The notes beneath the pieces were generated by a model, which worked only from the letters and a program-made list of their open reading frames with translations, was not told the origin of the DNA and did no database searches. A DNA stretch of 64,000 bases. It comes from Allomesorhizobium camelthorni. Lineage in GTDB: Bacteria > Pseudomonadota > Alphaproteobacteria > Rhizobiales > Rhizobiaceae. The position numbers and the translations under genes are program-made. The DNA is taken from assembly GCF_011045125.1 (NCBI RefSeq), contig NZ_JAAKZF010000020.1:1-64000 (forward strand), read 5' to 3'. This document shows, piece after piece, positions 1 through 64,000 of the stretch (its first letter is position 1; each line of letters begins with the position of its first letter).

Positions 1-249
1 GGCAGAGCCGTTGGAGATTACCGCCACAAGATTGGCGCGCGCCGTGTAGTCGGCGGCGGTCGCCGGATCGTCTCTTATCGCGAGGCAGGGGGCGGCGACG
101 CCCGGCGAATAGGCCAGCGCCAGGTCGCGCTGGTTTCCCAGCGGCTTCGTCGCCTGGATCTCCAATTTGCCGGGAGTCGGGTGTTTGTGGAAATAAAGTG
201 CGGCGTCTTCAAGGTCCGAACGGGCCATATCGTTGTTATCGCTATTCAT
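1..249 (-). CDS. maeB: NADP-dependent malic enzyme, N-terminal part (cut by window edge)
   Basis: The reverse complement reads 83 codons without a stop from an ATG at 249 to the first base. Malic enzymes decarboxylate malate to pyruvate in the cytoplasm; rhizobial ones usually carry a C-terminal phosphotransacetylase-like domain, which would lie outside this window. The N-terminal malic signature is clear: TPGKLE, TKPLGNQRDLALAYSPGVA (Tyr47 is the conserved signature tyrosine) and NLVAVISNGSA. A second in-frame ATG at 228 (MARSDLEDAAL) is an equally plausible start. It is the next gene after the SDR on the same strand, 65 bp away. NAD versus NADP preference cannot be read from this part. Confidence 0.85.
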   Translation of the reverse strand, partial: MNSDNNDMARSDLEDAALYFHKHPTPGKLEIQATKPLGNQRDLALAYSPGVAAPCLAIRDDPATAADYTARANLVAVISNGSA

Positions 250-314
250 TTTTCGTGCCGCCATTTTCGCCCGGGCCGTTTCTATCCCCGCCGAGGCGGA
301 AAAGTTCAATGAAA

Positions 315-1094
315 TCAGAATGCGCTGACATAAAGCCCGCCGTCGACCGGAATGTTCTGTCCGGTCAGGTAGCCGGCATGGACGGAGCACAGAAACGCGC
401 AGATCTGGCCGAATTCCTCCGGCGTTCCCAAACGCTTGGCTGGAATGCTGGCCGAGGCTTTGGCCTTACGGGCGGCGGCCGCCGCCGGCTCCTCCGGTGT
501 GCCGATTTCGTGCGCAGGACGCAATCTGTCCGTGTCAAGTTTGCCAGGCAACATGTTGTTTATCGTGACGTTTTTGTCCGCCACCGTTCGCGCCACGCCG
601 GCCAGGAACGAGGTCAGGCCGGCCCGCGCGCCCGACGAAAGGTCAAGCCCGGGGATCGGCACATAGACCGACAGCGAGGTGATATTCACGATGCGGCCGA
701 AGCCGCGCGCGGCCATACCGTCGAGCACTGCCTGGATAAGTTCGATCGGCGCGATCATGTTGTTGGTCACGCCCTTGACGATCGCCTCGCGGTCGAGTTC
801 GCGAAAATCGCGGAAGGGCGGGCCGCCATTGTTGTTGACCAGTATGTCCGGCTCCGGGCAGGTGGCGAGCAGAGCCTTCTGGATCGCAGGATCGGCAACA
901 TCGCCAACGATTTCAGTAACTTGCACGCCGAAACGCTCGCGAATCTCCGTGGCCGTTTTCGCCAAAGTCGCGGCATCGCGGCCGTTAACCACGAGATCGC
1001 AGCCCGCTTCGGCCAGCGCCATGGCGCAACCCTTGCCGAGGCCGCGGCTCGATGCGCAGACGATGGCCTTTTTTCCTCGAATGCCGAGATCCAT
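315..1094 (-). CDS. SDR family protein lacking the canonical Tyr/Lys
   Basis: A 259-aa short-chain dehydrogenase/reductase fold. The start is MDLGIRGKK at 1094; 23 further upstream codons are open but look non-coding. The nucleotide-binding turn is CASSRGLGKG (residues 13-22), the NNAG-like motif is VNNNGGPP (86-93), and the conserved serine is Ser140 in NITS. Thirteen residues later, where classical SDRs have Tyr, there is Ser153, and where they have Lys there is Arg157 (SSGAR replaces YxxxK). The C-terminal PVDGG motif is present. Such proteins are often named 3-oxoacyl-ACP reductase, but with these replacements ordinary reductase chemistry is doubtful. Substrate unknown. Confidence 0.85.
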   Translation of the reverse strand: MDLGIRGKKAIVCASSRGLGKGCAMALAEAGCDLVVNGRDAATLAKTATEIRERFGVQVTEIVGDVADPAIQKALLATCPEPDILVNNNGGPPFRDFRELDREAIVKGVTNNMIAPIELIQAVLDGMAARGFGRIVNITSLSVYVPIPGLDLSSGARAGLTSFLAGVARTVADKNVTINNMLPGKLDTDRLRPAHEIGTPEEPAAAAARKAKASASIPAKRLGTPEEFGQICAFLCSVHAGYLTGQNIPVDGGLYVSAF

Positions 1095-1218
1095 AGACGA
1101 TTCCTTCGTTGGGCTGTTTGGCGGCCAACCTATCGCGTGGGCCGGGCCGATCGCAACCGTCATACGCCTGTTGCATGAATCGCGGCATAGGCGGGCCGAG
1201 ATAAACGGTCAGAATCCG

Positions 1219-2040
1219 ATGTCCGGCGAAAAACCCCGCAGCTTCCGCACGCTTTTCATTTCCGACGTCCATCTCGGTTCGAAAGCGGCCAAGGCCGAGT
1301 TCCTAATAGACTTTCTCCGCTGGCACGAAGCCGAGACCATCTATCTGGTCGGCGATATCGTCGACGGCTGGCGGCTCCGGCGCTCCTGGCACTGGCCGCA
1401 ACTCCACAATGACGTCGTCCAGAAGCTGCTGCGCCAGGCGCGCAAGGGTGTGCAGATCACTTATATCGCCGGAAATCACGACGAATTCCTGCGCATGTTC
1501 CAGGGCGTGCATTTCGGCGGCATCGTCGTTGCCGACCGCGCCATCCACGAAAGCGCCGACGGCAAGCGGTACCTCATCATCCATGGCGACCAGTTCGACA
1601 CTGTGGTGCACAATGTGCGCTGGCTCGCCTATCTCGGCGACAAGGCCTATGACGCCGCGATCATGGTCAACCGGGTCGTCGCCCGCTTCAGGCGGCTGTT
1701 CGGCATGCCTTACTGGTCGTTCTCGTCCTGGGCCAAGGTCAAGGTCAAGAAGGCGGTCAATTTCATCGGCGCGTTCCAGGAGGTGCTGACCGAGGAGGCG
1801 CGCCGCTCGGAGGTCGATGGCGTCATCTGCGGCCACATCCACCACGCGGTCATCGAACAGTTTGATGACATCCGATATATCAACACTGGCGACTGGGTGG
1901 AAAGCTGCACGGCGGTTGTCGAGCATTTCGACGGCAGGATGGAAATCCTGCACTGGCCGCAGATGCGCGCCGCGGTCCGCGCCGGCGATGCGGGTTTCGT
2001 GCCGGTCGTCATCGACAGCGAGACCGTCAAGGCAGCCTGA
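1219..2040 (+). CDS. UDP-2,3-diacylglucosamine diphosphatase-like metallophosphoesterase
   Basis: A 273-aa calcineurin-like phosphoesterase of the LpxH-related group. The motifs appear in order: SDVHLG (Asp16, His18), GDIVDGW (Asp46), GNHDE (Asn86-His87), HGDQFD and GHIHHA, the expected set of two-metal ligands. LpxH-type enzymes hydrolyse UDP-2,3-diacylglucosamine in lipid A synthesis, but many members of this subgroup in Rhizobiales have no proven substrate, so the family name is firmer than the reaction. The reading frame is open far upstream (to 679), but that part is antisense to the SDR gene. MSGEKPRSFRT at 1219 places the first beta strand near the N terminus and is the natural start. 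No membrane segment is seen. Confidence 0.85.
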   Translation: MSGEKPRSFRTLFISDVHLGSKAAKAEFLIDFLRWHEAETIYLVGDIVDGWRLRRSWHWPQLHNDVVQKLLRQARKGVQITYIAGNHDEFLRMFQGVHFGGIVVADRAIHESADGKRYLIIHGDQFDTVVHNVRWLAYLGDKAYDAAIMVNRVVARFRRLFGMPYWSFSSWAKVKVKKAVNFIGAFQEVLTEEARRSEVDGVICGHIHHAVIEQFDDIRYINTGDWVESCTAVVEHFDGRMEILHWPQMRAAVRAGDAGFVPVVIDSETVKAA

Positions 2041-2163
2041 TCCGCCATCGACGGGTTCAATTGATTGGTCCAGGCGGTTCTCCGGCATGGATGGCCATGC
2101 TAAGGCGCGCATGATGCGGCGGGGCCCCTTCGTCTAAGTCGCGCCCGCCGGACTTTCCCGCTT

Positions 2164-3378
2164 ATGTCTCTTCCGCCGCTTTCCCCCGAGCAACAGATCA
2201 AGCCGCGCCGCTTCGAACTGCGCATCAGCCTGATCTTCGCAGCGCTGTTCATTCCGCTCGGCGTGCATCTGCCGTATTTCCCGCTCTGGCTTGAAGCAAA
2301 AGGGTTCGACGCCGCACAGATCGCCATCATCCTGTCGGCGCCGATGTTCTCGCGCGTCGTCACCACGCCCTTCATCACGGCATTGGCGGACGAGGCCAAG
2401 GATCGCGCCAACGTTCTGATCGCGCTGGCCGCGGCCGCGCTCGTACTTTCGGCCGGCTATTTCCTCGAGCCGACCTATGTCGTCGTGCTCGGCGTGTCGC
2501 TGGCGCTGACCGTGGTGTGGACGCCGCATTCACCGCTTGCCGATTCGCTGGCGCTCTCCGGGGTCCGGCGCTTCCGCTCCAACTATGCCAATATGCGCAT
2601 CTGGGGATCAGTTGCCTTTCTCTGCGCCAATCTCGGCGGCGGTGTCGTTCTGGCAATGACCAGCGCCGACGCTGTTCCGGCGATGATCTCGATCGGCCTT
2701 TGCGGGACACTGCTGGCGGCGCTCTTTGCGCCTCGGCTGGGCCGGCCGCGGCGCGCCTCGCCATTGTCGGCGGCCGACCTGCAGGATTCGGCGCCCAAGC
2801 TGCTCAACCGCTATTTCCTGCTGTTCGTGGCTGGAGCCGGCGTCATCAACGCCAGCCACGGCTTTCTCTTCACCTTCGTGTCGATCTACTGGAAGTCGAG
2901 CGGCCTTGGCGACACCCTCATCGGGTTGCTGTGGGCCTGGGCGGTGGTCGCCGAGGTCTGCATGTTCCTGGTCTTCACCCGCGTTTTCGGAAAGGTTTCC
3001 GCTCCGGCGCTGCTCGTCGCGGCGGGCCTTGCCGCGACCGTTCGCTGGCTTCTCTATCCGCTGATCTGGCCGCTCGGCCTCGGCGTCGCCGGTTTTTTCG
3101 CGATCCAGACGCTGCATGCGGTTTCCACCGGGCTCATCCTGCTCGGCGTCCAGAAGCTGATCGCCGAAACGGTCGCGGAGGAACGCACGGGCGCCGCGCA
3201 AGGCATCGCCTTCTTCGCCAACGGCTTTTCCATGGCCGCGGCCACCTTGCTGTCGGGGCCGCTCTATGCCGCCTTCGGTGTCGGCGGCTTCTTCGTCATG
3301 GCCGTCTTCGCGGTTGCGGGAATCGGGCTGATTGCGCTTGCGGCTCACTCAGCCCCAGAGCGCCGGCTCGGGCGGTGA
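2164..3378 (+). CDS. MFS transporter (MFS_1-like / HcaT-type)
   Basis: A 404-aa integral membrane protein with about 12 hydrophobic helices, beginning MSLPPLSPEQQ followed by a first helix ending in GVHLPYFPLWL, the usual opening of phenylpropionate/nucleoside-type MFS_1-like permeases. Motifs such as GSVAFLCANLGGG and RTGAAQGIAFF fit the same family. The substrate cannot be told from sequence. The 3' end overlaps the 3' end of the convergent racemase gene by 30 bp. The gene lies 123 bp downstream of the phosphoesterase on the same strand, so co-transcription is possible but not shown. Confidence 0.85.
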   Translation: MSLPPLSPEQQIKPRRFELRISLIFAALFIPLGVHLPYFPLWLEAKGFDAAQIAIILSAPMFSRVVTTPFITALADEAKDRANVLIALAAAALVLSAGYFLEPTYVVVLGVSLALTVVWTPHSPLADSLALSGVRRFRSNYANMRIWGSVAFLCANLGGGVVLAMTSADAVPAMISIGLCGTLLAALFAPRLGRPRRASPLSAADLQDSAPKLLNRYFLLFVAGAGVINASHGFLFTFVSIYWKSSGLGDTLIGLLWAWAVVAEVCMFLVFTRVFGKVSAPALLVAAGLAATVRWLLYPLIWPLGLGVAGFFAIQTLHAVSTGLILLGVQKLIAETVAEERTGAAQGIAFFANGFSMAAATLLSGPLYAAFGVGGFFVMAVFAVAGIGLIALAAHSAPERRLGR

Positions 3379-4329
3379 AACGATCGAGCCTTGATAGACC
3401 AGCCCCGGCGAGCGGTCGCGTGCCAGAAGCAGCGGCCCGTCGAGATCAACGAAATCCGCGTCCTGCGCCAGAAGCACGGCCGGCGCCATGGCCAGCGACG
3501 TACCGACCATGCAGCCGACCATGATGGACAGGCCGAGTTCGCGGGCCTTGTTGCGCAGCAGGATGGCGGCGGTCAGGCCGCCCGCCTTGTCGAGCTTGAT
3601 ATTCACCGCATCATAGAGGCCCCTCAGCTTTTCGAGATCGGCGGCCTCGTGGACGCTCTCGTCCGCGCAGATCGGCACAGCATGGTCGATACGGCGCAGG
3701 ATCTCGTCCTGGCCGGCGGGCAGCGGCTGCTCGATCAGCGCGATGCCAAGCTCGGCGGCAGCGGCTAGATTCGCCTCGATATTGTCGTCGGTCCAGCCTT
3801 CATTAGCGTCGAGGATGATCTTGCTGTTGGGGGCGGCGGCCACCACGGCGCGGATGCGCTCTATGTCGTTCTCGCCGCCGATCTTCACCTTGAGCAGCGG
3901 CCGCGCCGCATTGGCCGCAGCCTGCGCGGCCATGGCCTCCGGCGTGCCGAGCGACAGCGTATATGCAGTAGTGATCGCGCGCGGCGCGGCGCAGACGCCG
4001 GTATGTGCAGGCTTGCCCGACATCTTCGCTTCGAGATCCCACAACGCGCAATCGAGTGCGTTGCGAGCGGCGCCAGCCGGCATCGCCCGGAGCAATCCGC
4101 CGCGGTCCATCCTGTTGGCGAGATCGCCGCGGACGACCTCGATAGCCGCGATCACGCTCTCCATGGTCTCGCCGTACCGACGGTAGGGCACGCATTCGCC
4201 GCGCCCCGAAAAATGGCCCTCGCTGATCATGCAGCAGATTACTTCCGCCTCCGTCTTCGATCCGCGCGAGATGGTAAACGTGCCGGCGATCGGGAAACGC
4301 TGCGACTCGACTAAAAGGTCACGCTGCAT
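3349..4329 (-). CDS. Dipeptide epimerase / N-acetyl-amino-acid racemase (enolase superfamily)
   Basis: A 326-aa member of the mandelate racemase/muconate lactonizing branch of the enolase superfamily, which racemises or epimerises by proton abstraction at a Mg site. The second-sphere KxK lysines are Lys147/Lys149 (LLKVKIGG). The metal ligands are Asp174 (ILDANEGW), Glu200 (IEQPL) and Asp223 (CADES), and the opposing lysines are Lys245/Lys248 (NIKLDKAGG). This fits L-Ala-D/L-Glu epimerases and the related N-acetyl-D-Glu racemase DgcA. No dgcN-type gene is next to it, so the exact substrate is open. It runs convergent with the MFS gene, overlapping by 30 bp. Confidence 0.85.
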   Translation of the reverse strand: MQRDLLVESQRFPIAGTFTISRGSKTEAEVICCMISEGHFSGRGECVPYRRYGETMESVIAAIEVVRGDLANRMDRGGLLRAMPAGAARNALDCALWDLEAKMSGKPAHTGVCAAPRAITTAYTLSLGTPEAMAAQAAANAARPLLKVKIGGENDIERIRAVVAAAPNSKIILDANEGWTDDNIEANLAAAAELGIALIEQPLPAGQDEILRRIDHAVPICADESVHEAADLEKLRGLYDAVNIKLDKAGGLTAAILLRNKARELGLSIMVGCMVGTSLAMAPAVLLAQDADFVDLDGPLLLARDRSPGLVYQGSIVSPPEPALWG

Positions 4330-4370
4330 ATATTTCTGCTCCGGTTTCGGGGCTAAGTATCTGACGCGAA

Positions 4371-5588
4371 ATGACAGAACCCGCTCGTCGGGCTAATACA
4401 GGGCGCATGTTGACCAACGCCACCAGGGAATCAAGCGGCGCGCCAGCCGACAATTCCCGTCCCCGCATCGCGGAGACGGAGCAAGACGGTGTGCTCCACT
4501 ACGCGCTGTCTGGCGCATGGACGACCCGCACCGTGGCCCTCGTCGACGCGGAAATGCGCAAGATCGAGCGGAAAACGCGAGGCCGCGCCATGGTTCTCGA
4601 CCTCTCCAAGGTCGAGAAGCTGGATACCGCCGGTGCGTGGCTGATCGATCGGCTGATGACCTCGCTCGCCCAAAACGGCGTCGAGACCAGCATTCGCGGC
4701 CAGAGCGAGGCCGGTTCCGTGCTGCTCGATGCGGTGAGCGACGCTTCGCACAGGGAGCACGACGTAACACAGCCCAAACCGCCGAACATCATCATTCGCC
4801 TGCTGGAACTGCTCGGCCGCGCCGTCTATGCCGGCCGCGACGATTTTCTGGCGTCGATGGGTATTCTCGGCGCCACCATTCGCGGCGGGCAGATGAAGCT
4901 CGGGCGCGGACACAGCATCAATCCCGCAGCCATTTTCAATCAGATCGACCGGATGGGCGTCGGGGCCATTCCGGTTGTGGTGCTGATGTCGGCTATCGTC
5001 GGCGCGATCGTCGCGCAGCAGGGCGCGCTGCAATTGCGCTATTTCGGCGCGGACATCTTCGTCGTCGACCTAGTCGGTATCCTGGTGCTGCGTGAACTCG
5101 GCGTGCTGATGACCGCGATCATGATCGCCGGCCGCTCCGGCAGCGCCATCACTGCCGAGATCGGCTCGATGAAGATGCGCGAGGAAGTCGATGCGCTGAC
5201 GGTCATCGGCCTCAACCCTGTCGGCGTCCTGGTGTTTCCGCGCCTTGTTGCGTTGGTGATAGCTTTGCCCTGCCTTACGGTCGCAGCCAATTTCGCGGCG
5301 TTGGGCGGCGCTATCCTGGTTTCCTGGTTCTATTCCGATATTGCGCCGGCCGCCTTCATCGACCGCCTGCGCAGCGCCATCGATGTCAGCACCATCGCCG
5401 TCGGACTGATAAAGGCGCCGTTCATGGCAATGGTCATTGGCGTCCTGGCTGCCGTCGAGGGCCTGCAGGTCGGCGGCAGCGCGGAGTCGCTCGGCCGGCA
5501 CGTCACCGCTTCGGTGGTCAAGTCGATCTTCGTTGTCGTCATTCTGGACGGCATGTTCGCCATATTCTTCGCTGCGATCGATTTTTAG
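4371..5588 (+). CDS. mlaE: STAS-MlaE fusion, MCE-type ABC transporter permease
   Basis: A 405-aa protein. Residues ~30-135 look like a STAS/sulfate-antitransporter domain (SGAWTTRTV, VLDLSKVEKLDTAGAWLIDR). The remainder is a five-to-six-helix MlaE permease with GIPVVVLMSAIVGAIVAQQ-like and EIGSMKMREEVDAL motifs, where GSMKMREE faces the ATPase. In E. coli the STAS part is the separate protein MlaB. It forms an inner-membrane phospholipid/hydrophobe transporter with the next two genes. The start is uncertain: ATG at 4371 has no good ribosome-binding site, and ATG at 4407 (MLTNATRES) follows a weak CAGGGCGC. It is the first gene of a four-gene operon. Confidence 0.92.
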   Translation: MTEPARRANTGRMLTNATRESSGAPADNSRPRIAETEQDGVLHYALSGAWTTRTVALVDAEMRKIERKTRGRAMVLDLSKVEKLDTAGAWLIDRLMTSLAQNGVETSIRGQSEAGSVLLDAVSDASHREHDVTQPKPPNIIIRLLELLGRAVYAGRDDFLASMGILGATIRGGQMKLGRGHSINPAAIFNQIDRMGVGAIPVVVLMSAIVGAIVAQQGALQLRYFGADIFVVDLVGILVLRELGVLMTAIMIAGRSGSAITAEIGSMKMREEVDALTVIGLNPVGVLVFPRLVALVIALPCLTVAANFAALGGAILVSWFYSDIAPAAFIDRLRSAIDVSTIAVGLIKAPFMAMVIGVLAAVEGLQVGGSAESLGRHVTASVVKSIFVVVILDGMFAIFFAAIDF

Positions 5589-5595
5589 GGTGGCC

Positions 5596-6417
5596 ATGAG
5601 CGACCAGGCCGAACTTGCCGCTGAACCGAACGCCCGCGCCGCCGGCGAGAGCGAAATCGTGCTCTCGGTGCGCGACATAACCGTAGGATTCGACGACAAG
5701 ATCGTTCTCGACAAACTCTCGCTCGACATCAGGCGCGGCGAAATACTTGGGTTCGTCGGAGCCTCGGGTTCGGGTAAGTCGGTGCTGCTGCGGGCCATTC
5801 TTGGCCTCACCAGGAAGCGCTCGGGCACGATCCGTCTGTTCGGCGTCAATGTGGACAAGGCGAGCGAATCCGAACGCATGAGGCTCGACATGCGGCTCGG
5901 GGTCCTGTTCCAGCATGGCGCGCTGTTTTCAGCGCTCACCGTGCAGGAGAACGTGCAGGTTCCGATGCGGGAATATCTCGACCTGCCCAAGAAGCTGATG
6001 GACGAATTGGCTCTCCTCAAGATCGAGCTTGTCGGCCTGCCGCGCGACGCGGCCATCAAATTCCCGTCGGAGCTTTCGGGCGGCATGATCAAGCGCGCCG
6101 CGCTGGCGCGGGCGCTGGCGCTTGATCCCGACATCGTTTTCCTCGACGAACCGACCTCCGGCCTCGATCCGATCGGCGCCGCCGAGTTCGACGAACTGGT
6201 CGCAAAGCTGCGCGACACGATGGGGCTGACCGTCTACATGGTCACCCACGATCTCGACAGCCTGTTCTCGGTGTGCGACCGCGTCGCGGTTCTGGGCAAC
6301 AAGAAGGTGCTGGTCCAGGGGACCATTGAAGATATGCTGGCCAGCGAAGAACCGTGGGTGAAATCCTACTTTCGCGGCAAGCGGGCGCGGCAACTCGATC
6401 TTGCCGCCAGGGAATAG
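5596..6417 (+). CDS. mlaF: MCE-type ABC transporter ATP-binding protein
   Basis: A 273-aa ABC ATPase. The Walker A motif is GASGSGKS (residues 55-62), the signature is LSGGMIKR, Walker B is DIVFLDEPTSGLDP, and the switch histidine is in MVTHDLD. Similarity is to MlaF/TtgA-type proteins that drive MlaE permeases. It starts 7 bp after the permease stop codon. An in-frame GTG at 5590 is an alternative start two codons upstream. It ends 15 bp before mlaD, so the genes are tightly co-transcribed. It should sit on the cytoplasmic face of the inner membrane. Confidence 0.95.
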   Translation: MSDQAELAAEPNARAAGESEIVLSVRDITVGFDDKIVLDKLSLDIRRGEILGFVGASGSGKSVLLRAILGLTRKRSGTIRLFGVNVDKASESERMRLDMRLGVLFQHGALFSALTVQENVQVPMREYLDLPKKLMDELALLKIELVGLPRDAAIKFPSELSGGMIKRAALARALALDPDIVFLDEPTSGLDPIGAAEFDELVAKLRDTMGLTVYMVTHDLDSLFSVCDRVAVLGNKKVLVQGTIEDMLASEEPWVKSYFRGKRARQLDLAARE

Positions 6418-6432
6418 AAATCAGAACCGCCG

Positions 6433-7806
6433 ATGGAAACCAAAGCAAATTACGTCATTGTCGGAATTTTCACGCTCGCGGCCATCGTGGCGGCGTTCGC
6501 CTTCGTCTATTGGACCGCGGCGATCGGCGACCGGGGTGAAACGGCCGAGCTGCGTGTGCGCATTCCGGGCTCTGCGTCCGGACTGGGCAGCGGCAGCGCC
6601 GTGCTGTTCAACGGCGTCAAGGTGGGCGATGTCCGGCGTGTCTACATCGACGTGCTCAATCCCAGCGTCGCTATCGCCGACACCGAGATCGACCGGCTGA
6701 CGCCGATCACCAGATCGACCCGGGCCGTTATCGGCATTGCCGGCCTGACCGGGCAGGCCAATATCGAGATGAGGGGCGCCGATCTGCAGGAACCGAACCT
6801 GCTCGACGAGGCGGAGGCGAACGGCACGGTGGCGGAGATCACGGCCGACCCGTCCGCGGTCACCAACCTTCTCCAGACCGCCCAGGACATTTTCAAGCGC
6901 GCCGACACCGTGCTCTCCGAACTCGAAGGCTTTGCCCAAGATGTCCGGGGGCCGTTGACGAAGACGGTCGAGAACACTCGCACATTCTCGGACGCGCTGG
7001 CGCGTAATGCCGACGGCGTCGACAAGTTCCTGGAAAGCGTCTCCAAGCTTTCCGAGGAGCTGGCGGGCGTCTCCGGCAAGCTCGACGGCACGCTGCGGGC
7101 TGCCGAGGATCTCCTGAATTCCGTGGACCGGCAAAAGGTCACCCAGATCGTCGCCAATGTCGAAACCTTCACCAAGAATCTGAGCGAAACCAGCACGCAG
7201 TTCGACGCCGTCGTGAAGCGGGTGGACAAGGCGGTCGGCACGATCGACCAATTCGCCGAGCGAGGCAGCGATGCGTTGGCCAAGGCCGACGGCATCCTCG
7301 AAGCGGTCGACCCGGCGAAGGTCCGCACCTCTCTGTCCAACATCGAGGTCGCGAGCCGCGACGCCAGGACGGCTGCCGCCGACGTCGCCAAGGTCACCGA
7401 CAAATTCGGCAGGCGGGCCGACGACATCGACCGGATGATCAGCGACGCCAGGCAACTGACCGGACGTCTGAACGATGCTTCGGTGCGGGTCGACGGCATT
7501 CTGGTGAAGGTCGACAAGCTTCTTGGTTCGGGCGAGGCGGAGGGCCTGATGGTCGATGCGAGCGAGACGCTGAAGGCGTTCCGCCAGGTCGCCGAAACGC
7601 TGAATTCCAGGCTGGGCACGATCACCGACGGGCTTGCTCGTTTCTCCGGCCAGGGCCTGCGCGACGTCGAGGCGCTGGTGCAGGACGGCCGCCGTTCGAT
7701 CACCAGGATCGAGCAGGCGATCACCGATCTCGAACGCAATCCGCAGCGTATCATCACGGGCGGCGAGGGGACTGTGCGCCAGTATGACGGAAGGGCGCGG
7801 CGTTGA
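6433..7806 (+). CDS. mlaD: MlaD-type MCE family substrate-binding protein
   Basis: A 457-aa protein with one N-terminal membrane anchor (residues ~7-29, starting METKANYVIVGIF) and a single MCE domain at ~38-120 (RIPGSASGLGSGSAVLFNGVK, then GLTGQANIEMRG). A long, mostly helical C-terminal region of ~300 residues follows, with repeated short Asp/Lys/Val patterns (FDAVVKRVDKAVGTID). E. coli MlaD is only ~180 aa, so this is the long form typical of rhizobia; the helical tail may form a periplasm-spanning tube or needle. It presents lipid to the MlaEF complex at the periplasmic face. The tail ends shortly before the palindrome at 7872. Confidence 0.93.
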   Translation: METKANYVIVGIFTLAAIVAAFAFVYWTAAIGDRGETAELRVRIPGSASGLGSGSAVLFNGVKVGDVRRVYIDVLNPSVAIADTEIDRLTPITRSTRAVIGIAGLTGQANIEMRGADLQEPNLLDEAEANGTVAEITADPSAVTNLLQTAQDIFKRADTVLSELEGFAQDVRGPLTKTVENTRTFSDALARNADGVDKFLESVSKLSEELAGVSGKLDGTLRAAEDLLNSVDRQKVTQIVANVETFTKNLSETSTQFDAVVKRVDKAVGTIDQFAERGSDALAKADGILEAVDPAKVRTSLSNIEVASRDARTAAADVAKVTDKFGRRADDIDRMISDARQLTGRLNDASVRVDGILVKVDKLLGSGEAEGLMVDASETLKAFRQVAETLNSRLGTITDGLARFSGQGLRDVEALVQDGRRSITRIEQAITDLERNPQRIITGGEGTVRQYDGRARR

Positions 7807-7871
7807 CTTCGCAGACGGCGCGCAGCAAGAAAGAATCGGTTATCCGGGGGTTGCGACAGATTTAAGCTTGG

Positions 7872-7898
7872 CCCCGAAAAGTTGCAGACTTTTCGGGG
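7872..7898. repeat. Perfect 11-bp-arm palindrome (rhizobial palindromic repeat core)
   Basis: CCCCGAAAAGT and its exact complement ACTTTTCGGGG flank a 5-nt centre (TGCAG). The inner 20 bp recur, in reverse orientation, at 35138-35157. The element lies between mlaD and the lipoprotein gene, where it could act as an RNA hairpin within the operon or a weak terminator. Short palindromic intergenic repeats are common in Rhizobiales; family membership is inferred. Confidence 0.6.
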
Positions 7899-7930
7899 GT
7901 GGTTAAACAGTGTGACGGGCAGGGTAGAGG

Positions 7931-8527
7931 GTGAAGCCAAATCAGTTTATTGCCGGGGTGGCGGCGGCTTTCCTGCTGTCGGGCTGCGCGCTCTTGCCGG
8001 GGGGCGCGCCGCCCTCCCTCGACACATTCGAACTGTCGGCGCCGCAATTGCAGTCGAAGGCCAGGCGCAGCCGCATCCAGATTCTCGTGGCCGAACCCTC
8101 CGCCCTGAAGGCGCTTGACGGCCAGAATATCGTCATCAAGCCGTCTCCCGCCACCATCCAGTTCCTCAGGGGCGCGCAATGGGCCGACCGCCTGCCGCGC
8201 ATCGTGCAGGCGCGGCTCGCCGAGACCTTCCAGCGTTCTGGCGGCTTTGGCGGCGTCGGCAAGCCGGGCGAGGGGCTAGCAATCGACTATCAGATTCTTG
8301 CCGAGATCCGCGCCTTCGACGTGCGCGTCGACGGCGGTGGCCGCGCCAATGTCGAGATCTTCGTGAAATTGCTGAACGACCGCAACGGCACGGTTCGCGC
8401 CTCCCGCAGTTTCGTGGCGAACGCCCCGGTTTCGGGCAGCGGCAACGAGGCCTATGTCGCCGCGCTCGACCAGGCCTTCGGCTCGGTGGCGGCCGAAATC
8501 CTGGAATGGGCCGATACGCAAATCTGA
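7931..8527 (+). CDS. ABC-type transport auxiliary lipoprotein (PqiC/MlaC-side component)
   Basis: A 198-aa lipoprotein starting with GTG (MKPNQFIAG...). The signal peptide ends in a lipobox LLSGC with Cys19, so the mature protein should be lipid-anchored in the outer membrane. The rest matches the ABC_trans_aux family: FELSAP near the N terminus and GGFGGVGKPGEGLAIDYQI in the middle. The family is usually encoded with MCE/PqiB-type systems and is thought to receive or pass on substrate at the outer membrane. It is the last gene of the mla operon, separated from mlaD by 124 bp containing the palindrome at 7872, and is followed by a strong terminator. Confidence 0.88.
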   Translation: MKPNQFIAGVAAAFLLSGCALLPGGAPPSLDTFELSAPQLQSKARRSRIQILVAEPSALKALDGQNIVIKPSPATIQFLRGAQWADRLPRIVQARLAETFQRSGGFGGVGKPGEGLAIDYQILAEIRAFDVRVDGGGRANVEIFVKLLNDRNGTVRASRSFVANAPVSGSGNEAYVAALDQAFGSVAAEILEWADTQI

Positions 8528-8551
8528 CCGGGTGGTTGGGTAATCCAAACG

Positions 8552-8580
8552 AAAAAGGGCGGGAATTTCCCGCCCTTTTT
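8552..8580. terminator. Bidirectional rho-independent terminator
   Basis: Arms AAAAAGGGCGGG and CCCGCCCTTTTT form a perfect 12-bp stem around the 5-nt loop AATTT. The A-run on one side and the T-run on the other make it usable in both directions, which suits its place between the convergent mla operon (ends 8527) and the GPR-like gene (ends 8601). Confidence 0.9.
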
Positions 8581-8600
8581 GTTTCTGCTTAAGCGAGCCG

Positions 8601-11600
8601 CTACCGCAGCCGGCCGCCGGCATGGGCAAGCATGGTGTAGACCTTGCCGGTATCCGAGGTAAGGTAGGTCTGCGCGATGACATTGTCGCGGTCGTTGCGC
8701 GAGACGTCTTTCAGGAGCTTCTCGAAATCGTCGCAATAGCGGTCGACCGCTGCGCGGAATTCACTCTCCGTCTGGTATTTGCGGCGGATCTCGTCAAAGG
8801 TCTGCTGGCCTTTCAGCGTGTAGAGGCGGCGCGTGAACACGTCGCGTTCGCCGCGCCGGTAACGGTCCCACAACTCGATCGACGCCTCGTGGTCGATCGC
8901 ACGCGCGATGTCTACCGACAGCGAGTTCAGCGATTCCACGACATGGGCGGGCGAACGCGGATTGGTGGCGCCGCGCGGGGCGGTCTCTACCACGGCCGTC
9001 TGCGCGTCCTCACGCGAGGCTCCGCTGAGCAGGTCGCGCACCCAGCCGCCGGGCTGCGTCGCACGGCCGTTTTCGCGCGGCCTCTGCACGTCCGCCGGGC
9101 GCTCCGGCGCCTGTGCCGGGGCGGCGCGACGCGGTGGTTCGGGGGCACGCGGCGCAGGTGCCTGCGGCGCGGGCCGTTGCGCCGGGCGGGGTTCTGAAAC
9201 GTCGACCGTGCGGCCGGATTTCGCAACGATATCCGAAAGTTCCTTCAGCGCGTTGATCTGTTCCGTCACGGCGCGGCGGATGGCCGTCGTCGACTGCTTG
9301 GCTTCTTCGGGCATGTCGAGTACGCCGCGCTTCAGCTCTGCGCGGGTGGACTCCAGGTCCTGCCTGATCGAGCCGGCGGTGCGCCGCATGTCCTCGGTCG
9401 CTTCGGCGAAGCGCTTCGTGGCCGATTCCACCACTTCAGAGATGGCAGAGCGGATCTTGTCGGTCGAGGCGAGGGTGCGGTCCTCGGCCTTTTCCAGCGC
9501 CTTGCCGACCAAATCCTCGAAGGACTGCATGATGCGCTCCAGGTCTTCCGACTTCTTGACCAGGCCGACGGCCAGATCTTCGAGCGAGGACTGCCTCTCC
9601 AGCGTATGCTCGAGATTGCTCTGAGCCGAGCTCAACAGCTCCGACGCGCCGGACAGAAGACGGCTGTGCTCGTCGAACTTGGTGGCGATGGAGGCAACTT
9701 CCTTCAGCGTGTTGGAAGACAGCTCGGTGAGGCGCGACGTGTTGGAATCGACCAGCCTTGCGGAGCTTGCAAAGGTCATCGCGGCCTTTTCCGTGGTCGC
9801 TGCGAAGCTCTGCGTGCTGCCGGTCAGGCGTTCGTCGACAGCCGACAGGTTGCCTGCCGCCGCGTCGATCAGCGCGCCGAGCTGTGCACTCGAATCGGTG
9901 AGCTTTCCGATCAGGCTGTTCACACCTTCGGCAAGCGTCGAGCGTGCGCCCTCGACCGCCGACAGCGTTTCTGCGGTGCGGCTGGCGAGCGCATTGACCA
10001 ACGACGCGTTCTCGGCGCGCAGGCGTTCGGCAGCCTGCTCCGTCGCCTGCTCGAGGCTTTTCTGCAGCTCGCCGCCGCCTTCCGCCAGGCGCTCGGCGAG
10101 CGGCCGGCCGGCTTCGTCGAGAATGCGGGTGATCTCGGCCGACCGCTCCGCCAGCATCGAGTTCAGCTCGCGCGTGTTGGCGCCGATGGTGCGAGCCGCC
10201 TCGTTCGTGCTCTGGCCGATATGCTGGCCGACGGCGGTGAACGTTTCGGCGATCACATTGGCGCGCGACACGAGCTGCGTTTCCGCCTGGCTGATCTGCT
10301 CGCTGAGCTTCTGGCCCATGGCCTCGGCGCTGTAGGCGAGGCGGTTTTCGACATCGGCGATATGCGTGCCGACCTTTGCGGCAGCCGCTTCGGCGCTGGA
10401 CGAAAGCCTGATCTCGGCATCCGCCACATGCTGGCCGACGCGTGCTGCGGCTGCCTCCGCGCCCTGCGCTAGCTTCTCGTCGGCGCCGGCGAGCGCTTCC
10501 TCGATGGCGCGGGCACGGGCGTCCAGCTCCTTCGAGGTCTGCAGCGCGCGCGCAATGACGCGCTGTTCTGTGTTGGCGAACGCGTCGGCGATGCCGGCGG
10601 CATGCTGGCCGATGGTGGCCGAGCTGTCGCTGATCCGGGCGGCAAGCTGCTGGTCGGCGTCGGTGAAGACGCGGCCGATCTCGATGGCCCTGCCGGCAAG
10701 CGTGTCGGCGGTTTCTCCGACACGGGCGATAAGACGCTGGTCGGCATCCTCGAATGTGCGGACGATCTCGATCGCACGCGACCCGATGGCTTCGGAGCCT
10801 TCGGAGATACGCGCGGCGAGCTTCTGGTCGGCTTGATCGAACACACCCCCGAGTTCAGCCGCGCGGGAACCGAGCGCTTCCGCCCCCTCGGCAATCCGGG
10901 CGGCAAGCTTCTCGTCGACCGACTGGAATATGCTGCCGAGTTCGGTTGCGCGAGCAGCAAGCGCTTCGGCGGATTCGCCGATGCGCGCCCCGAGCCGCTG
11001 GTCTGCGTCGTCGAAGTTGCGCAGAATGTCTCCGGCGCGGGCGGCAAGCGTAGATGCCGTTTCCACTGCGCGTGCCACCAGCCGCTGATCCGCCTGTTCG
11101 AACGTCCGGGCAATGTCCTCGGCGCGGGCGGACAGGCTCTCGGCCGTCTCGCCGGTGCGGGCGGTGAGGCGCCGGTCGGCTTCCTCGAACACCTGGCTGA
11201 TGTCGTTGGCGCGTGCCAGAAGTGCCGCGGAAGTCTGCTCGGCGCGTTCGGCGATTTGCCGGTCGGCGTCCGTGAAGGCCTTGCCGGCCTCTTCGTGCAG
11301 CGCCGCAGTGACTTCGAGAACCTTTTCCCGCAGCGCGCCAGCGACGACGACGGCGCTCTTTTCGAGAACCAGGCGCACATTGTCGACGCCATTCGAAAGC
11401 GCACGCTCCATTGTGCCGGTACGTTCCTCGATGATGCCGGTCTGGCGCTGGAACGCTTCCTCGATCTTCTCGATGTCGGCTGCGAGCGCGTCGGAGATGA
11501 CGTTGCTCTTGCCGGCGATGGTTTCGATATGGCCCGAAATGGCCTGATCGATCTCCTGCCGTGCAGAGGTGAGCCTTTCAAGATCCTCTTCAAGCGCACG

Positions 11601-14600
11601 CGCCAGGGCGTCGCGGCCTTCGGCCAGCTTGCCGACATGCGCCGCCACGACCTCGTCGATGCCGGCGCGGCTCTGCGCGACCTTTTGCAGGTCGGCTTCG
11701 AGCGCCCGCGACAGGATGTTGCGGCCTTCGGCGAGCTTTTCCACCTGTCCGGCGACCAGCCCGTCGATGCCGGCGCGGCTTTCGGCCAGCTTGTTCAGGT
11801 CGGCTTGGAGCGCACGCCGCAGGATGTCGCGGCCCTCGGCGAGCTTCTCCACCTGCCCGGCGACTAGCCCGTCTATGCCGGCGCGGCTCTCGGCCAGCTT
11901 GTTCAGATCATCCTCCAGGCGGCGCGAAAGCATCTCGCGGCCCTCGACGAACCTCTGGGCATGGCCGGCCAGCAATTCGTCGATGCTGGAGAGATCCTCC
12001 TCGAGCGCCCGCTTGAGCGTTTCGCGGCCCTGCGCGAGCTTGTCCGCCTGGCCGGCAACAAGTCCGTCGATGCTTGCGAAGTCGTCTTCGAGCGCCCGCG
12101 ACAGCACGCTGCGATCCTGCGCGATCTTCTCCATCTGCGCCTTGACCAGGCCGTCGATGCTGGCGAGGTCGGCTTCGAGCGCCTGTGAAAGAATATTGCG
12201 CCCCTCGGCCAGCTTGCCGATGTGGCCGGCGACGATCTCGTCGATGCCTGCACGGGTCTCGGCGACCTTCTGCAAGTCCGCTTCCAGTGCTTGCGTCAGC
12301 AGGTTGCGGCCTTCCGTGATCTTCTCGACCTGGCCGGCGACCATGCCCTCGACCCTTGCAATGTCGTCTTCGAGTGCCTGCGAAAGGATTTGCCTGCCTT
12401 CGGCTATCCTTTCGACCTGGCTGGCGACGAGGCCGTCGATGTTGGACCGGACTTCCGAAAGCCTGCTGAGATCGGCTTCGAGCGCGCGGCGCAGGATATC
12501 GCGCCCCTCGGCGAGCTTTTCGACCTGGCCGGCGACCAGTCCGTCGATGCCAGAGCGGCTTTCCTGCAGCTTGCTGAGATCGGATTCCAGTGCGCGCGAC
12601 AGGATGCTGCGGCCTTCGACCAGCTTGCCGATATGGCTGGTGACCATTTCGTCAATGCCGGCGCGGGTTTGCGCCAGTTTCTGCGAATCTTCCGTGAGCG
12701 CGCGGGCGAGGCTATTGCGGCCTTCCGCCAGCCTTTCCAGTTGGCTTCCGAGTTCGGCGTCGATCGTGGCGCGCTGTTCGTTGATCTTGCGCAGATCCTC
12801 CTCCAGCGCCCGCGAGATCATCTCACGGCCTTCGGCAAGCTTGTGCACCTGCGCGCCTACAGCCTGGTCGATGTCGGCGCGGCTCTCGACGAATTTCGCC
12901 AGATCGGCATGGATCGCGTCCGCCATGCGGTCGCGGCTCTCGGCGAGCCGGCGTGAATTCTCCTCGACGGCCTGTTCGATGCCGGCACGGGCTTCGCCCA
13001 GCCGCTCGATGTCGGCGTCGAAGGCGCGAGATACTACGTTGCCCGCCTGTTCCAGCCGTCCTGCGAAATCACTGGCGCGCGCTTCGAGCATGGAGGAGGT
13101 CGAGGTGACGATGTTGGTCATCTCGGCGCCGATCCGCTCGCGGCCCTGTTCGATCAGTTCGGAAAGCGTCTGCTTGCCGTCGCTGAAAGTGGTGGCGATG
13201 TCGCGGGCCCGCTCGACCAGCGTGTCGTTTATCTGGCGGGCGCGGGCCTCGAGCGCCGCGTTGAGCTTCTGCGTGCCGAGGTCGAGCGCTTCGGCCCGTG
13301 TGTTGAACTCGCTGATCAGTCCCTGGCCGCGTTCGGCAAGGGTGCGCTCGATTCCCTGCAGGCTGGCCTCAAGGTCGGCATTCAGGGATTTCGCCGCCCC
13401 GCCGAGCAGCGAGACCATTCCGGAAGTGCGCTCGTCCAGGAGATCACTCAGCGAGCGCGTCACATCGTCGGAAGTCTGCGTCAGCTTGGCGATGCGCGTG
13501 TCGAGCAGGCTGGCGAAAGCCTCGCCCGATGTCGAGATGCGATCGCTGATCGTATGCAGGCGGCTGTCTAGCGAATCGAAGATCGACATGCCGCTCTCAT
13601 TGATGCGGTCGATCAGCGTGTCGCCGGAATTGGCGATCGTCATCGTCAGTTGCGTCGAAGCGCCGAGAATGCTGTCGCGTATGGAATCGCTCGCCGAGCC
13701 GAGCTGGTCCTTCAGCGTCTCATGCGCACCGGCGATCGAGGCGCGGACCCGCTCCGCATGGGTAACGACGGCTTCGCGCTCGCTGCCAAGCCCGTCGACG
13801 AGCGAGCGGATCCGAGCTTCGTTCTCCGTATAGGAGCGTTCGATCTGGTTGACTTCGGTGTGGACAAGCGTCTCCAGCTCGACGGCGCGCGCAAGCGTGC
13901 GCTCGATGCCTTCGCCCATCGCCGCGACTTCGCGGCGGACGGCCTGTCCGACCGTCATGACGCGGTCTTGCGCCATGTTCTCGGGTTCAGCCAGGCGGAA
14001 GGCGACTTCGGTCATGGATTGCGCGGCCAGCCGCATGTCCTGGGCGCGCCGGATCATCACCGCGAAACCCCAGAACAGGATGACGGGAACGATCGTGGCG
14101 ACAGCCAGCAGGACGGCGTTCGGCGTCGCGACGAGCTGCTCGACCGAACGGATATCCAGAAGGTTCGGCGTCAACATACGCCCAAACAGCACGCCGCCGG
14201 CAATCCACAGCAACGACAGGACCGCCACCACCCAATAGATGGCGTTGGACGAACGGCGGTTCATCCCTTGCAGGAGGCTGCGGTAGTCCTTCTGGCGGTC
14301 GTCATTGGCAGGCGCAAAACCGTTCGGCTGGTCGTTGGCTGGACGAAACCAGGTCGAAGCGGGGACATCTTCATTTGCCGGCGCTGGAGCCGATGTCGAT
14401 GCTGCGCTTGCCGGCGCTGGAGTCGATGTTGACGGCGCGCTGCTGGCTGCTGCCTGGGTGTTGCTTTCGGCGCGGCCTTCGCGCGCAAGCTCGTCGGCTG
14501 CCTGCGAAATCTGCGCTTCCAGATCCTCCATCGAGGCCGCGATATCGAGATCGTCGGCCCCCGCGCTCAAGTCGAAATCGAGCGCCTCCTCGAGTTCCCT

Positions 14601-14648
14601 GGCGACGTCGCTGTCAAAGTTCTTGGTTGTGGTAGGTTTTTTCGCCAT
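8601..14648 (-). CDS. Giant coiled-coil membrane protein, GPR/RgsE-like polar growth protein
   Basis: A 2015-aa protein beginning MAKKPTTTKNF. An acidic helical N terminus (residues 10-60) is followed by an Ala/Pro/Ser linker (65-95) and two membrane helices (~136-156 and ~178-199). About 1500 residues of helical repeats come next, then a Pro/Ala-rich linker and a conserved C-terminal helical domain (YRRGERDVFTRRLY to the end). One array has ~13 copies of a LAEGRxxLxRALEaDL unit; a second has ~9 copies of an aDQrLxARxxExaxxL unit. Length, twin membrane helices and apolipoprotein-like helices match Agrobacterium GPR (S. meliloti RgsE), which forms a ring at the growing pole; homology is inferred from architecture. 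The start avoids 21 upstream codons that look non-coding. Confidence 0.75.
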   Translation of the reverse strand: MAKKPTTTKNFDSDVARELEEALDFDLSAGADDLDIAASMEDLEAQISQAADELAREGRAESNTQAAASSAPSTSTPAPASAASTSAPAPANEDVPASTWFRPANDQPNGFAPANDDRQKDYRSLLQGMNRRSSNAIYWVVAVLSLLWIAGGVLFGRMLTPNLLDIRSVEQLVATPNAVLLAVATIVPVILFWGFAVMIRRAQDMRLAAQSMTEVAFRLAEPENMAQDRVMTVGQAVRREVAAMGEGIERTLARAVELETLVHTEVNQIERSYTENEARIRSLVDGLGSEREAVVTHAERVRASIAGAHETLKDQLGSASDSIRDSILGASTQLTMTIANSGDTLIDRINESGMSIFDSLDSRLHTISDRISTSGEAFASLLDTRIAKLTQTSDDVTRSLSDLLDERTSGMVSLLGGAAKSLNADLEASLQGIERTLAERGQGLISEFNTRAEALDLGTQKLNAALEARARQINDTLVERARDIATTFSDGKQTLSELIEQGRERIGAEMTNIVTSTSSMLEARASDFAGRLEQAGNVVSRAFDADIERLGEARAGIEQAVEENSRRLAESRDRMADAIHADLAKFVESRADIDQAVGAQVHKLAEGREMISRALEEDLRKINEQRATIDAELGSQLERLAEGRNSLARALTEDSQKLAQTRAGIDEMVTSHIGKLVEGRSILSRALESDLSKLQESRSGIDGLVAGQVEKLAEGRDILRRALEADLSRLSEVRSNIDGLVASQVERIAEGRQILSQALEDDIARVEGMVAGQVEKITEGRNLLTQALEADLQKVAETRAGIDEIVAGHIGKLAEGRNILSQALEADLASIDGLVKAQMEKIAQDRSVLSRALEDDFASIDGLVAGQADKLAQGRETLKRALEEDLSSIDELLAGHAQRFVEGREMLSRRLEDDLNKLAESRAGIDGLVAGQVEKLAEGRDILRRALQADLNKLAESRAGIDGLVAGQVEKLAEGRNILSRALEADLQKVAQSRAGIDEVVAAHVGKLAEGRDALARALEEDLERLTSARQEIDQAISGHIETIAGKSNVISDALAADIEKIEEAFQRQTGIIEERTGTMERALSNGVDNVRLVLEKSAVVVAGALREKVLEVTAALHEEAGKAFTDADRQIAERAEQTSAALLARANDISQVFEEADRRLTARTGETAESLSARAEDIARTFEQADQRLVARAVETASTLAARAGDILRNFDDADQRLGARIGESAEALAARATELGSIFQSVDEKLAARIAEGAEALGSRAAELGGVFDQADQKLAARISEGSEAIGSRAIEIVRTFEDADQRLIARVGETADTLAGRAIEIGRVFTDADQQLAARISDSSATIGQHAAGIADAFANTEQRVIARALQTSKELDARARAIEEALAGADEKLAQGAEAAAARVGQHVADAEIRLSSSAEAAAAKVGTHIADVENRLAYSAEAMGQKLSEQISQAETQLVSRANVIAETFTAVGQHIGQSTNEAARTIGANTRELNSMLAERSAEITRILDEAGRPLAERLAEGGGELQKSLEQATEQAAERLRAENASLVNALASRTAETLSAVEGARSTLAEGVNSLIGKLTDSSAQLGALIDAAAGNLSAVDERLTGSTQSFAATTEKAAMTFASSARLVDSNTSRLTELSSNTLKEVASIATKFDEHSRLLSGASELLSSAQSNLEHTLERQSSLEDLAVGLVKKSEDLERIMQSFEDLVGKALEKAEDRTLASTDKIRSAISEVVESATKRFAEATEDMRRTAGSIRQDLESTRAELKRGVLDMPEEAKQSTTAIRRAVTEQINALKELSDIVAKSGRTVDVSEPRPAQRPAPQAPAPRAPEPPRRAAPAQAPERPADVQRPRENGRATQPGGWVRDLLSGASREDAQTAVVETAPRGATNPRSPAHVVESLNSLSVDIARAIDHEASIELWDRYRRGERDVFTRRLYTLKGQQTFDEIRRKYQTESEFRAAVDRYCDDFEKLLKDVSRNDRDNVIAQTYLTSDTGKVYTMLAHAGGRLR

Positions 14649-14916
14649 GCCGCCATTACCCTGTACTAATGTCGCGGAAACGCCGGATTCCCGGCTCTTT
14701 TTTGCCCGCAAGCGAGGCTTATTATGGATATCCCGTACCGTACTGGCACAGTCCGGTAAAGGAAACTTGAATCGGCCCCGATGCGTAAAAGTTTAAACAT
14801 AGGGTTAACGAAGCCACGATTCTGGCGGCTTTGCGGCGGAATTGCGGGCTTCCCACATTAACGCGTTATCCACAATGATCGGAATAGGCTGAGCCGGTCA
14901 GATCCGACGCGCGAAC

Positions 14917-15312
14917 ATGAATTTCAGGAATCCAGAAATGGCACTGCCCGATGCCGACGCCATGGCATTTTCGATGCCCGGCGGCGAAAGCTGCGGCCAG
15001 GCGCGGTCGCGCCCGGTCGATCTGGTTCACCTTGCCCGGCAGACGATGGGCGACCGGGCGCTGGAGCAGCAGGTGCTGGCCCTGTTCGTCCAGCAGGCGA
15101 CGCTGGTCCGCGACCAGATCGTCGCCGCCAGTACTGGCGAGCGGCTTCGTCTCGCCCATGGCCTTATCGGCTCGGCGCGCGGGGTCGGTGCGTTTGCCAT
15201 CGCCGATTGCGCCGTCGAGATCGAGCGCAACCCGGATGACCGGCAGGTGCTCAAACGCTTGGCTCGCCTGATCGACGAGATGCGCGATTTCATCGCCGCC
15301 ATCGGCCGCTAA
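14917..15312 (+). CDS. Hpt domain-containing protein
   Basis: A 131-aa small helical protein. The motif LAHGLIGSARGVGA (His81) matches the phosphorylatable-histidine helix of Hpt domains, whose usual pattern is H-x-L-K-G-S-A, with Ile in place of Lys. It would relay phosphate between response regulators in the cytoplasm, if active. ATG at 14917 and ATG at 14938 (MALPDADAM) are both possible starts. It is divergent from the GPR-like gene across 268 bp. No kinase or receiver gene adjoins it; cckA is 11 kb away. Confidence 0.75.
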   Translation: MNFRNPEMALPDADAMAFSMPGGESCGQARSRPVDLVHLARQTMGDRALEQQVLALFVQQATLVRDQIVAASTGERLRLAHGLIGSARGVGAFAIADCAVEIERNPDDRQVLKRLARLIDEMRDFIAAIGR

Positions 15313-15427
15313 CTCCGCATAACCCAAGGCTGGACAAGGACTGCGCCACGGCGTGGGGCGTTTGCGCCGCAGTTGACTTGGCCGGTGGAGTGATTATCTC
15401 GGCTGATGATACCTCCCAGGACCCGTG

Positions 15428-15748
15428 ATGACCAAGCTTTCCTTCGTCGCCTTTGACGGCACCCGTTTCGATGTCGATGCCGAAAACGGCTCCACCGTCA
15501 TGGAAAACGCGATCCGCAACGCGGTTCCCGGCATTGAGGCCGAATGCGGCGGCGCCTGCGCCTGCGCGACGTGCCACGTCTATGTCGACGAGGAATGGAC
15601 CGGAGTGGTCGGCGAACCGGAGGCCATGGAAGAAGACATGCTCGATTTCGCCTACGAGGTTCAGCCCAATTCGCGGCTTTCCTGCCAGATCAAGGTGCGC
15701 GACGAACTGGACGGACTTGTGGTTCGCGTTCCGGAGCGGCAAGGCTAG
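15428..15748 (+). CDS. 2Fe-2S ferredoxin, adrenodoxin type
   Basis: A 106-aa ferredoxin. The cluster ligands are Cys40, Cys46, Cys49 and Cys86, in the C-x5-C-x2-C...C pattern of vertebrate-type ferredoxins ([12 protein letters not shown] and LSCQIKV). GTG at 15425 directly precedes the ATG at 15428 and is an alternative start. It carries electrons in the cytoplasm for biosynthetic oxidases or Fe-S assembly. A ferredoxin-NADP reductase gene follows after 51 bp on the same strand, so the two probably form a reductase-ferredoxin pair. Confidence 0.92.
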
Positions 15749-16825
<1,077 letters not shown>

Positions 16826-16845
16826 AGGCAGGGCTCGCTGAAGGG

Positions 16846-17466
16846 CTAACCGGGCAGGCGGCCGTCCCCGATCCGTTCGAGGCGGTATCTCAACAGCCTG
16901 AGGATGCGGCTCTCGAAGTTCATGCCTTCGACGCGGTCGAACTCGACCTGCGCCCTGTCGTGCTTCTCCAGCAATTTCGTCGTTATCGCCTTGGCTTTCG
17001 CCGCCAAGACCTGGCAATTCTTCTCTCGGTAAAGGCCTTTCAGCGCCTCTTCCATCTCGCGGGCATGGTTCTTGGCGATGATGACATGGCTTTCTTCGTG
17101 CCGCTTGATGTCCGACGAAAGCGTGTCCCAGATCAGCCGCACATCCTGCTCGGCCTTTTTGCTGCGCCGCCATCTGGGCAGGATCATCCTGGCTTTGACC
17201 GTCACGTTCGCCTTTATGATCTGGCAGGAGCCGTTCTTGTCTTCGGCATAGCCGAGGCGCGTCGTGAACTCCATCCGGGTGGCGCCGGGATGGCGTTTGC
17301 CGGAATTCTTCAGCTGCGGCCCGCGCTTCAACAATTGCGATTCGATCTCGTCGAGCGTGCTGCCGCCGATCGAGAAATAGCTGTAGCTCTTGGACAGGCT
17401 GGCGCCTTGCGCCGGGGGCATGGCGCAAAGAAGGAGCGACAGGATGAGAAGCGATTTCTTGTTCAT
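16846..17466 (-). CDS. Secreted DUF922 family putative Zn-dependent protease
   Basis: A 206-aa protein with an N-terminal signal peptide (MNKKSLLILSLLLCAMPPAQG, cleavage near residue 21). An HExxH zinc motif (His123-Glu124-x-x-His127, in RHEESHVIIAKNH) is typical of DUF922 proteins, predicted periplasmic or secreted metalloproteases. DNGSCQII-like and GxxxxxxxY segments upstream of the motif also fit. No operon partner: the divergent neighbour is folK and the convergent one is the ferredoxin reductase. Activity is inferred from the motif only. Confidence 0.82.
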   Translation of the reverse strand: MNKKSLLILSLLLCAMPPAQGASLSKSYSYFSIGGSTLDEIESQLLKRGPQLKNSGKRHPGATRMEFTTRLGYAEDKNGSCQIIKANVTVKARMILPRWRRSKKAEQDVRLIWDTLSSDIKRHEESHVIIAKNHAREMEEALKGLYREKNCQVLAAKAKAITTKLLEKHDRAQVEFDRVEGMNFESRILRLLRYRLERIGDGRLPG

Positions 17467-17572
17467 GTTGCCTCACGCCACACCTTGCTTTACGGGCGTG
17501 CTCTGCGCAACGGAAAATCGACGGCCCGCAATTGGCCGTCGGCCGTTGCGGCGCATTATATCGAGGTGATGA

Positions 17573-18088
17573 TTGTCCGGCCACAATAGAGAGCGCGTCT
17601 ATCTCAGCCTGGGCGGAAACCTCGGCGATCCGGCCCGGTCCATGGGCGCGGCGCTGCGGATCCTCGACGCCGACCCGCTGACCGAGATCGTTGCGGTGTC
17701 GTCGCTCTACCGCACGCCGCCTTGGGGCAAGACCGACCAGCCCGATTTCCTCAACGCCGCCGCCGAGATCGAAACGGGCCTGGCGCCGCGTGAGCTTCTG
17801 GACCTGTGTCTCGAGGCCGAGCGCAAGTTGAAGCGCGTGCGCCAGGAGCGCTGGGGGCCGCGCTTGGTCGATATCGACATTCTGGTATTCGGCGACCGGC
17901 GCATCCATGAAGCGGGGCTCGACATACCCCATCCGCGGATGCTCCAACGCGCCTTCGTGCTCGTGCCGCTGGCCGAGATCGCCCCCGATTACACGGTCGG
18001 CGGGGTCAGCCTGGCCGAGCACCTCGGCAATATCGATCGCGCCGGCATCGAAAAGCTGCCTTCCGGCGGCGATTGGTGGAAGACCTAA
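17573..18088 (+). CDS. folK: 2-amino-4-hydroxy-6-hydroxymethyldihydropteridine pyrophosphokinase
   Basis: A 171-aa HPPK of folate synthesis. It transfers pyrophosphate from ATP to the pterin alcohol. Family motifs are LSLGGNLGDP near the N terminus, SSLYRTPPWG, QPDFLNAAAEI and the RWGPRLVDIDILVFG signature, then HPRMLQRAFVLVPL. The start is TTG at 17573: a TGA lies immediately upstream in frame (17570-17572), and GAGG at 17563-17566 is a well-placed ribosome-binding site. The 3' end overlaps the convergent DUF924 gene by 4 bp. No folB or folP is adjacent in the window. Confidence 0.93.
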   Translation: MSGHNRERVYLSLGGNLGDPARSMGAALRILDADPLTEIVAVSSLYRTPPWGKTDQPDFLNAAAEIETGLAPRELLDLCLEAERKLKRVRQERWGPRLVDIDILVFGDRRIHEAGLDIPHPRMLQRAFVLVPLAEIAPDYTVGGVSLAEHLGNIDRAGIEKLPSGGDWWKT

Positions 18089-18633
18089 CCGGCAAACCCG
18101 CCGCCATCGAGAAATGCCTGCTCCTCGGGCGTGGTTTGCCGTCCCAGCATCGGGTTTCGATGCGGAAAGCGGCCGAAACGCTCAATGATCGCGTGGTGAT
18201 CCAGCGCATATTTCAGATACTCCGCGGCGCGTGCCTTGGTTATCTCGACGGAGAATTCCTGGTCTTCGATGTGTTCCGAGTGTTCGAACGGCAAATAAAA
18301 GAAGACCCGCATCTCCTCATCGAATTTCATGTCGAACCCCGCATCGATGGCCTTTTTCGCGAAGTAGCGGGCCAGCGGATCGGTGGCATACATATGCCCC
18401 GTGCCGCGGAAACAGTTGCGTGGCAACTGGTCGAGCAGAATCATCAGCGCAAGCGCGCCTTCGGCACTGTCGGCCCAGTGGTCGCATTGGCGGCGCGCTG
18501 CGGCCATGTGCCGGTCCAGGAAGCGGCCGCGGAACTCCGCGTCGAACGCCTCGTCCTTGAAGAACCAGCGGTCAGGGCCCGCATCGCGCCAAAACGCTAC
18601 GATCTCGGCCGGGCCGGCTTCACTGTCCTTCAT
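18085..18633 (-). CDS. DUF924 family protein
   Basis: A 182-aa all-helical protein. The segments IVAFWRDAGPDRWFFKDEAFD, MILLDQLPRNCFRGTGHMYA and FFYLPFEHSE are the conserved blocks of DUF924, a family with a TPR-like fold and no established biochemical role. It is 8 bp downstream of the cation/proton antiporter gene on the same strand, so the two are likely co-transcribed. The function is unknown. Confidence 0.88.
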   Translation of the reverse strand: MKDSEAGPAEIVAFWRDAGPDRWFFKDEAFDAEFRGRFLDRHMAAARRQCDHWADSAEGALALMILLDQLPRNCFRGTGHMYATDPLARYFAKKAIDAGFDMKFDEEMRVFFYLPFEHSEHIEDQEFSVEITKARAAEYLKYALDHHAIIERFGRFPHRNPMLGRQTTPEEQAFLDGGGFAG

Positions 18634-18641
18634 GGGTCACC

Positions 18642-20471
18642 TCATTCCGCCGTCGCCGGTTTGCCAAGCACGATCGCGGCCTCTTCGTTGAGCGCCTGGC
18701 CCGGCCGCTTGGGCTGCGTCAGCGGCGTCGGTACCGGCATGTTGCCTTTCATCAGGCCGCGGCCCGCCTTGATGCCGCCGGCAACCTGCAATTCCAGCCG
18801 CTCGGCGTCGCGGCGGCGCACATCCGCTATCACCTCGGCCGCCTCTTCCTCCTCCGCGCCGAGGTGCCGGAGCGTGCTTTCGCCGAACAAGAGCGCCGAT
18901 TCGAAGGTCTCGCGCATCTGGTAATCGACGCCGGCGCTGATCAGCGCGATGGCATTGCCCCGGTCATAGGCACGCGCCAGCACCGGCACCAGGGGAAACT
19001 CCGCCTTCATCTGTTCGGCGATCCTGACAGCAACCTCGGCCTTGTCGACACAGATCAGCACCGCGCGGGCCCGGCCGGCCCCGGCCGCGCGCAAGATGTC
19101 GAGCCTGGTGCCGTCGCCATAATAGACCTTGAAGCCGAAATCGGCGGCGGCCTGGATCATCTCCACGTCATTGTCGATGATCGACACGTCGATGCCGCGC
19201 AAAAGCAGCGGCTGACTGGCGATCTGGCCGAACCGGCCGAACCCGATGACCAGCACGCTCCCCGTCAGCCCGTCGGCGATGTCGACGCCTTCCAGCGTCT
19301 GCTCGTCCGCCGGCGTGATCCGGCGCAGCACGACGATGGCCAGCGGCGTCAGCACCATCGAGATGATGATGATGGCGGTCAGCATGGCATTGGCTTCGCC
19401 GTCGATGATGCCGACCGCCAGCGCCGACGAGTAGAGCACGAAGGCGAATTCGCCGCCCTGCGCCATCACCACCGCGCGTTCGAGCGCTTCGCGATGGCTC
19501 GAATTCAGAAACCGCGCCACGAGGTAGATGCCGAGCCCCTTCATGACCATGTAGGCCACGACATAGACGGCGACCGTCTGCCAGTTGGCCCAGACTACCG
19601 TCAAATCGAGCGACATGCCGACCGCAAGAAAGAACAGCCCCAAAAGGACGCCGCGAAACGGCTCGATATCGGCCTCGAGCTGATGGCGGAAGGTCGACTC
19701 CGAAAGCAGCACGCCGGCGAGGAAAGCGCCCATCGCCATCGACAGGCCGCCGAGTTCCATGGCCAGCGCCGAACCGAGCACGACGAGCAGGGCCGCTGCG
19801 GTCATGACCTCGCGGGCGCGCGATTCGGCCAGTATGCGAAACAGCGGGTTGAGCAAATAGCGCCCCGCCAGCACCAGTCCGGCGATCGACGCCAGCCCGA
19901 TGCCGACGTCGATCAGGCGCTCGGCCCAGCTCATATCGGCCCCGCCGGGCGCCAGGAATGCCACCAGCGCCAGCAGCGGAACAATGGCGAGATCCTCGAG
20001 CAACAGGATCGAGATCATGCGCTGGCCTTTGGGCGTGGCGATATCGCCGCGCTCTTCCAGCAACTGCATGACGATCGCAGTCGATGTCAGCACGAAGCCC
20101 GCGGCCGCGACGAAGGAAACCGCGACGGGAAAGCCGGTGGCCAGCCCGATGCATGTCAACAGCAGCGCGCAAACGCCCACCTGGAGCATGCCGAGCCCGA
20201 AAATCTCGCGGCGCATGCCCCAAAGCCGTGAAGGTTCCATTTCGAGGCCGATGATGAAGAGGAACATCACCACGCCCAGTTCCGCGACGTGCAATATTGC
20301 TTCGGGATCGGAGAAAAGGCCGAGCCCGAACGGCCCGATGACCAGCCCGGCCGCCAGGTAGCCGAGGATCGAGCCCAGTCCAAGACGCTTAAAGATCGGG
20401 ACTGCGACGACGCCCGCCGCAAGCAATGCCACAACGTGGACGAGATCGCTGCCTGCCGCCTCTGCCGCCAT
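18642..20471 (-). CDS. Monovalent cation:proton antiporter-2 (CPA2/Kef type)
   Basis: A 609-aa protein. The N-terminal ~385 residues form 12-13 membrane helices of the Na+/H+ exchanger fold (GYLAAGLVIGPFGLG, FLFIIGLEMEPSRLW, GAFLAGVLLSES). Residues ~410-530 form a TrkA-N/RCK nucleotide-binding domain (VLVIGFGRFGQIASQ, then VYYGDGTRLDILRAAGA). A hydrophilic tail ends near KRPGQALNEEAA. This is the KefB/KefC architecture: K+ efflux gated by nucleotide or glutathione adducts. No KefF/KefG-type ancillary gene is nearby. DUF924 follows directly. Confidence 0.92.
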   Translation of the reverse strand: MAAEAAGSDLVHVVALLAAGVVAVPIFKRLGLGSILGYLAAGLVIGPFGLGLFSDPEAILHVAELGVVMFLFIIGLEMEPSRLWGMRREIFGLGMLQVGVCALLLTCIGLATGFPVAVSFVAAAGFVLTSTAIVMQLLEERGDIATPKGQRMISILLLEDLAIVPLLALVAFLAPGGADMSWAERLIDVGIGLASIAGLVLAGRYLLNPLFRILAESRAREVMTAAALLVVLGSALAMELGGLSMAMGAFLAGVLLSESTFRHQLEADIEPFRGVLLGLFFLAVGMSLDLTVVWANWQTVAVYVVAYMVMKGLGIYLVARFLNSSHREALERAVVMAQGGEFAFVLYSSALAVGIIDGEANAMLTAIIIISMVLTPLAIVVLRRITPADEQTLEGVDIADGLTGSVLVIGFGRFGQIASQPLLLRGIDVSIIDNDVEMIQAAADFGFKVYYGDGTRLDILRAAGAGRARAVLICVDKAEVAVRIAEQMKAEFPLVPVLARAYDRGNAIALISAGVDYQMRETFESALLFGESTLRHLGAEEEEAAEVIADVRRRDAERLELQVAGGIKAGRGLMKGNMPVPTPLTQPKRPGQALNEEAAIVLGKPATAE

Positions 20472-20644
20472 GCCTGGTTCCTTGTCGAATGCCCGGTTCC
20501 ATTCGCCTTTATCGCAGGCGAGCGGGAATGTCTTCGACAGGATATGGATTCGGGATTGGACGTGACAGCGTTAAATGCGCTTGCGCGACCCGCCCGCAGG
20601 TTCCGCAAGTTTTCGGCAATTGCCGCCGGCGCTTTGAGACCAGC

Positions 20645-21202
20645 CTATTCGGCGGCGATGGAGCCCACCGCGGTCGCGTCGACGCGCTTCAAGCTCATGC
20701 CTATCACCGGCACCAGTTCCTTTTCGACGCGGACCGAGACGGTGACGTTCATGGTGTTGTTGTTGGAAACGCGGGCCTGCATCACGCCCTTGAGCTGATT
20801 GCGGTTGATAGCGAGCACGACCTTGCCGCCGTCGACGACATTGCCCGAAACGATGTCGAGACCCTTGCCCTCAGCGCCGTCCAGGAAGGTGCCTTTGTAG
20901 CCCTTCGCGCCGCCCTTATGTTCGATGGTGGCGGACATCTTCTGGGTGAAGACGCCGACCCTGCACGAGCCATCGAGCGTCATGCCGAGTTTCGTGGCGG
21001 GCGTGGAGCCATTGAAGGTGCAGTTGAATTTGGTGCCCTTGTATTTGCCGGCGACGATTTCACCGGGTCCGCTCCAGTCGCCTTCGACACTTTGAAAGAA
21101 TTTGCGGTCGCGCTCTGCTCCTTGGGCGGAGCCTGCGAGGCCGGCTGTCACGGCGGAGGCGGCAATAACGGGCAGGATGGCGGACAGGATTACGCGTTTC
21201 AT
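20645..21202 (-). CDS. Conserved secreted hypothetical protein
   Basis: A 185-aa protein starting MKRVILSAILPV, with a signal peptide ending near SAQGAE. The mature part is beta-rich with many Gly/Thr/Lys (SVEGDWSGPGEIVAGKYKG, LDGSCRVGVFTQKM) and resembles small periplasmic proteins common in rhizobia; no domain with a known role was recognised. Two cysteines (NCTF and SCRV) could form a disulfide. Eighteen upstream codons are open, but MKRV gives a canonical signal peptide. The downstream antiporter gene lies 173 bp away on the same strand. Confidence 0.7.
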   Translation of the reverse strand: MKRVILSAILPVIAASAVTAGLAGSAQGAERDRKFFQSVEGDWSGPGEIVAGKYKGTKFNCTFNGSTPATKLGMTLDGSCRVGVFTQKMSATIEHKGGAKGYKGTFLDGAEGKGLDIVSGNVVDGGKVVLAINRNQLKGVMQARVSNNNTMNVTVSVRVEKELVPVIGMSLKRVDATAVGSIAAE

Positions 21203-21313
21203 CAAGGGACACCCTGCGACAGGAACTGGAAAATCGGTGGCTCCGAACATGAACAAGATTGGTTAATGCTTCGTCACTTGGCCTGCTTTCCGCCCCGGCA
21301 TTTCTTCACCGCG

Positions 21314-22390
21314 TCAGCTCTCCGGCGGCGGAGTGCCTGCCTGCTTTTTGGACGCGAATGAGGTCAATGCCGAGAGGAAATCGCCGATGCCGGGCCGCTT
21401 CACGGCAGTGAAGGGCAGGGGCCTCGCGGCCCCCATGGCCGCGATGCCGATGCGGGCCGTCATCATGCCGTTGACCACGCCTTCGCCAAGCTTTGCCGAA
21501 AGGCGGGCGGCCAGCCCCTGGCCGACGATCTGGTGAACGAAATCGTCGCCGGCGGCTATCGCCCCGGTTACCGCCAGATGCGCAAGCACGCTGCGCGCCA
21601 GCCGGAAGAAACCGAGCGTTCCCGGCCTGCCGCCGTAAAGCTCGGACAGCCGCCGGATCAGCCTGCCGGATTCGAACACGACATAGGCGATGTCGACCAG
21701 CGCGCGCGGGCTGACCGCGGTGACCAGCGAGACACGCTTGGCCGCGTCGAGGATCATGATCTTCGCACGCGCATCGAGCGGAGCCAGTATTTCCGTTTCG
21801 GCGAGGCGCACCAGATTCGCGCCATCGATGATCTCGCCGCGCAATTCGGCAAGCGCCCTGCGTCCGGCCGCCGTGTCGGGCTTGGCGGCGACCAGCGCCG
21901 ACAGATCGTCGACCACCGCGCGGGCAGCCTTGGCATCGTCCCGTACAATCGCATCCAGCGCTCGAGCACGCAGCTTCTCCACCGACGCGAGCCGCGACAG
22001 GGCCAGCATTTCGCGGATCAGGATGATCAGCAGCGCGACTGCCGCGATCACCGCCATGCCGGCCGCCAGCCAGCCCAGCCATTCGGCGCGCTGGAAAAGC
22101 TCGCGTATGAGCTGATCCGTCCACAGGCCGACGGCGAGCGAGACCAGTATGCCAAAGGCCCCCAGGAAGATCGCAGCCAGCCGGGAACGCCGTTTCGGCG
22201 GAGAGGCGGGCGGCGGCACGCTTTCGGCGATATCCGGCTCGGCAAAGACGTCGATTTCGGCCGGCGTGACGATGGCCGTTTCCGGCCTGATCGCGCGCGG
22301 CTTGCGCGGTGCGTCCGTAGCCGGCCGCTCATCTCTGGTGGCAGGCTCCGGTTCGATGCGGAACGCAGCCGGTTTGCGGGGCGGCGTCAT
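21314..22390 (-). CDS. ycjF: YcjF / TIGR01620 family inner-membrane protein
   Basis: A 358-aa protein with a basic, Pro-rich cytoplasmic N terminus (residues 1-68). Two membrane helices follow (~70-90 and ~103-126, LGWLAAGMAVIAAVALLIIL). The large soluble domain contains the DUF697-like block ARSVLAHLAVTGAIAAGDD and GIAAMGAARPLPF. Its ATG overlaps the ycjX stop by 4 bp, so the pair is translationally coupled as in E. coli and other proteobacteria, where ycjXF is a stress-induced (phage-shock-associated) pair. The biochemical role is not established. Confidence 0.9.
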   Translation of the reverse strand: MTPPRKPAAFRIEPEPATRDERPATDAPRKPRAIRPETAIVTPAEIDVFAEPDIAESVPPPASPPKRRSRLAAIFLGAFGILVSLAVGLWTDQLIRELFQRAEWLGWLAAGMAVIAAVALLIILIREMLALSRLASVEKLRARALDAIVRDDAKAARAVVDDLSALVAAKPDTAAGRRALAELRGEIIDGANLVRLAETEILAPLDARAKIMILDAAKRVSLVTAVSPRALVDIAYVVFESGRLIRRLSELYGGRPGTLGFFRLARSVLAHLAVTGAIAAGDDFVHQIVGQGLAARLSAKLGEGVVNGMMTARIGIAAMGAARPLPFTAVKRPGIGDFLSALTSFASKKQAGTPPPES

Positions 22391-23850
22391 GCCAGATGAT
22401 CTCCAATCAGGAACTGCAGCGCGCGGTCCAGCCTTATATGAGGCAGCGACAGGGTCACGCCCTCGGCCGTTCTTTCGAGTTTTGGCGGACGGAAGCGCAC
22501 GATGCGTAACGCCTCTTCCTGCGTTTTTCCGTCGCTCTGTTCAAAAACCATGTCAACTTTTGCCGGCAAGTCGCCGGGAAAGATGGCGGTTTCGGTTTCG
22601 CCGTCAAATGTCTCGTCGCCGATCCGCTCGCCCTTGAGCGGCGTTCCGATGATCACAGGCAGCGTATCGCGTCCGTGCTTGACGCTGCCCTCGCAGGTGG
22701 CGCGGATGGCCGCCATGGCCAGCACATCGACCGTCGCGCCCGAAAAATTCGCGCGCTTCACGGCCCGGTCCGCGAGCCGCCGGACGATGGCCTGCAATCG
22801 GTCGTGGCTCTCGTGATGCAGATGGTCGGCCTTGGTCGCCGCCACCAGGATGCGGTCGATGCGCCGCGAGAACCAGTCGGTCAAGAAACTGCCGCGTCCC
22901 GGCCGGAAGCAGGCCAGGATCTCGGTCAGCGCGCGTTCCAGATCGGCCATCGCACCCGGTCCGGCATTCAGCGCCTGCATGGCGTCGATCAGCACGATCT
23001 GCCGGTCGAGCCGCGCTATGTGCTCGCGAAAGAACGGTTTGACGACATAGGTCTTGTAGGCCTCGTAGCGGCGCTCCATCATCGCGTGCAGCGAACCGCT
23101 CCGAGCGCGCTTGTCGCCAAGACCGGGGAGGGGTGCGAAGGTCAGCGCCGGCGAGCCGTCGAGATCGCCCGGCATCAGGAAGCGTCCCGGCGGCAGGGTC
23201 GACAGCGCCCTTTCGTCGAGCTTGCAGGTCCTGAGATAGGCGGTAAAGCTCTCGGCAAGGCCGCGCGCCAGCATCTCGTCGGCATCGGCCCCGGGATCGA
23301 CGGTCGCCGACAGTCTGCGCCAGGCGTCGGAAAGCTCGGCGCGCACCGGCAACTCAGTCAGTTCAAACGCCTCACGCGAAAACTCGGCATAGCTCTTTCC
23401 CAGCAGCGGCAGATCGAGCAGCCATTCGCCGGGATAATCGACAATGTCGACCGACAGCCGGCCGCGCGAGAACATCCGGCCCCAGCCGGACGCCGATTCG
23501 TATTCGATCGTCAGCCGCAGTTCGGAGATGGCGCGCGTCGATTCCGGCCAGCCCCGCGCCTTCACCAGCGCATCTATATGATCCTCGTACTGGAAGCGTG
23601 GCACCGCGTCGTCTGGCTGCTCCTCAAGGAAGGCGCGGGCGATGCGGCCGGATTTCTGCGCCTCGAACAGCGGAAGCCGGCCGCCATGGACGAGATTGTG
23701 GACGAAGGCCGAGATGAACACCGTCTTGCCGGCGCGGGAAAGCCCAGTCACACCGACCCGGAGCGACGGTGCGAAAAGCCCGCTTGCCCGCCCTGAAAGC
23801 GTATCGAGCGCAATCCGCGCCTCGTCGGTGAAACTGGTCAGAGACGCCAA
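22387..23850 (-). CDS. ycjX: YcjX family P-loop GTPase-like protein
   Basis: A 487-aa protein. Walker A is GLSRAGKT (residues 36-43), in the context LRVGVTGLSRAGKTVFISAF characteristic of YcjX (DUF463). Other family blocks are VDIVDYPGEWLLDLPLLGKS (a switch-like DxxG region), PGRFLMPGDLDGSPALTF and VAATKADHLHHESHDRL (NKxD-like TKAD base recognition). It is the first gene of the ycjX-ycjF pair. The family is linked to envelope or sigma-32 stress in E. coli; the role in rhizobia is not established. Confidence 0.92.
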   Translation of the reverse strand: MASLTSFTDEARIALDTLSGRASGLFAPSLRVGVTGLSRAGKTVFISAFVHNLVHGGRLPLFEAQKSGRIARAFLEEQPDDAVPRFQYEDHIDALVKARGWPESTRAISELRLTIEYESASGWGRMFSRGRLSVDIVDYPGEWLLDLPLLGKSYAEFSREAFELTELPVRAELSDAWRRLSATVDPGADADEMLARGLAESFTAYLRTCKLDERALSTLPPGRFLMPGDLDGSPALTFAPLPGLGDKRARSGSLHAMMERRYEAYKTYVVKPFFREHIARLDRQIVLIDAMQALNAGPGAMADLERALTEILACFRPGRGSFLTDWFSRRIDRILVAATKADHLHHESHDRLQAIVRRLADRAVKRANFSGATVDVLAMAAIRATCEGSVKHGRDTLPVIIGTPLKGERIGDETFDGETETAIFPGDLPAKVDMVFEQSDGKTQEEALRIVRFRPPKLERTAEGVTLSLPHIRLDRALQFLIGDHLA

Positions 23851-23923
23851 GCGAATTCCCCGGACTGCCGATCACCGCCATATAGGCCACGGGGCTGGCT
23901 TTTGAAATGGCGCGCGCGCTAGT

Positions 23924-24478
23924 TCAAAGGTCGGCGGGCGTCAGAAAATTTTCCAGATAGCCGCGGCCGGGCGCGGCGTCGGCGAGGCTGCCCTCGAAGC
24001 GGATGACCGCCACGCCCGATGTCGGAAAGCCGGAATTCAGCGTCGCACGCGCGTTGTCGTCACCGCTGCCGGAGACGGCCATGGCCAGATCCTCCATCAT
24101 CGGATTGTGACCAATGACCAGCAACGAACCCGCTGCGCCATGGCCCTGAATGATCGAAAGGTAACCGGTGGCATCCTCGGAATAGAGCGCGTCCGAGAAC
24201 AGGACACGGCCGGTGTCGGCGTTGCCGGCTATCCCCTCCAGCGTCTCGCGGGCCCGCGTGGCGTTAGAGCACAGGGTAAGATCGGGAACGTAGCCGCGGG
24301 CGCGCATGGCGACGCCCATGGCCTCCGCATCGGCAATGCCGGATGCGTCGAGCGGCCGGTCGAAATCGCGCATTCCGGGCGCGGCCCAGCCTGCCTTGGC
24401 ATGTCTCAGGAGAAAAAGCCTGCTGGCCAAGACGCCTCCATTTTTTGCCGCAATTGGCCGCGGATCGGCGAATGCCAT
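23924..24478 (-). CDS. SixA-type histidine phosphatase family protein
   Basis: A 184-aa phosphoglycerate-mutase-like phosphatase. The catalytic motif is LLRHAKAGW (Arg25, His26), with the partner motifs CSNATRARET and the second histidine in VIGHNPMME, the RHA/RHG family pattern. Closest in size and motif to SixA, which in E. coli removes phosphate from Hpt-type histidines. A TTG sixteen codons downstream (LASRLFLLRHAK) would give a shorter N terminus, closer to usual SixA. It stands alone, divergent from dksA. Confidence 0.87.
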   Translation of the reverse strand: MAFADPRPIAAKNGGVLASRLFLLRHAKAGWAAPGMRDFDRPLDASGIADAEAMGVAMRARGYVPDLTLCSNATRARETLEGIAGNADTGRVLFSDALYSEDATGYLSIIQGHGAAGSLLVIGHNPMMEDLAMAVSGSGDDNARATLNSGFPTSGVAVIRFEGSLADAAPGRGYLENFLTPADL

Positions 24479-24656
24479 GCCGGTTTAGCGGCGCCCGCCC
24501 TTTCGCGCAACACGCCGGACGGCCATGCCGGCCGCGGTATGGAAGGGCGCGAAGCCGGACTTTAACTGCCACTAACAATTGCGTGACCTTCTTTACGAAT
24601 GATCTTGTGCGGTTTCGGGTCGGCGAATATATAGGCCCGAAAAAAGGGGTACTGGG

Positions 24657-25082
24657 ATGAGTCGAATGAACGCTCTCGCTGATGCCGATTACGTTCCCTC
24701 CGAAGACGAGCCGTTCATGAACGAACGGCAGAAATCCTATTTTCGCGCCAAGCTCGTCACCTGGAAGAACGATATTTTGCGCGAAGCGCGCGAAACGCTG
24801 GAAATCCTGCAGCAGGAAAACGCCAATCATCCGGACCTCGCCGACCGCGCCTCATCCGAGACAGACCGCGCCATCGAACTGCGCGCCCGCGACCGCCAGC
24901 GCAAGCTGATCGCCAAGATCGATTCGGCGCTGCAGCGGATCGACGAGGGAACCTACGGCTTTTGCGAGGAAACCGGCGAGCCGATCGCGCTCAAGCGGCT
25001 CGACGCCCGTCCGATCGCCACGCTCTCCATCGAGGCTCAGGAGCGCCACGAGCGGCGCGAAAAAGTCTATCGCGACGATTGA
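24657..25082 (+). CDS. dksA: RNA polymerase-binding transcription factor DksA
   Basis: A 141-aa DksA/TraR family protein that binds the RNA polymerase secondary channel and acts with ppGpp. The coiled-coil with acidic tip is at residues ~30-105 (LADRASSETDRAIELRARDR contains the DxxDxA-like tip DRASSETD). The C-terminal globular part reads YGFCEETGEPI ... LDARPIATLSIEAQERHE. Of the four zinc-finger cysteines of E. coli DksA only the first remains (FCEETG; the others are Thr, Ser and Ala), as seen in other alphaproteobacterial DksA proteins. ATG at 24666 is an alternative start. A hairpin follows the gene. Confidence 0.92.
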   Translation: MSRMNALADADYVPSEDEPFMNERQKSYFRAKLVTWKNDILREARETLEILQQENANHPDLADRASSETDRAIELRARDRQRKLIAKIDSALQRIDEGTYGFCEETGEPIALKRLDARPIATLSIEAQERHERREKVYRDD

Positions 25083-25131
25083 ACGAGCGAATTAGCGAAT
25101 AGTGAGTAGCGAATAGGGAAGTTCGCTTGCG

Positions 25132-25158
25132 ATGGCCGGTTCTCCGGCCATTTTCATT
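25132..25158 (+). terminator. Terminator hairpin after dksA
   Basis: ATGGCCGG and CCGGCCAT form an 8-bp perfect stem around TTCT, followed by TTTCATTT. It is nested in a longer imperfect inverted repeat (AGCGAAtaGGGAA at 25108 with TTCCCtcTTCGCT ending 25170), and the short direct repeat AGCGAATAG/AGTAGCGAATAG precedes it. It also faces the end of the convergent fliO-like gene. Confidence 0.7.
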
Positions 25159-25168
25159 TCCCTCTTCG

Positions 25169-25930
25169 CTACCTCTTGTGGCTCGAAAGCTCGCCCAGGA
25201 GCTTGGTCATCTCGTCGTCCAGCGATGGAACCGGCGGCCTTGCGGAGTTCGGGGCTGGCTTTTCGTCGAGCGAGACTTCGAGTTCCTTGAGAAGCGCGTC
25301 GTCCAGATCCTCTTGTTCCCTCACGGGCTTGAAGGACGATGGCTGCTGCGGTCGCGGAGCCGGCGTATAGCGATGCTCCTGCGGCAAGGGCGCGGCGGTT
25401 GCTGCCGGCGGCATTTTCGGCGGCTCCGGTTTTGAAACGGGCTGCGGCGTCGCCGCGGGTTCGGCTACACTCCGGCCGATCGGCTGCGCTGCGGGCCGTT
25501 CCGGCGCCCGTGGCGGGGGCGGGGTAATGGGCCGGGCGGGCGGCTGCTCGACAGGGCGCGGCCTCGGTAATTGCTGCGGCTGCGCGACCGCTTCCCGGCT
25601 GCTGTCGCCGGTCAGGGCAGGGCGGCGCTGCTGGGTAAGCCTGATGTCGCGCTCAACCACCACATCGGTCGGGCCGCCGATCAGGAGCAGGTGCTCGATG
25701 TCGTCGCGGCGCACCAGCACCAGCCGCCTGTGGCTGTCCACCGCGGTTGCATCCATCACCGCCAGGCGGGTCTTGCGGTTGCGGCCGCCGGCGACAAAGG
25801 TGCCGAAGGTGAGGCTGCGGACGAGCTTGATGATGACCAGCACGATGAGCAGGAGGAGGAGCGCCGCAAATGTCCAGAGGATCGCCTGGGTGTATCCGGG
25901 GCCTGCCAGCCCGTCCAACCATTGCTGCAT
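25169..25930 (-). CDS. FliO-like membrane protein (orphan)
   Basis: A 253-aa protein. A short periplasmic N terminus and one membrane helix (residues ~16-36, AILWTFAALLLLLIVLVIIK) are followed by a FliO-type domain (RLVLVRRDDIEHLLLIGGPTDVVVE, residues ~68-92) and a ~150-residue Pro-rich linker ending in a Lys/Glu-rich tail. FliO normally helps assemble the flagellar export gate. Here it stands alone between dksA and cckA with no flagellar genes, and the Pro-rich tail is much longer than in classical FliO, so a flagellar role is only one possibility. Confidence 0.75.
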   Translation of the reverse strand: MQQWLDGLAGPGYTQAILWTFAALLLLLIVLVIIKLVRSLTFGTFVAGGRNRKTRLAVMDATAVDSHRRLVLVRRDDIEHLLLIGGPTDVVVERDIRLTQQRRPALTGDSSREAVAQPQQLPRPRPVEQPPARPITPPPPRAPERPAAQPIGRSVAEPAATPQPVSKPEPPKMPPAATAAPLPQEHRYTPAPRPQQPSSFKPVREQEDLDDALLKELEVSLDEKPAPNSARPPVPSLDDEMTKLLGELSSHKR

Positions 25931-26217
25931 CGTTTTCCCCGTGTCGTTCTACCGCCGCCCGAGCGACACTAGACCGTTGCAGCCGCCGTCTGCAAGGTTC
26001 GTTTCACGGTTCGTGACGCGCTGAAATACGCTATCTCGCTCAAGGCCAGGCAAGGCCGGTTTTTCCCGGCGCATTTTCAGGCTAGAGCTATGCGCGTCGG
26101 GGAGAATGTGATTCAAGCGGTCTGCGCGTTGCGCAGAGTAGCAGAGCAAGATTGCAGCGTCCTTTGCGCGTCCAAGACGCGCGGTGCTGCAGTACCGGGG
26201 AAACAGGCAGGGGGCCT

Positions 26218-28827
26218 ATGGCCAAGGACACACGCGGCGATTTTTATCCGGTGCCTATCGTCGATCAGAACACGCGCCCCGGCGCGATAGCGCGGCTCAT
26301 CATCTTCATTATCGTCCTGACGGGCGCTGCGATCGTTTTCGGCCTTTTCCGCGAAAGTCTCGGCGATCCGTTCCTGCTCGGCATGCTCGGCGTGCTCGCG
26401 ATGATCGGCGTCGGCTATCTCTTCGCCACCGCGATCGGCTTCATCCAGATCGCGCCGCGCTCGACCACCGACGAGCTGTCCAAGGCCTTCGTCGATTCGA
26501 TGTCGCAGGGCCTGCTGGTCACAGACACCAAGGGCAGGGTCATCTATGCCAACCGCGCCTATGCCGACATGACCGGGGCCACCGCCGCGGCCGATCTGAA
26601 GACGGTCGAGAGCCTGCTTTCGGATGTCCAGGAGGCTTCGCCGACGATCTACCGGCTGGCGTCCGGCCTGCGCGACGGCCAGGCCGGCGATGGCGAGTTC
26701 CGTCTCCCCCAGGCCATCCGGCCGGGTTCGGAGCCCGGCGCGCGCTGGTACAGGGCGCGGGCGCGCACCTTCAAGGTTCCCGGCCAGCGCCTGCCGCTGT
26801 TTGCCTGGCAACTCGCCGATATTTCGAAGGAGCGCGCCGAGCAGGAGCGGTTCTTCCTCGACCTGCAGCAGGCGATCGACCATCTCGACCATGCGCCCGC
26901 CGGTTTCTTCTCGGCCGACCAGGACGGCCGCGTCACCTACATCAACGCCACGCTGGCGGAGTGGCTGGGCATCGACCTCGCCAGCTTCACGCCTGGCGCG
27001 ACAACTCTGCAGGAAATCGTCGCCGGCGACGGCATGGCGCTCATCCGCTCGGTCAAGGCCGATCCCGGCACGACCCGCAACGCCGTCATCGATCTCGATC
27101 TTGCGACCGCCGCCGGCGAAGTCCTGCCGGTGCGCTTCATGCACCGCGTTTCGGCGAGCCGCGAGGGACTGAACGGGCCGACTCGCACGATCGTGCTCAA
27201 CCGCACCCAGGGCGAGGATTCTTCCGCCGATCTCAGGGCTTCGGAGGTTCGGTTCACGCGCTTCTTCAACTCCACGCCGATGGCGATAGCCGGCGTTGAT
27301 TCGTCCGGCCGCATCGTGCGCACCAATGCGCCGTTCCTGTCGCTCTTCTCCAGCGTCGTCGACCGTGATGCGGTCGACCGCCGCGTGCGCCTCGACACGG
27401 TTATCCACGAGCGCGACCGCGCCGGCATTGCCGCGGCCCTCGAAAAGGCCCGGCAGCGCCAGGCCGATATCGCGCCGATCGACACCTTGCTGCCCAACAA
27501 TGAGGAGCGTCATATCCGCTTTTACGTCAATGCGGTGGCCGACGGCACAGGCGGCGAGGGCGCCGAGGAGGCCGCGATCGTCTATGCGGTCGAGACCACC
27601 GAGCAGAAGGCCATGGAAGGCCAGATGGCCCAGAGCCAGAAGATGCAGGCGGTCGGTCAGCTCGCCGGCGGCATCGCTCACGATTTCAACAATGTGCTCA
27701 CTGCCATCATCATGGCGTCGGATCTGCTTCTGACCAATCACCGGCCGTCGGACCCGTCCTTCCCCGACATCATGAACATCAAGCAGAACGCCAACCGCGC
27801 CGCCTCGCTGGTCAGGCAGCTTCTGGCGTTCTCGCGCAAGCAGACGCTGCGGCCGGAAGTCCTCAACCTCACGGACGTGCTCGCCGATCTCCGGATGCTT
27901 CTGGCGCGGCTTGTCGGCAACACCGTCAAGCTCAAGGTCGACCACGGCCGCGATCTCTGGCCGGTCAAGGTCGATATCGGCCAGTTCGAGCAGGTTGTGG
28001 TCAATCTCGCCGTCAATGCGCGCGACGCCATGCCGGACGGCGGCGAATTGACGGTGCGGACCATGAACGTCGCCGCAGCCGAGTGCCGGAAATTCGGCTA
28101 CCGCGAGCTCACTGCGGCCGACTACATTCTGGTCGAGGTCGAGGATACTGGCAGCGGCATCGCGCCTGACGTGCTCAAGAAGATTTTCGAGCCGTTCTTC
28201 ACCACCAAGGAAGTGGGCAAGGGCACCGGCCTCGGGCTTTCCATGGTCTACGGCATTATCAAGCAGACCGGCGGCTTCATCTTCTGCGATTCGGAAGTCG
28301 GCAAGGGCTCGGTGTTCCGCATCTTCCTGCCGCGCCATGTGCCGGGCGCCAAACCGGCCGTCGAGGACGAAGCCAAACCCACGGTCGAGGGCGACGCGAA
28401 AGCCGCCGAAGTCGCTGTCGCCGCAACCCGGCTTTCGGATGCCGCGCGCGACCTGTCGGGTTCGGCCACCGTGCTTCTGGTCGAGGACGAGGATGCGGTG
28501 CGCATGGGCGGCATGCGGGCGCTCACCTCCCGCGGCTACACCGTCCACGAGGCGTCGTCCGGCGTCGAGGCGCTGGAGGTCTATCATTCGCTCGGCGGAC
28601 AGGTCGACATCGTCGTGTCAGACGTGGTGATGCCGGAAATGGATGGGCCGACGCTGCTGGGCGAACTGCGCAAGATCCGGCCCGACATAAAGTTCATCTT
28701 CGTTTCCGGCTATGCGGAGGACGCATTCGCGAAAAACCTGCCGGCCGACGCCAAGTTCGGCTTCCTGCCGAAACCCTTCTCGCTGAAGCAGTTGGCGACG
28801 GTGGTTAAGGAAGTGCTTGAGAGCTGA
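26218..28827 (+). CDS. cckA: Cell-cycle hybrid histidine kinase CckA
   Basis: An 869-aa hybrid kinase starting [11 protein letters not shown]. Two membrane helices lie at ~29-46 and ~53-76, followed by PAS-like modules at ~87-200, ~220-330 and ~345-465. The HisKA motif [15 protein letters not shown] has phospho-acceptor His488. An HATPase domain carries [25 protein letters not shown] and [14 protein letters not shown]. The C-terminal receiver domain has Asp802 in [12 protein letters not shown]. In Caulobacter and rhizobia CckA phosphorylates ChpT and thereby controls CtrA; neither gene is in the window. The frame is open 22 codons upstream, but ATG 26218 follows GGCAGGGGGCCT and starts the conserved protein. 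Confidence 0.95.
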
Positions 28828-28853
28828 AGGGGCGGAAGGCGGCACGCTGCTGA

Positions 28854-28912
28854 TCCTCCCCCGTTTACGGGGGAGGGGGACCGCCGAAGGCGGTGGAGGG
28901 GGCGAGCCTCGC
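28854..28912. repeat. G/C-run intergenic hairpin repeat downstream of cckA
   Basis: CCTCCCCCG and CGGGGGAGG pair around TTTA, followed by a second small hairpin ACCGCCGAAGGCGGT and GGAGGGGGCGAG. This type of CTCCCCC-hairpin module is frequent between genes in rhizobia; it may terminate cckA transcription or be an interspersed repeat. No second copy was noticed in this window. Confidence 0.5.
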
Positions 28913-29512
28913 GCCGGTCGCATGTCCATGTGGATAGAATCCGCCTCCATTTCGGCTCGTTCGCAAAAAGAACTGTTGCGGATCAATGGCATAACAGCCG
29001 GCGAGAAGAATCTTCGCACCGGATTTGTTCACACATCCCGCCCGTCGAGCATAATCGCCTCACCGTTCTGGCGGGACCTGGTGCGCACCGGGCATCAGGC
29101 AGAACGGCGGTGACCTCCCGGCGTGGGCTCGGTATCCACGTCTCCGAGGGCGTCCGACGGGCCGGCGTTCCCGCGGCAGGCGCAAATGCCTGGACGGCGG
29201 GTTTGCGGAGTATCCGTGCGTGCGACCATGAAACGTCCGTGTGCAATCCGCGGGGCAGCATGGAGACGGCGTGTGATCGGCCGACGGGGCGACAGACACC
29301 GGACGGGCGGGCATGGGAGTGCCTGTTCTTTATACGAATTCGTGCGGCGCTTTCCTGCCCGCCCATCTTCCCGACTACTCAATAGCCAGACGCGAAAGCG
29401 GGCGTGGCAAAGGAGAGGCGCGTGCTGGGGACAAACCCAGCGCAGACGTCCATGGACATCCAAGCACCGCGGCCCCATCTTGGACGGCAACGGAGCACTA
29501 GCGGATCGGGTC
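28913..29512. other. 600-bp stretch without a recognisable gene
   Basis: Open frames exist on both strands, but none has rhizobial codon character: they are rich in Arg, Pro, Ser and Cys, and none resembles a known protein. The frame that later encodes the ParB-like protein is open from 29123, but residues before 29513 look non-coding. The stretch also contains a possible promoter-like TTTATACGAATT near 29330. It may hold regulatory or untranslated RNA for the downstream gene. tmRNA, RNase P and SRP RNA signatures were looked for by eye and not found. Confidence 0.4.
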
Positions 29513-29761
29513 ATGCTGAGAGTCCAGAAATTCAAGATCGACGAAATCTATGTGCCGACTGCGCGACGAAAGACGCTTCACCCGGAGACGGTCCGACTTC
29601 TGGCCGAGGATATTCTGGAGAACGGCCAGAAGACGCCGATCCAGGTGCGCTTCGACGGCAAACGCCACATTCTGGTCGAGGGACTGCACCGGCTCGAAGC
29701 GAGCAAATGGCTTGGCGAAACCTTGATCGACGGCTACCTGGTCCAGGCCAAGCGGCACTAG
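29513..29761 (+). CDS. Small stand-alone ParB N-terminal-like domain protein
   Basis: An 82-aa protein starting MLRVQKFKIDEIYVPTARRK. It consists only of a ParB/sulfiredoxin-type domain: an opening strand (IDEIYVP), a helix (ETVRLLAEDILENGQKTPIQV) and the nucleotide-binding box LVEGLHRLEASKWLG, which corresponds to the GERRxxA/EGxHRLxA motif. There is no helix-turn-helix or dimerisation domain, so it cannot act as a full ParB. Such mini-proteins occur as lone genes in rhizobia; the function is unknown. ATG 29513 was chosen because upstream in-frame sequence does not look coding; the ribosome-binding site is weak (GGATCGGGTC). Confidence 0.7.
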   Translation: MLRVQKFKIDEIYVPTARRKTLHPETVRLLAEDILENGQKTPIQVRFDGKRHILVEGLHRLEASKWLGETLIDGYLVQAKRH

Positions 29762-29959
29762 AGCGCCGCCTCCCGGTTGCACACATTGCCCGTATTGCGT
29801 GCTATCCTGCCTCGGCCTAGAGTGAGTCGGGTTCCTGGGCGTAAATCACAGCTTCTGCGGAGTTATTTCAGTCGGCATGGCAAGGCCGGCGCAAGCAACG
29901 ACAATCATCTTGTGGGCGAGTTTGTTCGTTGAGTTTGACATTCGGGCGAGGGGAAACCG

Positions 29960-30136
29960 ATGTTGCATGCCATTGACGACTGTGCCAAGCGGCGGCTGAC
30001 CGAGCGCGTCGATATTCTGACCGCGATCAACATACTGAAATCGCGCGGCTATGACGAAGAGCAGCTCGTGTCGGAGATCACAAAGATTTTCTACGTAGAT
30101 CTCGATGAATACAACGAGATCATACGCCATTCCTAA
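29960..30136 (+). CDS. 58-aa conserved-looking small protein
   Basis: ATG at 29960 opens a 58-codon frame ending with TAA at 30134-30136: MLHAIDDCAKRRLTERVDIL, then an amphipathic helical segment, a GYDEEQL turn and a C-terminal acidic/aromatic end (FYVDLDEYNEIIR). A strong ribosome-binding site, GAGGGG, lies 7-8 bases upstream. Codon use is typical of the genome, with third-position G/C. The predicted all-helical fold resembles a small regulatory or adaptor protein, but no family was recognised. Confidence 0.65.
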   Translation: MLHAIDDCAKRRLTERVDILTAINILKSRGYDEEQLVSEITKIFYVDLDEYNEIIRHS

Positions 30137-30228
30137 GCAGTCCGGGCGAACGCCGCGCCCGAACGGTCAATATTATCCGCGACCCGCCCCTATGGCGGGC
30201 CGTATGCTGGCAACGTCCCCTGTCGGCG

Positions 30229-30663
30229 CTAGCCGATGATCAGGTCGCGCAGCCTTGCGAATATCCCGGTCCGCGGGTTTATGGCGGCCCGGACGTGCCT
30301 GGCGGCGGTCGCCGAGGTGACGGTTTCCCCGAAATGGCAATAGCAGACGATTCCGTGCAACTGCCAATCCGACAGTTCGAAGAACCGTTTGGCTTCGCCA
30401 TAGCTGTCGTCCTCCAAGCCTTCGGCGCGAAGGACTGGATCGTCGAACGCCACCGACAACGGCGAGCCGGAACCGCGCATCGTCGCGCGGGCCCCGCCGG
30501 CTTGGTATTCCGTGCCGTGGAGTGTCGCGAGCCGCCGCTCGGGCCTCTGTTCGAGAAGTCCCGCCCAGCGTTCGAGACGCTCCCTCCGCGTCATCATGGG
30601 GCGAGCGAGGTCCGGGTGGACCTCGGCGACGGCTTTGAGGTGTTCTAAAGTCTGGTGCTGCAT
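30229..30663 (-). CDS. Conserved hypothetical protein (rhizobial)
   Basis: A 144-aa protein starting MQHQTLEHLKAVAEVHP after GGAG (AAGGAGCCCGTC upstream). Features visible are an N-terminal helical part with MTRRERLERWAGLLEQRPER, a central FDDPVLRAEGLEDDSYGEAKR segment and a C-terminal YCHFGETVTSATAARHVRAA. No transmembrane segment, signal peptide or known catalytic motif was seen. Twenty-three upstream codons are open, but MQHQTLEH with its ribosome-binding site is preferred. The role is unknown. Confidence 0.65.
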   Translation of the reverse strand: MQHQTLEHLKAVAEVHPDLARPMMTRRERLERWAGLLEQRPERRLATLHGTEYQAGGARATMRGSGSPLSVAFDDPVLRAEGLEDDSYGEAKRFFELSDWQLHGIVCYCHFGETVTSATAARHVRAAINPRTGIFARLRDLIIG

Positions 30664-30790
30664 GACGGGCTCCTTGTCCAGGTGCGGCCCCCTCCTGCGC
30701 CAAACCGCAGCTTGACTCCACTCCGGCTTCAAGTCCAGTCACGATCTACGAATTTGTAAAGCTTCACCGAATCGTGGCGAGGACACGCCC

Positions 30791-32323
<1,533 letters not shown>

Positions 32324-32411
32324 GGAAGATCCCCCTCGGCAGGTACTTTGCCAAGGGTGTTACCACGCCGGAGAAGGAGTGCAAATCAGGCCGGAACCAG
32401 GGCGAACGCCC

Positions 32412-32852
32412 CTACCAGGTTCCCGTATTGCTCATCGAAGCCCATGGCTCGGCCTTTTCCAGCGCGGGGCCTTTTTGCAGGAGCTCGATGGAAACGCCGT
32501 CGGGCGATTTGATGAAGGCCATGTTGCCGTCGCGCGGCGGGCGGTTGATCGTCACGCCCATATCCATCAGGCGCTGGCACGTCTCGTAGATATTGTCGAC
32601 CTCGTAGGCGAGATGGCCGAAATTGCGCCCGCCCTTGTACTCCTCGGGATCCCAATTGTAGGTCAGTTCGATCAGCGGCGCCTTTACCGTGATGCCGGCC
32701 TGCTTGTCATCGGGCGCGGCCAGGAAGATCAGCGTGAAGCGGCCTTCCTTGTTTTCGTGGCGGCGCACTTCGACCAGGCCGAGCTTGTTGCAGTAGAAGT
32801 CGAGCGACGCGTCGATATCGGTGACGCGGACCATCGTGTGGAGATAGCGCAT
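32412..32852 (-). CDS. gloA: Lactoylglutathione lyase (glyoxalase I)
   Basis: A 146-aa VOC-fold metalloenzyme that converts the methylglyoxal-glutathione hemithioacetal to S-lactoylglutathione. Start [16 protein letters not shown] is the family opening, with metal ligand His5. The other ligands fit Glu in IELTYNWD, His in FGHLAYEVD and Glu in [20 protein letters not shown]-like substrate residues are present ([12 protein letters not shown]). The frame is open upstream, but the family always starts at MRYLHTM. It is upstream of pccB in the same direction. Confidence 0.92.
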
Positions 32853-33078
32853 GTGTTTGCTCCGGCTGCAGCCTTGATTTGCGCCGAAACATAGGGCGGC
32901 GCACCGGGACGCGGCAACCCGGAAATGACCCGCTGCAACCAGACAATGAGCGGCGGGCGCCATTCTCCGGGTGAAACAGGTGAAAAAAGGCACGTCAGGT
33001 CTTGCGCAGCCCGGAAGACGCAGTGCTATTCTCGGTAGCAAGAATCAGTGGCTGCGTTTCTGGAAAGGGTGCGTTCGG

Positions 33079-33672
33079 ATGGGGGACAGGGCCTCTTTCA
33101 TGGGGCGAGACTTGGAAGCGGATGACGCCTTGGACCGTGACGAGGGCGGCGACGCGGCTGGTCTGGTCGAGATTTCAGGGGCGATCAAGTGGTTTGACGT
33201 AGCCAAGGGCTACGGCTTCATCCTGCCCGACGACGGCGTTTCCGGCGACGTTCTCCTTCACGTGACCTGCCTGCGACGCGACGGCTTCCACACCGCGCTT
33301 GAAGGGGCGCGCGTGGTCTGTCTCGTCAAGCGCGGCGAGCGCGGCATGCAGGCTTTCCGCGTCATCTCCATGGACAGTTCGACCGCCGTGCATCCCGCCG
33401 AGCAGGAGCAGCGCACCCATGTGGCCGTGACCGCCGAGAGCGGGCTGGAGCGGGCGCTGGTCAAATGGTTCAACCGCACCAAGGGCTTCGGCTTCCTCAC
33501 GCGCGGCGAGGGCACCGAAGACATCTTCGTCCACATGGAAACGCTGCGCCGCTACGGCCTGACGGAACTCCGTCCGGGGCAGGTGGTGCTCGTTCGCTTC
33601 GGACGCGGCGAAAAGGGCCTTATGGCTGCCGAAATTCACCCCGATATCGGGACCTTGCCGGTCTCGCATTGA
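33079..33672 (+). CDS. Tandem cold-shock domain protein
   Basis: A 197-aa protein with two cold-shock domains. The first (residues ~34-100) has the RNA-binding motifs [17 protein letters not shown] and DVLLHVTCL. The second (~130-195) has [17 protein letters not shown] and [11 protein letters not shown] 30-residue acidic N terminus and a linker with [11 protein letters not shown] separate and precede them. Two-CSD proteins of this type are typical of alphaproteobacteria (CspC/CspD in Caulobacter) and bind single-stranded RNA/DNA, often in stationary phase. Its stop lies within a terminator hairpin and 20 bp before the DUF192 gene. Confidence 0.92.
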
Positions 33673-33690
33673 GACCGGACAGGATTTTTT
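33658..33690 (+). terminator. Hairpin overlapping the cold-shock gene stop codon
   Basis: CCGGTCTC and GAGACCGG pair perfectly around GCATT, with the TGA stop (33670-33672) inside the hairpin and a run of six T at 33685-33690. It could partly separate transcription of the cold-shock gene from the DUF192 gene whose ATG is at 33693. Confidence 0.65.
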
Positions 33691-33692
33691 CG

Positions 33693-34196
33693 ATGGCGCC
33701 TTCCCGCATTGCGGCATGGATGGGCGGTTTTGCCGCCGCGCTTGTCATTTGCCTTTCGCTGCAGCCGCCCACCGCCGCGCAAGGGCAGGCGATGGAGTTG
33801 CCGGTTCACCCGGAACCGCTGATCGCCGAGACCGACGAAGGCGAGCGCTCCTTCAACATCGAGATCGCGGACGATCCGGGCGAACGCTCGCGCGGCCTTA
33901 TGTTCCGGCAGGAAATGGATAATGACCATGGCATGCTGTTCGTGTTCGAAGAGAGCCAGCCGGTCGGCTTCTGGATGAAGAACACGCCTCTGCCGCTCGA
34001 TCTGGTGTTTATCGGGCAGGATGGCAAAGTGCGTGCGATCGAGAAGGGCGAACCGTTTTCGGAAGCTCCAATCGCGCCGGGCGAGCCGGTCCAGTTCGTG
34101 CTCGAGCTCAATGCCGGAACGGTAGCCGAGGCGGGCATCGAGAATGGCGACTTGATCCGCCATCCTGCTATCAGCCAGGCCGCCGGCGCCAACTGA
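33693..34196 (+). CDS. Secreted DUF192 family protein
   Basis: A 167-aa protein starting MAPSRIAAWMGGFAAALVI, with a signal peptide cleaved near PTAAQGQA. The mature part is the DUF192 domain: IEIADDPGERSRGLMFRQEM, DHGMLFVFEESQPVGFWMKNT, LDLVFIGQDGKV, and FVLELNAGTVAEAGIENGD. The family is a widespread small secreted beta-barrel of unknown function, often described as a possible thermostability or metal-binding factor. Spacing to the alpha/beta hydrolase downstream is 3 bp, so they are probably co-transcribed. Confidence 0.88.
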   Translation: MAPSRIAAWMGGFAAALVICLSLQPPTAAQGQAMELPVHPEPLIAETDEGERSFNIEIADDPGERSRGLMFRQEMDNDHGMLFVFEESQPVGFWMKNTPLPLDLVFIGQDGKVRAIEKGEPFSEAPIAPGEPVQFVLELNAGTVAEAGIENGDLIRHPAISQAAGAN

Positions 34197-34199
34197 CCA

Positions 34200-35000
34200 A
34201 TGGTCTCAATTCTGAAAGGGATCGCGGGCGCAATGCAGTCCTTCTCTCATGACAGTTTCGACCTTGCCTTCATCGACAGATCGCCCGAACATGGCGGCGG
34301 CGATCCCGTTTTGCTGATCCACGGCTTTGCCTCCAGCGCGCAGGTGAACTGGATCTCGCCGGGCTGGATGAAGACGCTGGGCGACGCGGGGTATCGTGCG
34401 ATCGCGTTCGACAACCGCGGCCACGGCGCTTCGTCGAAGAGCTACGAACCCGCCGATTATACGCCGCAGAAGATGGCCGGCGACGCGGCGGCGCTGCTTG
34501 GCCACCTCGGCATTTCCCGCGCCCATGTGATGGGCTATTCGATGGGCGCGCGCATTGCCGCTTTCCTGGCGCTCGCCGAACCCGCGATGGTGGCGACATT
34601 GGTGTTCGGCGGATTGGGAATAGGCATGGTGGAAGGCGTGGGCGATTGGGATCCGATCGCCGACGCGCTCCTGGCGCCCGATCCATCAAAAATCGAGAAC
34701 CCGCGCGGGCAGACTTTCCGCGCCTTCGCCGATCAGACCAGGAGCGACCGGCGCGCGCTCGCCGCCTGCATTTCGACGTCGCGAACCCTGCTTTCCGAGG
34801 AAGAGGTCAGCCGTATCGCCGTTCCGACCCTGATCGCGGTGGGAACCACCGACGACATAGGCGGCTCCGCCTCGGAGCTCGCCGGGCTGATGCCGAACGC
34901 CCAGAGTTTCGACATAGAAGGCCGCGACCATATGCTTTCGGTCGGCGACCGCACTTTCAAGAAACGGGTGCTGGAGTTCCTCGCAGCCAACCCGCTTTAG
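34200..35000 (+). CDS. Alpha/beta fold hydrolase
   Basis: A 266-aa hydrolase. The oxyanion HG motif is LLIHGFASSAQVNW, the nucleophile elbow is GYSMGAR (Ser in the centre), the acidic residue is probably in VGTTDDIGGSA, and the catalytic histidine is in IEGRDHMLSVGD. FDNRGHGASSK is the typical strand after the oxyanion loop. Either ATG 34200 or ATG 34233 (MQSFSHDSFDLA) may be the start; the second begins nearer the fold. The substrate cannot be predicted. It follows DUF192 with a 3-bp gap and is followed by two hairpins. Confidence 0.87.
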   Translation: MVSILKGIAGAMQSFSHDSFDLAFIDRSPEHGGGDPVLLIHGFASSAQVNWISPGWMKTLGDAGYRAIAFDNRGHGASSKSYEPADYTPQKMAGDAAALLGHLGISRAHVMGYSMGARIAAFLALAEPAMVATLVFGGLGIGMVEGVGDWDPIADALLAPDPSKIENPRGQTFRAFADQTRSDRRALAACISTSRTLLSEEEVSRIAVPTLIAVGTTDDIGGSASELAGLMPNAQSFDIEGRDHMLSVGDRTFKKRVLEFLAANPL

Positions 35001-35025
35001 CGAGGGAGAGGATGTCTCCCCATGG

Positions 35026-35057
35026 GTGCGCCGGTCGGATACGTCCGGCCGGCGCAC
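35026..35057 (+). terminator. Hairpin downstream of the alpha/beta hydrolase
   Basis: GTGCGCCGG and CCGGCGCAC form a 9-bp perfect stem with a 14-base loop 25 bp after the stop codon. No T-run follows, so termination here is only likely together with the hairpin at 35072. Confidence 0.45.
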
Positions 35058-35071
35058 GGGGTTTGAAGCCT

Positions 35072-35121
35072 CAGTAAGAGCCCATTCCAATCGAAACGGA
35101 ATGGGCTCTTACTGTTTGTTT
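35072..35121. terminator. Long perfect 17-bp stem-loop with T-rich tail
   Basis: CAGTAAGAGCCCATTCC (35072-35088) and its exact complement (35098-35114) flank a 9-nt loop and are followed by TTTGTTT. The stem is unusually long and free of mismatches for a terminator. It may be a strong terminator between the convergent hydrolase and SPW genes or part of an inserted palindromic element, since another repeat follows directly. Confidence 0.7.
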
Positions 35122-35125
35122 AGCC

Positions 35126-35190
35126 GCATGATCTTGTCCGAAAAGTCTGCAACTTTTGCTGACGCTGACCTTCGGTTCGGGACCATGCGC
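35126..35190. repeat. Rhizobial palindromic repeat, second copy of the 7872 core
   Basis: The core CCGAAAAGTCTGCAACTTTT (35138-35157) is identical to the reverse complement of the inner part of the palindrome at 7872-7898. Outer inverted bases GCATGATC and GACCATGC bound it, giving the layout of intergenic palindromic repeats common in Rhizobiales. It ends at the stop codon of the SPW gene. Confidence 0.55.
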
Positions 35191-35561
35191 TAGGCTTCGA
35201 GGTCGCGGTTCCGGTCCTGCCAGATTTCCAGAAGCGCAAGCACTGCCACGGCCGCGCCGAGCGCGATGTGCCAGTTGCGCAATGTTCCGGCATAATCCAG
35301 CACGAACGGCGACGACATCATCCAGACACCGCCAAGCAGCAGCAGGAATTCTTCCCACCGCCGCAGGAATATCTGTTCCAGACCGCCCAGGATCACGATA
35401 GCGGCGCCTACGATTGCCGTGACCGCGACCATGGTGGTGTTGCCGGTCGTTTCGCCGAACATCGGCGACACGAGGATCGCGGCGCCGAGGATCATCGTGG
35501 CGATGTCCTCCCAGCGCCGATGCTCGATCAGCCCCCAGCCTGTTCTGTTGAGTGTTGCCAT
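35190..35561 (-). CDS. SPW repeat membrane protein
   Basis: A 123-aa protein with four membrane helices in two SPW-type repeats: the first starts near RRWEDIATMILGAAILVSPMF and the second near RRWEEFLLLLGGVWMMSSPF. In each repeat the helix carries a Ser-Pro pair (VSPM, SSPF), the mark of the family; the following Trp is replaced by Met and Phe. The role of SPW proteins is unknown. The ribosome-binding site AGGAG precedes ATG 35561 (TGAGAGGAGTATCGTC). It lies convergent with the hydrolase across hairpins. Confidence 0.85.
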   Translation of the reverse strand: MATLNRTGWGLIEHRRWEDIATMILGAAILVSPMFGETTGNTTMVAVTAIVGAAIVILGGLEQIFLRRWEEFLLLLGGVWMMSSPFVLDYAGTLRNWHIALGAAVAVLALLEIWQDRNRDLEA

Positions 35562-35579
35562 GACGATACTCCTCTCAGG

Positions 35580-35807
35580 CTACTTTGAGCGTAGCTCAAA
35601 CGCCCGTGAGGACTTTGGCGTCGTTTGTCGAACTCCTCGGCCGGGCGTCCGCACGGTCATTATCGCAAAAAACATCAACGAGATCAACGATATCTCCGGC
35701 AGCCTGGCAAGCCGGGCCCTGATGGACGCTGCTGCCGGCAGCCTGCCGATCAAGGGATCGTTTTCCACGATCGCTTGATTCCGGCTGAACCAAAACCATT
35801 TGAACAA
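35580..35807 (-). CDS. Doubtful 75-aa small protein
   Basis: An open frame upstream of the SPW gene on the same strand, starting MFKWFWFSRNQAIVENDPLI with a central hydrophobic stretch (LPEISLISLMFFAIMTV). The aromatic N terminus and acid/hydrophobic layout could be a small membrane-associated protein, but there is no good ribosome-binding site and no family was recognised. Otherwise the 335 bp between the SPW and cysE genes hold only the two divergent promoters. Confidence 0.2.
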   Translation of the reverse strand: MFKWFWFSRNQAIVENDPLIGRLPAAASIRARLARLPEISLISLMFFAIMTVRTPGRGVRQTTPKSSRAFELRSK

Positions 35808-35896
35808 GCACTAAGGAAAATTGAGTTCATTCCTGTCAGGCTCTGGAGTATATGTCCGCCTGACGTGAACGAGACGACCGGCAACGGAGACCGTCG

Positions 35897-36742
35897 ATGA
35901 CGACCAACAATGCAGCGCGCCCCAGCTTAAAGCCGGTCGATCCGATCTGGAGTTCCGTTCGTGACGAAGCCGCCGAGGCGATATCTCGCGATCCGCTGCT
36001 GTCGGCGTTCCTCTATGCGACGATCCTCAACCAGGAGAGCCTCGAGGACGCCGTCATCCATCGCTTGGCTGAGCGCCTCGACCACAGGGATGTCGGCGCC
36101 GATCTGATCCGGCAGACCTTCAAGACCATGGTGCGTGAGAACCCCGATTGGTCGACCACCGTCCGCGTCGACATTCAGGCCTATTACGACCGCGATCCCG
36201 CTTGCGACCGGTTCTTCATGCCGGTGCTTCATTTCAAGGGTTTCCACGCGATCCAGACGCACCGCCTGGCGCATTGGCTCTGGAACCAGGGGCGCAAGGA
36301 TTTCGCGCTCTACCTGCAAAGCCGTTCCTCTTCGGTTTTCCAGACCGACATCCACCCCGCCTCGAAGATGGGAATGGGTGTCTTCATCGACCATGCGACG
36401 GGGCTGGTGGTCGGCGAAACGGCGGTTATCGAGGACGACGTCTCGATCCTTCACGGCGTCACGCTCGGCGGCACCGGCAAGGCCGGCGGCGATCGTCATC
36501 CGAAGATCCGTTATGGCGTGCTGATCGGCGCCGGCGCCAAGATCCTCGGCAATATCGAGGTCGGCCACTGCTCCAAGATCGCGGCGGGTTCGGTCGTGCT
36601 GGCGCCAGTTCCGCACAACAAGACGGTCGCGGGCGTGCCGGCCCGTGTCGTCGGCGAGACCGGCTGCGATCAACCCTCCCGCCAGATGGATCAGTTCCTG
36701 CCGTCGCAGGCCACGGACAGCACCGTCAGCTTCGACATCTAA
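35897..36742 (+). CDS. cysE: Serine O-acetyltransferase
   Basis: A 281-aa enzyme that makes O-acetylserine for cysteine synthesis. The N-terminal helical domain (residues 1-150) includes DPIWSSVRDEAAEAISRDP. The left-handed beta-helix of hexapeptide repeats begins at FQTDIHPASKMGMGVFIDHA (catalytic His in IDHATG), with VSILHGVTLGGTGK and DRHPKI, the active-site signature of SAT. VAGVPARVVG and a short tail ending in FDI follow; a C-terminal Ile is what binds the CysK active site in cysteine synthase complexes. An unusual 35-residue N-terminal extension is usual in rhizobia. It is followed by a terminator. Confidence 0.95.
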   Translation: MTTNNAARPSLKPVDPIWSSVRDEAAEAISRDPLLSAFLYATILNQESLEDAVIHRLAERLDHRDVGADLIRQTFKTMVRENPDWSTTVRVDIQAYYDRDPACDRFFMPVLHFKGFHAIQTHRLAHWLWNQGRKDFALYLQSRSSSVFQTDIHPASKMGMGVFIDHATGLVVGETAVIEDDVSILHGVTLGGTGKAGGDRHPKIRYGVLIGAGAKILGNIEVGHCSKIAAGSVVLAPVPHNKTVAGVPARVVGETGCDQPSRQMDQFLPSQATDSTVSFDI

Positions 36743-36752
36743 TCCTTTTGCA

Positions 36753-36793
36753 ACTGAGGCGCCCGCGGTCGCAGAAAATGCGAGCGCCTCAGT
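36753..36793. terminator. Terminator between cysE and the convergent SRPBCC gene
   Basis: ACTGAGGCGC (36753-36762) pairs with GCGCCTCAGT (36784-36793), with an inner TCGCA/TGCGA stem in the loop. A TTTTTTT tract at about 36805 is 11 bases further on. It serves cysE and possibly the opposite gene, which ends at 36800. Confidence 0.65.
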
Positions 36794-36799
36794 GATGTG

Positions 36800-37192
36800 T
36801 CAGCTTTTTTTGGCAAGCATTGCGTTCATCGGCTCCCAGTACATTTTGGGCCAGCCGCTATCCAGCATCTCGTGTGCGTCATCGGGATAGCCGGTCTGGT
36901 CGAAAACCAGCTTTGTCGAATTGCCGTTGCCTGAAAGCTCGAATCTGACGATCGAGTAGACGCCTTCCGGCCAGCGGTATGATCGCCATGCCTGGATGAC
37001 CCTTTTGCCCGGTACGAGTTCGACATTTCGGGCGCGGATATCGCCGCCGAACAGCGAGACCTCACCGCCTTCTTCCGCCGAGATCGTCGCTGCGCGTCCG
37101 CCAGTCATGGTGGTGAATTTCTCCGAATCTGTGAGCACGGCGTAAACCGATGCCGGCGACGCCTTGATGTCGACTTCCTGATGAATGGCCAA
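36800..37192 (-). CDS. SRPBCC (AHSA1/START-like) protein
   Basis: A 130-aa helix-grip protein: IHQEVDIKASPASVYAVLTD is the standard first strand and helix, followed by FGGDIRARNVELVPGKRVIQ and the C-terminal helix with W-P-K-M (GWPKMYWEPMNAML). The family binds hydrophobic ligands or acts with heat-shock-type partners; the ligand is unknown. The start is TTG at 37192: GGAGG lies five bases upstream, while the in-frame ATGs further up fall inside the divergent ArsR gene. It is divergent from that ArsR gene, with the 37228 palindrome between them, so it is a likely target. Confidence 0.82.
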   Translation of the reverse strand: MAIHQEVDIKASPASVYAVLTDSEKFTTMTGGRAATISAEEGGEVSLFGGDIRARNVELVPGKRVIQAWRSYRWPEGVYSIVRFELSGNGNSTKLVFDQTGYPDDAHEMLDSGWPKMYWEPMNAMLAKKS

Positions 37193-37227
37193 ATCGTCCT
37201 CCCTGGTTGACTGCCTCTGTTCGCACC

Positions 37228-37253
37228 GATATTTAACATATATGTTGAATATC
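37228..37253. promoter_or_regulatory. Near-perfect 26-bp palindrome, probable ArsR operator
   Basis: GATATTTAACATA is followed at once by TATGTTGAATATC; the halves are complementary at 12 of 13 positions. It lies between the divergent SRPBCC and ArsR genes and ends 4 bp before the ArsR ATG (37258). ArsR-family dimers usually bind 12-2-12 type repeats of this AT-rich kind, so autorepression and control of both genes is the obvious inference. Confidence 0.7.
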
Positions 37254-37257
37254 GACA

Positions 37258-37629
37258 ATGGCCAACAAGGGTTCCGGCCGGAAAGCGAGCGAGATGACCG
37301 CGACAACAGCGGATACATTGGATGACCGCCTCGATCTGGTGTTTCAGGCCTTGGCCAACCGGACACGGCGCGCGTTGTTGCAGCGGCTTTCGCGAGGGGC
37401 TGCCCGCGTCACGGATCTGGCGTCGCCTTTCGATATGTCGCTCGCAGCAGTGTCGCGGCATATTTCCGTCCTCGAACAGGCCGGCCTGATCGAGCGCTCG
37501 ATCAATGGCAGGGTGCATTCCTGCGCGCTCGATGCTTCGCCGATGGCTAGCGCCGAGGAATGGCTGAGCGCCTACAATGAGTTCTGGAACGATCGGCTGG
37601 ATCGGCTTGCCGAATTCGTCGAAGAATAG
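37258..37629 (+). CDS. ArsR family transcriptional regulator
   Basis: A 123-aa winged-helix regulator: LDLVFQALANRTRRALLQRL (first helices), VTDLASPFDMSLAAVSRHISVLEQAGLIER (recognition helix) and the wing SINGRVHSCALD. No metal-binding cysteine motif of ArsR/SmtB is present, as in the SdpR-like subgroup usually paired with SRPBCC genes. ATG 37258 lies 4 bp after the palindrome; ATG 37294 (MTATTADTLDD) leaves room for a ribosome-binding site and is an alternative start. An SRPBCC gene follows 21 bp later and another is divergent. Confidence 0.9.
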   Translation: MANKGSGRKASEMTATTADTLDDRLDLVFQALANRTRRALLQRLSRGAARVTDLASPFDMSLAAVSRHISVLEQAGLIERSINGRVHSCALDASPMASAEEWLSAYNEFWNDRLDRLAEFVEE

Positions 37630-37650
37630 CCGAAACGGGGAGGGCATCGC

Positions 37651-38076
37651 TTGACTTCGGAAATTCTGTCGATCCGCCGCATCATCAAGGCTTCGCCCGA
37701 AAAGGTGTTCGCGGCCTGGACGACGCCCGCCCTACTGGTGCGATGGTGGGGGCCGAAAAGCGTCGTCTGTCCCGAAGCGGAGGTGGATCTCAGGGTCGGC
37801 GGCGCCTACCGCATCGCCAACCGCCATCCCGACGGCGCGATCACCTGGATATCGGGTGTGTTCGAGCATGTGCTGCCGCCGAGGGAACTCGTCTACTCCT
37901 GGAACATTGGCATGCCGGGCGCTGACGGCTCGAGGGTCCGTGTGCAGTTCCTCGATCATCTTCAAGGCACGGAAGTCGTTCTCGAACACGAGCGCCTGCA
38001 GCAGTCGGTGCGGAACATGCATCTCGATGGCTGGAACGGCTGCCTGGACGGATTGCAGGAGTTTTTCGAAAACTGA
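37651..38076 (+). CDS. SRPBCC (AHSA1-like) protein
   Basis: A 141-aa helix-grip protein starting with TTG at 37651 after GGGGAGGG. Typical features are ILSIRRIIKASPEKVFAAWT, LVRWWGPKS, the DLRVGGAYRI strand and the C-terminal MHLDGWNGCLDGLQEF helix. GWxxxLdxLxxF is the usual AHSA1 end. It is expressed with the ArsR gene before it (21 bp) and is a second SRPBCC protein of the same regulatory module. No ligand can be inferred. Confidence 0.88.
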   Translation: MTSEILSIRRIIKASPEKVFAAWTTPALLVRWWGPKSVVCPEAEVDLRVGGAYRIANRHPDGAITWISGVFEHVLPPRELVYSWNIGMPGADGSRVRVQFLDHLQGTEVVLEHERLQQSVRNMHLDGWNGCLDGLQEFFEN

Positions 38077-38239
38077 TGCCGCCACGGAGATTGCCTGAGC
38101 CGTAGCTGGACTCACGCGCATTCAGCGCTAATTGCAATAGCGAAGCGGGCTATGTTCGGCGCTCGCCTTTACATCGCCCTCCCTGACGTGCCAGAAGCGC
38201 GTTCCAAAATCGAACGCACCCGCCACCGGGAGAACAGCC

Positions 38240-38443
38240 TTGAAGCCGGATGAAATCAGAAAACTCGACGCCTTCTTCAAACGGACATTCCAGAATCCGC
38301 AGATGCAGGTGAAGGCGCGCCCGCGCAAGGAAGACTCGGCCGAAGTCTATGTCGGCGAGGAGTTTCTCGGCATCGTCTTCAAGGACGAGGAAGACGGCGA
38401 CTACAATTTCTCGATGGCGATTCTCGACATCGATCTGGCCTGA
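38240..38443 (+). CDS. DUF3126 family small protein
   Basis: A 67-aa protein starting with TTG at 38240 (MKPDEIRKLDAFFKRTF) after GGGAGAA. The whole length matches DUF3126: FQNPQMQVKARPRKEDSAEV, then VGEEFLGIVFKDEEDGDYNF and SMAILDIDL. The family is restricted to alphaproteobacteria and its function is unknown. The protein is acidic and likely cytoplasmic. It stands alone, convergent with the next gene. Confidence 0.88.
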   Translation: MKPDEIRKLDAFFKRTFQNPQMQVKARPRKEDSAEVYVGEEFLGIVFKDEEDGDYNFSMAILDIDLA

Positions 38444-38455
38444 GTTCCGGGCCGC

Positions 38456-39187
38456 TTAGCGCCCGGTTTTCAGTATGCGGGACGTCTCGGCCAGCACAGC
38501 GGCGTCTAGCGCCCGCCAGTCGGCCAGCAGTTCCTTCGGAAAGCGGTAGGACAGGCTGAGATTTTCGCCGACCTGGACATCGCGCTCGCATGGCGCGAGC
38601 GATTCTTCCGCACTTGGTCCGCTGAGGCAGCGGGCAACGAACGGGTGATCGCCCGGACGCTCGGCAACCGCCAGCACTTCGTTCAGATAGCCGGATTTTT
38701 CGGTGAAGCCGTAGAGCACGACGCCGCCGGGGCCGGGGGTGCCTGGCTTCGCGATCAGTGAACTGTATATCGGTGCGAAGCGGCCGCTCATGTCGCGCGA
38801 CATCATGCGTTCCTCGAACGACAGGAAGATGATGCGCCTCGATCCGCCGGCATGGTTGAAGTCGTCGCGCGCGACGGTGCTGTAACCGCTCATCTCGGGC
38901 CAGCGCAGATAGAGGTCGAGCCGCGAGGCGATGCCGTCGCGCCGCGACCGTTCGAAGCGGATGGCGTTCGCCGGAACGGCGATGACATCATTGCCGATGA
39001 CGATCTCGTGCAGCGTCTTGTCGTCGGTGTGGCCGGCCATTGCGATGGAGCGGCCGAACCATTTGCCGCCTGCGCTGATTGCGGCCGATAGCGCGGCGAG
39101 CAGCGCAAAGGCGCAAAACACCTTGAACATCAGAGACGAATCGACCGTCCTGATCTCGGGTCCATCGGCAGCTACAGGCTGGTTCAT
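38456..39187 (-). CDS. Hypothetical membrane-anchored protein
   Basis: A 243-aa protein. After a short N terminus (MNQPVAADGPEIRTV) there is one membrane helix (~residues 18-40, SLMFKVFCAFALLAALSAAI), then a soluble, probably periplasmic domain with VIAVPANAIRFERSRRDG, LRWPEMSGYS and two cysteines near the C terminus (ARCLSG, APCERD). No known domain was recognised. Upstream codons to 39280 are open but not coding-like. It is divergent from the gamma carbonic anhydrase gene. Confidence 0.75.
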   Translation of the reverse strand: MNQPVAADGPEIRTVDSSLMFKVFCAFALLAALSAAISAGGKWFGRSIAMAGHTDDKTLHEIVIGNDVIAVPANAIRFERSRRDGIASRLDLYLRWPEMSGYSTVARDDFNHAGGSRRIIFLSFEERMMSRDMSGRFAPIYSSLIAKPGTPGPGGVVLYGFTEKSGYLNEVLAVAERPGDHPFVARCLSGPSAEESLAPCERDVQVGENLSLSYRFPKELLADWRALDAAVLAETSRILKTGR

Positions 39188-39321
39188 CAAGAGTGTTCCG
39201 CAGGTTCCATGCAGTCCAGACCATGCGGCTTTCATGGTAAACGGCGGGTAAAGACAGGCTCGCTGCCTTGCGCCAGGCATGGTGCTCCATCTAGATTCGA
39301 CAACAACGCTAGGGAGAGACT

Positions 39322-39849
39322 ATGCCGCTTTACGCAATCGACGGAACCGCCCCGCAATTCGAGGATGAGAGCAGCAACTGGATCGCGCCGGACGCGACTT
39401 TGATCGGAAATGTCCAGCTAGGCCGCGATGTCGGCGTCTGGTTCGGGGCGGTGATCCGCGGCGACAATGAAGCGATTGTCATCGGCGCCCGGTCGAATGT
39501 GCAGGAGCACGTAGTCATGCATACCGATCCGGGTTTTCCGCTGACGGTGGGCGAGGGCTGCACAATCGGCCATGGCGCCATCCTGCATGGCTGCACCATT
39601 GGCGACAACAGCCTGGTGGGCATGGGCGCAATCGTGCTGAACGGAGCGCGCATCGGCAAGAACTGCCTGGTCGGCGCCGGAGCGCTGGTGACCGAGGGCA
39701 AGGAATTCCCGGACAATTCGCTGATCGTAGGCTCGCCGGCCACGGCGGTCAGGATGCTCGACCAGGATGCAGCCGGACGGCTGCGCGCTTCGGCCGAGCA
39801 CTATGTCGGCAATGGCCGGCGCTTCAAGGCAGGCCTTTCAAAACTCTGA
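39322..39849 (+). CDS. Gamma carbonic anhydrase family protein
   Basis: A 175-aa left-handed beta-helix protein of hexapeptide repeats: VQLGRDVGVWFGAVIRGD, NVQEHVVMHTD (first His ligand), CTIGHGAILHGCTIGDNSLVGMGA (two more His ligands) and IVGSPATAVR. The three histidines of the Zn site of the gamma-CA family are present. Many bacterial homologues (YrdA/PaaY type) have no measured carbonic anhydrase activity and hydrolyse thioesters or have unknown roles. A ribosome-binding site GGGAGAG precedes the ATG. A terminator follows. Confidence 0.92.
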   Translation: MPLYAIDGTAPQFEDESSNWIAPDATLIGNVQLGRDVGVWFGAVIRGDNEAIVIGARSNVQEHVVMHTDPGFPLTVGEGCTIGHGAILHGCTIGDNSLVGMGAIVLNGARIGKNCLVGAGALVTEGKEFPDNSLIVGSPATAVRMLDQDAAGRLRASAEHYVGNGRRFKAGLSKL

Positions 39850-39863
39850 AACAGAAAAAAGGT

Positions 39864-39892
39864 GGAGCCGGCCCGGGGACTGGGCCGGCTCC
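39864..39892 (+). terminator. Terminator after the gamma carbonic anhydrase gene
   Basis: GGAGCCGGCCC and GGGCCGGCTCC form an 11-bp perfect stem around a 7-base loop, 15 bp after the stop codon. The tail CTAAACC has no T-run; the preceding AAAAAA gives a T-run for the convergent gene on the other strand. Confidence 0.65.
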
Positions 39893-39951
39893 TAAACCCG
39901 GTCGTGGGGACGGGGAGGTGGGGACTCGACCGGGTTTTCGGTGACCTTGCC

Positions 39952-40557
39952 TTAGCGCACGCTGGCGACCGCGTCGGCGCGGCCGTCATTGATCTGGACC
40001 CAGACGCCGGAGTTCCGCTCCGACTGGCGCTTCAGGAAGGTATATTCGGTATCGGACCAGGCGAGCACGCGCGGCTCGAGATTGTCGAGCACGAACTCGC
40101 CGCGGCTGGTGCGCATTGTGAGCACGGCATGGCCGGCGCCGCTCGGCTGGCGCACGACGGTCAGGAGAAGATCGCCGGCGGGCACGCCGAGCGCCATCAG
40201 TTGACGCCGCTTTTCGAGCGCATAGTCCTCGCAGTCGCCGATGCCGTCGGGATAGGACCAGACTTCTTCGCGGCCCCACATCTCCATGTCGGTGCGCGGC
40301 GTGACTATCGTATTGACGGCATTGTTGATCTCGACCATCGCCGCCCAAAGGGTGCGGGTGAGTTCGACAGGTGTTCCGCCCGACGATTTCAACCGGCATT
40401 CATCCGGCTGGCGCTGGCAGAATTCGTAGTGGCCGACCGGCTGCGTGGTGCGGCCGCCCGTCGGCATGAAAGGCTGCGCAGCACTGGCTGCGCCAACCAT
40501 GGCGGCAAGCCCTGCAATCACCGCCAACAGCAACGATGTCCCCGTCGTTCTTGTCAT
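39952..40557 (-). CDS. Secreted transglutaminase-like cysteine peptidase (BTLCP)
   Basis: A 201-aa protein with a signal peptide (MTRTTGTSLLLAVIAGLAAM..., cleavage near ASAAQ). The catalytic triad of bacterial transglutaminase-like cysteine proteinases is seen: Cys in GIGDCEDYALEKR, His in GAGHAVLTM and Asp in FVLDNL. WGREEVWSYPDG precedes the Cys as in the family. Family members process or cleave periplasmic proteins (LapG is a relative). No LapD-like partner is adjacent. An AT-rich stretch lies upstream. Confidence 0.88.
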   Translation of the reverse strand: MTRTTGTSLLLAVIAGLAAMVGAASAAQPFMPTGGRTTQPVGHYEFCQRQPDECRLKSSGGTPVELTRTLWAAMVEINNAVNTIVTPRTDMEMWGREEVWSYPDGIGDCEDYALEKRRQLMALGVPAGDLLLTVVRQPSGAGHAVLTMRTSRGEFVLDNLEPRVLAWSDTEYTFLKRQSERNSGVWVQINDGRADAVASVR

Positions 40558-40873
40558 TGTGGTATGTCCCCGTTTGAAGAGACAATGCCATAGGACGATT
40601 TATTTGACGCAAAAGCGCGAAGTAGATGTTGAGTAAAAACCAGATCGAATTAATAGCACAAAGTAATAAAATTAAACTCGAACAATAACAAAATTCGATT
40701 CAAATTTGAATGAAAGCTGGCGCATCTCAGCCGGGGTTCGAACTCGATTCAATGAAGTGCACTGCTCTCGCGGCGGGATATTGGCCCCTGACGAGGCCCG
40801 ATTGGGACCACGCTTGACTAACTCATATCTCAATGGCTATACGTCAATCATAGCCAGCGGGTTATATATAAAG
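40558..40873. other. Intergenic region with an AT-rich island (about 40596-40715)
   Basis: The 316 bp between the divergent peptidase and ArsR genes contain no convincing gene. A ~120-bp core is strikingly AT-rich for this genome, with runs such as AATTAATAGCACAAAGTAAT and ATTCGATTCAAATTTGAATG. It may carry promoters for both genes, or mark an insertion junction. The last 40 bp hold the ArsR operator palindromes. Confidence 0.5.
40834..40871. promoter_or_regulatory. Two palindromes upstream of the second ArsR gene
   Basis: TGGCTAT (40834-40840) and ATAGCCA (40850-40856) are exact inverted repeats with a 9-base spacer. TTATATATAA (40862-40871) is a 10-bp perfect palindrome ending 2 bp before the ATG at 40874. 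Either could be the operator of the regulator; the second has the same start-proximal position as the palindromes of the other two ArsR genes in this region. Confidence 0.5.
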
Positions 40874-41197
40874 ATGCCGAACGCTCACGATGTGCTCTTC
40901 AGAACGCTCGCCGATCCGACCCGGCGGGCGATCTTCGAGCGATTGTGCCGTGAGGGCGAGCAGACGGTCGGGGCGCTGACGGCTCAGGCCGGGGTCTCGC
41001 AACCGGCCGTCTCAAAGCATCTTGGAGTCCTGAAGCAGGCCGGACTGGTACGCGACCGCCACGAAGGCCGCCAGACGCACTACAGCGCCCAGCTCGGCGC
41101 GCTTGCCCCGCTGATCGACTGGACAAGCCAGATGGCCGGATTCTGGGAGAGCCGGTTCGACGATCTCGAAGACCTGCTCAAAAGGATGGACCAATGA
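40874..41197 (+). CDS. ArsR family transcriptional regulator
   Basis: A 107-aa winged-helix regulator starting MPNAHDVLFRTLADPTRRAI, with recognition helix VSQPAVSKHLGVLKQAGLVR and wing HEGRQTHYSAQ. No metal-site cysteines. This is the SdpR-like form normally co-encoded with SRPBCC proteins. Its stop overlaps the ATG of the SRPBCC gene by 4 bp (ATGA), so translation is coupled. The frame is open upstream to 40706, but that part is the AT-rich island. Confidence 0.93.
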   Translation: MPNAHDVLFRTLADPTRRAIFERLCREGEQTVGALTAQAGVSQPAVSKHLGVLKQAGLVRDRHEGRQTHYSAQLGALAPLIDWTSQMAGFWESRFDDLEDLLKRMDQ

Positions 41198-41625
41198 ACC
41201 AAACGTCGAGCGAAACGCGCTCCGTCGTCATCGAACGGAAGATACCTCATCCGCCGGAAAAGATCTGGCGCGCGCTCACGCAACCGCACCTGATCGAGGA
41301 GTGGCTTATGAAGAACGATTTCAGGCCAGCCGTGGGCCATCGCTTCAATCTTCGCGGAGACTGGGGCGGCGTGCTGGACTGCGAGGTACTCGCCGTCGAG
41401 CCGTACAGAACGCTGTCCTACACTTGGAATTTTGCGCACGACGATGCGGCCTACAACCTGAAGAGTGTGGTGATCTTTACGCTCACCCCAACGAGCACGG
41501 GGACTCACCTGCGCATGGAGCAGTCGGGCTTCCGGCCGGATCAGAAGCAGGCCTACGGGGGCGCAAAAGCGGGTTGGCAGCAGTTCTTTGCGAAACTGGA
41601 AGAGGTCTTGGCGCGGACAGACTAA
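41194..41625 (+). CDS. SRPBCC (AHSA1-like) protein
   Basis: A 143-aa helix-grip protein: VVIERKIPHPPEKIWRALTQ, LIEEWLMKNDFRPAVGHRFNL, SYTWNF, LRMEQSGF and a final WQQFFAKLEEVLAR helix. It overlaps the ArsR stop by 4 bp and leads a run of genes on the same strand (VOC, membrane protein, DUF1801). The LIEEWLM motif is shared by AHSA1 proteins encoded next to ArsR genes. Ligand unknown. Confidence 0.92.
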   Translation: MNQTSSETRSVVIERKIPHPPEKIWRALTQPHLIEEWLMKNDFRPAVGHRFNLRGDWGGVLDCEVLAVEPYRTLSYTWNFAHDDAAYNLKSVVIFTLTPTSTGTHLRMEQSGFRPDQKQAYGGAKAGWQQFFAKLEEVLARTD

Positions 41626-41696
41626 AGTCTGCGGCACAATTCAAGGCTAGACGCGCTGCAGAGCGGCATACTGCGACGTTACAACGGAGGCTACAA

Positions 41697-42092
41697 ATGA
41701 AGATCAAGTTGACCAGTGTGTATGTGGACGATCAGGACAAGGCTTTGCACTTCTACACCGACGTGCTGGGCTTCACCAAGAAGGCCGATTTCAGCAATGG
41801 GCCGTATCGCTGGCTGACCGTGGCCTCGCCCGACGACCCGGACGGAACCGAGCTGCAGCTGGCGCTCAACGACAACCCGGCGGCCAAGGCCTACCAGCAA
41901 GCCATGTTCCAGCAGGGGCAGCCCGCGATCATGGTCCATAGCGAGGATGTCGAGGCCGAATACGAGCGCATCAAGTCGCGCGGCGCCGAGTTCGCCATGC
42001 CGCCGACCGAGGTCATGCCCGGTGTGACCATCGCCCAGCTGAACGACATCTGCGGCAACCTGGTCCAGATCAACACGATTGCGCGCCGGTAA
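41697..42092 (+). CDS. VOC family protein (glyoxalase/bleomycin resistance fold)
   Basis: A 131-aa VOC protein: MKIKLTSVYVDDQDKALHFY opens the first betaalphabeta module, and VHSEDVEAEYERIKSRGAEF the second, ending in GNLVQINTI. Metal-ligand positions are only partly conserved: Glu in TELQLAL and the end NLVQI in place of an acidic ligand. PhnB/GlxA-like proteins of this size are often linked with ArsR/SRPBCC genes. It lies 71 bp after the SRPBCC gene on the same strand, after a GGAGG ribosome-binding site. Confidence 0.9.
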   Translation: MKIKLTSVYVDDQDKALHFYTDVLGFTKKADFSNGPYRWLTVASPDDPDGTELQLALNDNPAAKAYQQAMFQQGQPAIMVHSEDVEAEYERIKSRGAEFAMPPTEVMPGVTIAQLNDICGNLVQINTIARR

Positions 42093-42115
42093 GCGCGTCT
42101 ACGAAGGAGATATCG

Positions 42116-42742
42116 ATGAACTGGAACGTATGGATTCGACAGATTCACCGGTGGACGTCGATCGTCTTTACAGTGGCCGTCGTCGCCAATTTCGTCGCCA
42201 TGGGATTGGGCGAGCCTCCGGCCTGGATAGTCTACTCGCCGCTGCCGCCGCTCTTCCTGCAGTTGTTCACCGGACTGTACATGTTCGTGCTGCCCTATGC
42301 CGCGAAGTGGCGCGGCGGGCGACGTGCAGTCGCACAGGGTGAGTACGATGGCTGGCAAGAGGTCCGGGGCGCCGACAAAGGTGACGAAGAAAGCCGCCGC
42401 CAGGCCGGCCTCTGCAAAGCCGGTCCTCCTCTCAGGCGGCAACCCGCAGATTCCGAAGGGTTACGGCGACGCCCCCGTGCAGGCCTACATCGCGGCCATG
42501 CCGGGCTGGAAAAGCGACGTCGGGCGCCGCCTCGACGCGATTATCGAGCGTACCGTGCCCGGCGTGCGCAAGGCGGTCAAATGGAACTCGCCCTTCTACG
42601 GCGTCGAGGACGGCGTCTGGTTCCTGTCGTTCCACGTCTTCGCCCGCTACGTCAAAGTGACTTTCTTCCGCGGCACGTCGCTCAATCCTGTCCCGCCCGG
42701 CAAGTCCAAGCACCCGGAAGTGCGCTACCTCGACATTTATGA
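42116..42742 (+). CDS. Small two-helix membrane protein with an abnormally extended frame
   Basis: The first ~71 residues (MNWNVWIRQIHRWTSIVFTV ... YMFVLPYAAKWRGGRR) form two membrane helices and look like a complete small membrane protein; an AAGGAGATATCG ribosome-binding site is placed well. The frame then stays open to residue 208, but this tail lies over the DUF1801 gene in another frame and has the Arg/Ala/Pro-rich look of a non-coding reading. A one-base change near 42335-42341 would let the frame end at the TGA there. Probably a 3' frameshift, or genuine readthrough. Confidence 0.6.
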   Translation: MNWNVWIRQIHRWTSIVFTVAVVANFVAMGLGEPPAWIVYSPLPPLFLQLFTGLYMFVLPYAAKWRGGRRAVAQGEYDGWQEVRGADKGDEESRRQAGLCKAGPPLRRQPADSEGLRRRPRAGLHRGHAGLEKRRRAPPRRDYRAYRARRAQGGQMELALLRRRGRRLVPVVPRLRPLRQSDFLPRHVAQSCPARQVQAPGSALPRHL

Positions 42743-42815
42743 GGACCAGCTTGACGAAACCCAGTTCGCCGATTGGGTGAAGCAAGCCGCCGCGTTGCCC
42801 GGCGAGCGGCTGTGA
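42348..42815 (+). CDS. DUF1801 domain protein
   Basis: A 155-aa protein starting MAGKRSGAPTKVTKKAAARP, with a basic Ala-rich N terminus. The DUF1801 (YdhG-like) domain follows: VQAYIAAMPGWKSDVGRRLD, VPGVRKAVKWNSPFYGVEDG (conserved KW and Pro), WFLSFHVFARYVKVTFFRG, and a C-terminal DxxxLDE helix. The fold is related to the SRPBCC/YdhG helix-grip class; no enzyme activity is known. It overlaps the extended frame of the small membrane protein and ends the run of genes after the second ArsR module. Confidence 0.88.
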   Translation: MAGKRSGAPTKVTKKAAARPASAKPVLLSGGNPQIPKGYGDAPVQAYIAAMPGWKSDVGRRLDAIIERTVPGVRKAVKWNSPFYGVEDGVWFLSFHVFARYVKVTFFRGTSLNPVPPGKSKHPEVRYLDIYEDQLDETQFADWVKQAAALPGERL

Positions 42816-42862
42816 GATGTATCTCGAAATTACCCAAGGCGTCATAAGCGTGATCGCAAACT

Positions 42863-43669
42863 TCAGCGCTCTTTGGCCATCCGATCGGCGTAGCGCTGCA
42901 GGTAGAGCGGCCAGCCCTGATCGGCGGCCACGCCGTCGCGGACGCTTTGCCAGCCCTCGCCATGGCGATCGAGATTGCGGTGCTCGATCTCGACCCGCGT
43001 GCGTTGCGGGGTTTCGGCGATGAAGCGTACTTCCCACTCGCTCGTTTTCTGCGGGTCGTCCTCGATCTGCCATCGCGGGCTGATGTCCCAGCTCAGCAGC
43101 ACCCGGCTGGGCGGCTCGTAGGCCAGCACCCGCGCCCAGCGGCATACGCTCCCGTCAACCCCGCGGTCGTAGAGAAAACCGCCGACCTTCGGCTCGAATA
43201 CGGTCTCGGCGATCTCGACCTTGAGCAAATTGTGCTCGGACGGCTTGAAGCTGCCGAAGTCCTCGGTGAAGACCTTGAATGCGCGCGAGATCGGCGCTTC
43301 GACGACGATCGACGTACGCACGGACGTATCTGCTGCTTGGATGCTCATCGGATCTCCTTTCGTCGGTTGCTCGACGACCGTCTTGTAGGCCGCGAGCGTC
43401 TTGGTCCAGAAACGGTCGAGTTCAGCCCGAAGCGCTGCCAGCCCGTCGGGGTCGACCTGATATATGCGCTGCTTGCCGGCTCGTTTGTCGACGACGAGGC
43501 CGGCGTCCTTCAGCACCTTCAGATGCTGGGAGACCGCCGGCCGGCTGACGGGCAGGTCACTGGCCAGCTCGCCGACCGCGCTGGGCTGCTCGATCACCCG
43601 CTCGAAGATCGCCCGCCGGGTCGGATCGGCCAGTGCCGCCCAGCCATTCGTTGAGTAAGTCGTCATCAT
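42863..43669 (-). CDS. ArsR-SRPBCC fusion protein
   Basis: A 268-aa single-chain fusion. Residues 1-95 are an ArsR winged helix (WAALADPTRRAIFERV, VSRPAVSQHLKVLKDAGLVV, wing KRAGKQRIYQVD). A linker with TKGDPMSIQAADTS leads to an SRPBCC domain at ~115-268 (SIVVEAPISRAFKVFTEDFG, PKVGGFLYDRGVDGS, WEVRFIAETPQRTRVEIEH, with a C-terminal WPLYLQRYADRM helix). It would couple ligand binding to DNA binding directly. ATG 43669 and ATG 43666 are adjacent alternatives. A perfect operator-like palindrome lies 2 bp upstream of the first. Confidence 0.93.
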   Translation of the reverse strand: MMTTYSTNGWAALADPTRRAIFERVIEQPSAVGELASDLPVSRPAVSQHLKVLKDAGLVVDKRAGKQRIYQVDPDGLAALRAELDRFWTKTLAAYKTVVEQPTKGDPMSIQAADTSVRTSIVVEAPISRAFKVFTEDFGSFKPSEHNLLKVEIAETVFEPKVGGFLYDRGVDGSVCRWARVLAYEPPSRVLLSWDISPRWQIEDDPQKTSEWEVRFIAETPQRTRVEIEHRNLDRHGEGWQSVRDGVAADQGWPLYLQRYADRMAKER

Positions 43670-43671
43670 TA

Positions 43672-43695
43672 ACGCGTAAGTATATCCTTACGCGT
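43672..43695. promoter_or_regulatory. Perfect 9-bp-arm palindrome upstream of the ArsR-SRPBCC fusion
   Basis: ACGCGTAAG (43672-43680) and CTTACGCGT (43687-43695) are exact inverted repeats with a 6-base spacer. It lies 2 bp before the ATG at 43669 on the minus strand. The position matches that of the other ArsR palindromes in this region and suggests autoregulation. Confidence 0.7.
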
Positions 43696-43742
43696 ACTTG
43701 AAGTCAACCCGGTCCATTCGGCTGCTGAACCGGTCGCCGTCG

Positions 43743-44633
43743 TTACCCAAGGGCGTCTGCAAGCACCTGGTTCAAGCGGGCGAACGCGGCCGACTCGTCC
43801 GGCGCATGGGCCGGATTGATCTCCGTGATGGTCAAGCAGCGCCATTGGGGCAGGGCGGTCAACTGCTTCAGGGCGAAGGCGGCTTGCTCCAGTTTGAGAC
43901 CGTCGCAGCGGCGCACATTCTCGGCGATCGGAAAATCGATGAAAGAAAGTACGTCGACGTCGAAGTGAATGAGCACACAGTCAAAGCGCGCCGCCCACTC
44001 GGCCGCACGCGCTGCTGCAGCCTCGATGTCGCTCAAGGCTTCCTCACGCGATATGACCTCGATCGCGTGATCCCTGATAGCGGCGGCTTCCGGCGGAGTG
44101 ATATTCTCGACGGCGAAATAGAGGAGCTGCCGAGGCGCAAGCATTGGACGGGTCGGGCCGAGCCCGGCGAGCGAAGGCTCGCATCCGGGAAGGTCGAGCA
44201 GATGAGCAACGCCAGTCCAGTCCAGCGCGCCGTCGCTCGTGTCAGGCGTGTTGAGATCGGCGTCGAGGTCCATGTAGACGAGCCCGATCCGTGCGCCGGC
44301 CGCATTCGCTCCGGCGACCGTTCCCAACTCCACGGTGCAATCGCCGCCAAGGACAAGCACGTCTTCCTCCGCTGAGATCGCCGTCGCCACGTGGCTTGCG
44401 ACCAGGTCGCAGGCGTGGCGCACGGCCTCCAGATTCATGGCCTGCAGCCGCGAAATATCCGGTCGCCATCGGAAGGATGCAACATCGCCATGATCCCTGA
44501 CGGTTCTGCCTCGGCTCGCCAGCGCCTCTGCAAGCCCATCTCGCCGAAAGGCAGCGGGAGCTTGTTCCTGCCCCGGCGAATAGGCGCCGGCGCTTGTGGC
44601 GGCGCCGATGATGTTCAACAAACGCTTCGTCAA
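43743..44633 (-). CDS. Arginase/agmatinase family protein with altered metal ligands
   Basis: A 296-aa ureohydrolase-fold protein. The family blocks are recognisable: VLVLGGDCTVELG (GGDHS in arginase), YMDLDADLNTP (DAHxD in arginase) and LIHFDVDVLSF (SxDxDxxDP). At the first ligand His is replaced by Cys and at the DAHxD box the His is replaced by Asp; the remaining Asp ligands are kept. SPGQEQAPAAFRRDGL near the N terminus is the usual GxxxGP-like region. The substrate is unlikely to be predicted from this. It is divergent from the DUF2314/DUF2185 gene. Confidence 0.87.
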   Translation of the reverse strand: MTKRLLNIIGAATSAGAYSPGQEQAPAAFRRDGLAEALASRGRTVRDHGDVASFRWRPDISRLQAMNLEAVRHACDLVASHVATAISAEEDVLVLGGDCTVELGTVAGANAAGARIGLVYMDLDADLNTPDTSDGALDWTGVAHLLDLPGCEPSLAGLGPTRPMLAPRQLLYFAVENITPPEAAAIRDHAIEVISREEALSDIEAAAARAAEWAARFDCVLIHFDVDVLSFIDFPIAENVRRCDGLKLEQAAFALKQLTALPQWRCLTITEINPAHAPDESAAFARLNQVLADALG

Positions 44634-44834
44634 CCCGATGCTTCTAGCTCGTACGATCTCAGTTGCAAAACTGTCGAGAGGGAGAAGGGTTTCTCAGCGG
44701 CATAGAGAATTTGCGGCCCGGGAGCGGTGCGAGGTTCGAGTGCAATCAGGCGCGATTTACGGGAGCGCCAAGAGCGGACGTTGCCTGGCGCAACAGAAAG
44801 AGTCGATAATAGCGCGAAGATCGAGGATCAAACT

Positions 44835-45515
44835 GTGCCCGAACCGTACGATATAGTCGACCCAAGGCCCGTCGCAGCCTTGGCCAAATACACCTACTTC
44901 CTCCCGACACCGGCGCGCCTTGATGCCATCGGCAAGGGTGATCTTGTGAAAGTCACCATTCGCGCAGTTCCTCCGAGCGCCAAGTGGGATGCCGAAAGAA
45001 TGTGGATTAAGGTTTCGTCGGCGGGGCTGGACTGGCTGGAGGGGACACTTGAATCGCAGCCGGACGACATGCCCGGGCTGACTCGACGTGCGATTATCCG
45101 CGCGCCTCGAACGCACGTCATCGACGTCGCCTTTGAAAACTCAGACAAAGAAGCGACCATTCCTTTGGAGCAAAAACGAGAGTTCTGGGAACGGTGCTGG
45201 GTTGATCAAGCGGTTCTCGATGGCGACTTGCCCGTTCAATATATCTATCGAGAAGAGCCCAACTCCATGCAGGAGCGTGACCAATTCCCAGACAGTGGGT
45301 GGCGCGTACGGGGAGATATGCGCGGCGTCACGGAGGAGGAAAAGCTAGCAGAGCGCAAGATCGCGTATGTCGCCCTAGGAGCGGTGCTCAACAAAGATGA
45401 TTCCTGGGTGCATCTCGTCGATGAGCCAATTGGCGTGGCATACGAGAAAAACTTCGAGGAAGGCGTGTTCGTGCGACAACCCGACTTACCAGGCGATCGG
45501 CCTGGTTCGGTGTAG
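44835..45515 (+). CDS. DUF2314/DUF2185 (Imm33-like) protein
   Basis: A 226-aa protein. Residues ~30-105 resemble DUF2314 (DLVKVTIRAVPPSAKWDAER, MWIKVSSAGLDWLEGTLESQ). Residues ~135-226 resemble DUF2185/Imm33 (VQYIYREEPNSMQERDQFPD, SGWRVRGDMRG, DDSWVHLVDEPIGVAYEKN). Such domains occur among predicted immunity proteins of polymorphic toxin systems, but no toxin gene is nearby. The start is GTG 44835 preceded by AGGA at the right distance; the frame is open upstream to 44727. GC content appears lower than in the flanking core genes, consistent with transfer. Confidence 0.72.
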   Translation: MPEPYDIVDPRPVAALAKYTYFLPTPARLDAIGKGDLVKVTIRAVPPSAKWDAERMWIKVSSAGLDWLEGTLESQPDDMPGLTRRAIIRAPRTHVIDVAFENSDKEATIPLEQKREFWERCWVDQAVLDGDLPVQYIYREEPNSMQERDQFPDSGWRVRGDMRGVTEEEKLAERKIAYVALGAVLNKDDSWVHLVDEPIGVAYEKNFEEGVFVRQPDLPGDRPGSV

Positions 45516-45557
45516 ATATTTCACTAGGTCGAAGATTGATCAATTGGAGTGGACGCG

Positions 45558-46013
45558 ATGGTCTCAACAACCAAGCCCATGAAGAAGACCGCCTCAAACG
45601 AAGCGAACGGAGTAGCCTCCCCCTCCCATCTAATAGACGCGCGAATCAAGGAGCTAGGCGATTGGCGGGGGGAGACGCTCGCTCGGGTCCGAACTCTCAT
45701 CAGAGAGGCCGATCCCGAAGTGGTCGAGGAGGTGAAATGGAGAAAGCCGTCGAACATGTTGGGGGTTCCGGTGTGGGAGCACGACGGCATCATCTGCACC
45801 GGCGAGACGTACAAGGATAAGGTGAAGTTGACCTTCGCCAAGGGAGCCTCGCTGGAGGACCCCAAAAACCTCTTCAACTCCAGCCTCGAAGGCGCTACCC
45901 GCCGCGCCATCGATATCCATGAGGGCGACAAGATCGATGAAGAGGCGTTGAAGGCGCTCATTCGCGCAGCCGTGGCGCTGAACACGTCCCAAAAGAGACC
46001 AAAGAGCGCTTGA
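45558..46013 (+). CDS. DUF1801 domain protein, second copy
   Basis: A 151-aa protein starting MVSTTKPMKKTASNEANGVA. DUF1801 features are VRTLIREADPEVVEEVKWRK (KW pair), MLGVPVWEHDGIICTGETYK, KVKLTFAKGASLEDPKNLFN and EGATRRAIDIHEGDKIDEEA. It belongs to the longer helix-grip subgroup, different from the DUF1801 protein at 42348, which it resembles only in the core. A GTG 9 bp upstream (45549) is an alternative start; the ribosome-binding site is weak (TTGGAG). It follows the DUF2314/DUF2185 gene by 42 bp. Confidence 0.88.
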   Translation: MVSTTKPMKKTASNEANGVASPSHLIDARIKELGDWRGETLARVRTLIREADPEVVEEVKWRKPSNMLGVPVWEHDGIICTGETYKDKVKLTFAKGASLEDPKNLFNSSLEGATRRAIDIHEGDKIDEEALKALIRAAVALNTSQKRPKSA

Positions 46014-46180
46014 GGATCATTCACACCCGGCCAGGGCTGGTTCCTGGCGGTCGTCTCCTTCAAAGCCCACCTCAAGTGGGGTCTCTTCGAGGGCGCGCCT
46101 CACTCACGCCCGTTCTCCAGGCTCCCTTGCGACCAAACCCCAGCGCGTCCTCGACGTGACGGGATGCGGCCCGGACTGTG

Positions 46181-46205
46181 AAAAGCCGGCCAACAGGCCG
46201 GCCTT
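46181..46205 (-). terminator. Terminator of the PilZ gene
   Basis: On the minus strand GGCCGGC and GCCGGCC pair around TGTT and are followed by TTTTC, 26 bp after the PilZ stop codon. The remaining bases between the DUF1801 gene and here (46014-46180) hold no gene. Confidence 0.7.
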
Positions 46206-46230
46206 CAACTCAACAAATTGCGTACCTGGT

Positions 46231-46854
46231 TCAACCGCCGCGCGGCGCATTGAATTCGGAGTCGAGCGTCTCGGGCCTTTGGATGACGGCGAATTCGATC
46301 GCGATGCCATCTTCGAAGTGTCGCACGACCTGTCCGCGCATCGTGCCGAGAATGACCTGAATGCCAAGCGCCGGCTTCACCTCGATTTCGATTGCGGCGC
46401 CGGAAAGCGACAGGTCGATGATCCGGCACGGATATTGGCGGCCGTCCGTCAGATGCAATGAGCTGAGCGGATTGCGCGGCGCCACGCGCTCGTGGCGGCG
46501 GTCCTCGGGCAGGTCAAGCTCGTGCTTGTTGGCGAGCCAGGTCAGCTGCGCTGCAAGCTTGTCCTTCTTGCGGTCGGACGCGATCACCGTCATGGCGAAG
46601 CCGTCCTGCAGCGTGCGCGTCAGCACGCCTTCGACGCGGCCGATATGGTCGATATAGGCGATGATCTTCTCGCCGGGCCTGCCTGCACGTTCGCAGCGAA
46701 GCGAAACATTACCGGGCGACATGTCCAGAACCTGGCACGGGTGCTCGGTGCGGTCCTCGAGCATGTAACGGCCATAGATTTTGACGCGGACGCGCTGAAA
46801 ATTGCGCCTCTCCGCCCTGGATGGCGGGTAGTCGATGGCCGCTAACCTCATCAC
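46231..46854 (-). CDS. Tandem PilZ domain protein
   Basis: A 207-aa protein with two PilZ domains. The first (residues ~16-100) has ERRNFQRVRVKIYGRYML and the DMSPGNVSL box; the second (~120-200) has EDRRHERVAPRNPLSSL and the DLSLSGAAIEI box. The RxxxR and DxSxxG motifs bind cyclic di-GMP; both domains keep an Arg-rich box and a D-S-x-x-G-like box, the first with N in place of the final G. It probably links c-di-GMP to motility or surface polysaccharides. ATG 46851 is the second of two adjacent starts. Same strand as the PAS gene, 115 bp apart. Confidence 0.9.
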   Translation of the reverse strand: MMRLAAIDYPPSRAERRNFQRVRVKIYGRYMLEDRTEHPCQVLDMSPGNVSLRCERAGRPGEKIIAYIDHIGRVEGVLTRTLQDGFAMTVIASDRKKDKLAAQLTWLANKHELDLPEDRRHERVAPRNPLSSLHLTDGRQYPCRIIDLSLSGAAIEIEVKPALGIQVILGTMRGQVVRHFEDGIAIEFAVIQRPETLDSEFNAPRGG

Positions 46855-46969
46855 TGCCTCAATCCCGCTCGAATTCTCATTCGCGCTTATTCAGGAAATA
46901 TGGCCTTAAAATACAACAAAATAGGTTAATAACGGGTAAGCTGGACCCATACTGGAGGTAGAAATCCCG

Positions 46970-47608
46970 CTATTCGTTGCGTCCGCCGGGGAGCACCAGG
47001 AGGTGCCGGATACGCCGCGCCGAACCGAGCGAGGGTTCCGAGCCGGACAGGGCGCCGTAGCTCGGCTCGAGCGATGGTACGGTGACCGCCGGCCGGTTCT
47101 TGAGATACATCGGTTCGAGGTCGGGGTCGACCACCCGCACCGATTCGAGCACGGCGTCGACGACGGGATCCGCGCCCAGCCAGAACGGCCTGCCGGCCGC
47201 CGAGATGACGCCAAGCGAGCGTGGGCTTTCTACGCCGCCGTCGAGCGGCAGAAGCAGCAGCTCGAATGAAGTCGAGCGCCCGTTGCGGCTGTGCCCTTCA
47301 AAGGCCATCACGACGACGGATTTGGACTGGAACACGCCGTGGGCCAGCTTTGCGATGAGCCGCTGGTCCGAAGCGCGCCACAGCGAAGGAAACGAAAAAC
47401 CTTTCAGCTCGCGGCCATAGACGGCGCACAAACGGGTGCCGGCGAGCCGGAAGACGGCTTCGCCGCGCGTATCCTTTTCCAGAATGAAGGTGTCGGCCAG
47501 CAGCGACTTGATGTCGGCCGGTTCGATCTCGGTCCGCTTCGGCGCCGGGCGTCCGTTGCGCAATCGGTTCCAATATTGGAACAGGTTGATCGATCCGTTC
47601 TGTTTCAT
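46970..47608 (-). CDS. PAS domain protein (PAS_5 type)
   Basis: A 212-aa protein starting MKQNGSINLFQYWNRLRNGR, the standard opening of the alphaproteobacterial PAS_5 family: NLFxYWNxLRxGRxAPxRxEIEPADIKxLL. Further blocks are FRLAGTRLCAVYGRELKGFS and a C-terminal LEPMYLKNRPAVTVPSLEP. Members include MopJ of Caulobacter, a single-domain PAS protein that tunes CckA/DivL signalling; equivalence here is inferred, not shown. cckA is 18 kb away. Several TTAA-containing motifs occur upstream (47728-47757). Confidence 0.85.
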   Translation of the reverse strand: MKQNGSINLFQYWNRLRNGRPAPKRTEIEPADIKSLLADTFILEKDTRGEAVFRLAGTRLCAVYGRELKGFSFPSLWRASDQRLIAKLAHGVFQSKSVVVMAFEGHSRNGRSTSFELLLLPLDGGVESPRSLGVISAAGRPFWLGADPVVDAVLESVRVVDPDLEPMYLKNRPAVTVPSLEPSYGALSGSEPSLGSARRIRHLLVLPGGRNE

Positions 47609-47875
47609 GCTTCTCCGCTCCGCGCGATCTGCTGTCCGGTGTCCCATCGGCGAACAGAAGGGCGTTGTTCGATGGCCTACATGCGGGGTGGAGCAGGTTG
47701 CGTGCCAGCACGGTTATCGGTTGTTAACCGGTCGGGGCCGTTAAGGTTAACCAATGGTTTAGATTGCCGGTCCGGGCGGGCTGTGGCACGCTGAAATCAC
47801 TCCAGAAGCGGTCGCTTCACAGTGATCGGCAGCACTTTCGGTCAAAAGCATTGGGGAGAGCAGGGGGCTCGACCA

Positions 47876-47910
47876 GCCGTCCAGGGGCAACCCTGGGCGG
47901 CTTTTCTTTT
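47876..47910 (+). terminator. Strong terminator ahead of the rhomboid gene (possible sRNA or leader end)
   Basis: GCCGTCCAGGG and CCCTGGGCGGC (one G-U pair) enclose the stable tetraloop GCAA, followed by TTTTCTTTT. It reads on the plus strand, but there is no plus-strand gene between the PAS start (47608, minus) and here. The stretch 47609-47875 therefore holds only the PAS promoter, with TTAA-type motifs, and a candidate untranslated transcript ending here. Confidence 0.7.
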
Positions 47911-47965
47911 GTGATTCGGCCTGCTCTGTCCTAAGTGAGCGTTTCAGATCCCCCGGAAACGCAGC

Positions 47966-48697
47966 ATGAGCCAATCGCCGCCCGAGCCTAGCGAAGACGA
48001 AGAGGATGGCGCCCCGAAGCGCCGGGAACCGGCGTTCAATCTCCCCGGCATAGTGCTTGCGGCTATTGCGATCTGCGCCATCGTCCATCTGGTGCGGATA
48101 TACGCGCTGGACTTCGAGCAGGATCTGGTGCTGTTGGTACGGACAGCCTTCATCCCGATCCGCTACTCGGGCCAGTTCGACATCGACATCTATGCGTTCT
48201 CCAGCCCCTTCACCTATGCCTTCCTGCACGGAAACTTCGCGCACCTCGCCATCAACATGATCTGGCTCGCGGCATTCGGTTCGCCGCTGGCAAACCGGCT
48301 CGGCGCGGCCCGTTTCGCTGCGTTCTGGGCCGTCACCGGGCTGGCGGCGGTTGGGCTGCACTATATGCTTCATCCGCTCGATCAATCGCCGCTTGTGGGA
48401 GCGTCCGGCGCCATATCGGGCATGATGGGGGCCGCAGCACGGTTCGGCTTCCGCATAGACCGCGCGGCGGGAAAGGCGGCCTTTGCCGGCGAACTGCTGC
48501 CCATATCGCTCGTGCTGCGGATGCGCGGTGTGCTGACATTCCTTGTCATCTGGATGGCAATCAATCTGGTCACCGGCCTTGTCGGCTTCGCGCCGGGCGT
48601 CGAGGACCGCATCGCATGGGAAGCGCATGTCGGCGGCTTCCTGGTGGGTTTCTTCGGCGTCCGCCTGTTCGACCGCCAACCGCCGCGTAACCCGTAA
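47966..48697 (+). CDS. Rhomboid family intramembrane serine protease
   Basis: A 243-aa membrane protein. A charged N terminus (MSQSPPEPSEDEEDGAPKRR) is followed by six to seven helices. The catalytic Ser is in GASGAISGMMGA (GxSG motif) and the catalytic His in WEAHVGGFLVGF. FLHGNFAHLAINMIWLAAFG is the conserved helix-2 HxxxN region. The protease cleaves membrane proteins within or near their transmembrane helices. A ribosome-binding site is weak (CCCCCGGAAACGCAGC). It starts ~55 bp after the terminator at 47876. Confidence 0.93.
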   Translation: MSQSPPEPSEDEEDGAPKRREPAFNLPGIVLAAIAICAIVHLVRIYALDFEQDLVLLVRTAFIPIRYSGQFDIDIYAFSSPFTYAFLHGNFAHLAINMIWLAAFGSPLANRLGAARFAAFWAVTGLAAVGLHYMLHPLDQSPLVGASGAISGMMGAAARFGFRIDRAAGKAAFAGELLPISLVLRMRGVLTFLVIWMAINLVTGLVGFAPGVEDRIAWEAHVGGFLVGFFGVRLFDRQPPRNP

Positions 48698-48816
48698 CGC
48701 CCAGTCCGCAACGCTTCGTACTTGAAATGGAAAGGGCACAGGGGCACGATGCACGGGCGGAGCGAAGGCACTGCGACACAGCGCCCATGCGCCGCCAACG
48801 CCAAGGAGGACGCGCC

Positions 48817-49248
48817 GTGACAGTGAAGGCTATTCTCGAACAGAAAGGCCACGATGTATTCACGTTTGGCCCCAACGAGAAACTGGCGGAAGCCATCCGA
48901 ATTCTCGCCGAACACCGGATTGGCGCGCTGGTGGTCACCAATGGCGACGGCAAGATCGTCGGCATTCTCTCCGAACGCGACATCGTGCGCTGCATCGCCA
49001 AGGACGGCGCCGCCGCGCTCGACCATGCGGTCCGCATGGTGATGACGCCGAAGGTCAAGATCTGCAACGAGCATCATACGGTCAACGAGGTCATGGAGAT
49101 CATGACCAAGGGACGCTTCCGCCATCTGCCGGTCGAGAAGGACGGCAAGCTGAACGGCATCGTTTCCATCGGCGACGTGGTCAAGCGCCGGATCGAGGAT
49201 GTGGAACGCGAGGCGGCGGAGATACGTGCCTATATCGCCACCGCCTGA
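48817..49248 (+). CDS. CBS domain pair protein
   Basis: A 143-aa protein made of two CBS motifs: VFTFGPNEKLAEAIRILAEH ... GILSERDIVRCIAKDG, then VKICNEHHTVNEVMEIMTKG ... GIVSIGDVVKRRIED. CBS pairs bind adenosine nucleotides or similar ligands and gate other proteins; stand-alone pairs are thought to sense energy state. The start is GTG 48817: AAGGAGGA at 48802-48809 is a near-ideal ribosome-binding site, whereas upstream ATGs of the same frame are non-coding. The stop is followed immediately by the palindromic element at 49249. Confidence 0.92.
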   Translation: MTVKAILEQKGHDVFTFGPNEKLAEAIRILAEHRIGALVVTNGDGKIVGILSERDIVRCIAKDGAAALDHAVRMVMTPKVKICNEHHTVNEVMEIMTKGRFRHLPVEKDGKLNGIVSIGDVVKRRIEDVEREAAEIRAYIATA

Positions 49249-49416
49249 GGTGTGTTGAGAGTCAGGTGATGCCGACCTGCAAATGGTGGTTTTTTGCTCT
49301 TCCGGTACTCACGGACCCGAATGTCCGCTCCGTTCCGGTTCTCGAAACCCACCATTTTGGACGCTGCGCGCCCATCTTCGATTCCGGCTCGGCCTGACCT
49401 GACTCTCAAACACACC
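49249..49416. repeat. 168-bp imperfect palindrome with 19/20-bp inverted ends (MITE-like)
   Basis: The element begins directly after the CBS stop codon with GGTGTGTTGAGAGTCAGGT and ends with ACCTGACTCTCAAACACACC, which is its complement with one inserted A. Inside are further inverted pieces (AAATGGTGG at 49281 with CCACCATTT; GGTTTTTTG/CGAAACC). No open frame of interest exists. It could be a non-autonomous miniature element or a long-hairpin attenuator/terminator for the CBS gene. Confidence 0.65.
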
Positions 49417-49465
49417 TTGGCCAGACGCCGCCGACCCATTTGCCGGGCCGGCGGCGTCCTTCCGA

Positions 49466-49723
49466 TCACTTGTTGTCGAGTTCGGAGCGGACGAGCTGCA
49501 GGCCGCGCCGCGTGATGCGGTACGGTCCGCCCTCGGAAGAGGCGATTGCCTTCTTCCGTTTCAGCTTCCTGAACAGGTCGAGATCGAATCCGGGATATTG
49601 CCAGCCGTCGCGGGTCAGGCACTGGATCGCCTCTATGCGTTTTCTGTCGTCCTTTTCGATTTCGATGCGTCCGCCCTGCGCAAGCAGGTGAAGAATGCGC
49701 TGTTCGCTGCGCGATATGTCCAT
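49466..49723 (-). CDS. yjhX: YjhX family protein (UPF0386)
   Basis: An 85-aa protein starting MDISRSEQRILHLLAQGGRI, matching the full YjhX/UPF0386 pattern: IEIEKDDRKRIEAIQCLTRD, GFDLDLFRKLKRKKAI, then PYRITRRGLQLVRSELDNK. In E. coli yjhX is annotated as a toxin paired with the acetyltransferase yjhQ; no such partner adjoins here, the nearest GNAT being 1.8 kb away on the other strand. Twenty-eight upstream codons are open but poorly coding. It may be a DNA-binding winged-helix protein rather than a working toxin. Confidence 0.88.
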   Translation of the reverse strand: MDISRSEQRILHLLAQGGRIEIEKDDRKRIEAIQCLTRDGWQYPGFDLDLFRKLKRKKAIASSEGGPYRITRRGLQLVRSELDNK

Positions 49724-50016
49724 GATGTGGAAGTCCGGAAAACCTGGCCGATAGGCCAACACAAAAAGCCGCAGCCGCATGAGCGGCACGGCGGTTTCGG
49801 TTTTCACGCCCTGGCTTCTAGAAGCTCAGGGCTTCAACGGGACTGAGCGAAGGTAGACATCCACACTCCATCGGGATGTTCCGCATATAACGAGCGGCTT
49901 TTGAAAGCGCCAGTCCATTCCCCCAACGCTTGCCTCTCCCCGCCATTTGCACTAGCGAATGCCGACGCTGAATATACATCCTGTAGATATTCCCGACCCT
50001 ACCGACGCAGGCCTTC

Positions 50017-51519
50017 ATGACCATCATCGACACGCGCACTCCCGACCCGAAACGCTTCATTTCCGGCGCTACCGGCGATTGGGAGATCATCATCGGCCTG
50101 GAAGTGCACGCGCAGGTGACGTCGCAGGCCAAGCTGTTTTCCGGCGCATCGACTGCGTTCGGGGCGGCCCCCAACGCCAATGTCAGCCTGGTCGATGCGG
50201 CGATGCCCGGCATGCTGCCGGTCATCAACGAGGAGTGCGTGAAGCAGGCGATCCGCACCGGGCTCGGGCTGAAGGCGCAGATCAACCACCGCTCGGTCTT
50301 CGACCGGAAGAACTATTTTTACCCCGACCTGCCGCAGGGCTACCAGATCTCGCAGTACAAGCAGCCAATCGTCGGCGAGGGCATCATGACGGTTTCCGTC
50401 GGCCCTGATCGCGAGGGCAATTTCGAAGATATCGAGGTCGGAATCGAGCGGCTGCATCTCGAGCAGGATGCCGGCAAGTCGATGCACGACCAGCATCCGA
50501 CCATGTCCTATGTCGATCTCAACCGCTCAGGCGTCGCGCTGATGGAGATCGTGTCGAAGCCGGACATGCGCTCCGCCGACGAGGCCAGGGCGTACCTCAC
50601 CAAGTTGCGCATGATCGTGCGCTATCTCGGCACCTGCGACGGCAATATGGACGAGGGCTCGATGCGCGCCGACGTCAACGTCTCGGTGCGCCGTCCGGGC
50701 GGTGCATTCGGCACGCGCTGCGAGATCAAGAACGTCAATTCCATCCGCTTCGTCGGCCAGGCGATCGAATCCGAAGCGCGCCGCCAGATCGCTATCCTCG
50801 AAGACGGCGGCGAGATTATCCAGGAGACGCGGCTGTTCGATCCGGGCAAAGGCGAGACGCGTTCCATGCGCTCGAAGGAAGAGGCGCACGACTATCGCTA
50901 TTTCCCAGACCCGGATCTTCTGCCGCTCGAATTCGACCAGGCCTATATCGATGCACTGGCCGCGGAACTGCCGGAACTACCGGATGACAAGCGGGCGCGG
51001 CTGGTGTCCAGTCTCGGCCTCTCGGTCTATGACGCCTCCATTCTGATTTCCGAGAAGGCCATAGCCGACTATTTCGAGAAGGTGGCGGCCGGACGCGACG
51101 GCAAACTCGCCGCCAACTGGGTCATCAACGATCTTCTCGGTCAGTTGAACAAGGCCGGCAAAGGCATTGAAGATGCGCCGGTTTCTCCCGATCAGCTGGG
51201 AGCCGTCATCGACCTGATCAAGGAAGGCACGATTTCGGGAAAGATCGCCAAGGATCTGTTCGAGATCGTCTGGAACGAGGGCGGCGACCCGCGCGAACTG
51301 GTCGAAAGCCGCGGCATGAAGCAGGTGACCGACACCGGCGCGATCGAAAAGGCGGTGGACGAGGTGATCGCCGCGAACCCGGACAAGGCCGAACAGGCAC
51401 GAGCCAAGCCGAGCATGGCCGGCTGGTTTGTCGGCCAGGTTATGAAGGCGACGGGCGGCAAGGCCAATCCGCAGGCGGTGAACGGCCTGGTCAAAGCCAA
51501 GCTCGGGATCGAGGAATAG
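50017..51519 (+). CDS. gatB: Asp-tRNA(Asn)/Glu-tRNA(Gln) amidotransferase subunit B
   Basis: A 500-aa GatB. It phosphorylates and amidates Glu-tRNA(Gln) or Asp-tRNA(Asn) together with GatA and GatC, which are not in the window. Motifs are [13 protein letters not shown] (metal-binding start), [29 protein letters not shown], the zinc/Mg block [19 protein letters not shown], and the DMNVS-like [12 protein letters not shown]. The C-terminal YqeY-like tail ([20 protein letters not shown]) is complete. Start ATG 50017 encodes [14 protein letters not shown], usual in rhizobia. A GNAT gene follows after 2 bp. Confidence 0.96.
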
Positions 51520-51521
51520 GA

Positions 51522-52013
51522 ATGTTCGTGCGCACCGCCAGCGAGCGCGATCTCGCCGCGGTGCGGGCGCTTCTGGTCGAGACCTGGCACGCCACCTACG
51601 ACGCGATCTATGGCGTCAAGCGGGTGACGGAAATCACCGACGACTGGCATTCGATAGCCTCGCTGAAGGCGCGAATGGGGCGGCCCAATTCGGAATTTCT
51701 GGTCGCGGACGACGGCAAGACGATCGGCGGCATGGCCTATGCGGCTGCCACGACAGATCCCAAGCTGGTGATGCTGCACCAGCTTTACGTGCGTCCGTCT
51801 TTTCAGGGGACGGGCATCGGAAAGATGCTCCTGGATGAGATCGAGGACAGTTTTCCTGATGCGCGCATGCTCCGTCTTGAAGTGGAGGCAGAGAACGCTT
51901 CTGCGCTGGCGTTTTACCGCGCCAACGGTTTCGTCCAGGCAGGCGAGACCGCCAATTGCGGCGGCCCGCAATCCGGCATACCGGCCATGGTTCTGGAAAA
52001 GGCGCTCGATTGA
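51522..52013 (+). CDS. GNAT family N-acetyltransferase
   Basis: A 163-aa GNAT. Strand 1 is MFVRTASERDLAAVRALLVE; the acetyl-CoA pyrophosphate loop is VRPSFQGTGIGKMLLDEIE (Q/RxxGxG/A); and the final RLEVEAENASALAFYRANGF is the usual C-terminal motif. The substrate is unknown. It starts 2 bp after the gatB stop with no independent ribosome-binding site, so it is translated with gatB. This gatB-GNAT-NDUFA12 order recurs in rhizobia by recollection. Confidence 0.93.
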   Translation: MFVRTASERDLAAVRALLVETWHATYDAIYGVKRVTEITDDWHSIASLKARMGRPNSEFLVADDGKTIGGMAYAAATTDPKLVMLHQLYVRPSFQGTGIGKMLLDEIEDSFPDARMLRLEVEAENASALAFYRANGFVQAGETANCGGPQSGIPAMVLEKALD

Positions 52014-52109
52014 TCGCTTCGGGACCTGGTGCGACGGCGGAACACTTGCCATCATCGCCGCCGAAAGCCATAAGCGGGCGTGCACGAAGCGCGGCGACAG
52101 GGTAGTTCG

Positions 52110-52508
52110 ATGAAGAAATTCCTCCTGCAGTTTTTCACTTGGTGGAACGGCCAGACCCTGGGAACGCGTTTCCACACATGGCGGCATGGCGCCGAGGTCG
52201 GCCGCGACGAATTCGGCAACATCTACTATGAAGGCGGCACCGATTCGGAAGGCCGCACGCGTCGCTGGGTCATCTACGCCGATCAGGCCGAAGCATCCAT
52301 GATCCCGCCCGGCTGGCATGGCTGGATTCACCACCGGGTCGACGTTGCGCCGTCGCAGGAGAATTACGCCGCCCGCGAATGGCAGAAGCCGCATCTGCCC
52401 AACCTGACCGGCAGCGCCGCCGCTTATCGGCCGAAGGGTTCACTTTTGTCCGGCGGCCACCGCCCGCAAGTTACCGGCGACTACGACGCCTGGACGCCCG
52501 GCGGTTGA
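52110..52508 (+). CDS. NADH:ubiquinone oxidoreductase subunit NDUFA12
   Basis: A 132-aa accessory subunit of complex I, typical of alphaproteobacteria and mitochondria: MKKFLLQFFTWWNGQTLGTR is the N-terminal amphipathic part, followed by VGRDEFGNIYYEG, RRWVIYADQAEASMIPPGWH and a C-terminal YxPKGSL motif (AYRPKGSLLSGGHR). It sits on the membrane arm of complex I. Ten upstream codons are open, but MKKFLLQ matches the family start. It precedes the DUF2155 gene by 109 bp. Confidence 0.94.
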   Translation: MKKFLLQFFTWWNGQTLGTRFHTWRHGAEVGRDEFGNIYYEGGTDSEGRTRRWVIYADQAEASMIPPGWHGWIHHRVDVAPSQENYAAREWQKPHLPNLTGSAAAYRPKGSLLSGGHRPQVTGDYDAWTPGG

Positions 52509-52617
52509 GGCCGGACCGAGCGGTGGTGTTTTCTCGCCACAATTGGCGGCTACTCGCTTGGTCGTCACGGGCCTCGGCGCGCGACAGAATCACGGCCGCA
52601 AATTCCGGTACTTCCGA

Positions 52618-53061
52618 ATGACCAAATCCAGCCTGATCCCGCTTGCAAAACGCGCCGCATACGCACTTGCCGCGTCTGCGGTAATGGCTATTGCCTGGCT
52701 TTCGCCGGCGGCAGCCGAGCGCATCAACAATCCTGTCGCCGAGTTCACCGGCGTCGACAAGATCACCGGCCGTATCATCACGTTCGACGTCTATATCGAC
52801 GAGACCGTTCAGTTCGGGGCGCTGCAGGTGACGCCGCGCGTTTGCTATTCGCGGCCCGACACGGAAGAGCCCAAGACCGATTCGTTCGTCGAGGTCGACG
52901 AGATTACGCTGGACCGCAAGATCAGGCGGATATTCACCGGCTGGATGTTCGCGGAGAGCCCCGGCCTGAACGCGGTCGAGCACGCCGTCTATGACGTCTG
53001 GCTGAAGGCCTGCAAGCAAAAGTCGGACGTGCCTGCGCCTGAAGCGGCCAAGACGAATTAG
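52618..53061 (+). CDS. Secreted DUF2155 protein
   Basis: A 147-aa protein starting MTKSSLIPLAKRAAYALAAS, with a signal peptide cleaved after SPAAAE. DUF2155 features are NPVAEFTGVDKITGRIITFD, TVQFGALQVTPRVCYSRPDT, EVDEITLDRKIRRIFTGWMF and AESPGLNAVEHAVYDVWLKA. Two cysteines (VCYSRP, KACKQK) may form a disulfide. The family is widespread in alphaproteobacteria, function unknown, with this position beside aat/accC well conserved. Convergent with aat. Confidence 0.9.
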   Translation: MTKSSLIPLAKRAAYALAASAVMAIAWLSPAAAERINNPVAEFTGVDKITGRIITFDVYIDETVQFGALQVTPRVCYSRPDTEEPKTDSFVEVDEITLDRKIRRIFTGWMFAESPGLNAVEHAVYDVWLKACKQKSDVPAPEAAKTN

Positions 53062-53113
53062 GCCCCGCGCAAGCCCGGGATTCACCAGAGGCAGCCGTTT
53101 TCCGAGTGTCCCG

Positions 53114-53731
53114 TCAGGGATAAAACACCGCTTCGCCCTCCAGCGCTTCCTCCAGCATTCTCTCGTATTTGCCGCGCGGCACGTCGATCGCCCCGAAGCG
53201 TTTCAAATGCTCCGTCGTGAACTGCGTGTCGAGGAGCACAAAGCCGCGCTCGCGCAGGCGCTCGACCAGCCGCACGAGGCAAGCCTTGGAGGCGTCGGCT
53301 TCCCTGGAGAACATGCTTTCGCCGAAGAAGACGCGGCCGAGCGTCACTCCGTAGAGCCCGCCCACAAGCTCCCGGTCATGCCACGCCTCGACCGAATGGC
53401 AGTGGCCTCGCTCGAACAGTCCGATATAGGCTTCACGGATCGGCTGGTTGATCCAGGTCGACTTGCGCTCTTCCCGGGCTTCGGCGCAGGCGTCGATCAC
53501 GCCGGCGAAGGCGCAGTCGAAGCGGATCTCGAAACGACCCCTGCGCATCGTTTTGCGCAGGCTCCGAGGAATGTGGAACGTGTCCAGCGGAATGATGCCG
53601 CGCGTTTCGGGCCTGACCCAGAAGACTTCCGGGTCGCTCGCGCTCTCGGCCATCGGAAACACGCCCGACGCATAGGCTTTCAGGAGCAGGTCGGTCGGGA
53701 TGCGGTAGCCGGGCGCGTATGGTCGGGTCAT
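53114..53731 (-). CDS. aat: Leucyl/phenylalanyl-tRNA--protein transferase
   Basis: A 205-aa transferase that adds Leu or Phe to N-terminal Arg/Lys of proteins, marking them for ClpAP (N-degron pathway). Motifs are [51 protein letters not shown], the catalytic region ACAEARE...[24 protein letters not shown] and [18 protein letters not shown]. The start [19 protein letters not shown] is as usual. It follows accC by 9 bp, last gene of the operon. Confidence 0.95.
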
Positions 53732-53740
53732 CGACCGCGA

Positions 53741-55084
53741 TTATACCGTCTCCGCCAGGTGTTTTTCCAGCCAGTGGATGTCGTAGTCGCCATTGGCGAT
53801 GTCGGCATTGCCGACGAGATCGCGGAACAGCGGCAGCGTGGTCTTGATGCCGTCCACGACGAATTCGTCCAGGGCGCGACGCAGCCGCATCATGCATTCC
53901 ACCCGGTTGCGGCCATGCACGATCAGCTTGCCGATCAGGCTGTCGTAATAGGGCGGAATTCGGTAGCCGGAATAGACGCCCGAATCGACGCGGATGCCGA
54001 GGCCGCCCGGCGTATGGAAATGCGTGATCGTGCCCGGCGACGGGGTGAATGTGCGCGGATCCTCGGCATTGATGCGGCACTCGATGGCATGGCCCAGGAA
54101 ACGCACTTCGTCCTGGCGCACCGATAGCCCGCCGCCCGACGCGACCCGGATTTGCTCGTGCACCAGATCGATGCCGGTGATCGCCTCCGTCACCGGATGC
54201 TCGACCTGCAGTCTGGTGTTCATCTCGATGAAGTAGAACTCGCCGTCCTCATAGAGGAATTCGATCGTGCCGGCGCCCGAATAGCCGAGATCGGCGATTG
54301 CCCTGGCGCAGGTCTCGCCGATCCGGGTGCGCTGCTCCTCGTTGAGGGCTGGCGAATTCGCTTCTTCCCAGACCTTCTGGTGGCGGCGCTGCAGCGAACA
54401 ATCGCGCTCGCCGAGGTGGATGCCCTTGCCTGCGCCGTCGCCGAAAACCTGAATCTCGATGTGGCGCGGTTTTTCGAGAAACTTCTCGATATAGACCTCG
54501 CTGTTGCCGAAGGCAGCGCCGGCCTCGCTGCTGGCCGTCTGCAGCGCCCGGATCAGATCTTGTTCGGTGCGCGCGACCTTCATGCCGCGGCCGCCGCCGC
54601 CGGCCGAAGCCTTGATGATCACGGGATAGCCGATTTCGGCGGCGATGCGTTTGGCCTCGCCTTCATCGGACACCGCGCCCTCGGAGCCGGGGACGACCGG
54701 AATGCCGAGGCGCTTGGCGGTGCGCTTGGCTTCGATCTTGTCGCCCATGACGCGGATATGGTCGCCCGACGGGCCGATAAAGGTGATGTTGTGGGCGGCC
54801 AGTATGTCGGCGAACTTGGCGTTTTCGGACAGGAAGCCGTAGCCCGGATGCACCGCATCCGCGCCGGTGATCTCGCAGGCGGCGACGATCTGATGGATGT
54901 TGAGATAGCTGTCGCGCGAGGGCGGCGGGCCGATGCAGACGCTTTCGTCGGCCAGGCGAACATGCATGGCGTCGGCATCGGCGGTCGAGTGGACGACGAC
55001 CGTCTTGATGCCGAGTTCCTTCGCCGCGCGCAGGACCCGAAGGGCGATCTCACCGCGATTGGCGATCAGGATTTTCTGGAACAT
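53741..55084 (-). CDS. accC: Acetyl-CoA carboxylase biotin carboxylase subunit
   Basis: A 447-aa biotin carboxylase. It carboxylates the biotin of AccB with ATP and bicarbonate. Domains in order: the N-terminal BC domain ([35 protein letters not shown]), the ATP-grasp domain with the glycine-rich loop [12 protein letters not shown], the biotin-binding region [19 protein letters not shown], the metal-binding [20 protein letters not shown] (with EMNxR Asn and Arg) and a C-terminal domain containing [12 protein letters not shown]. The length is normal. Spacing to accB upstream is 19 bp. Confidence 0.97.
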
Positions 55085-55103
55085 GAGGTGCGGCTTCCCG
55101 GGG

Positions 55104-55571
55104 CTACTCGATGACTACGAGCGGCATGCCGAATTCCACCGGCTGGCCGTCTTCGATAAGGATCGCGGTCACCGTTCCCGAACGCGGCGAGGGAATCTGG
55201 TTCATCGTCTTCATCGCCTCGATGATCAGCAGCGTCTGGCCCTCCTTGACTTGCTGTCCCACATCGATGAACGGCTTTGCATCGGGCGAGGGGGCCAGAT
55301 AGGCGGTGCCAACCATCGGCGAGGGCACTGCGTTCTTCGACAGGTCGGCGACAGGGGCCGGGGCCTGCACGGGCGCCGATGGCGCGGGGGCCGGCGCGTG
55401 ATGAAGGACCGGCGCGGGCGCATGGACGCTGTGAACGGCCTGCGCATGGCGCGACACGCGCACCTTCAGATCGTCCAGCTCGACCTCGATCTCGGTGAGA
55501 TTCGTGTCGTTCAGGATACCGGCGAGATCGCGGATCAGCTGCTGGTCAACACCGGTCTTCTTTGTCGACAT
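55104..55571 (-). CDS. accB: Acetyl-CoA carboxylase biotin carboxyl carrier protein
   Basis: A 155-aa BCCP. The N-terminal part ([20 protein letters not shown]) is followed by a Pro/Ala-rich linker (residues ~45-85) and the biotinyl domain with the biotinylation motif [17 protein letters not shown] (Lys in EAMKTMN). The 'thumb' region ([20 protein letters not shown]) is present. It accepts biotin from BirA and shuttles carboxyl between AccC and AccAD. The upstream frame is open for ten codons, but MSTKKTG is the conventional start. It lies 26 bp from aroQ. Confidence 0.96.
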
Positions 55572-55597
55572 GTCGGAACCTTTTCCTGTTCTGTCTG

Positions 55598-56032
55598 TCA
55601 CAGCCGCGCCGCCAGCGCCTGAAGTGCCAGAGTATAGCCTAGCGGACCGAAGCCGCAGATCATGCCGGTCGAGACGGGCGCAATCATCGATGTGTGCCGA
55701 AACGCCTCGCGGGCATGAATGTTCGAAAGATGCACTTCCGCGACCGGCAAAGGCGAAACCGAGCGGATCGCGTCATGTATGGCGATGGAGGTGTGGGTAT
55801 AGGCGCCTGCATTGATGACGATGCCGGCCGCCTTCTCGCCTGCCTCCTGGATCCAGTCGACCAGATCGCCTTCATGGTTTGACTGGCGAAAAACGATCTC
55901 CAGCCCCAATGCCGCGCCGGCCTTCCTGCAATCCTCCTCGATGCCGGCCAGCGTCGTTCCGCCATATATGCCGGGTTCCCGCTTGCCGAGCGCGTTGAGG
56001 TTGGGACCGTTCAGGATGAAAATCGTTTTCAA
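55598..56032 (-). CDS. aroQ: Type II 3-dehydroquinate dehydratase
   Basis: A 144-aa dehydroquinase of the shikimate pathway. Motifs are [20 protein letters not shown], in which the N-terminal Asn and Arg-Tyr motifs and Tyr24-like residue are conserved, then [33 protein letters not shown] (with catalytic His region) and [18 protein letters not shown] ([14 protein letters not shown] signature). The start is TTG 56032: AAGGTG lies six bases upstream and the protein then begins MKTIFILNG as in the family. An ATG 21 bp upstream is also in frame. First gene of aroQ-accB-accC-aat. Confidence 0.95.
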
Positions 56033-56162
56033 TATATGCACCTTTCGCCGCACCAGAAGGCATCTGGCGCGCCGGGACTTCTATAATGGGCATAGAGCGC
56101 CGCGAAAAGAGCGCAAGCAGCTTCTTTCTCTGTCCACAGCGGCGGGCGTCGAAACCGCCCGA

Positions 56163-56984
56163 TTAGCAGGTAGCGGCCTCGATGCAGGTCTTGGCGGCCG
56201 CGATCTTCTCGGTCAGGACATCCTTGCCGAGCGCGCCGAACACGACCTCGTTGCCAACGACATAGGACGGCGTTCCGGTGATCGCAAGGCGATTGGCGAG
56301 TTCATAGGTTTGGGAGAACGCCTTGGTGATCTCGGGGTTCTTCATCTCCTCACGCAGCCTGGCCTCATCGACGCCGAGCGACAATGCAATCTTGATCGCG
56401 CTGTCTTCGCTGGCGCGGCCGGCTCCGCCGAGCAGCGCATTGTGGAACTCGCCGTATTTTTCAGGCGCCAGCGCGCGGAACGCCATCGAGACGACATGGG
56501 CCTTCTGAGAGTCCGGGCCGAGGATGGGGAATTCCTTGAGCACGAAGCGCAGTTCCGGATCCGCCGCGGTCAGCGCCAGCATGTCTTCCTGAGCGCGTTT
56601 GCAGTAGGCGCAATTGTAATCGTAGAACTCGACGATCGTGACCTTGCCGTTCGGATTGCCGACGACGCCGTCATAGGCGGAGTTGAAGATCTCGGCCTTG
56701 GCTTCCTTGATCACCTGCAGGTGGGCGACGCGCTGCTCTTCCTGCTGCTTGGTTTCGAGCGCCTGCTGCACCTCGATCATCAATTCGGGGTTCGACAGGA
56801 GGTATTCGCGCACGATCGTCTCGACCTGCTTCCGGTCGAGTTGCGTCTCGGCCGCGGCGACCGTCACCACCTGCGGTGCATCTTCAGCCTTGGCGATTTG
56901 CGGCTTGCCGGCAACGAAGCCCGCCGCCAGCAACCCGAAAGCCACGGCGACGCCGGCTGTTCCCAACAAAAGTGCCTTGTTCAT
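56163..56984 (-). CDS. DsbA family thiol:disulfide oxidoreductase
   Basis: A 273-aa periplasmic thioredoxin-fold protein. The signal peptide is MNKALLLGTAGVAVAFGLLA (cleavage near AGKPQIAKA). An N-terminal helical part (residues ~45-95) includes LSNPELMIEVQQALETKQQE. The active-site CxxC is Cys-Ala-Tyr-Cys in NCAYCKRAQED. The cis-Pro loop is in ITGTPSYVVGNEV, typical of DsbA/Com1-like proteins. GVVGNPNGKVTIVEFYDYN is the family opening. It makes or isomerises disulfides in exported proteins. Its ATG is 51 bp downstream of the M48 gene, same strand. Confidence 0.93.
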   Translation of the reverse strand: MNKALLLGTAGVAVAFGLLAAGFVAGKPQIAKAEDAPQVVTVAAAETQLDRKQVETIVREYLLSNPELMIEVQQALETKQQEEQRVAHLQVIKEAKAEIFNSAYDGVVGNPNGKVTIVEFYDYNCAYCKRAQEDMLALTAADPELRFVLKEFPILGPDSQKAHVVSMAFRALAPEKYGEFHNALLGGAGRASEDSAIKIALSLGVDEARLREEMKNPEITKAFSQTYELANRLAITGTPSYVVGNEVVFGALGKDVLTEKIAAAKTCIEAATC

Positions 56985-57034
56985 GTTCGTTTCCTCTGGA
57001 GTTTCCGTTCAGTCGTCCGACCGGCGCTGAAAGT

Positions 57035-58438
57035 TCATTTCTTTTTGCTCGGCATCTTGTAGTTAATAATGTCCTGGGCGCGAACCCAACCTGGCGCGCC
57101 GCGCTTGAATCTCTGCTGGGCGCGGGCCGCGAAGATTTTCGCATCCTTGTATGCGCCGCGATAGAAATGCCCTTCGGCGGTCGCAAGTTCCGCTTCCGGA
57201 ATCTCGCCGAGCTGACCATAGGCCTGCGCGAGGTAGCGATAGCCAGAACTGTTCTCGCGGTCCCGCTGAAGTCCCTTCTTGATCTCGGCGACCGCCTTCT
57301 TCAGCGAAGCCGGATCGCCGACCGCGATCAGCGCCTGGCCAAGCGAAATCGGCAGGATGCCGGATTTGACGGGGTCCAGCCGCACCGCGGTGGTGTATGC
57401 GCCGACCGCGTCCGCCGGACGGTTGGCCTTCATCAGTATGTCGCCGCGCAATTCGTGGAAATACGGGTTATTGGGCTGCGCCTTGATCAGCGCGTCTGCC
57501 TTGCCGAGCGCCGATCGCGGATTGCCGTACATGTAGGTGGCCATCGCATCGCCATACTGCGCCGGCAGGCCCTGCGGGTTCTTGCGGAACAGCCGCGCCG
57601 CCGCCGACTGACCCTGCGTGTAGACGGCGATCTTAGCGCGCATCATGTCGTGGCGCTGCTGCAGCGTCGACGAATCCGCGCGGTCGTAATTGGGGCTGTT
57701 CTTCGCCAGTTGCTCGAGATTGGCGATGCGCTCGCGCGGCATAGGATGGCTGACCTGATAGGGATCGACGCGCGACCCGGAAAGCGCCAGCGCATTCTGG
57801 AAGCGCTGGAAGGTCTTCAGCATGCCCTTGGCCGACTGTCCCGTCGCCTCGAGATAGGTGATCGCCGAGCGGTCGGCCGTGGTTTCCTCCGAGCGCTGGT
57901 AGCCAAGCAGCCCGCGCCGCGCCATCTCGCCGCCGCCAACTGCGAGGCCGCCGCCGGCCCGGGCGAGTTCACCGGAGTTCGCGGCCGCGCCGGCAACCAC
58001 CGCGCCGATGCCGAGCAGTCCGGCCACGACCGCCATGGTCTGGGCGCGAGCCAGTTGTTCGCGCAGGCGCTCCTGGTGGCCGCCGGCTATGTGGCCGGCC
58101 TCGTGCGCTATGACCCCGATGATCTCATTGGGGGTCTCCGATTGCAGCAGCGCGCCGGTATTGATGAACATGCGCCGCCCGGCCACGAAGGCGTTGAAAC
58201 GGGTGTCGTTGATCAGGATGATGTCGATGCCGGATTTGGAAAGGCCGGAGACCTTGAGGATCGGCCGCGCATAGTCGCGGACCAGCGCTTCGATTTCGGC
58301 ATCGCGCACGACCGGCAGATTGGCCTGGGCCGAGGCGCTGCCTGAGGCTGTCACGCTCACGGCGAGAGCAAGCGACACCGCTGTCAGCGCTCGCGTCGTT
58401 TTGGCCAGTTTTGCAAAGATCGGAAATCGTGCGTGCAT
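57035..58438 (-). CDS. M48 family metalloprotease with TPR region (BepA-like)
   Basis: A 467-aa exported protease. A signal peptide (HARFPIFAKLAKTTRALTAVSLALAV, cleavage after SASAQA) leads to a peptidase M48 domain with VIAHEAGHIAGGHQERL (HEAGH Zn motif) and the third ligand Glu in RSEETTADRSAI. The C-terminal ~200 residues form TPR-like helices (ALGKADALIKAQPNNPYFHE, GQLGEIPEAELATAEGHFYR). BepA/YfgC of E. coli has this architecture and maintains outer-membrane assembly. Starts at 58465 (MARLPVV) and 58498 are also in frame; the start here is uncertain. Confidence 0.88.
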   Translation of the reverse strand: MHARFPIFAKLAKTTRALTAVSLALAVSVTASGSASAQANLPVVRDAEIEALVRDYARPILKVSGLSKSGIDIILINDTRFNAFVAGRRMFINTGALLQSETPNEIIGVIAHEAGHIAGGHQERLREQLARAQTMAVVAGLLGIGAVVAGAAANSGELARAGGGLAVGGGEMARRGLLGYQRSEETTADRSAITYLEATGQSAKGMLKTFQRFQNALALSGSRVDPYQVSHPMPRERIANLEQLAKNSPNYDRADSSTLQQRHDMMRAKIAVYTQGQSAAARLFRKNPQGLPAQYGDAMATYMYGNPRSALGKADALIKAQPNNPYFHELRGDILMKANRPADAVGAYTTAVRLDPVKSGILPISLGQALIAVGDPASLKKAVAEIKKGLQRDRENSSGYRYLAQAYGQLGEIPEAELATAEGHFYRGAYKDAKIFAARAQQRFKRGAPGWVRAQDIINYKMPSKKK

Positions 58439-58575
58439 AGCGGGAACCACTGGTAAACGAGCCATGGTGGGATGAAAAGTCGAAGCGCCGCATTTCATGA
58501 ACTTGTGATCCCCACATCAATCGGGCATTTGTGCGGCGCGTTGCCTGGGGCGCATATGAAGGAATAGTGCGGAAC

Positions 58576-59724
58576 ATGGCGGTTTCACTCTCCCGGCGCG
58601 GCGATGTCGAGCCCTTCCACGCGATGGACGTGCTCGCCGAAGCCAATCGGCTGAAGGCGCTCGGCAAGCCGGTGATCTCAATGGCGGTCGGGCAGCCGTC
58701 GGACCCGGCGCCGACGCTGGTCCGCGAGGCCGCGGCAAGCGCGCTGGTCGACGGCCGCATCGGCTACACAGACGCGCTGGGCACGGCCGAATTGCGCAGC
58801 GCCATAGCATCCCACTATCAGGAACATTACGGGCTTGAAGTGCCGGCGGCGCGGATTGCCGTGACCACCGGATCCTCGGCAGCATTCAATCTGGCGTTTC
58901 TGGCGATGTTCGACACCGGCGACCGCGTCGCCATCGCCGCGCCCGGCTATCCGGCCTACCGCAACATCATGAAAGCGCTCGGCCTCGATGTCGTCGAGAT
59001 CGAACTCGAAGGCGCTGCCTATCTCCACGCCGAGCACCTTCGGGCGGCGCATGCCGAAAAGCCGCTCAAAGGGGCACTTTTCGCCAGCCCGGCCAATCCG
59101 ACGGGAGCCGTGATTCCGGCGGACGACCTCGAAGTGCTCGTCCGGACGGCCGAGGAACTTGGAATCGCATTGATTTCCGATGAGATTTACCACCGGCTGG
59201 CCTATTCGGCGCCCGATACCACGGCGCTCGCCTTCAGCGGCGACGTGACCGTCATCAACTCATTCTCGAAATACTATTGCATGACCGGCTGGCGGATCGG
59301 CTGGATGGTTCTGCCGGAAAAGCTCGTCCGCCCGGTCGAACGCATCCAGCAGAGCCTCTACATCTCCGCGCCCGAACTGTCGCAGATTGCCGCGGCGCAG
59401 GCGTTCCGGGCAACCGACGAGCTGGAGGCGGTCAAGGCGCGCTATGCCTGGAACCGCGATCTCTTGATGCAAAGGCTCCCGGAACTCGGCTTTGCTCTGG
59501 CAGCGCCGATGGACGGGGCATTCTATGCCTATTGCGACGTTTCCCGGCTGACCAATGACAGCATGGAATTTGCCCGCGCGATGCTGGCGGAGGCGCATGT
59601 CGCGGCAACGCCGGGCCATGATTTCGATCCGCTCGCCGGCCAGCGCTTCATGCGCTTCTCCTATGCCGGAAGCCATGACGATATGACCGAAGCGCTGGAT
59701 CGCATCGGCCGATGGCTCGCATGA
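58576..59724 (+). CDS. Class I/II pyridoxal-phosphate-dependent aminotransferase
   Basis: A 382-aa type I fold aminotransferase: [89 protein letters not shown] and the PLP lysine in [18 protein letters not shown]. The C-terminal Arg that binds the carboxylate is in [13 protein letters not shown]. Closest to aspartate/aromatic aminotransferase-like enzymes; the substrate is not determined. Upstream codons to 58531 are open. It overlaps glsA by 4 bp (ATGA). Confidence 0.92.
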
Positions 59725-60665
59725 CGGAAGCGCCAATGCCTGAAATCGAAGCCGTGCTCCCGGATATCGCTGCCGAGATGGCCGCTCGCGCCGATCGCGG
59801 TGACGTCGCAACCTACATTCCGCAACTCGGCAAGGTTGATCCACGAAAATTCGGCCTGACTGTCGCCATGGTGGACGGACGCGTGTTTTACGCAGGCGAT
59901 GCCGACGAAGCGTTTTCGATCCAAAGCATATCCAAGGTGTTCACGCTGACCTTGGCGCTCGGCAAAGTCGGCGATGCGCTGTGGCGAAGGGTAGGGCGCG
60001 AGCCTTCGGGAAATCCGTTCAATTCGATCGTCCAGCTTGAGCAAGAGCACGGTATACCGCGCAATCCGTTCATCAATCCTGGCGCGATCGTCGTTTCGGA
60101 CGTGCTGCTGGCGGGGCATCAGCCGCGTGAGGCGATTGGCGAAATCCTGCGCTTCGTGCAGTTCCTGGCCGACGATGAAACGGTGTTCATCGACCGTGAG
60201 GTCGCTGCGTCAGAGCGGGCGACCGGCCACCGCAACTTCGCGCTCGCCAATTACATGCGTTCCTTCGGCAATCTTGACCATGCAGCCGAACTCGCGCTCG
60301 GCGTCTATTTCCACCACTGCGCCATCGCCATGACGTGCCGCCAACTGGCGTTGGCCGGCCGGTTTCTGGCCTGCGATGGCCACAATCCGGCGACCGGTCA
60401 TTCGGTTGTCTCAGCCGAGCGGGCGAGGCGCATCAACGCGCTGATGCTGACTTGCGGCCATTATGACGGATCAGGCGACTTCGCATTCAGGGTCGGCATT
60501 CCGGGCAAGAGCGGCGTCGGCGGCGGCATCCTCGGCGTCGTTCCGGGCGTTGCGTCGATGGCAGTCTGGTCGCCCGGCCTCAACGCCGCCGGAAATTCCA
60601 GGCTTGGATCGATCGCGCTGGAAAAGCTCGCCAAGGCGATGAACTGGTCGATCTTTTCGCCTTGA
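59721..60665 (+). CDS. glsA: Glutaminase
   Basis: A 314-aa glutaminase, hydrolysing glutamine to glutamate and ammonia. The serine-dependent catalytic motif [11 protein letters not shown] (S-x-x-K) is intact; other blocks are [81 protein letters not shown] and [10 protein letters not shown]. The start [12 protein letters not shown] at 59721 overlaps the aminotransferase stop as ATGA; ATG 59712 is an alternative. The two genes form a pair linking Gln/Glu with transamination. Confidence 0.95.
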
Positions 60666-60683
60666 GCCACCAGCGCGCCAAAG

Positions 60684-60721
60684 AAAAGGCCCGCATCGCC
60701 GTCCGCGGTGCAGGCCCCTTT
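60684..60721. terminator. Terminator between glsA and the rne 3' end
   Basis: AAAAGGCCCGCATCGCC pairs imperfectly with GGTGCAGGCCCCTTT around GTCCGC, flanked by an A-run and T-run, so it can act for glsA (+) and for rne (-) which ends at 60744. Confidence 0.6.
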
Positions 60722-60743
60722 AGTTATTCAGCATAAATGCTTA

Positions 60744-61790
60744 TCAGAAAAAGCTTTTTCGCTGCCACCATCCAGCCTTTTTCGGCTTTTCGTCGGCGGA
60801 TTCGATCTCTTCCTCGCCAGTCGACGACACGAGCTTGACGACTGGCGCGACCGGCTTTTCATCTGCCGTATCGGACGTTTCTGCCGGATCGGCGGCCGCT
60901 TCGACCGGTTCAGCGGCCTTGCGCCGCGGGGCGCGCGGCTTCTTCGGCTTTTCTTCGGCCGGCACGGCAACCGCTTCCGGCTCGGCTATCGCCGGTTCCG
61001 CGGAAACAGTTGCTTCCGCAGCCTCTTCAGCCTTCACCTTTTTCGGCCTTGCGGCGCGTCGAGGCTTCTTGGGCTGTTCGTCTACAGCGGCGACCTCCTC
61101 GGTCGGTGTCGCAACGACGGCAGCGTCTTCCGTCACCTGCTCCGACAAAGCCTCGACGGCTGCGGGCTCCGCCGCAAACGTCTCGTCCTGCTGCTCCGCT
61201 CCGTCCTCGTCGCGCCGGTTGCGCTTGCCACCGCGCTTGCCGCGGCGGCGCTTCTTGCGGTCGACATCCTCGCCGCCTTCCCCGGCAGCCTCGGCTGCTA
61301 CGGGTTCAGCCGTCTCAGCGGCCTCGGCGCGATCTTCGTCGCTAGCGGCCACAACATCCTGCGTCGCCGCGCCTTCTACATGCGTGACATCGCGGTCGCG
61401 ATCCTTGCCGCCGCGCCGTCTGCGGCGCTTGCGGCGCTTGCGGTCGCGTTGCTCGCCGGTTTCGGCTCTCTGGATCGGCTGTGCGGGCCGTTCTTCGGCC
61501 GCGGTCTCGACGACTTCTTCCTCTTCCTCGACGATTTCGTCCTCCGGCTCGTCATAGACAGGAGCGGGCAGGGGCGCGAGACCGCCAACAGGCTTCTCGG
61601 CGACTGCGCCACGGAAGATCGCGTAATGCTGCGCGCCGACCGTGTCGTCCATCTCGATCGTGATCGTCAGGCCGAAGCGCGCCTCAAGTTCGGCAAGGGT
61701 GCTGCGCTTGTGGTTGAGCACGTAGAGCGCGGTCGAGGTCGGGGTGCGCACCGTAATGTGGTTGCGCGAATCCTTGATCAGGAATTCCTG
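60744..61790 (-). pseudogene. rne: Ribonuclease E, C-terminal part, out of frame with the catalytic half
   Basis: The reading after the frameshift covers 348 residues. It begins QEFLIKDSRNHITVRTPTST (small domain, conserved in RNase E), continues LARFGLTITIEMDDTVGAQH and goes on as the usual low-complexity acidic/basic scaffold (DRKKRRRGKRGGKRNRRDED, many Ala/Glu/Lys/Arg) that binds RNA and degradosome partners, ending in GWWQRKSFF. It has no start of its own in a good place. Removing one base near 61790-61791 joins it to the catalytic half to give ~945 residues. Confidence 0.85.
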
Positions 61791-63582
61791 CGATGGCCCG
61801 GACCACCAGCAGCGCCACGGACGATTCCGAACGCACATGCCCGGTTCCGCCGCAATGCGGGCAGGGCTTCATCGTCGATTCGAGCACGCTGGCGCGGATG
61901 CGCTGGCGCGACATCTCCATCAGGCCGAAATGCGAGATGCGGCCGACCTGGATGCGCGCGCGATCGTTCTTGAGGCAATCCTTCAGGCGCTTCTCGACCG
62001 CACGGTTGTTGCGGTTCTCCTCCATGTCGATGAAGTCGATGACGATCAGGCCCGCGAGATCGCGCAGCCGAAGCTGCCGGGCGACTTCCTCGGCCGCTTC
62101 GAGATTGGTGTGGAGCGCGGTTTCCTCGATCGAATGCTCCTTGGTTGAGCGCCCGGAGTTCACGTCGATCGCAACCAGCGCCTCGGTCTGGTTGATGATG
62201 ATGTAGCCGCCTGACTTCAGCGTCACCTGCGGCTGAAGCATCCGGTCGAGTTGCGCCTCGATGCCGTTGCGCACGAAGATCGGCGTCGTGTCGCGATAGG
62301 GCTGCACCACCTTTGCATGGCTCGGCATCAGCATGCGCATGAAGTCCTTGGCTTCACGGTAGCCGTCTTCGCCCGAGACCAGAACCTCGTCGATATCCTT
62401 GTTGTAGAGATCGCGCACCGAACGCTTGATCAGGCTGCCTTCCTCATAGACGAGGGCGGGCGCGGTCGACTGGAGCGTCAGCGTCCTGACCGTTTCCCAG
62501 AGCCGCATCAGATATTCGTAGTCGCGCTTGATCTCTGCCTTGGTGCGGCTTTCGCCGGCGGTGCGCAGGATGACGCCCATGCCCTGCGGCACTTCGAGAT
62601 CCTGCACCACTTCCTTCAGGCGCTTGCGGTCCTGGGCATTGGTGATCTTGCGCGAAATGCCGCCGCCGCGAGCGGTGTTCGGCATCAGCACCGAATAACG
62701 TCCGGCGAGCGACAGATACGTGGTCAGGGCCGCGCCCTTGTTGCCGCGCTCTTCCTTGACCACCTGCACCAGCAGGATCTGCCGGCGCTTGATGACTTCC
62801 TGGATCTTGTAGTGGCGGCGCACCGGCTTGCGGCGGTTGCGGACCTCCTCGAGCGCGTCTTCGGCGCCGACCGATTCGATCTCATGCTCGTCGCCATTGG
62901 ATCCGGGCACTTCTTCGAGCACGCCGCCGCGATCGTTTTCCGTCAGGCTCGACTTGGAAATTTCCTCGGAAACGACGTGGGCGTCCGCCGTGGCGGCCAT
63001 CGCAATGTTGGTTGCGTCGTCCAGAGCGGCATCCGGCGAAATTTCTGCGGCTTCGGCATCGGCTGCGCTGCCGTCATCTCCGGCGACCGGCTCGGCCAGG
63101 CCGGCATCGTCGTCTGCGGCAAGCCTCTCATCGGTCTCGTCGTCGCCCGCGGCTTCGCCGTCTTCGCCGCTCTCAGCGGCGGATCGCACTTCGCCGCTGC
63201 GGTCGCGGTTCTTGCCGCCGCGCCTGCGGCGACGTCCGCGATTACGGTCGTGGCGGTCTTCGCCTTCGCCGTCCTCGTCGTTCTCCTCCTCGGCCGCCTC
63301 GGCTTCCGCGCGAAGCAGCGCCTGACGGTCCGCAACCGGGATCTGGTAGTAGTCGGGGTGAATTTCACTGAAGGCGAGGAAACCGTGCCGGTTTCCGCCA
63401 TATTCGACAAAGGCTGCCTGAAGGGAGGGTTCTACCCGCGTGACGCGGGCGAGATAGATGTTTCCTTTGAGCTGCTTCTTATCCTGGGATTCAAAATCGA
63501 ATTCTTCGATACGGTTACCGTGAACAACGACGACCCGTGTTTCCTCCGGGTGGGAGGCGTCTATTAGCATCTTGTTGGGCAT
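61684..63582 (-). CDS. rne: Ribonuclease E, N-terminal catalytic part (frameshifted after the Zn-link)
   Basis: As given, 632 residues of which 1-597 are genuine. MPNKMLIDASHPEETRVVVV and QLKGNIYLARVTRVEPSLQA open the S1 domain, which is interrupted by an acidic/basic insert (~95-265) as usual in alphaproteobacteria. The RNase H/DNase I part follows, with catalytic Asp473 (AIDVNSGR) and Asp516 (VIDFIDM), then the Zn-link Cys574/Cys577 (PCPHCGGTG). After ...LLVVRAI the frame changes to 35 unrelated residues. RNase E cleaves single-stranded RNA and is central to mRNA decay and rRNA maturation. The truncated form would lack the small domain and scaffold. Confidence 0.9.
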   Translation of the reverse strand: MPNKMLIDASHPEETRVVVVHGNRIEEFDFESQDKKQLKGNIYLARVTRVEPSLQAAFVEYGGNRHGFLAFSEIHPDYYQIPVADRQALLRAEAEAAEEENDEDGEGEDRHDRNRGRRRRRGGKNRDRSGEVRSAAESGEDGEAAGDDETDERLAADDDAGLAEPVAGDDGSAADAEAAEISPDAALDDATNIAMAATADAHVVSEEISKSSLTENDRGGVLEEVPGSNGDEHEIESVGAEDALEEVRNRRKPVRRHYKIQEVIKRRQILLVQVVKEERGNKGAALTTYLSLAGRYSVLMPNTARGGGISRKITNAQDRKRLKEVVQDLEVPQGMGVILRTAGESRTKAEIKRDYEYLMRLWETVRTLTLQSTAPALVYEEGSLIKRSVRDLYNKDIDEVLVSGEDGYREAKDFMRMLMPSHAKVVQPYRDTTPIFVRNGIEAQLDRMLQPQVTLKSGGYIIINQTEALVAIDVNSGRSTKEHSIEETALHTNLEAAEEVARQLRLRDLAGLIVIDFIDMEENRNNRAVEKRLKDCLKNDRARIQVGRISHFGLMEMSRQRIRASVLESTMKPCPHCGGTGHVRSESSVALLVVRAIAGIPDQGFAQPHYGAHPDLDRALRAQPQAQHPCRT

Positions 63583-64000
63583 TATTTCTTTTCCCGCCGG
63601 ATGCAGCCAGCGAGCCCGGAAGCGGCGAAATGCGCCTCTCCGACCCCGTCAATCGCTGCATTCCGGACATATTAGCGTCCGCGGGCCGCTGCCTGGACGC
63701 CATGGCGGTGCCGCCCGCTGCCGAACCGGCGCGGTAACCTGCGGACCTTTCCATGATTGCGCCTGAAGCCATCGCGTAACCTTGCGGAACCATTTGAACC
63801 AAAGCCCGGAAAAACCGGACCAGCTGTTTGCTCGTACAGAGCCGGCGCGGAGTTGTCGTTCCGGCCGTTTTCCTCGACGTCGGGGTTCACGTTGCCGCAA
63901 ACACCGCGACGAAATCCGTCGCGATCACCTTCGGCCTTATCGCAGGATGCGATTGAAGCCGTATTCGTCGCCTTGGCTAGTTGTGGAAAGCGGAGGCGAC
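63583..64000. other. Upstream region of rne without a recognised gene
   Basis: The 418 bp upstream of the rne start contain no convincing coding region; the open frames are short and unlike known proteins. rne genes often have long 5' leaders that mediate autoregulation, so much of this may be leader and promoter. CCGCCGG-type inverted pieces occur (63700-63740), but no clear hairpin could be defined. The divergent gene expected here in relatives would lie beyond the window. Confidence 0.4.

Follow-up and report, generated by a model that had tools for sequence, protein, structure and literature searches.

A single extra base splits the RNase E gene in the deposited sequence of Allomesorhizobium camelthorni

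RNase E cleaves RNA and is normally essential. As deposited, its gene (rne) in the soil bacterium A. camelthorni is split into two reading frames by one extra base at position 61790 (C on the minus strand, which carries the gene, and G on the plus strand). The relatives examined lack this base, which probably stems from a mistake in assembly or base calling. Coordinates refer to the window, the whole stretch of 64,000 nt that was analysed. The first frame, ORF1 (61684-63582, minus strand), encodes a 632-aa product composed of 597 native codons (61792-63582), which cover the catalytic part to just past the Zn-link and close with SSVALLVVRAI at codon 597, and 35 out-of-frame residues. ORF1 matched the Pfam family RNase_E_G (PF10150; E 2e-103; score 346 bits, cut-off 25.5), indicating that the catalytic domain is present, and TIGR00757 across the entire profile (positions 1-415 of 415; E 1e-156; score 522 bits, cut-off 326). 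The Zn-link motif CPHCGGTG (61840-61863, minus strand) lies a short way before the break; it has the CPxCxGxG pattern of the RNase E/G family and aligns with E. coli CPRCSGTG.

The remainder of the gene (60744-61790, minus strand), consisting of the small domain and the scaffold tail and ending in KKAGWWQRKSFF as in the congeners, is out of frame. It is contained in ORF2 (61838-60744, minus strand, 364 aa), where the first codon after the site begins at 61790 and where the conserved continuation EFLIKDSRNHITVRTP is found. The RNase_E_G_Thio family (PF20833; 86 positions) is accordingly divided, with positions 1-26 in ORF1 and 27-85 in ORF2 (E 4.3e-14). Thus the small domain, which forms the tetramer interface, does not share a frame with the catalytic region, and the C-terminal scaffold tail is in the ORF2 frame only, not in the ORF1 frame. 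These results agree with the original prediction that RNase E reads normally over residues 1-597, that its continuation is found one base out of frame on the same strand from 61790, and that the truncated form would be without the small domain and scaffold.

Using the 947-aa RNase E of the congener G001 as query, we detected exactly two abutting pieces in the A. camelthorni genome, residues 1-599 (61789-63582) and residues 599-947 (60747-61790), the second of which was well above chance (89% identical, E 7e-175). The same query matched a single piece, 1-947, in each of the congeners G001 and G002. A full-length form therefore exists in congeners, as had been anticipated, although its length is 947 aa rather than the suggested ~945 aa; the ~632-aa length given for the truncated product was right. 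The start, the Zn-link and the C-terminal end are common to A. camelthorni, the congeners G001 and G002 and the named Mesorhizobium/Aminobacter relatives. Upstream of the site, amino acid identity is 96% to G001 and 95% to G002; downstream of it, identity is 89%. The A. camelthorni gene differs in that its frame is split by one base after codon 597, whereas the relatives examined are not split by such a base. The locus is best explained as an ordinary alphaproteobacterial RNase E gene present in a single copy.

The extra base is private to A. camelthorni among the loci examined

For the nucleotide comparison, positions 61700-61900 were aligned locally to 111 loci, of which 110 aligned (two of them from A. 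camelthorni itself) and one, L110, did not. All 108 alignable loci from other genomes had a net one base fewer. The gap was placed exactly at 61790 in 104 of them and within three bases in three (L074, L078 and L080); for L030, the gaps fell elsewhere in the alignment, yet the net loss was also one base. The protein frame of L110 is continuous across the site. Among 80 named loci (the best 80 of 572 confirmed), the frame across residues 580-625 was continuous and free of stops in 79 by tblastn, the exception being L051. This tblastn comparison replaced motif screens, which had left over 23 and then 18 of the named loci because they were too strict for divergent Zn-links. In a second relative set (61 genomes searched, 57 matching, loci taken from the best 30 with A. 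camelthorni included), the frame was continuous in 29/29 loci from other genomes and only the A. camelthorni locus, L002, failed; the named and second sets may share species and so are not independent. The alignment to relatives that had been proposed as a check thus showed that the extra base is absent and that homology continues in frame past the site, in line with one surplus base in A. camelthorni.

Other broken copies of rne were also detected. In L051 (NZ_AYWX01000009.1, Mesorhizobium sp. L2C084A000; 5219-5480), Illumina-adapter-like sequence followed by N lies inside the gene, and this sequence (an exact 13-mer, one match) is why the locus fails the frame test. Its open frame comprises 663 codons, 70 of them from the Zn-link onward. 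The L051 break is an evident assembly artefact in a species-representative genome, which shows that drafts can contain rne breaks of artefactual origin. Like A. camelthorni, L051 comes from a draft in which the frame breaks down soon after the Zn-link; L051 has the adapter-like stretch inside the gene, whereas the A. camelthorni window has none, and no other locus among the 175 examined contained the adapter 13-mer. In L083 (NZ_BAMP01000011.1, Nitratireductor aquibiodomus NL21; 5133-6268), likewise a draft in which homology resumes in another frame, the rne tail has a frameshift at about 5609 and was matched in two frames by the L073 tail query. Counted from the start of the Zn-link, the shift comes 159 residues later, within the tail, and leaves the small domain in frame, unlike in A. 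camelthorni. L096, which like L083 had been left over by the second motif screen, has an rne gene that runs off its contig. Overall, at least two of the 80 named loci (L051 and L083) have an interrupted rne, and in L051 the interruption is clearly artefactual.

No elevation of dN in the out-of-frame half

The two halves of rne were analysed separately, with dN/dS calculated by NG86 and also by YN00. For the whole downstream half, dN was 0.0567 between A. camelthorni and G002, 0.0572 between A. camelthorni and G001, and 0.0616 between G001 and G002; dN/dS for the same pairs was 0.214, 0.149 and 0.143 by NG86 and 0.278, 0.194 and 0.179 by YN00. For the small domain (75 codons), again in this pair order, NG86 dN was 0.0244, 0.0241 and 0.0242 and dN/dS was 0.125, 0.063 and 0.042, with 4, 3 and 2 amino acid differences per 75 residues, numbers that are too few to read either way. 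The A. camelthorni-G002 pair had the highest dN/dS each time, through lower dS and not through raised dN. Downstream of the site, the frame contains neither a further stop nor another net frameshift, and the blastn gap pairs at 61471/61481 (against G001) and 61089/61093 (against G002) cancel out. Since dN is not raised in the out-of-frame half, the break is very recent if it is real at all. The data give no support to an old break, and by divergence a recent break is indistinguishable from none.

Sequence context of the site and frameshift load of the assembly

The context of the site, ATCGCAGGAATTCC, contains no run longer than two as judged by eye, in agreement with the earlier observation that it has neither a homopolymer nor a slippery heptamer. 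The site adjoins a perfect 12-bp palindrome, CAGGAATTCCTG (61779-61790), in which the extra base extends a 10-bp palindrome, AGGAATTCCT, that is found in G002 and not in G001. This palindrome did not figure in the original prediction. Single-base insertions that extend a perfect palindrome of at least 10 bp make up 14 of the 8,529 possible in the G002 gene and 10 of 8,529 in the G001 gene, counts that provide a lead and not a test given that the pattern was spotted after the fact. The string GAGGAATTCCT, on either strand, occurs in 33/109 of the relatives' loci. Template switching at imperfect palindromes is described as rendering them more perfect (PMC7202029). The extension is compatible with template switching by a polymerase, whether in the cell or in the test tube, although the match to a one-base snap-back is loose; the palindrome context does not separate mutation from error. 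An unusual hairpin at the site was considered and rejected (local strand z -0.30).

The genome assembly comprises 7.3 Mb in 346 contigs and is 99.99% complete and 3.96% contaminated. The site is on an 82,701-base contig whose nearer end is 20.9 kb away, and no homopolymer, adapter 13-mer or contig end was found at it; we counted both observations against an error. An alternative contig with an intact rne was rejected, as the gene matched a single place in the genome. A repeat-driven misjoin was also rejected, with site-spanning 15-, 19- and 25-mers occurring once each in the A. camelthorni DNA searched (the whole of contig C113, 240 kb of C1 and 140 kb of C2).

We also screened for frameshifts by comparing G001 ORFs to 462,701 bases of A. 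camelthorni DNA, 311,973 of which aligned. This yielded 21 candidate frame changes, and the reverse comparison (A. camelthorni ORFs against G001) yielded 15. All 21 were scanned against protein families, as was one of the 15 on the reverse list, a PhnE ORF for which the site is outside the domain. The break fell inside a recognised domain in two of the 21 (RNase E and, at about C2:99265, a MASE7-adenylate/guanylate cyclase) and outside a domain that was present in six (the SecA, transglycosylase, Peripla_BP_4, TauE, AHSA1 and rotamase ORFs). The other 13 were without a family match above the cut-off (12 with no match and one with a match below the cut-off only), and some of these probably represent antisense or leader reading. 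A looser first screen of C113 gave five further G001 ORFs, none matching Pfam. The small number of frameshifts in recognised domains somewhat weakens the case for an error, though with 13 ORFs unmatched the true load may be higher. The MASE7 cyclase gene (C2 about 99265, within L152) is split relative to G001, with one base missing beside an A run.

Origin of the extra base

The break aligns near residue 427 of E. coli RNase E. In E. coli, the large domain spans residues 1-400 and the small domain residues 415-510 with the Zn-link between them (PMC2631609); limits are also given in PMC2948425 and PMC3997798. By the limits of PMC2631609, the truncated form keeps the large domain and the Zn-link and loses nearly all of the small domain. 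For E. coli, a passage of PMC9841416 describes a groove common to the small and RNase H domains as an essential determinant. For S. meliloti, PMC12691583 reports that the disordered tail of RNase E is removable and indicates essentiality of the enzyme in this related rhizobium. The S. meliloti truncations quoted there resemble A. camelthorni ORF1 in losing the scaffold/BR-body tail; their cuts were made at codon 665 or at the gene's 3´ end, whereas the A. camelthorni break is earlier and removes the small domain too. No second RNase E/G gene that might serve as a backup was found at E <= 0.001 when the whole genome was searched for this family with full-length RNase E and PF10150 as queries, and a second copy was rejected on this basis.

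The main alternative to an error is a genuine frameshift that arose very recently in the strain or culture sequenced, with the cell surviving on a 632-aa RNase E that lacks the small domain and the degradosome/BR-body tail. Such a truncation is possible but would be costly, and we regard it as rather unlikely. The truncated form retains not only the large domain and Zn-link but also, in the aligned part, the two catalytic aspartates (D303 and D346 in E. coli). A 2006 paper reportedly described a minimal RNase E peptide that is active although it lacks the tetramer domain, and the RNase E peptide of Caruthers et al. reportedly supported colony formation of an rne null. The paucity of in-domain frameshifts among the sampled contigs also favours a real mutation, as does the fact that the base extends a palindrome in the manner of template-switch mutations (PMC7202029), though a one-base extension is not classical quasipalindrome correction and the local strand forms no unusual hairpin. 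Other observations argue against a real truncation: RNase E is essential in a related rhizobium, and the rhizobial truncations quoted as viable take away no more than the disordered tail (PMC12691583); no other locus among the 80 named ones is frameshifted here, the L083 tail shift being further downstream; and the out-of-frame half is without raised dN. Somewhat less probable again is the stronger claim that the frameshift is real and that the strain lives on an RNase E lacking both small domain and scaffold, which would act in a Zn-linked or non-tetrameric form in a cell with no degradosome or BR-bodies. If the mutation were real, A. camelthorni would have a naturally tetramer-less RNase E, a natural test of the need for the tetramer in alphaproteobacteria, and one could ask outside E. 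coli whether the small domain and degradosome tail are required.

It is very improbable that the break is bypassed in the cell, either by a +1 programmed frameshift or transcriptional slippage or by separate synthesis of ORF2 as half of a split RNase E. ORF2 overlaps ORF1 by 155 nt and has an in-frame ATG at 61838, within ORF1, that could in principle start a separate product; a weak purine-rich GGCGGA, noted by eye, ends 7 nt upstream of this ATG, and the dN of ORF2 is not raised. This ATG, however, straddles conserved His-Val codons 152 nt ahead of the ORF1 stop (61686-61684), and it is the only one of the ORF2 starts (61838, 61751, 61721 and 61652) from which the whole small domain is kept. 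The first start past the ORF1 stop, at 61652, would drop most of the small domain, and no start codon that leaves this domain intact was found at the ORF1 stop, where a coupled split gene would have one. The frame change is seen in 0/108 alignable relatives, such that there is no conserved site, the homopolymer or heptamer on which slippage would act is absent, and a search of 59000-64000 against Rfam at gathering thresholds gave no match. Programmed recoding is not supported, and the original doubt about it stands, given a shift that is private among the examined loci and has neither a slippery run nor a suitable restart.

The original prediction left the choice between a real mutation and an assembly error, and our data lean to error. 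This reading draws on the privacy of the shift among the examined loci, the lack of a backup gene, the essentiality of the enzyme, the unraised dN, the artefact in L051 and a comparison to singleton frameshifts. In a GeneTack survey of complete genomes, BLASTp-validated singletons are expected to be sequencing errors and not genuine indels, with recent indel mutations allowed as another source (PMC3711429). By analogy, the A. camelthorni rne frameshift resembles this singleton class. One spurious base at 61790 would have arisen by base-calling, amplification or assembly in the 346-contig draft. We infer that it is not in the DNA of the cell, in which the gene would most likely be intact and specify a product of about 947 aa. 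From the sequence as deposited, an annotation pipeline would report rne as a pseudogene or as two genes in an otherwise near-complete genome, and readers might wrongly conclude that an essential enzyme has been lost.

Elsewhere in the window, a 2036-aa ORF is found at 8601-14711 on the minus strand. The stretch of it at 11.6-12.7 kb gave matches at several positions of its counterpart in G001, which suggests internal repeats in this large protein.
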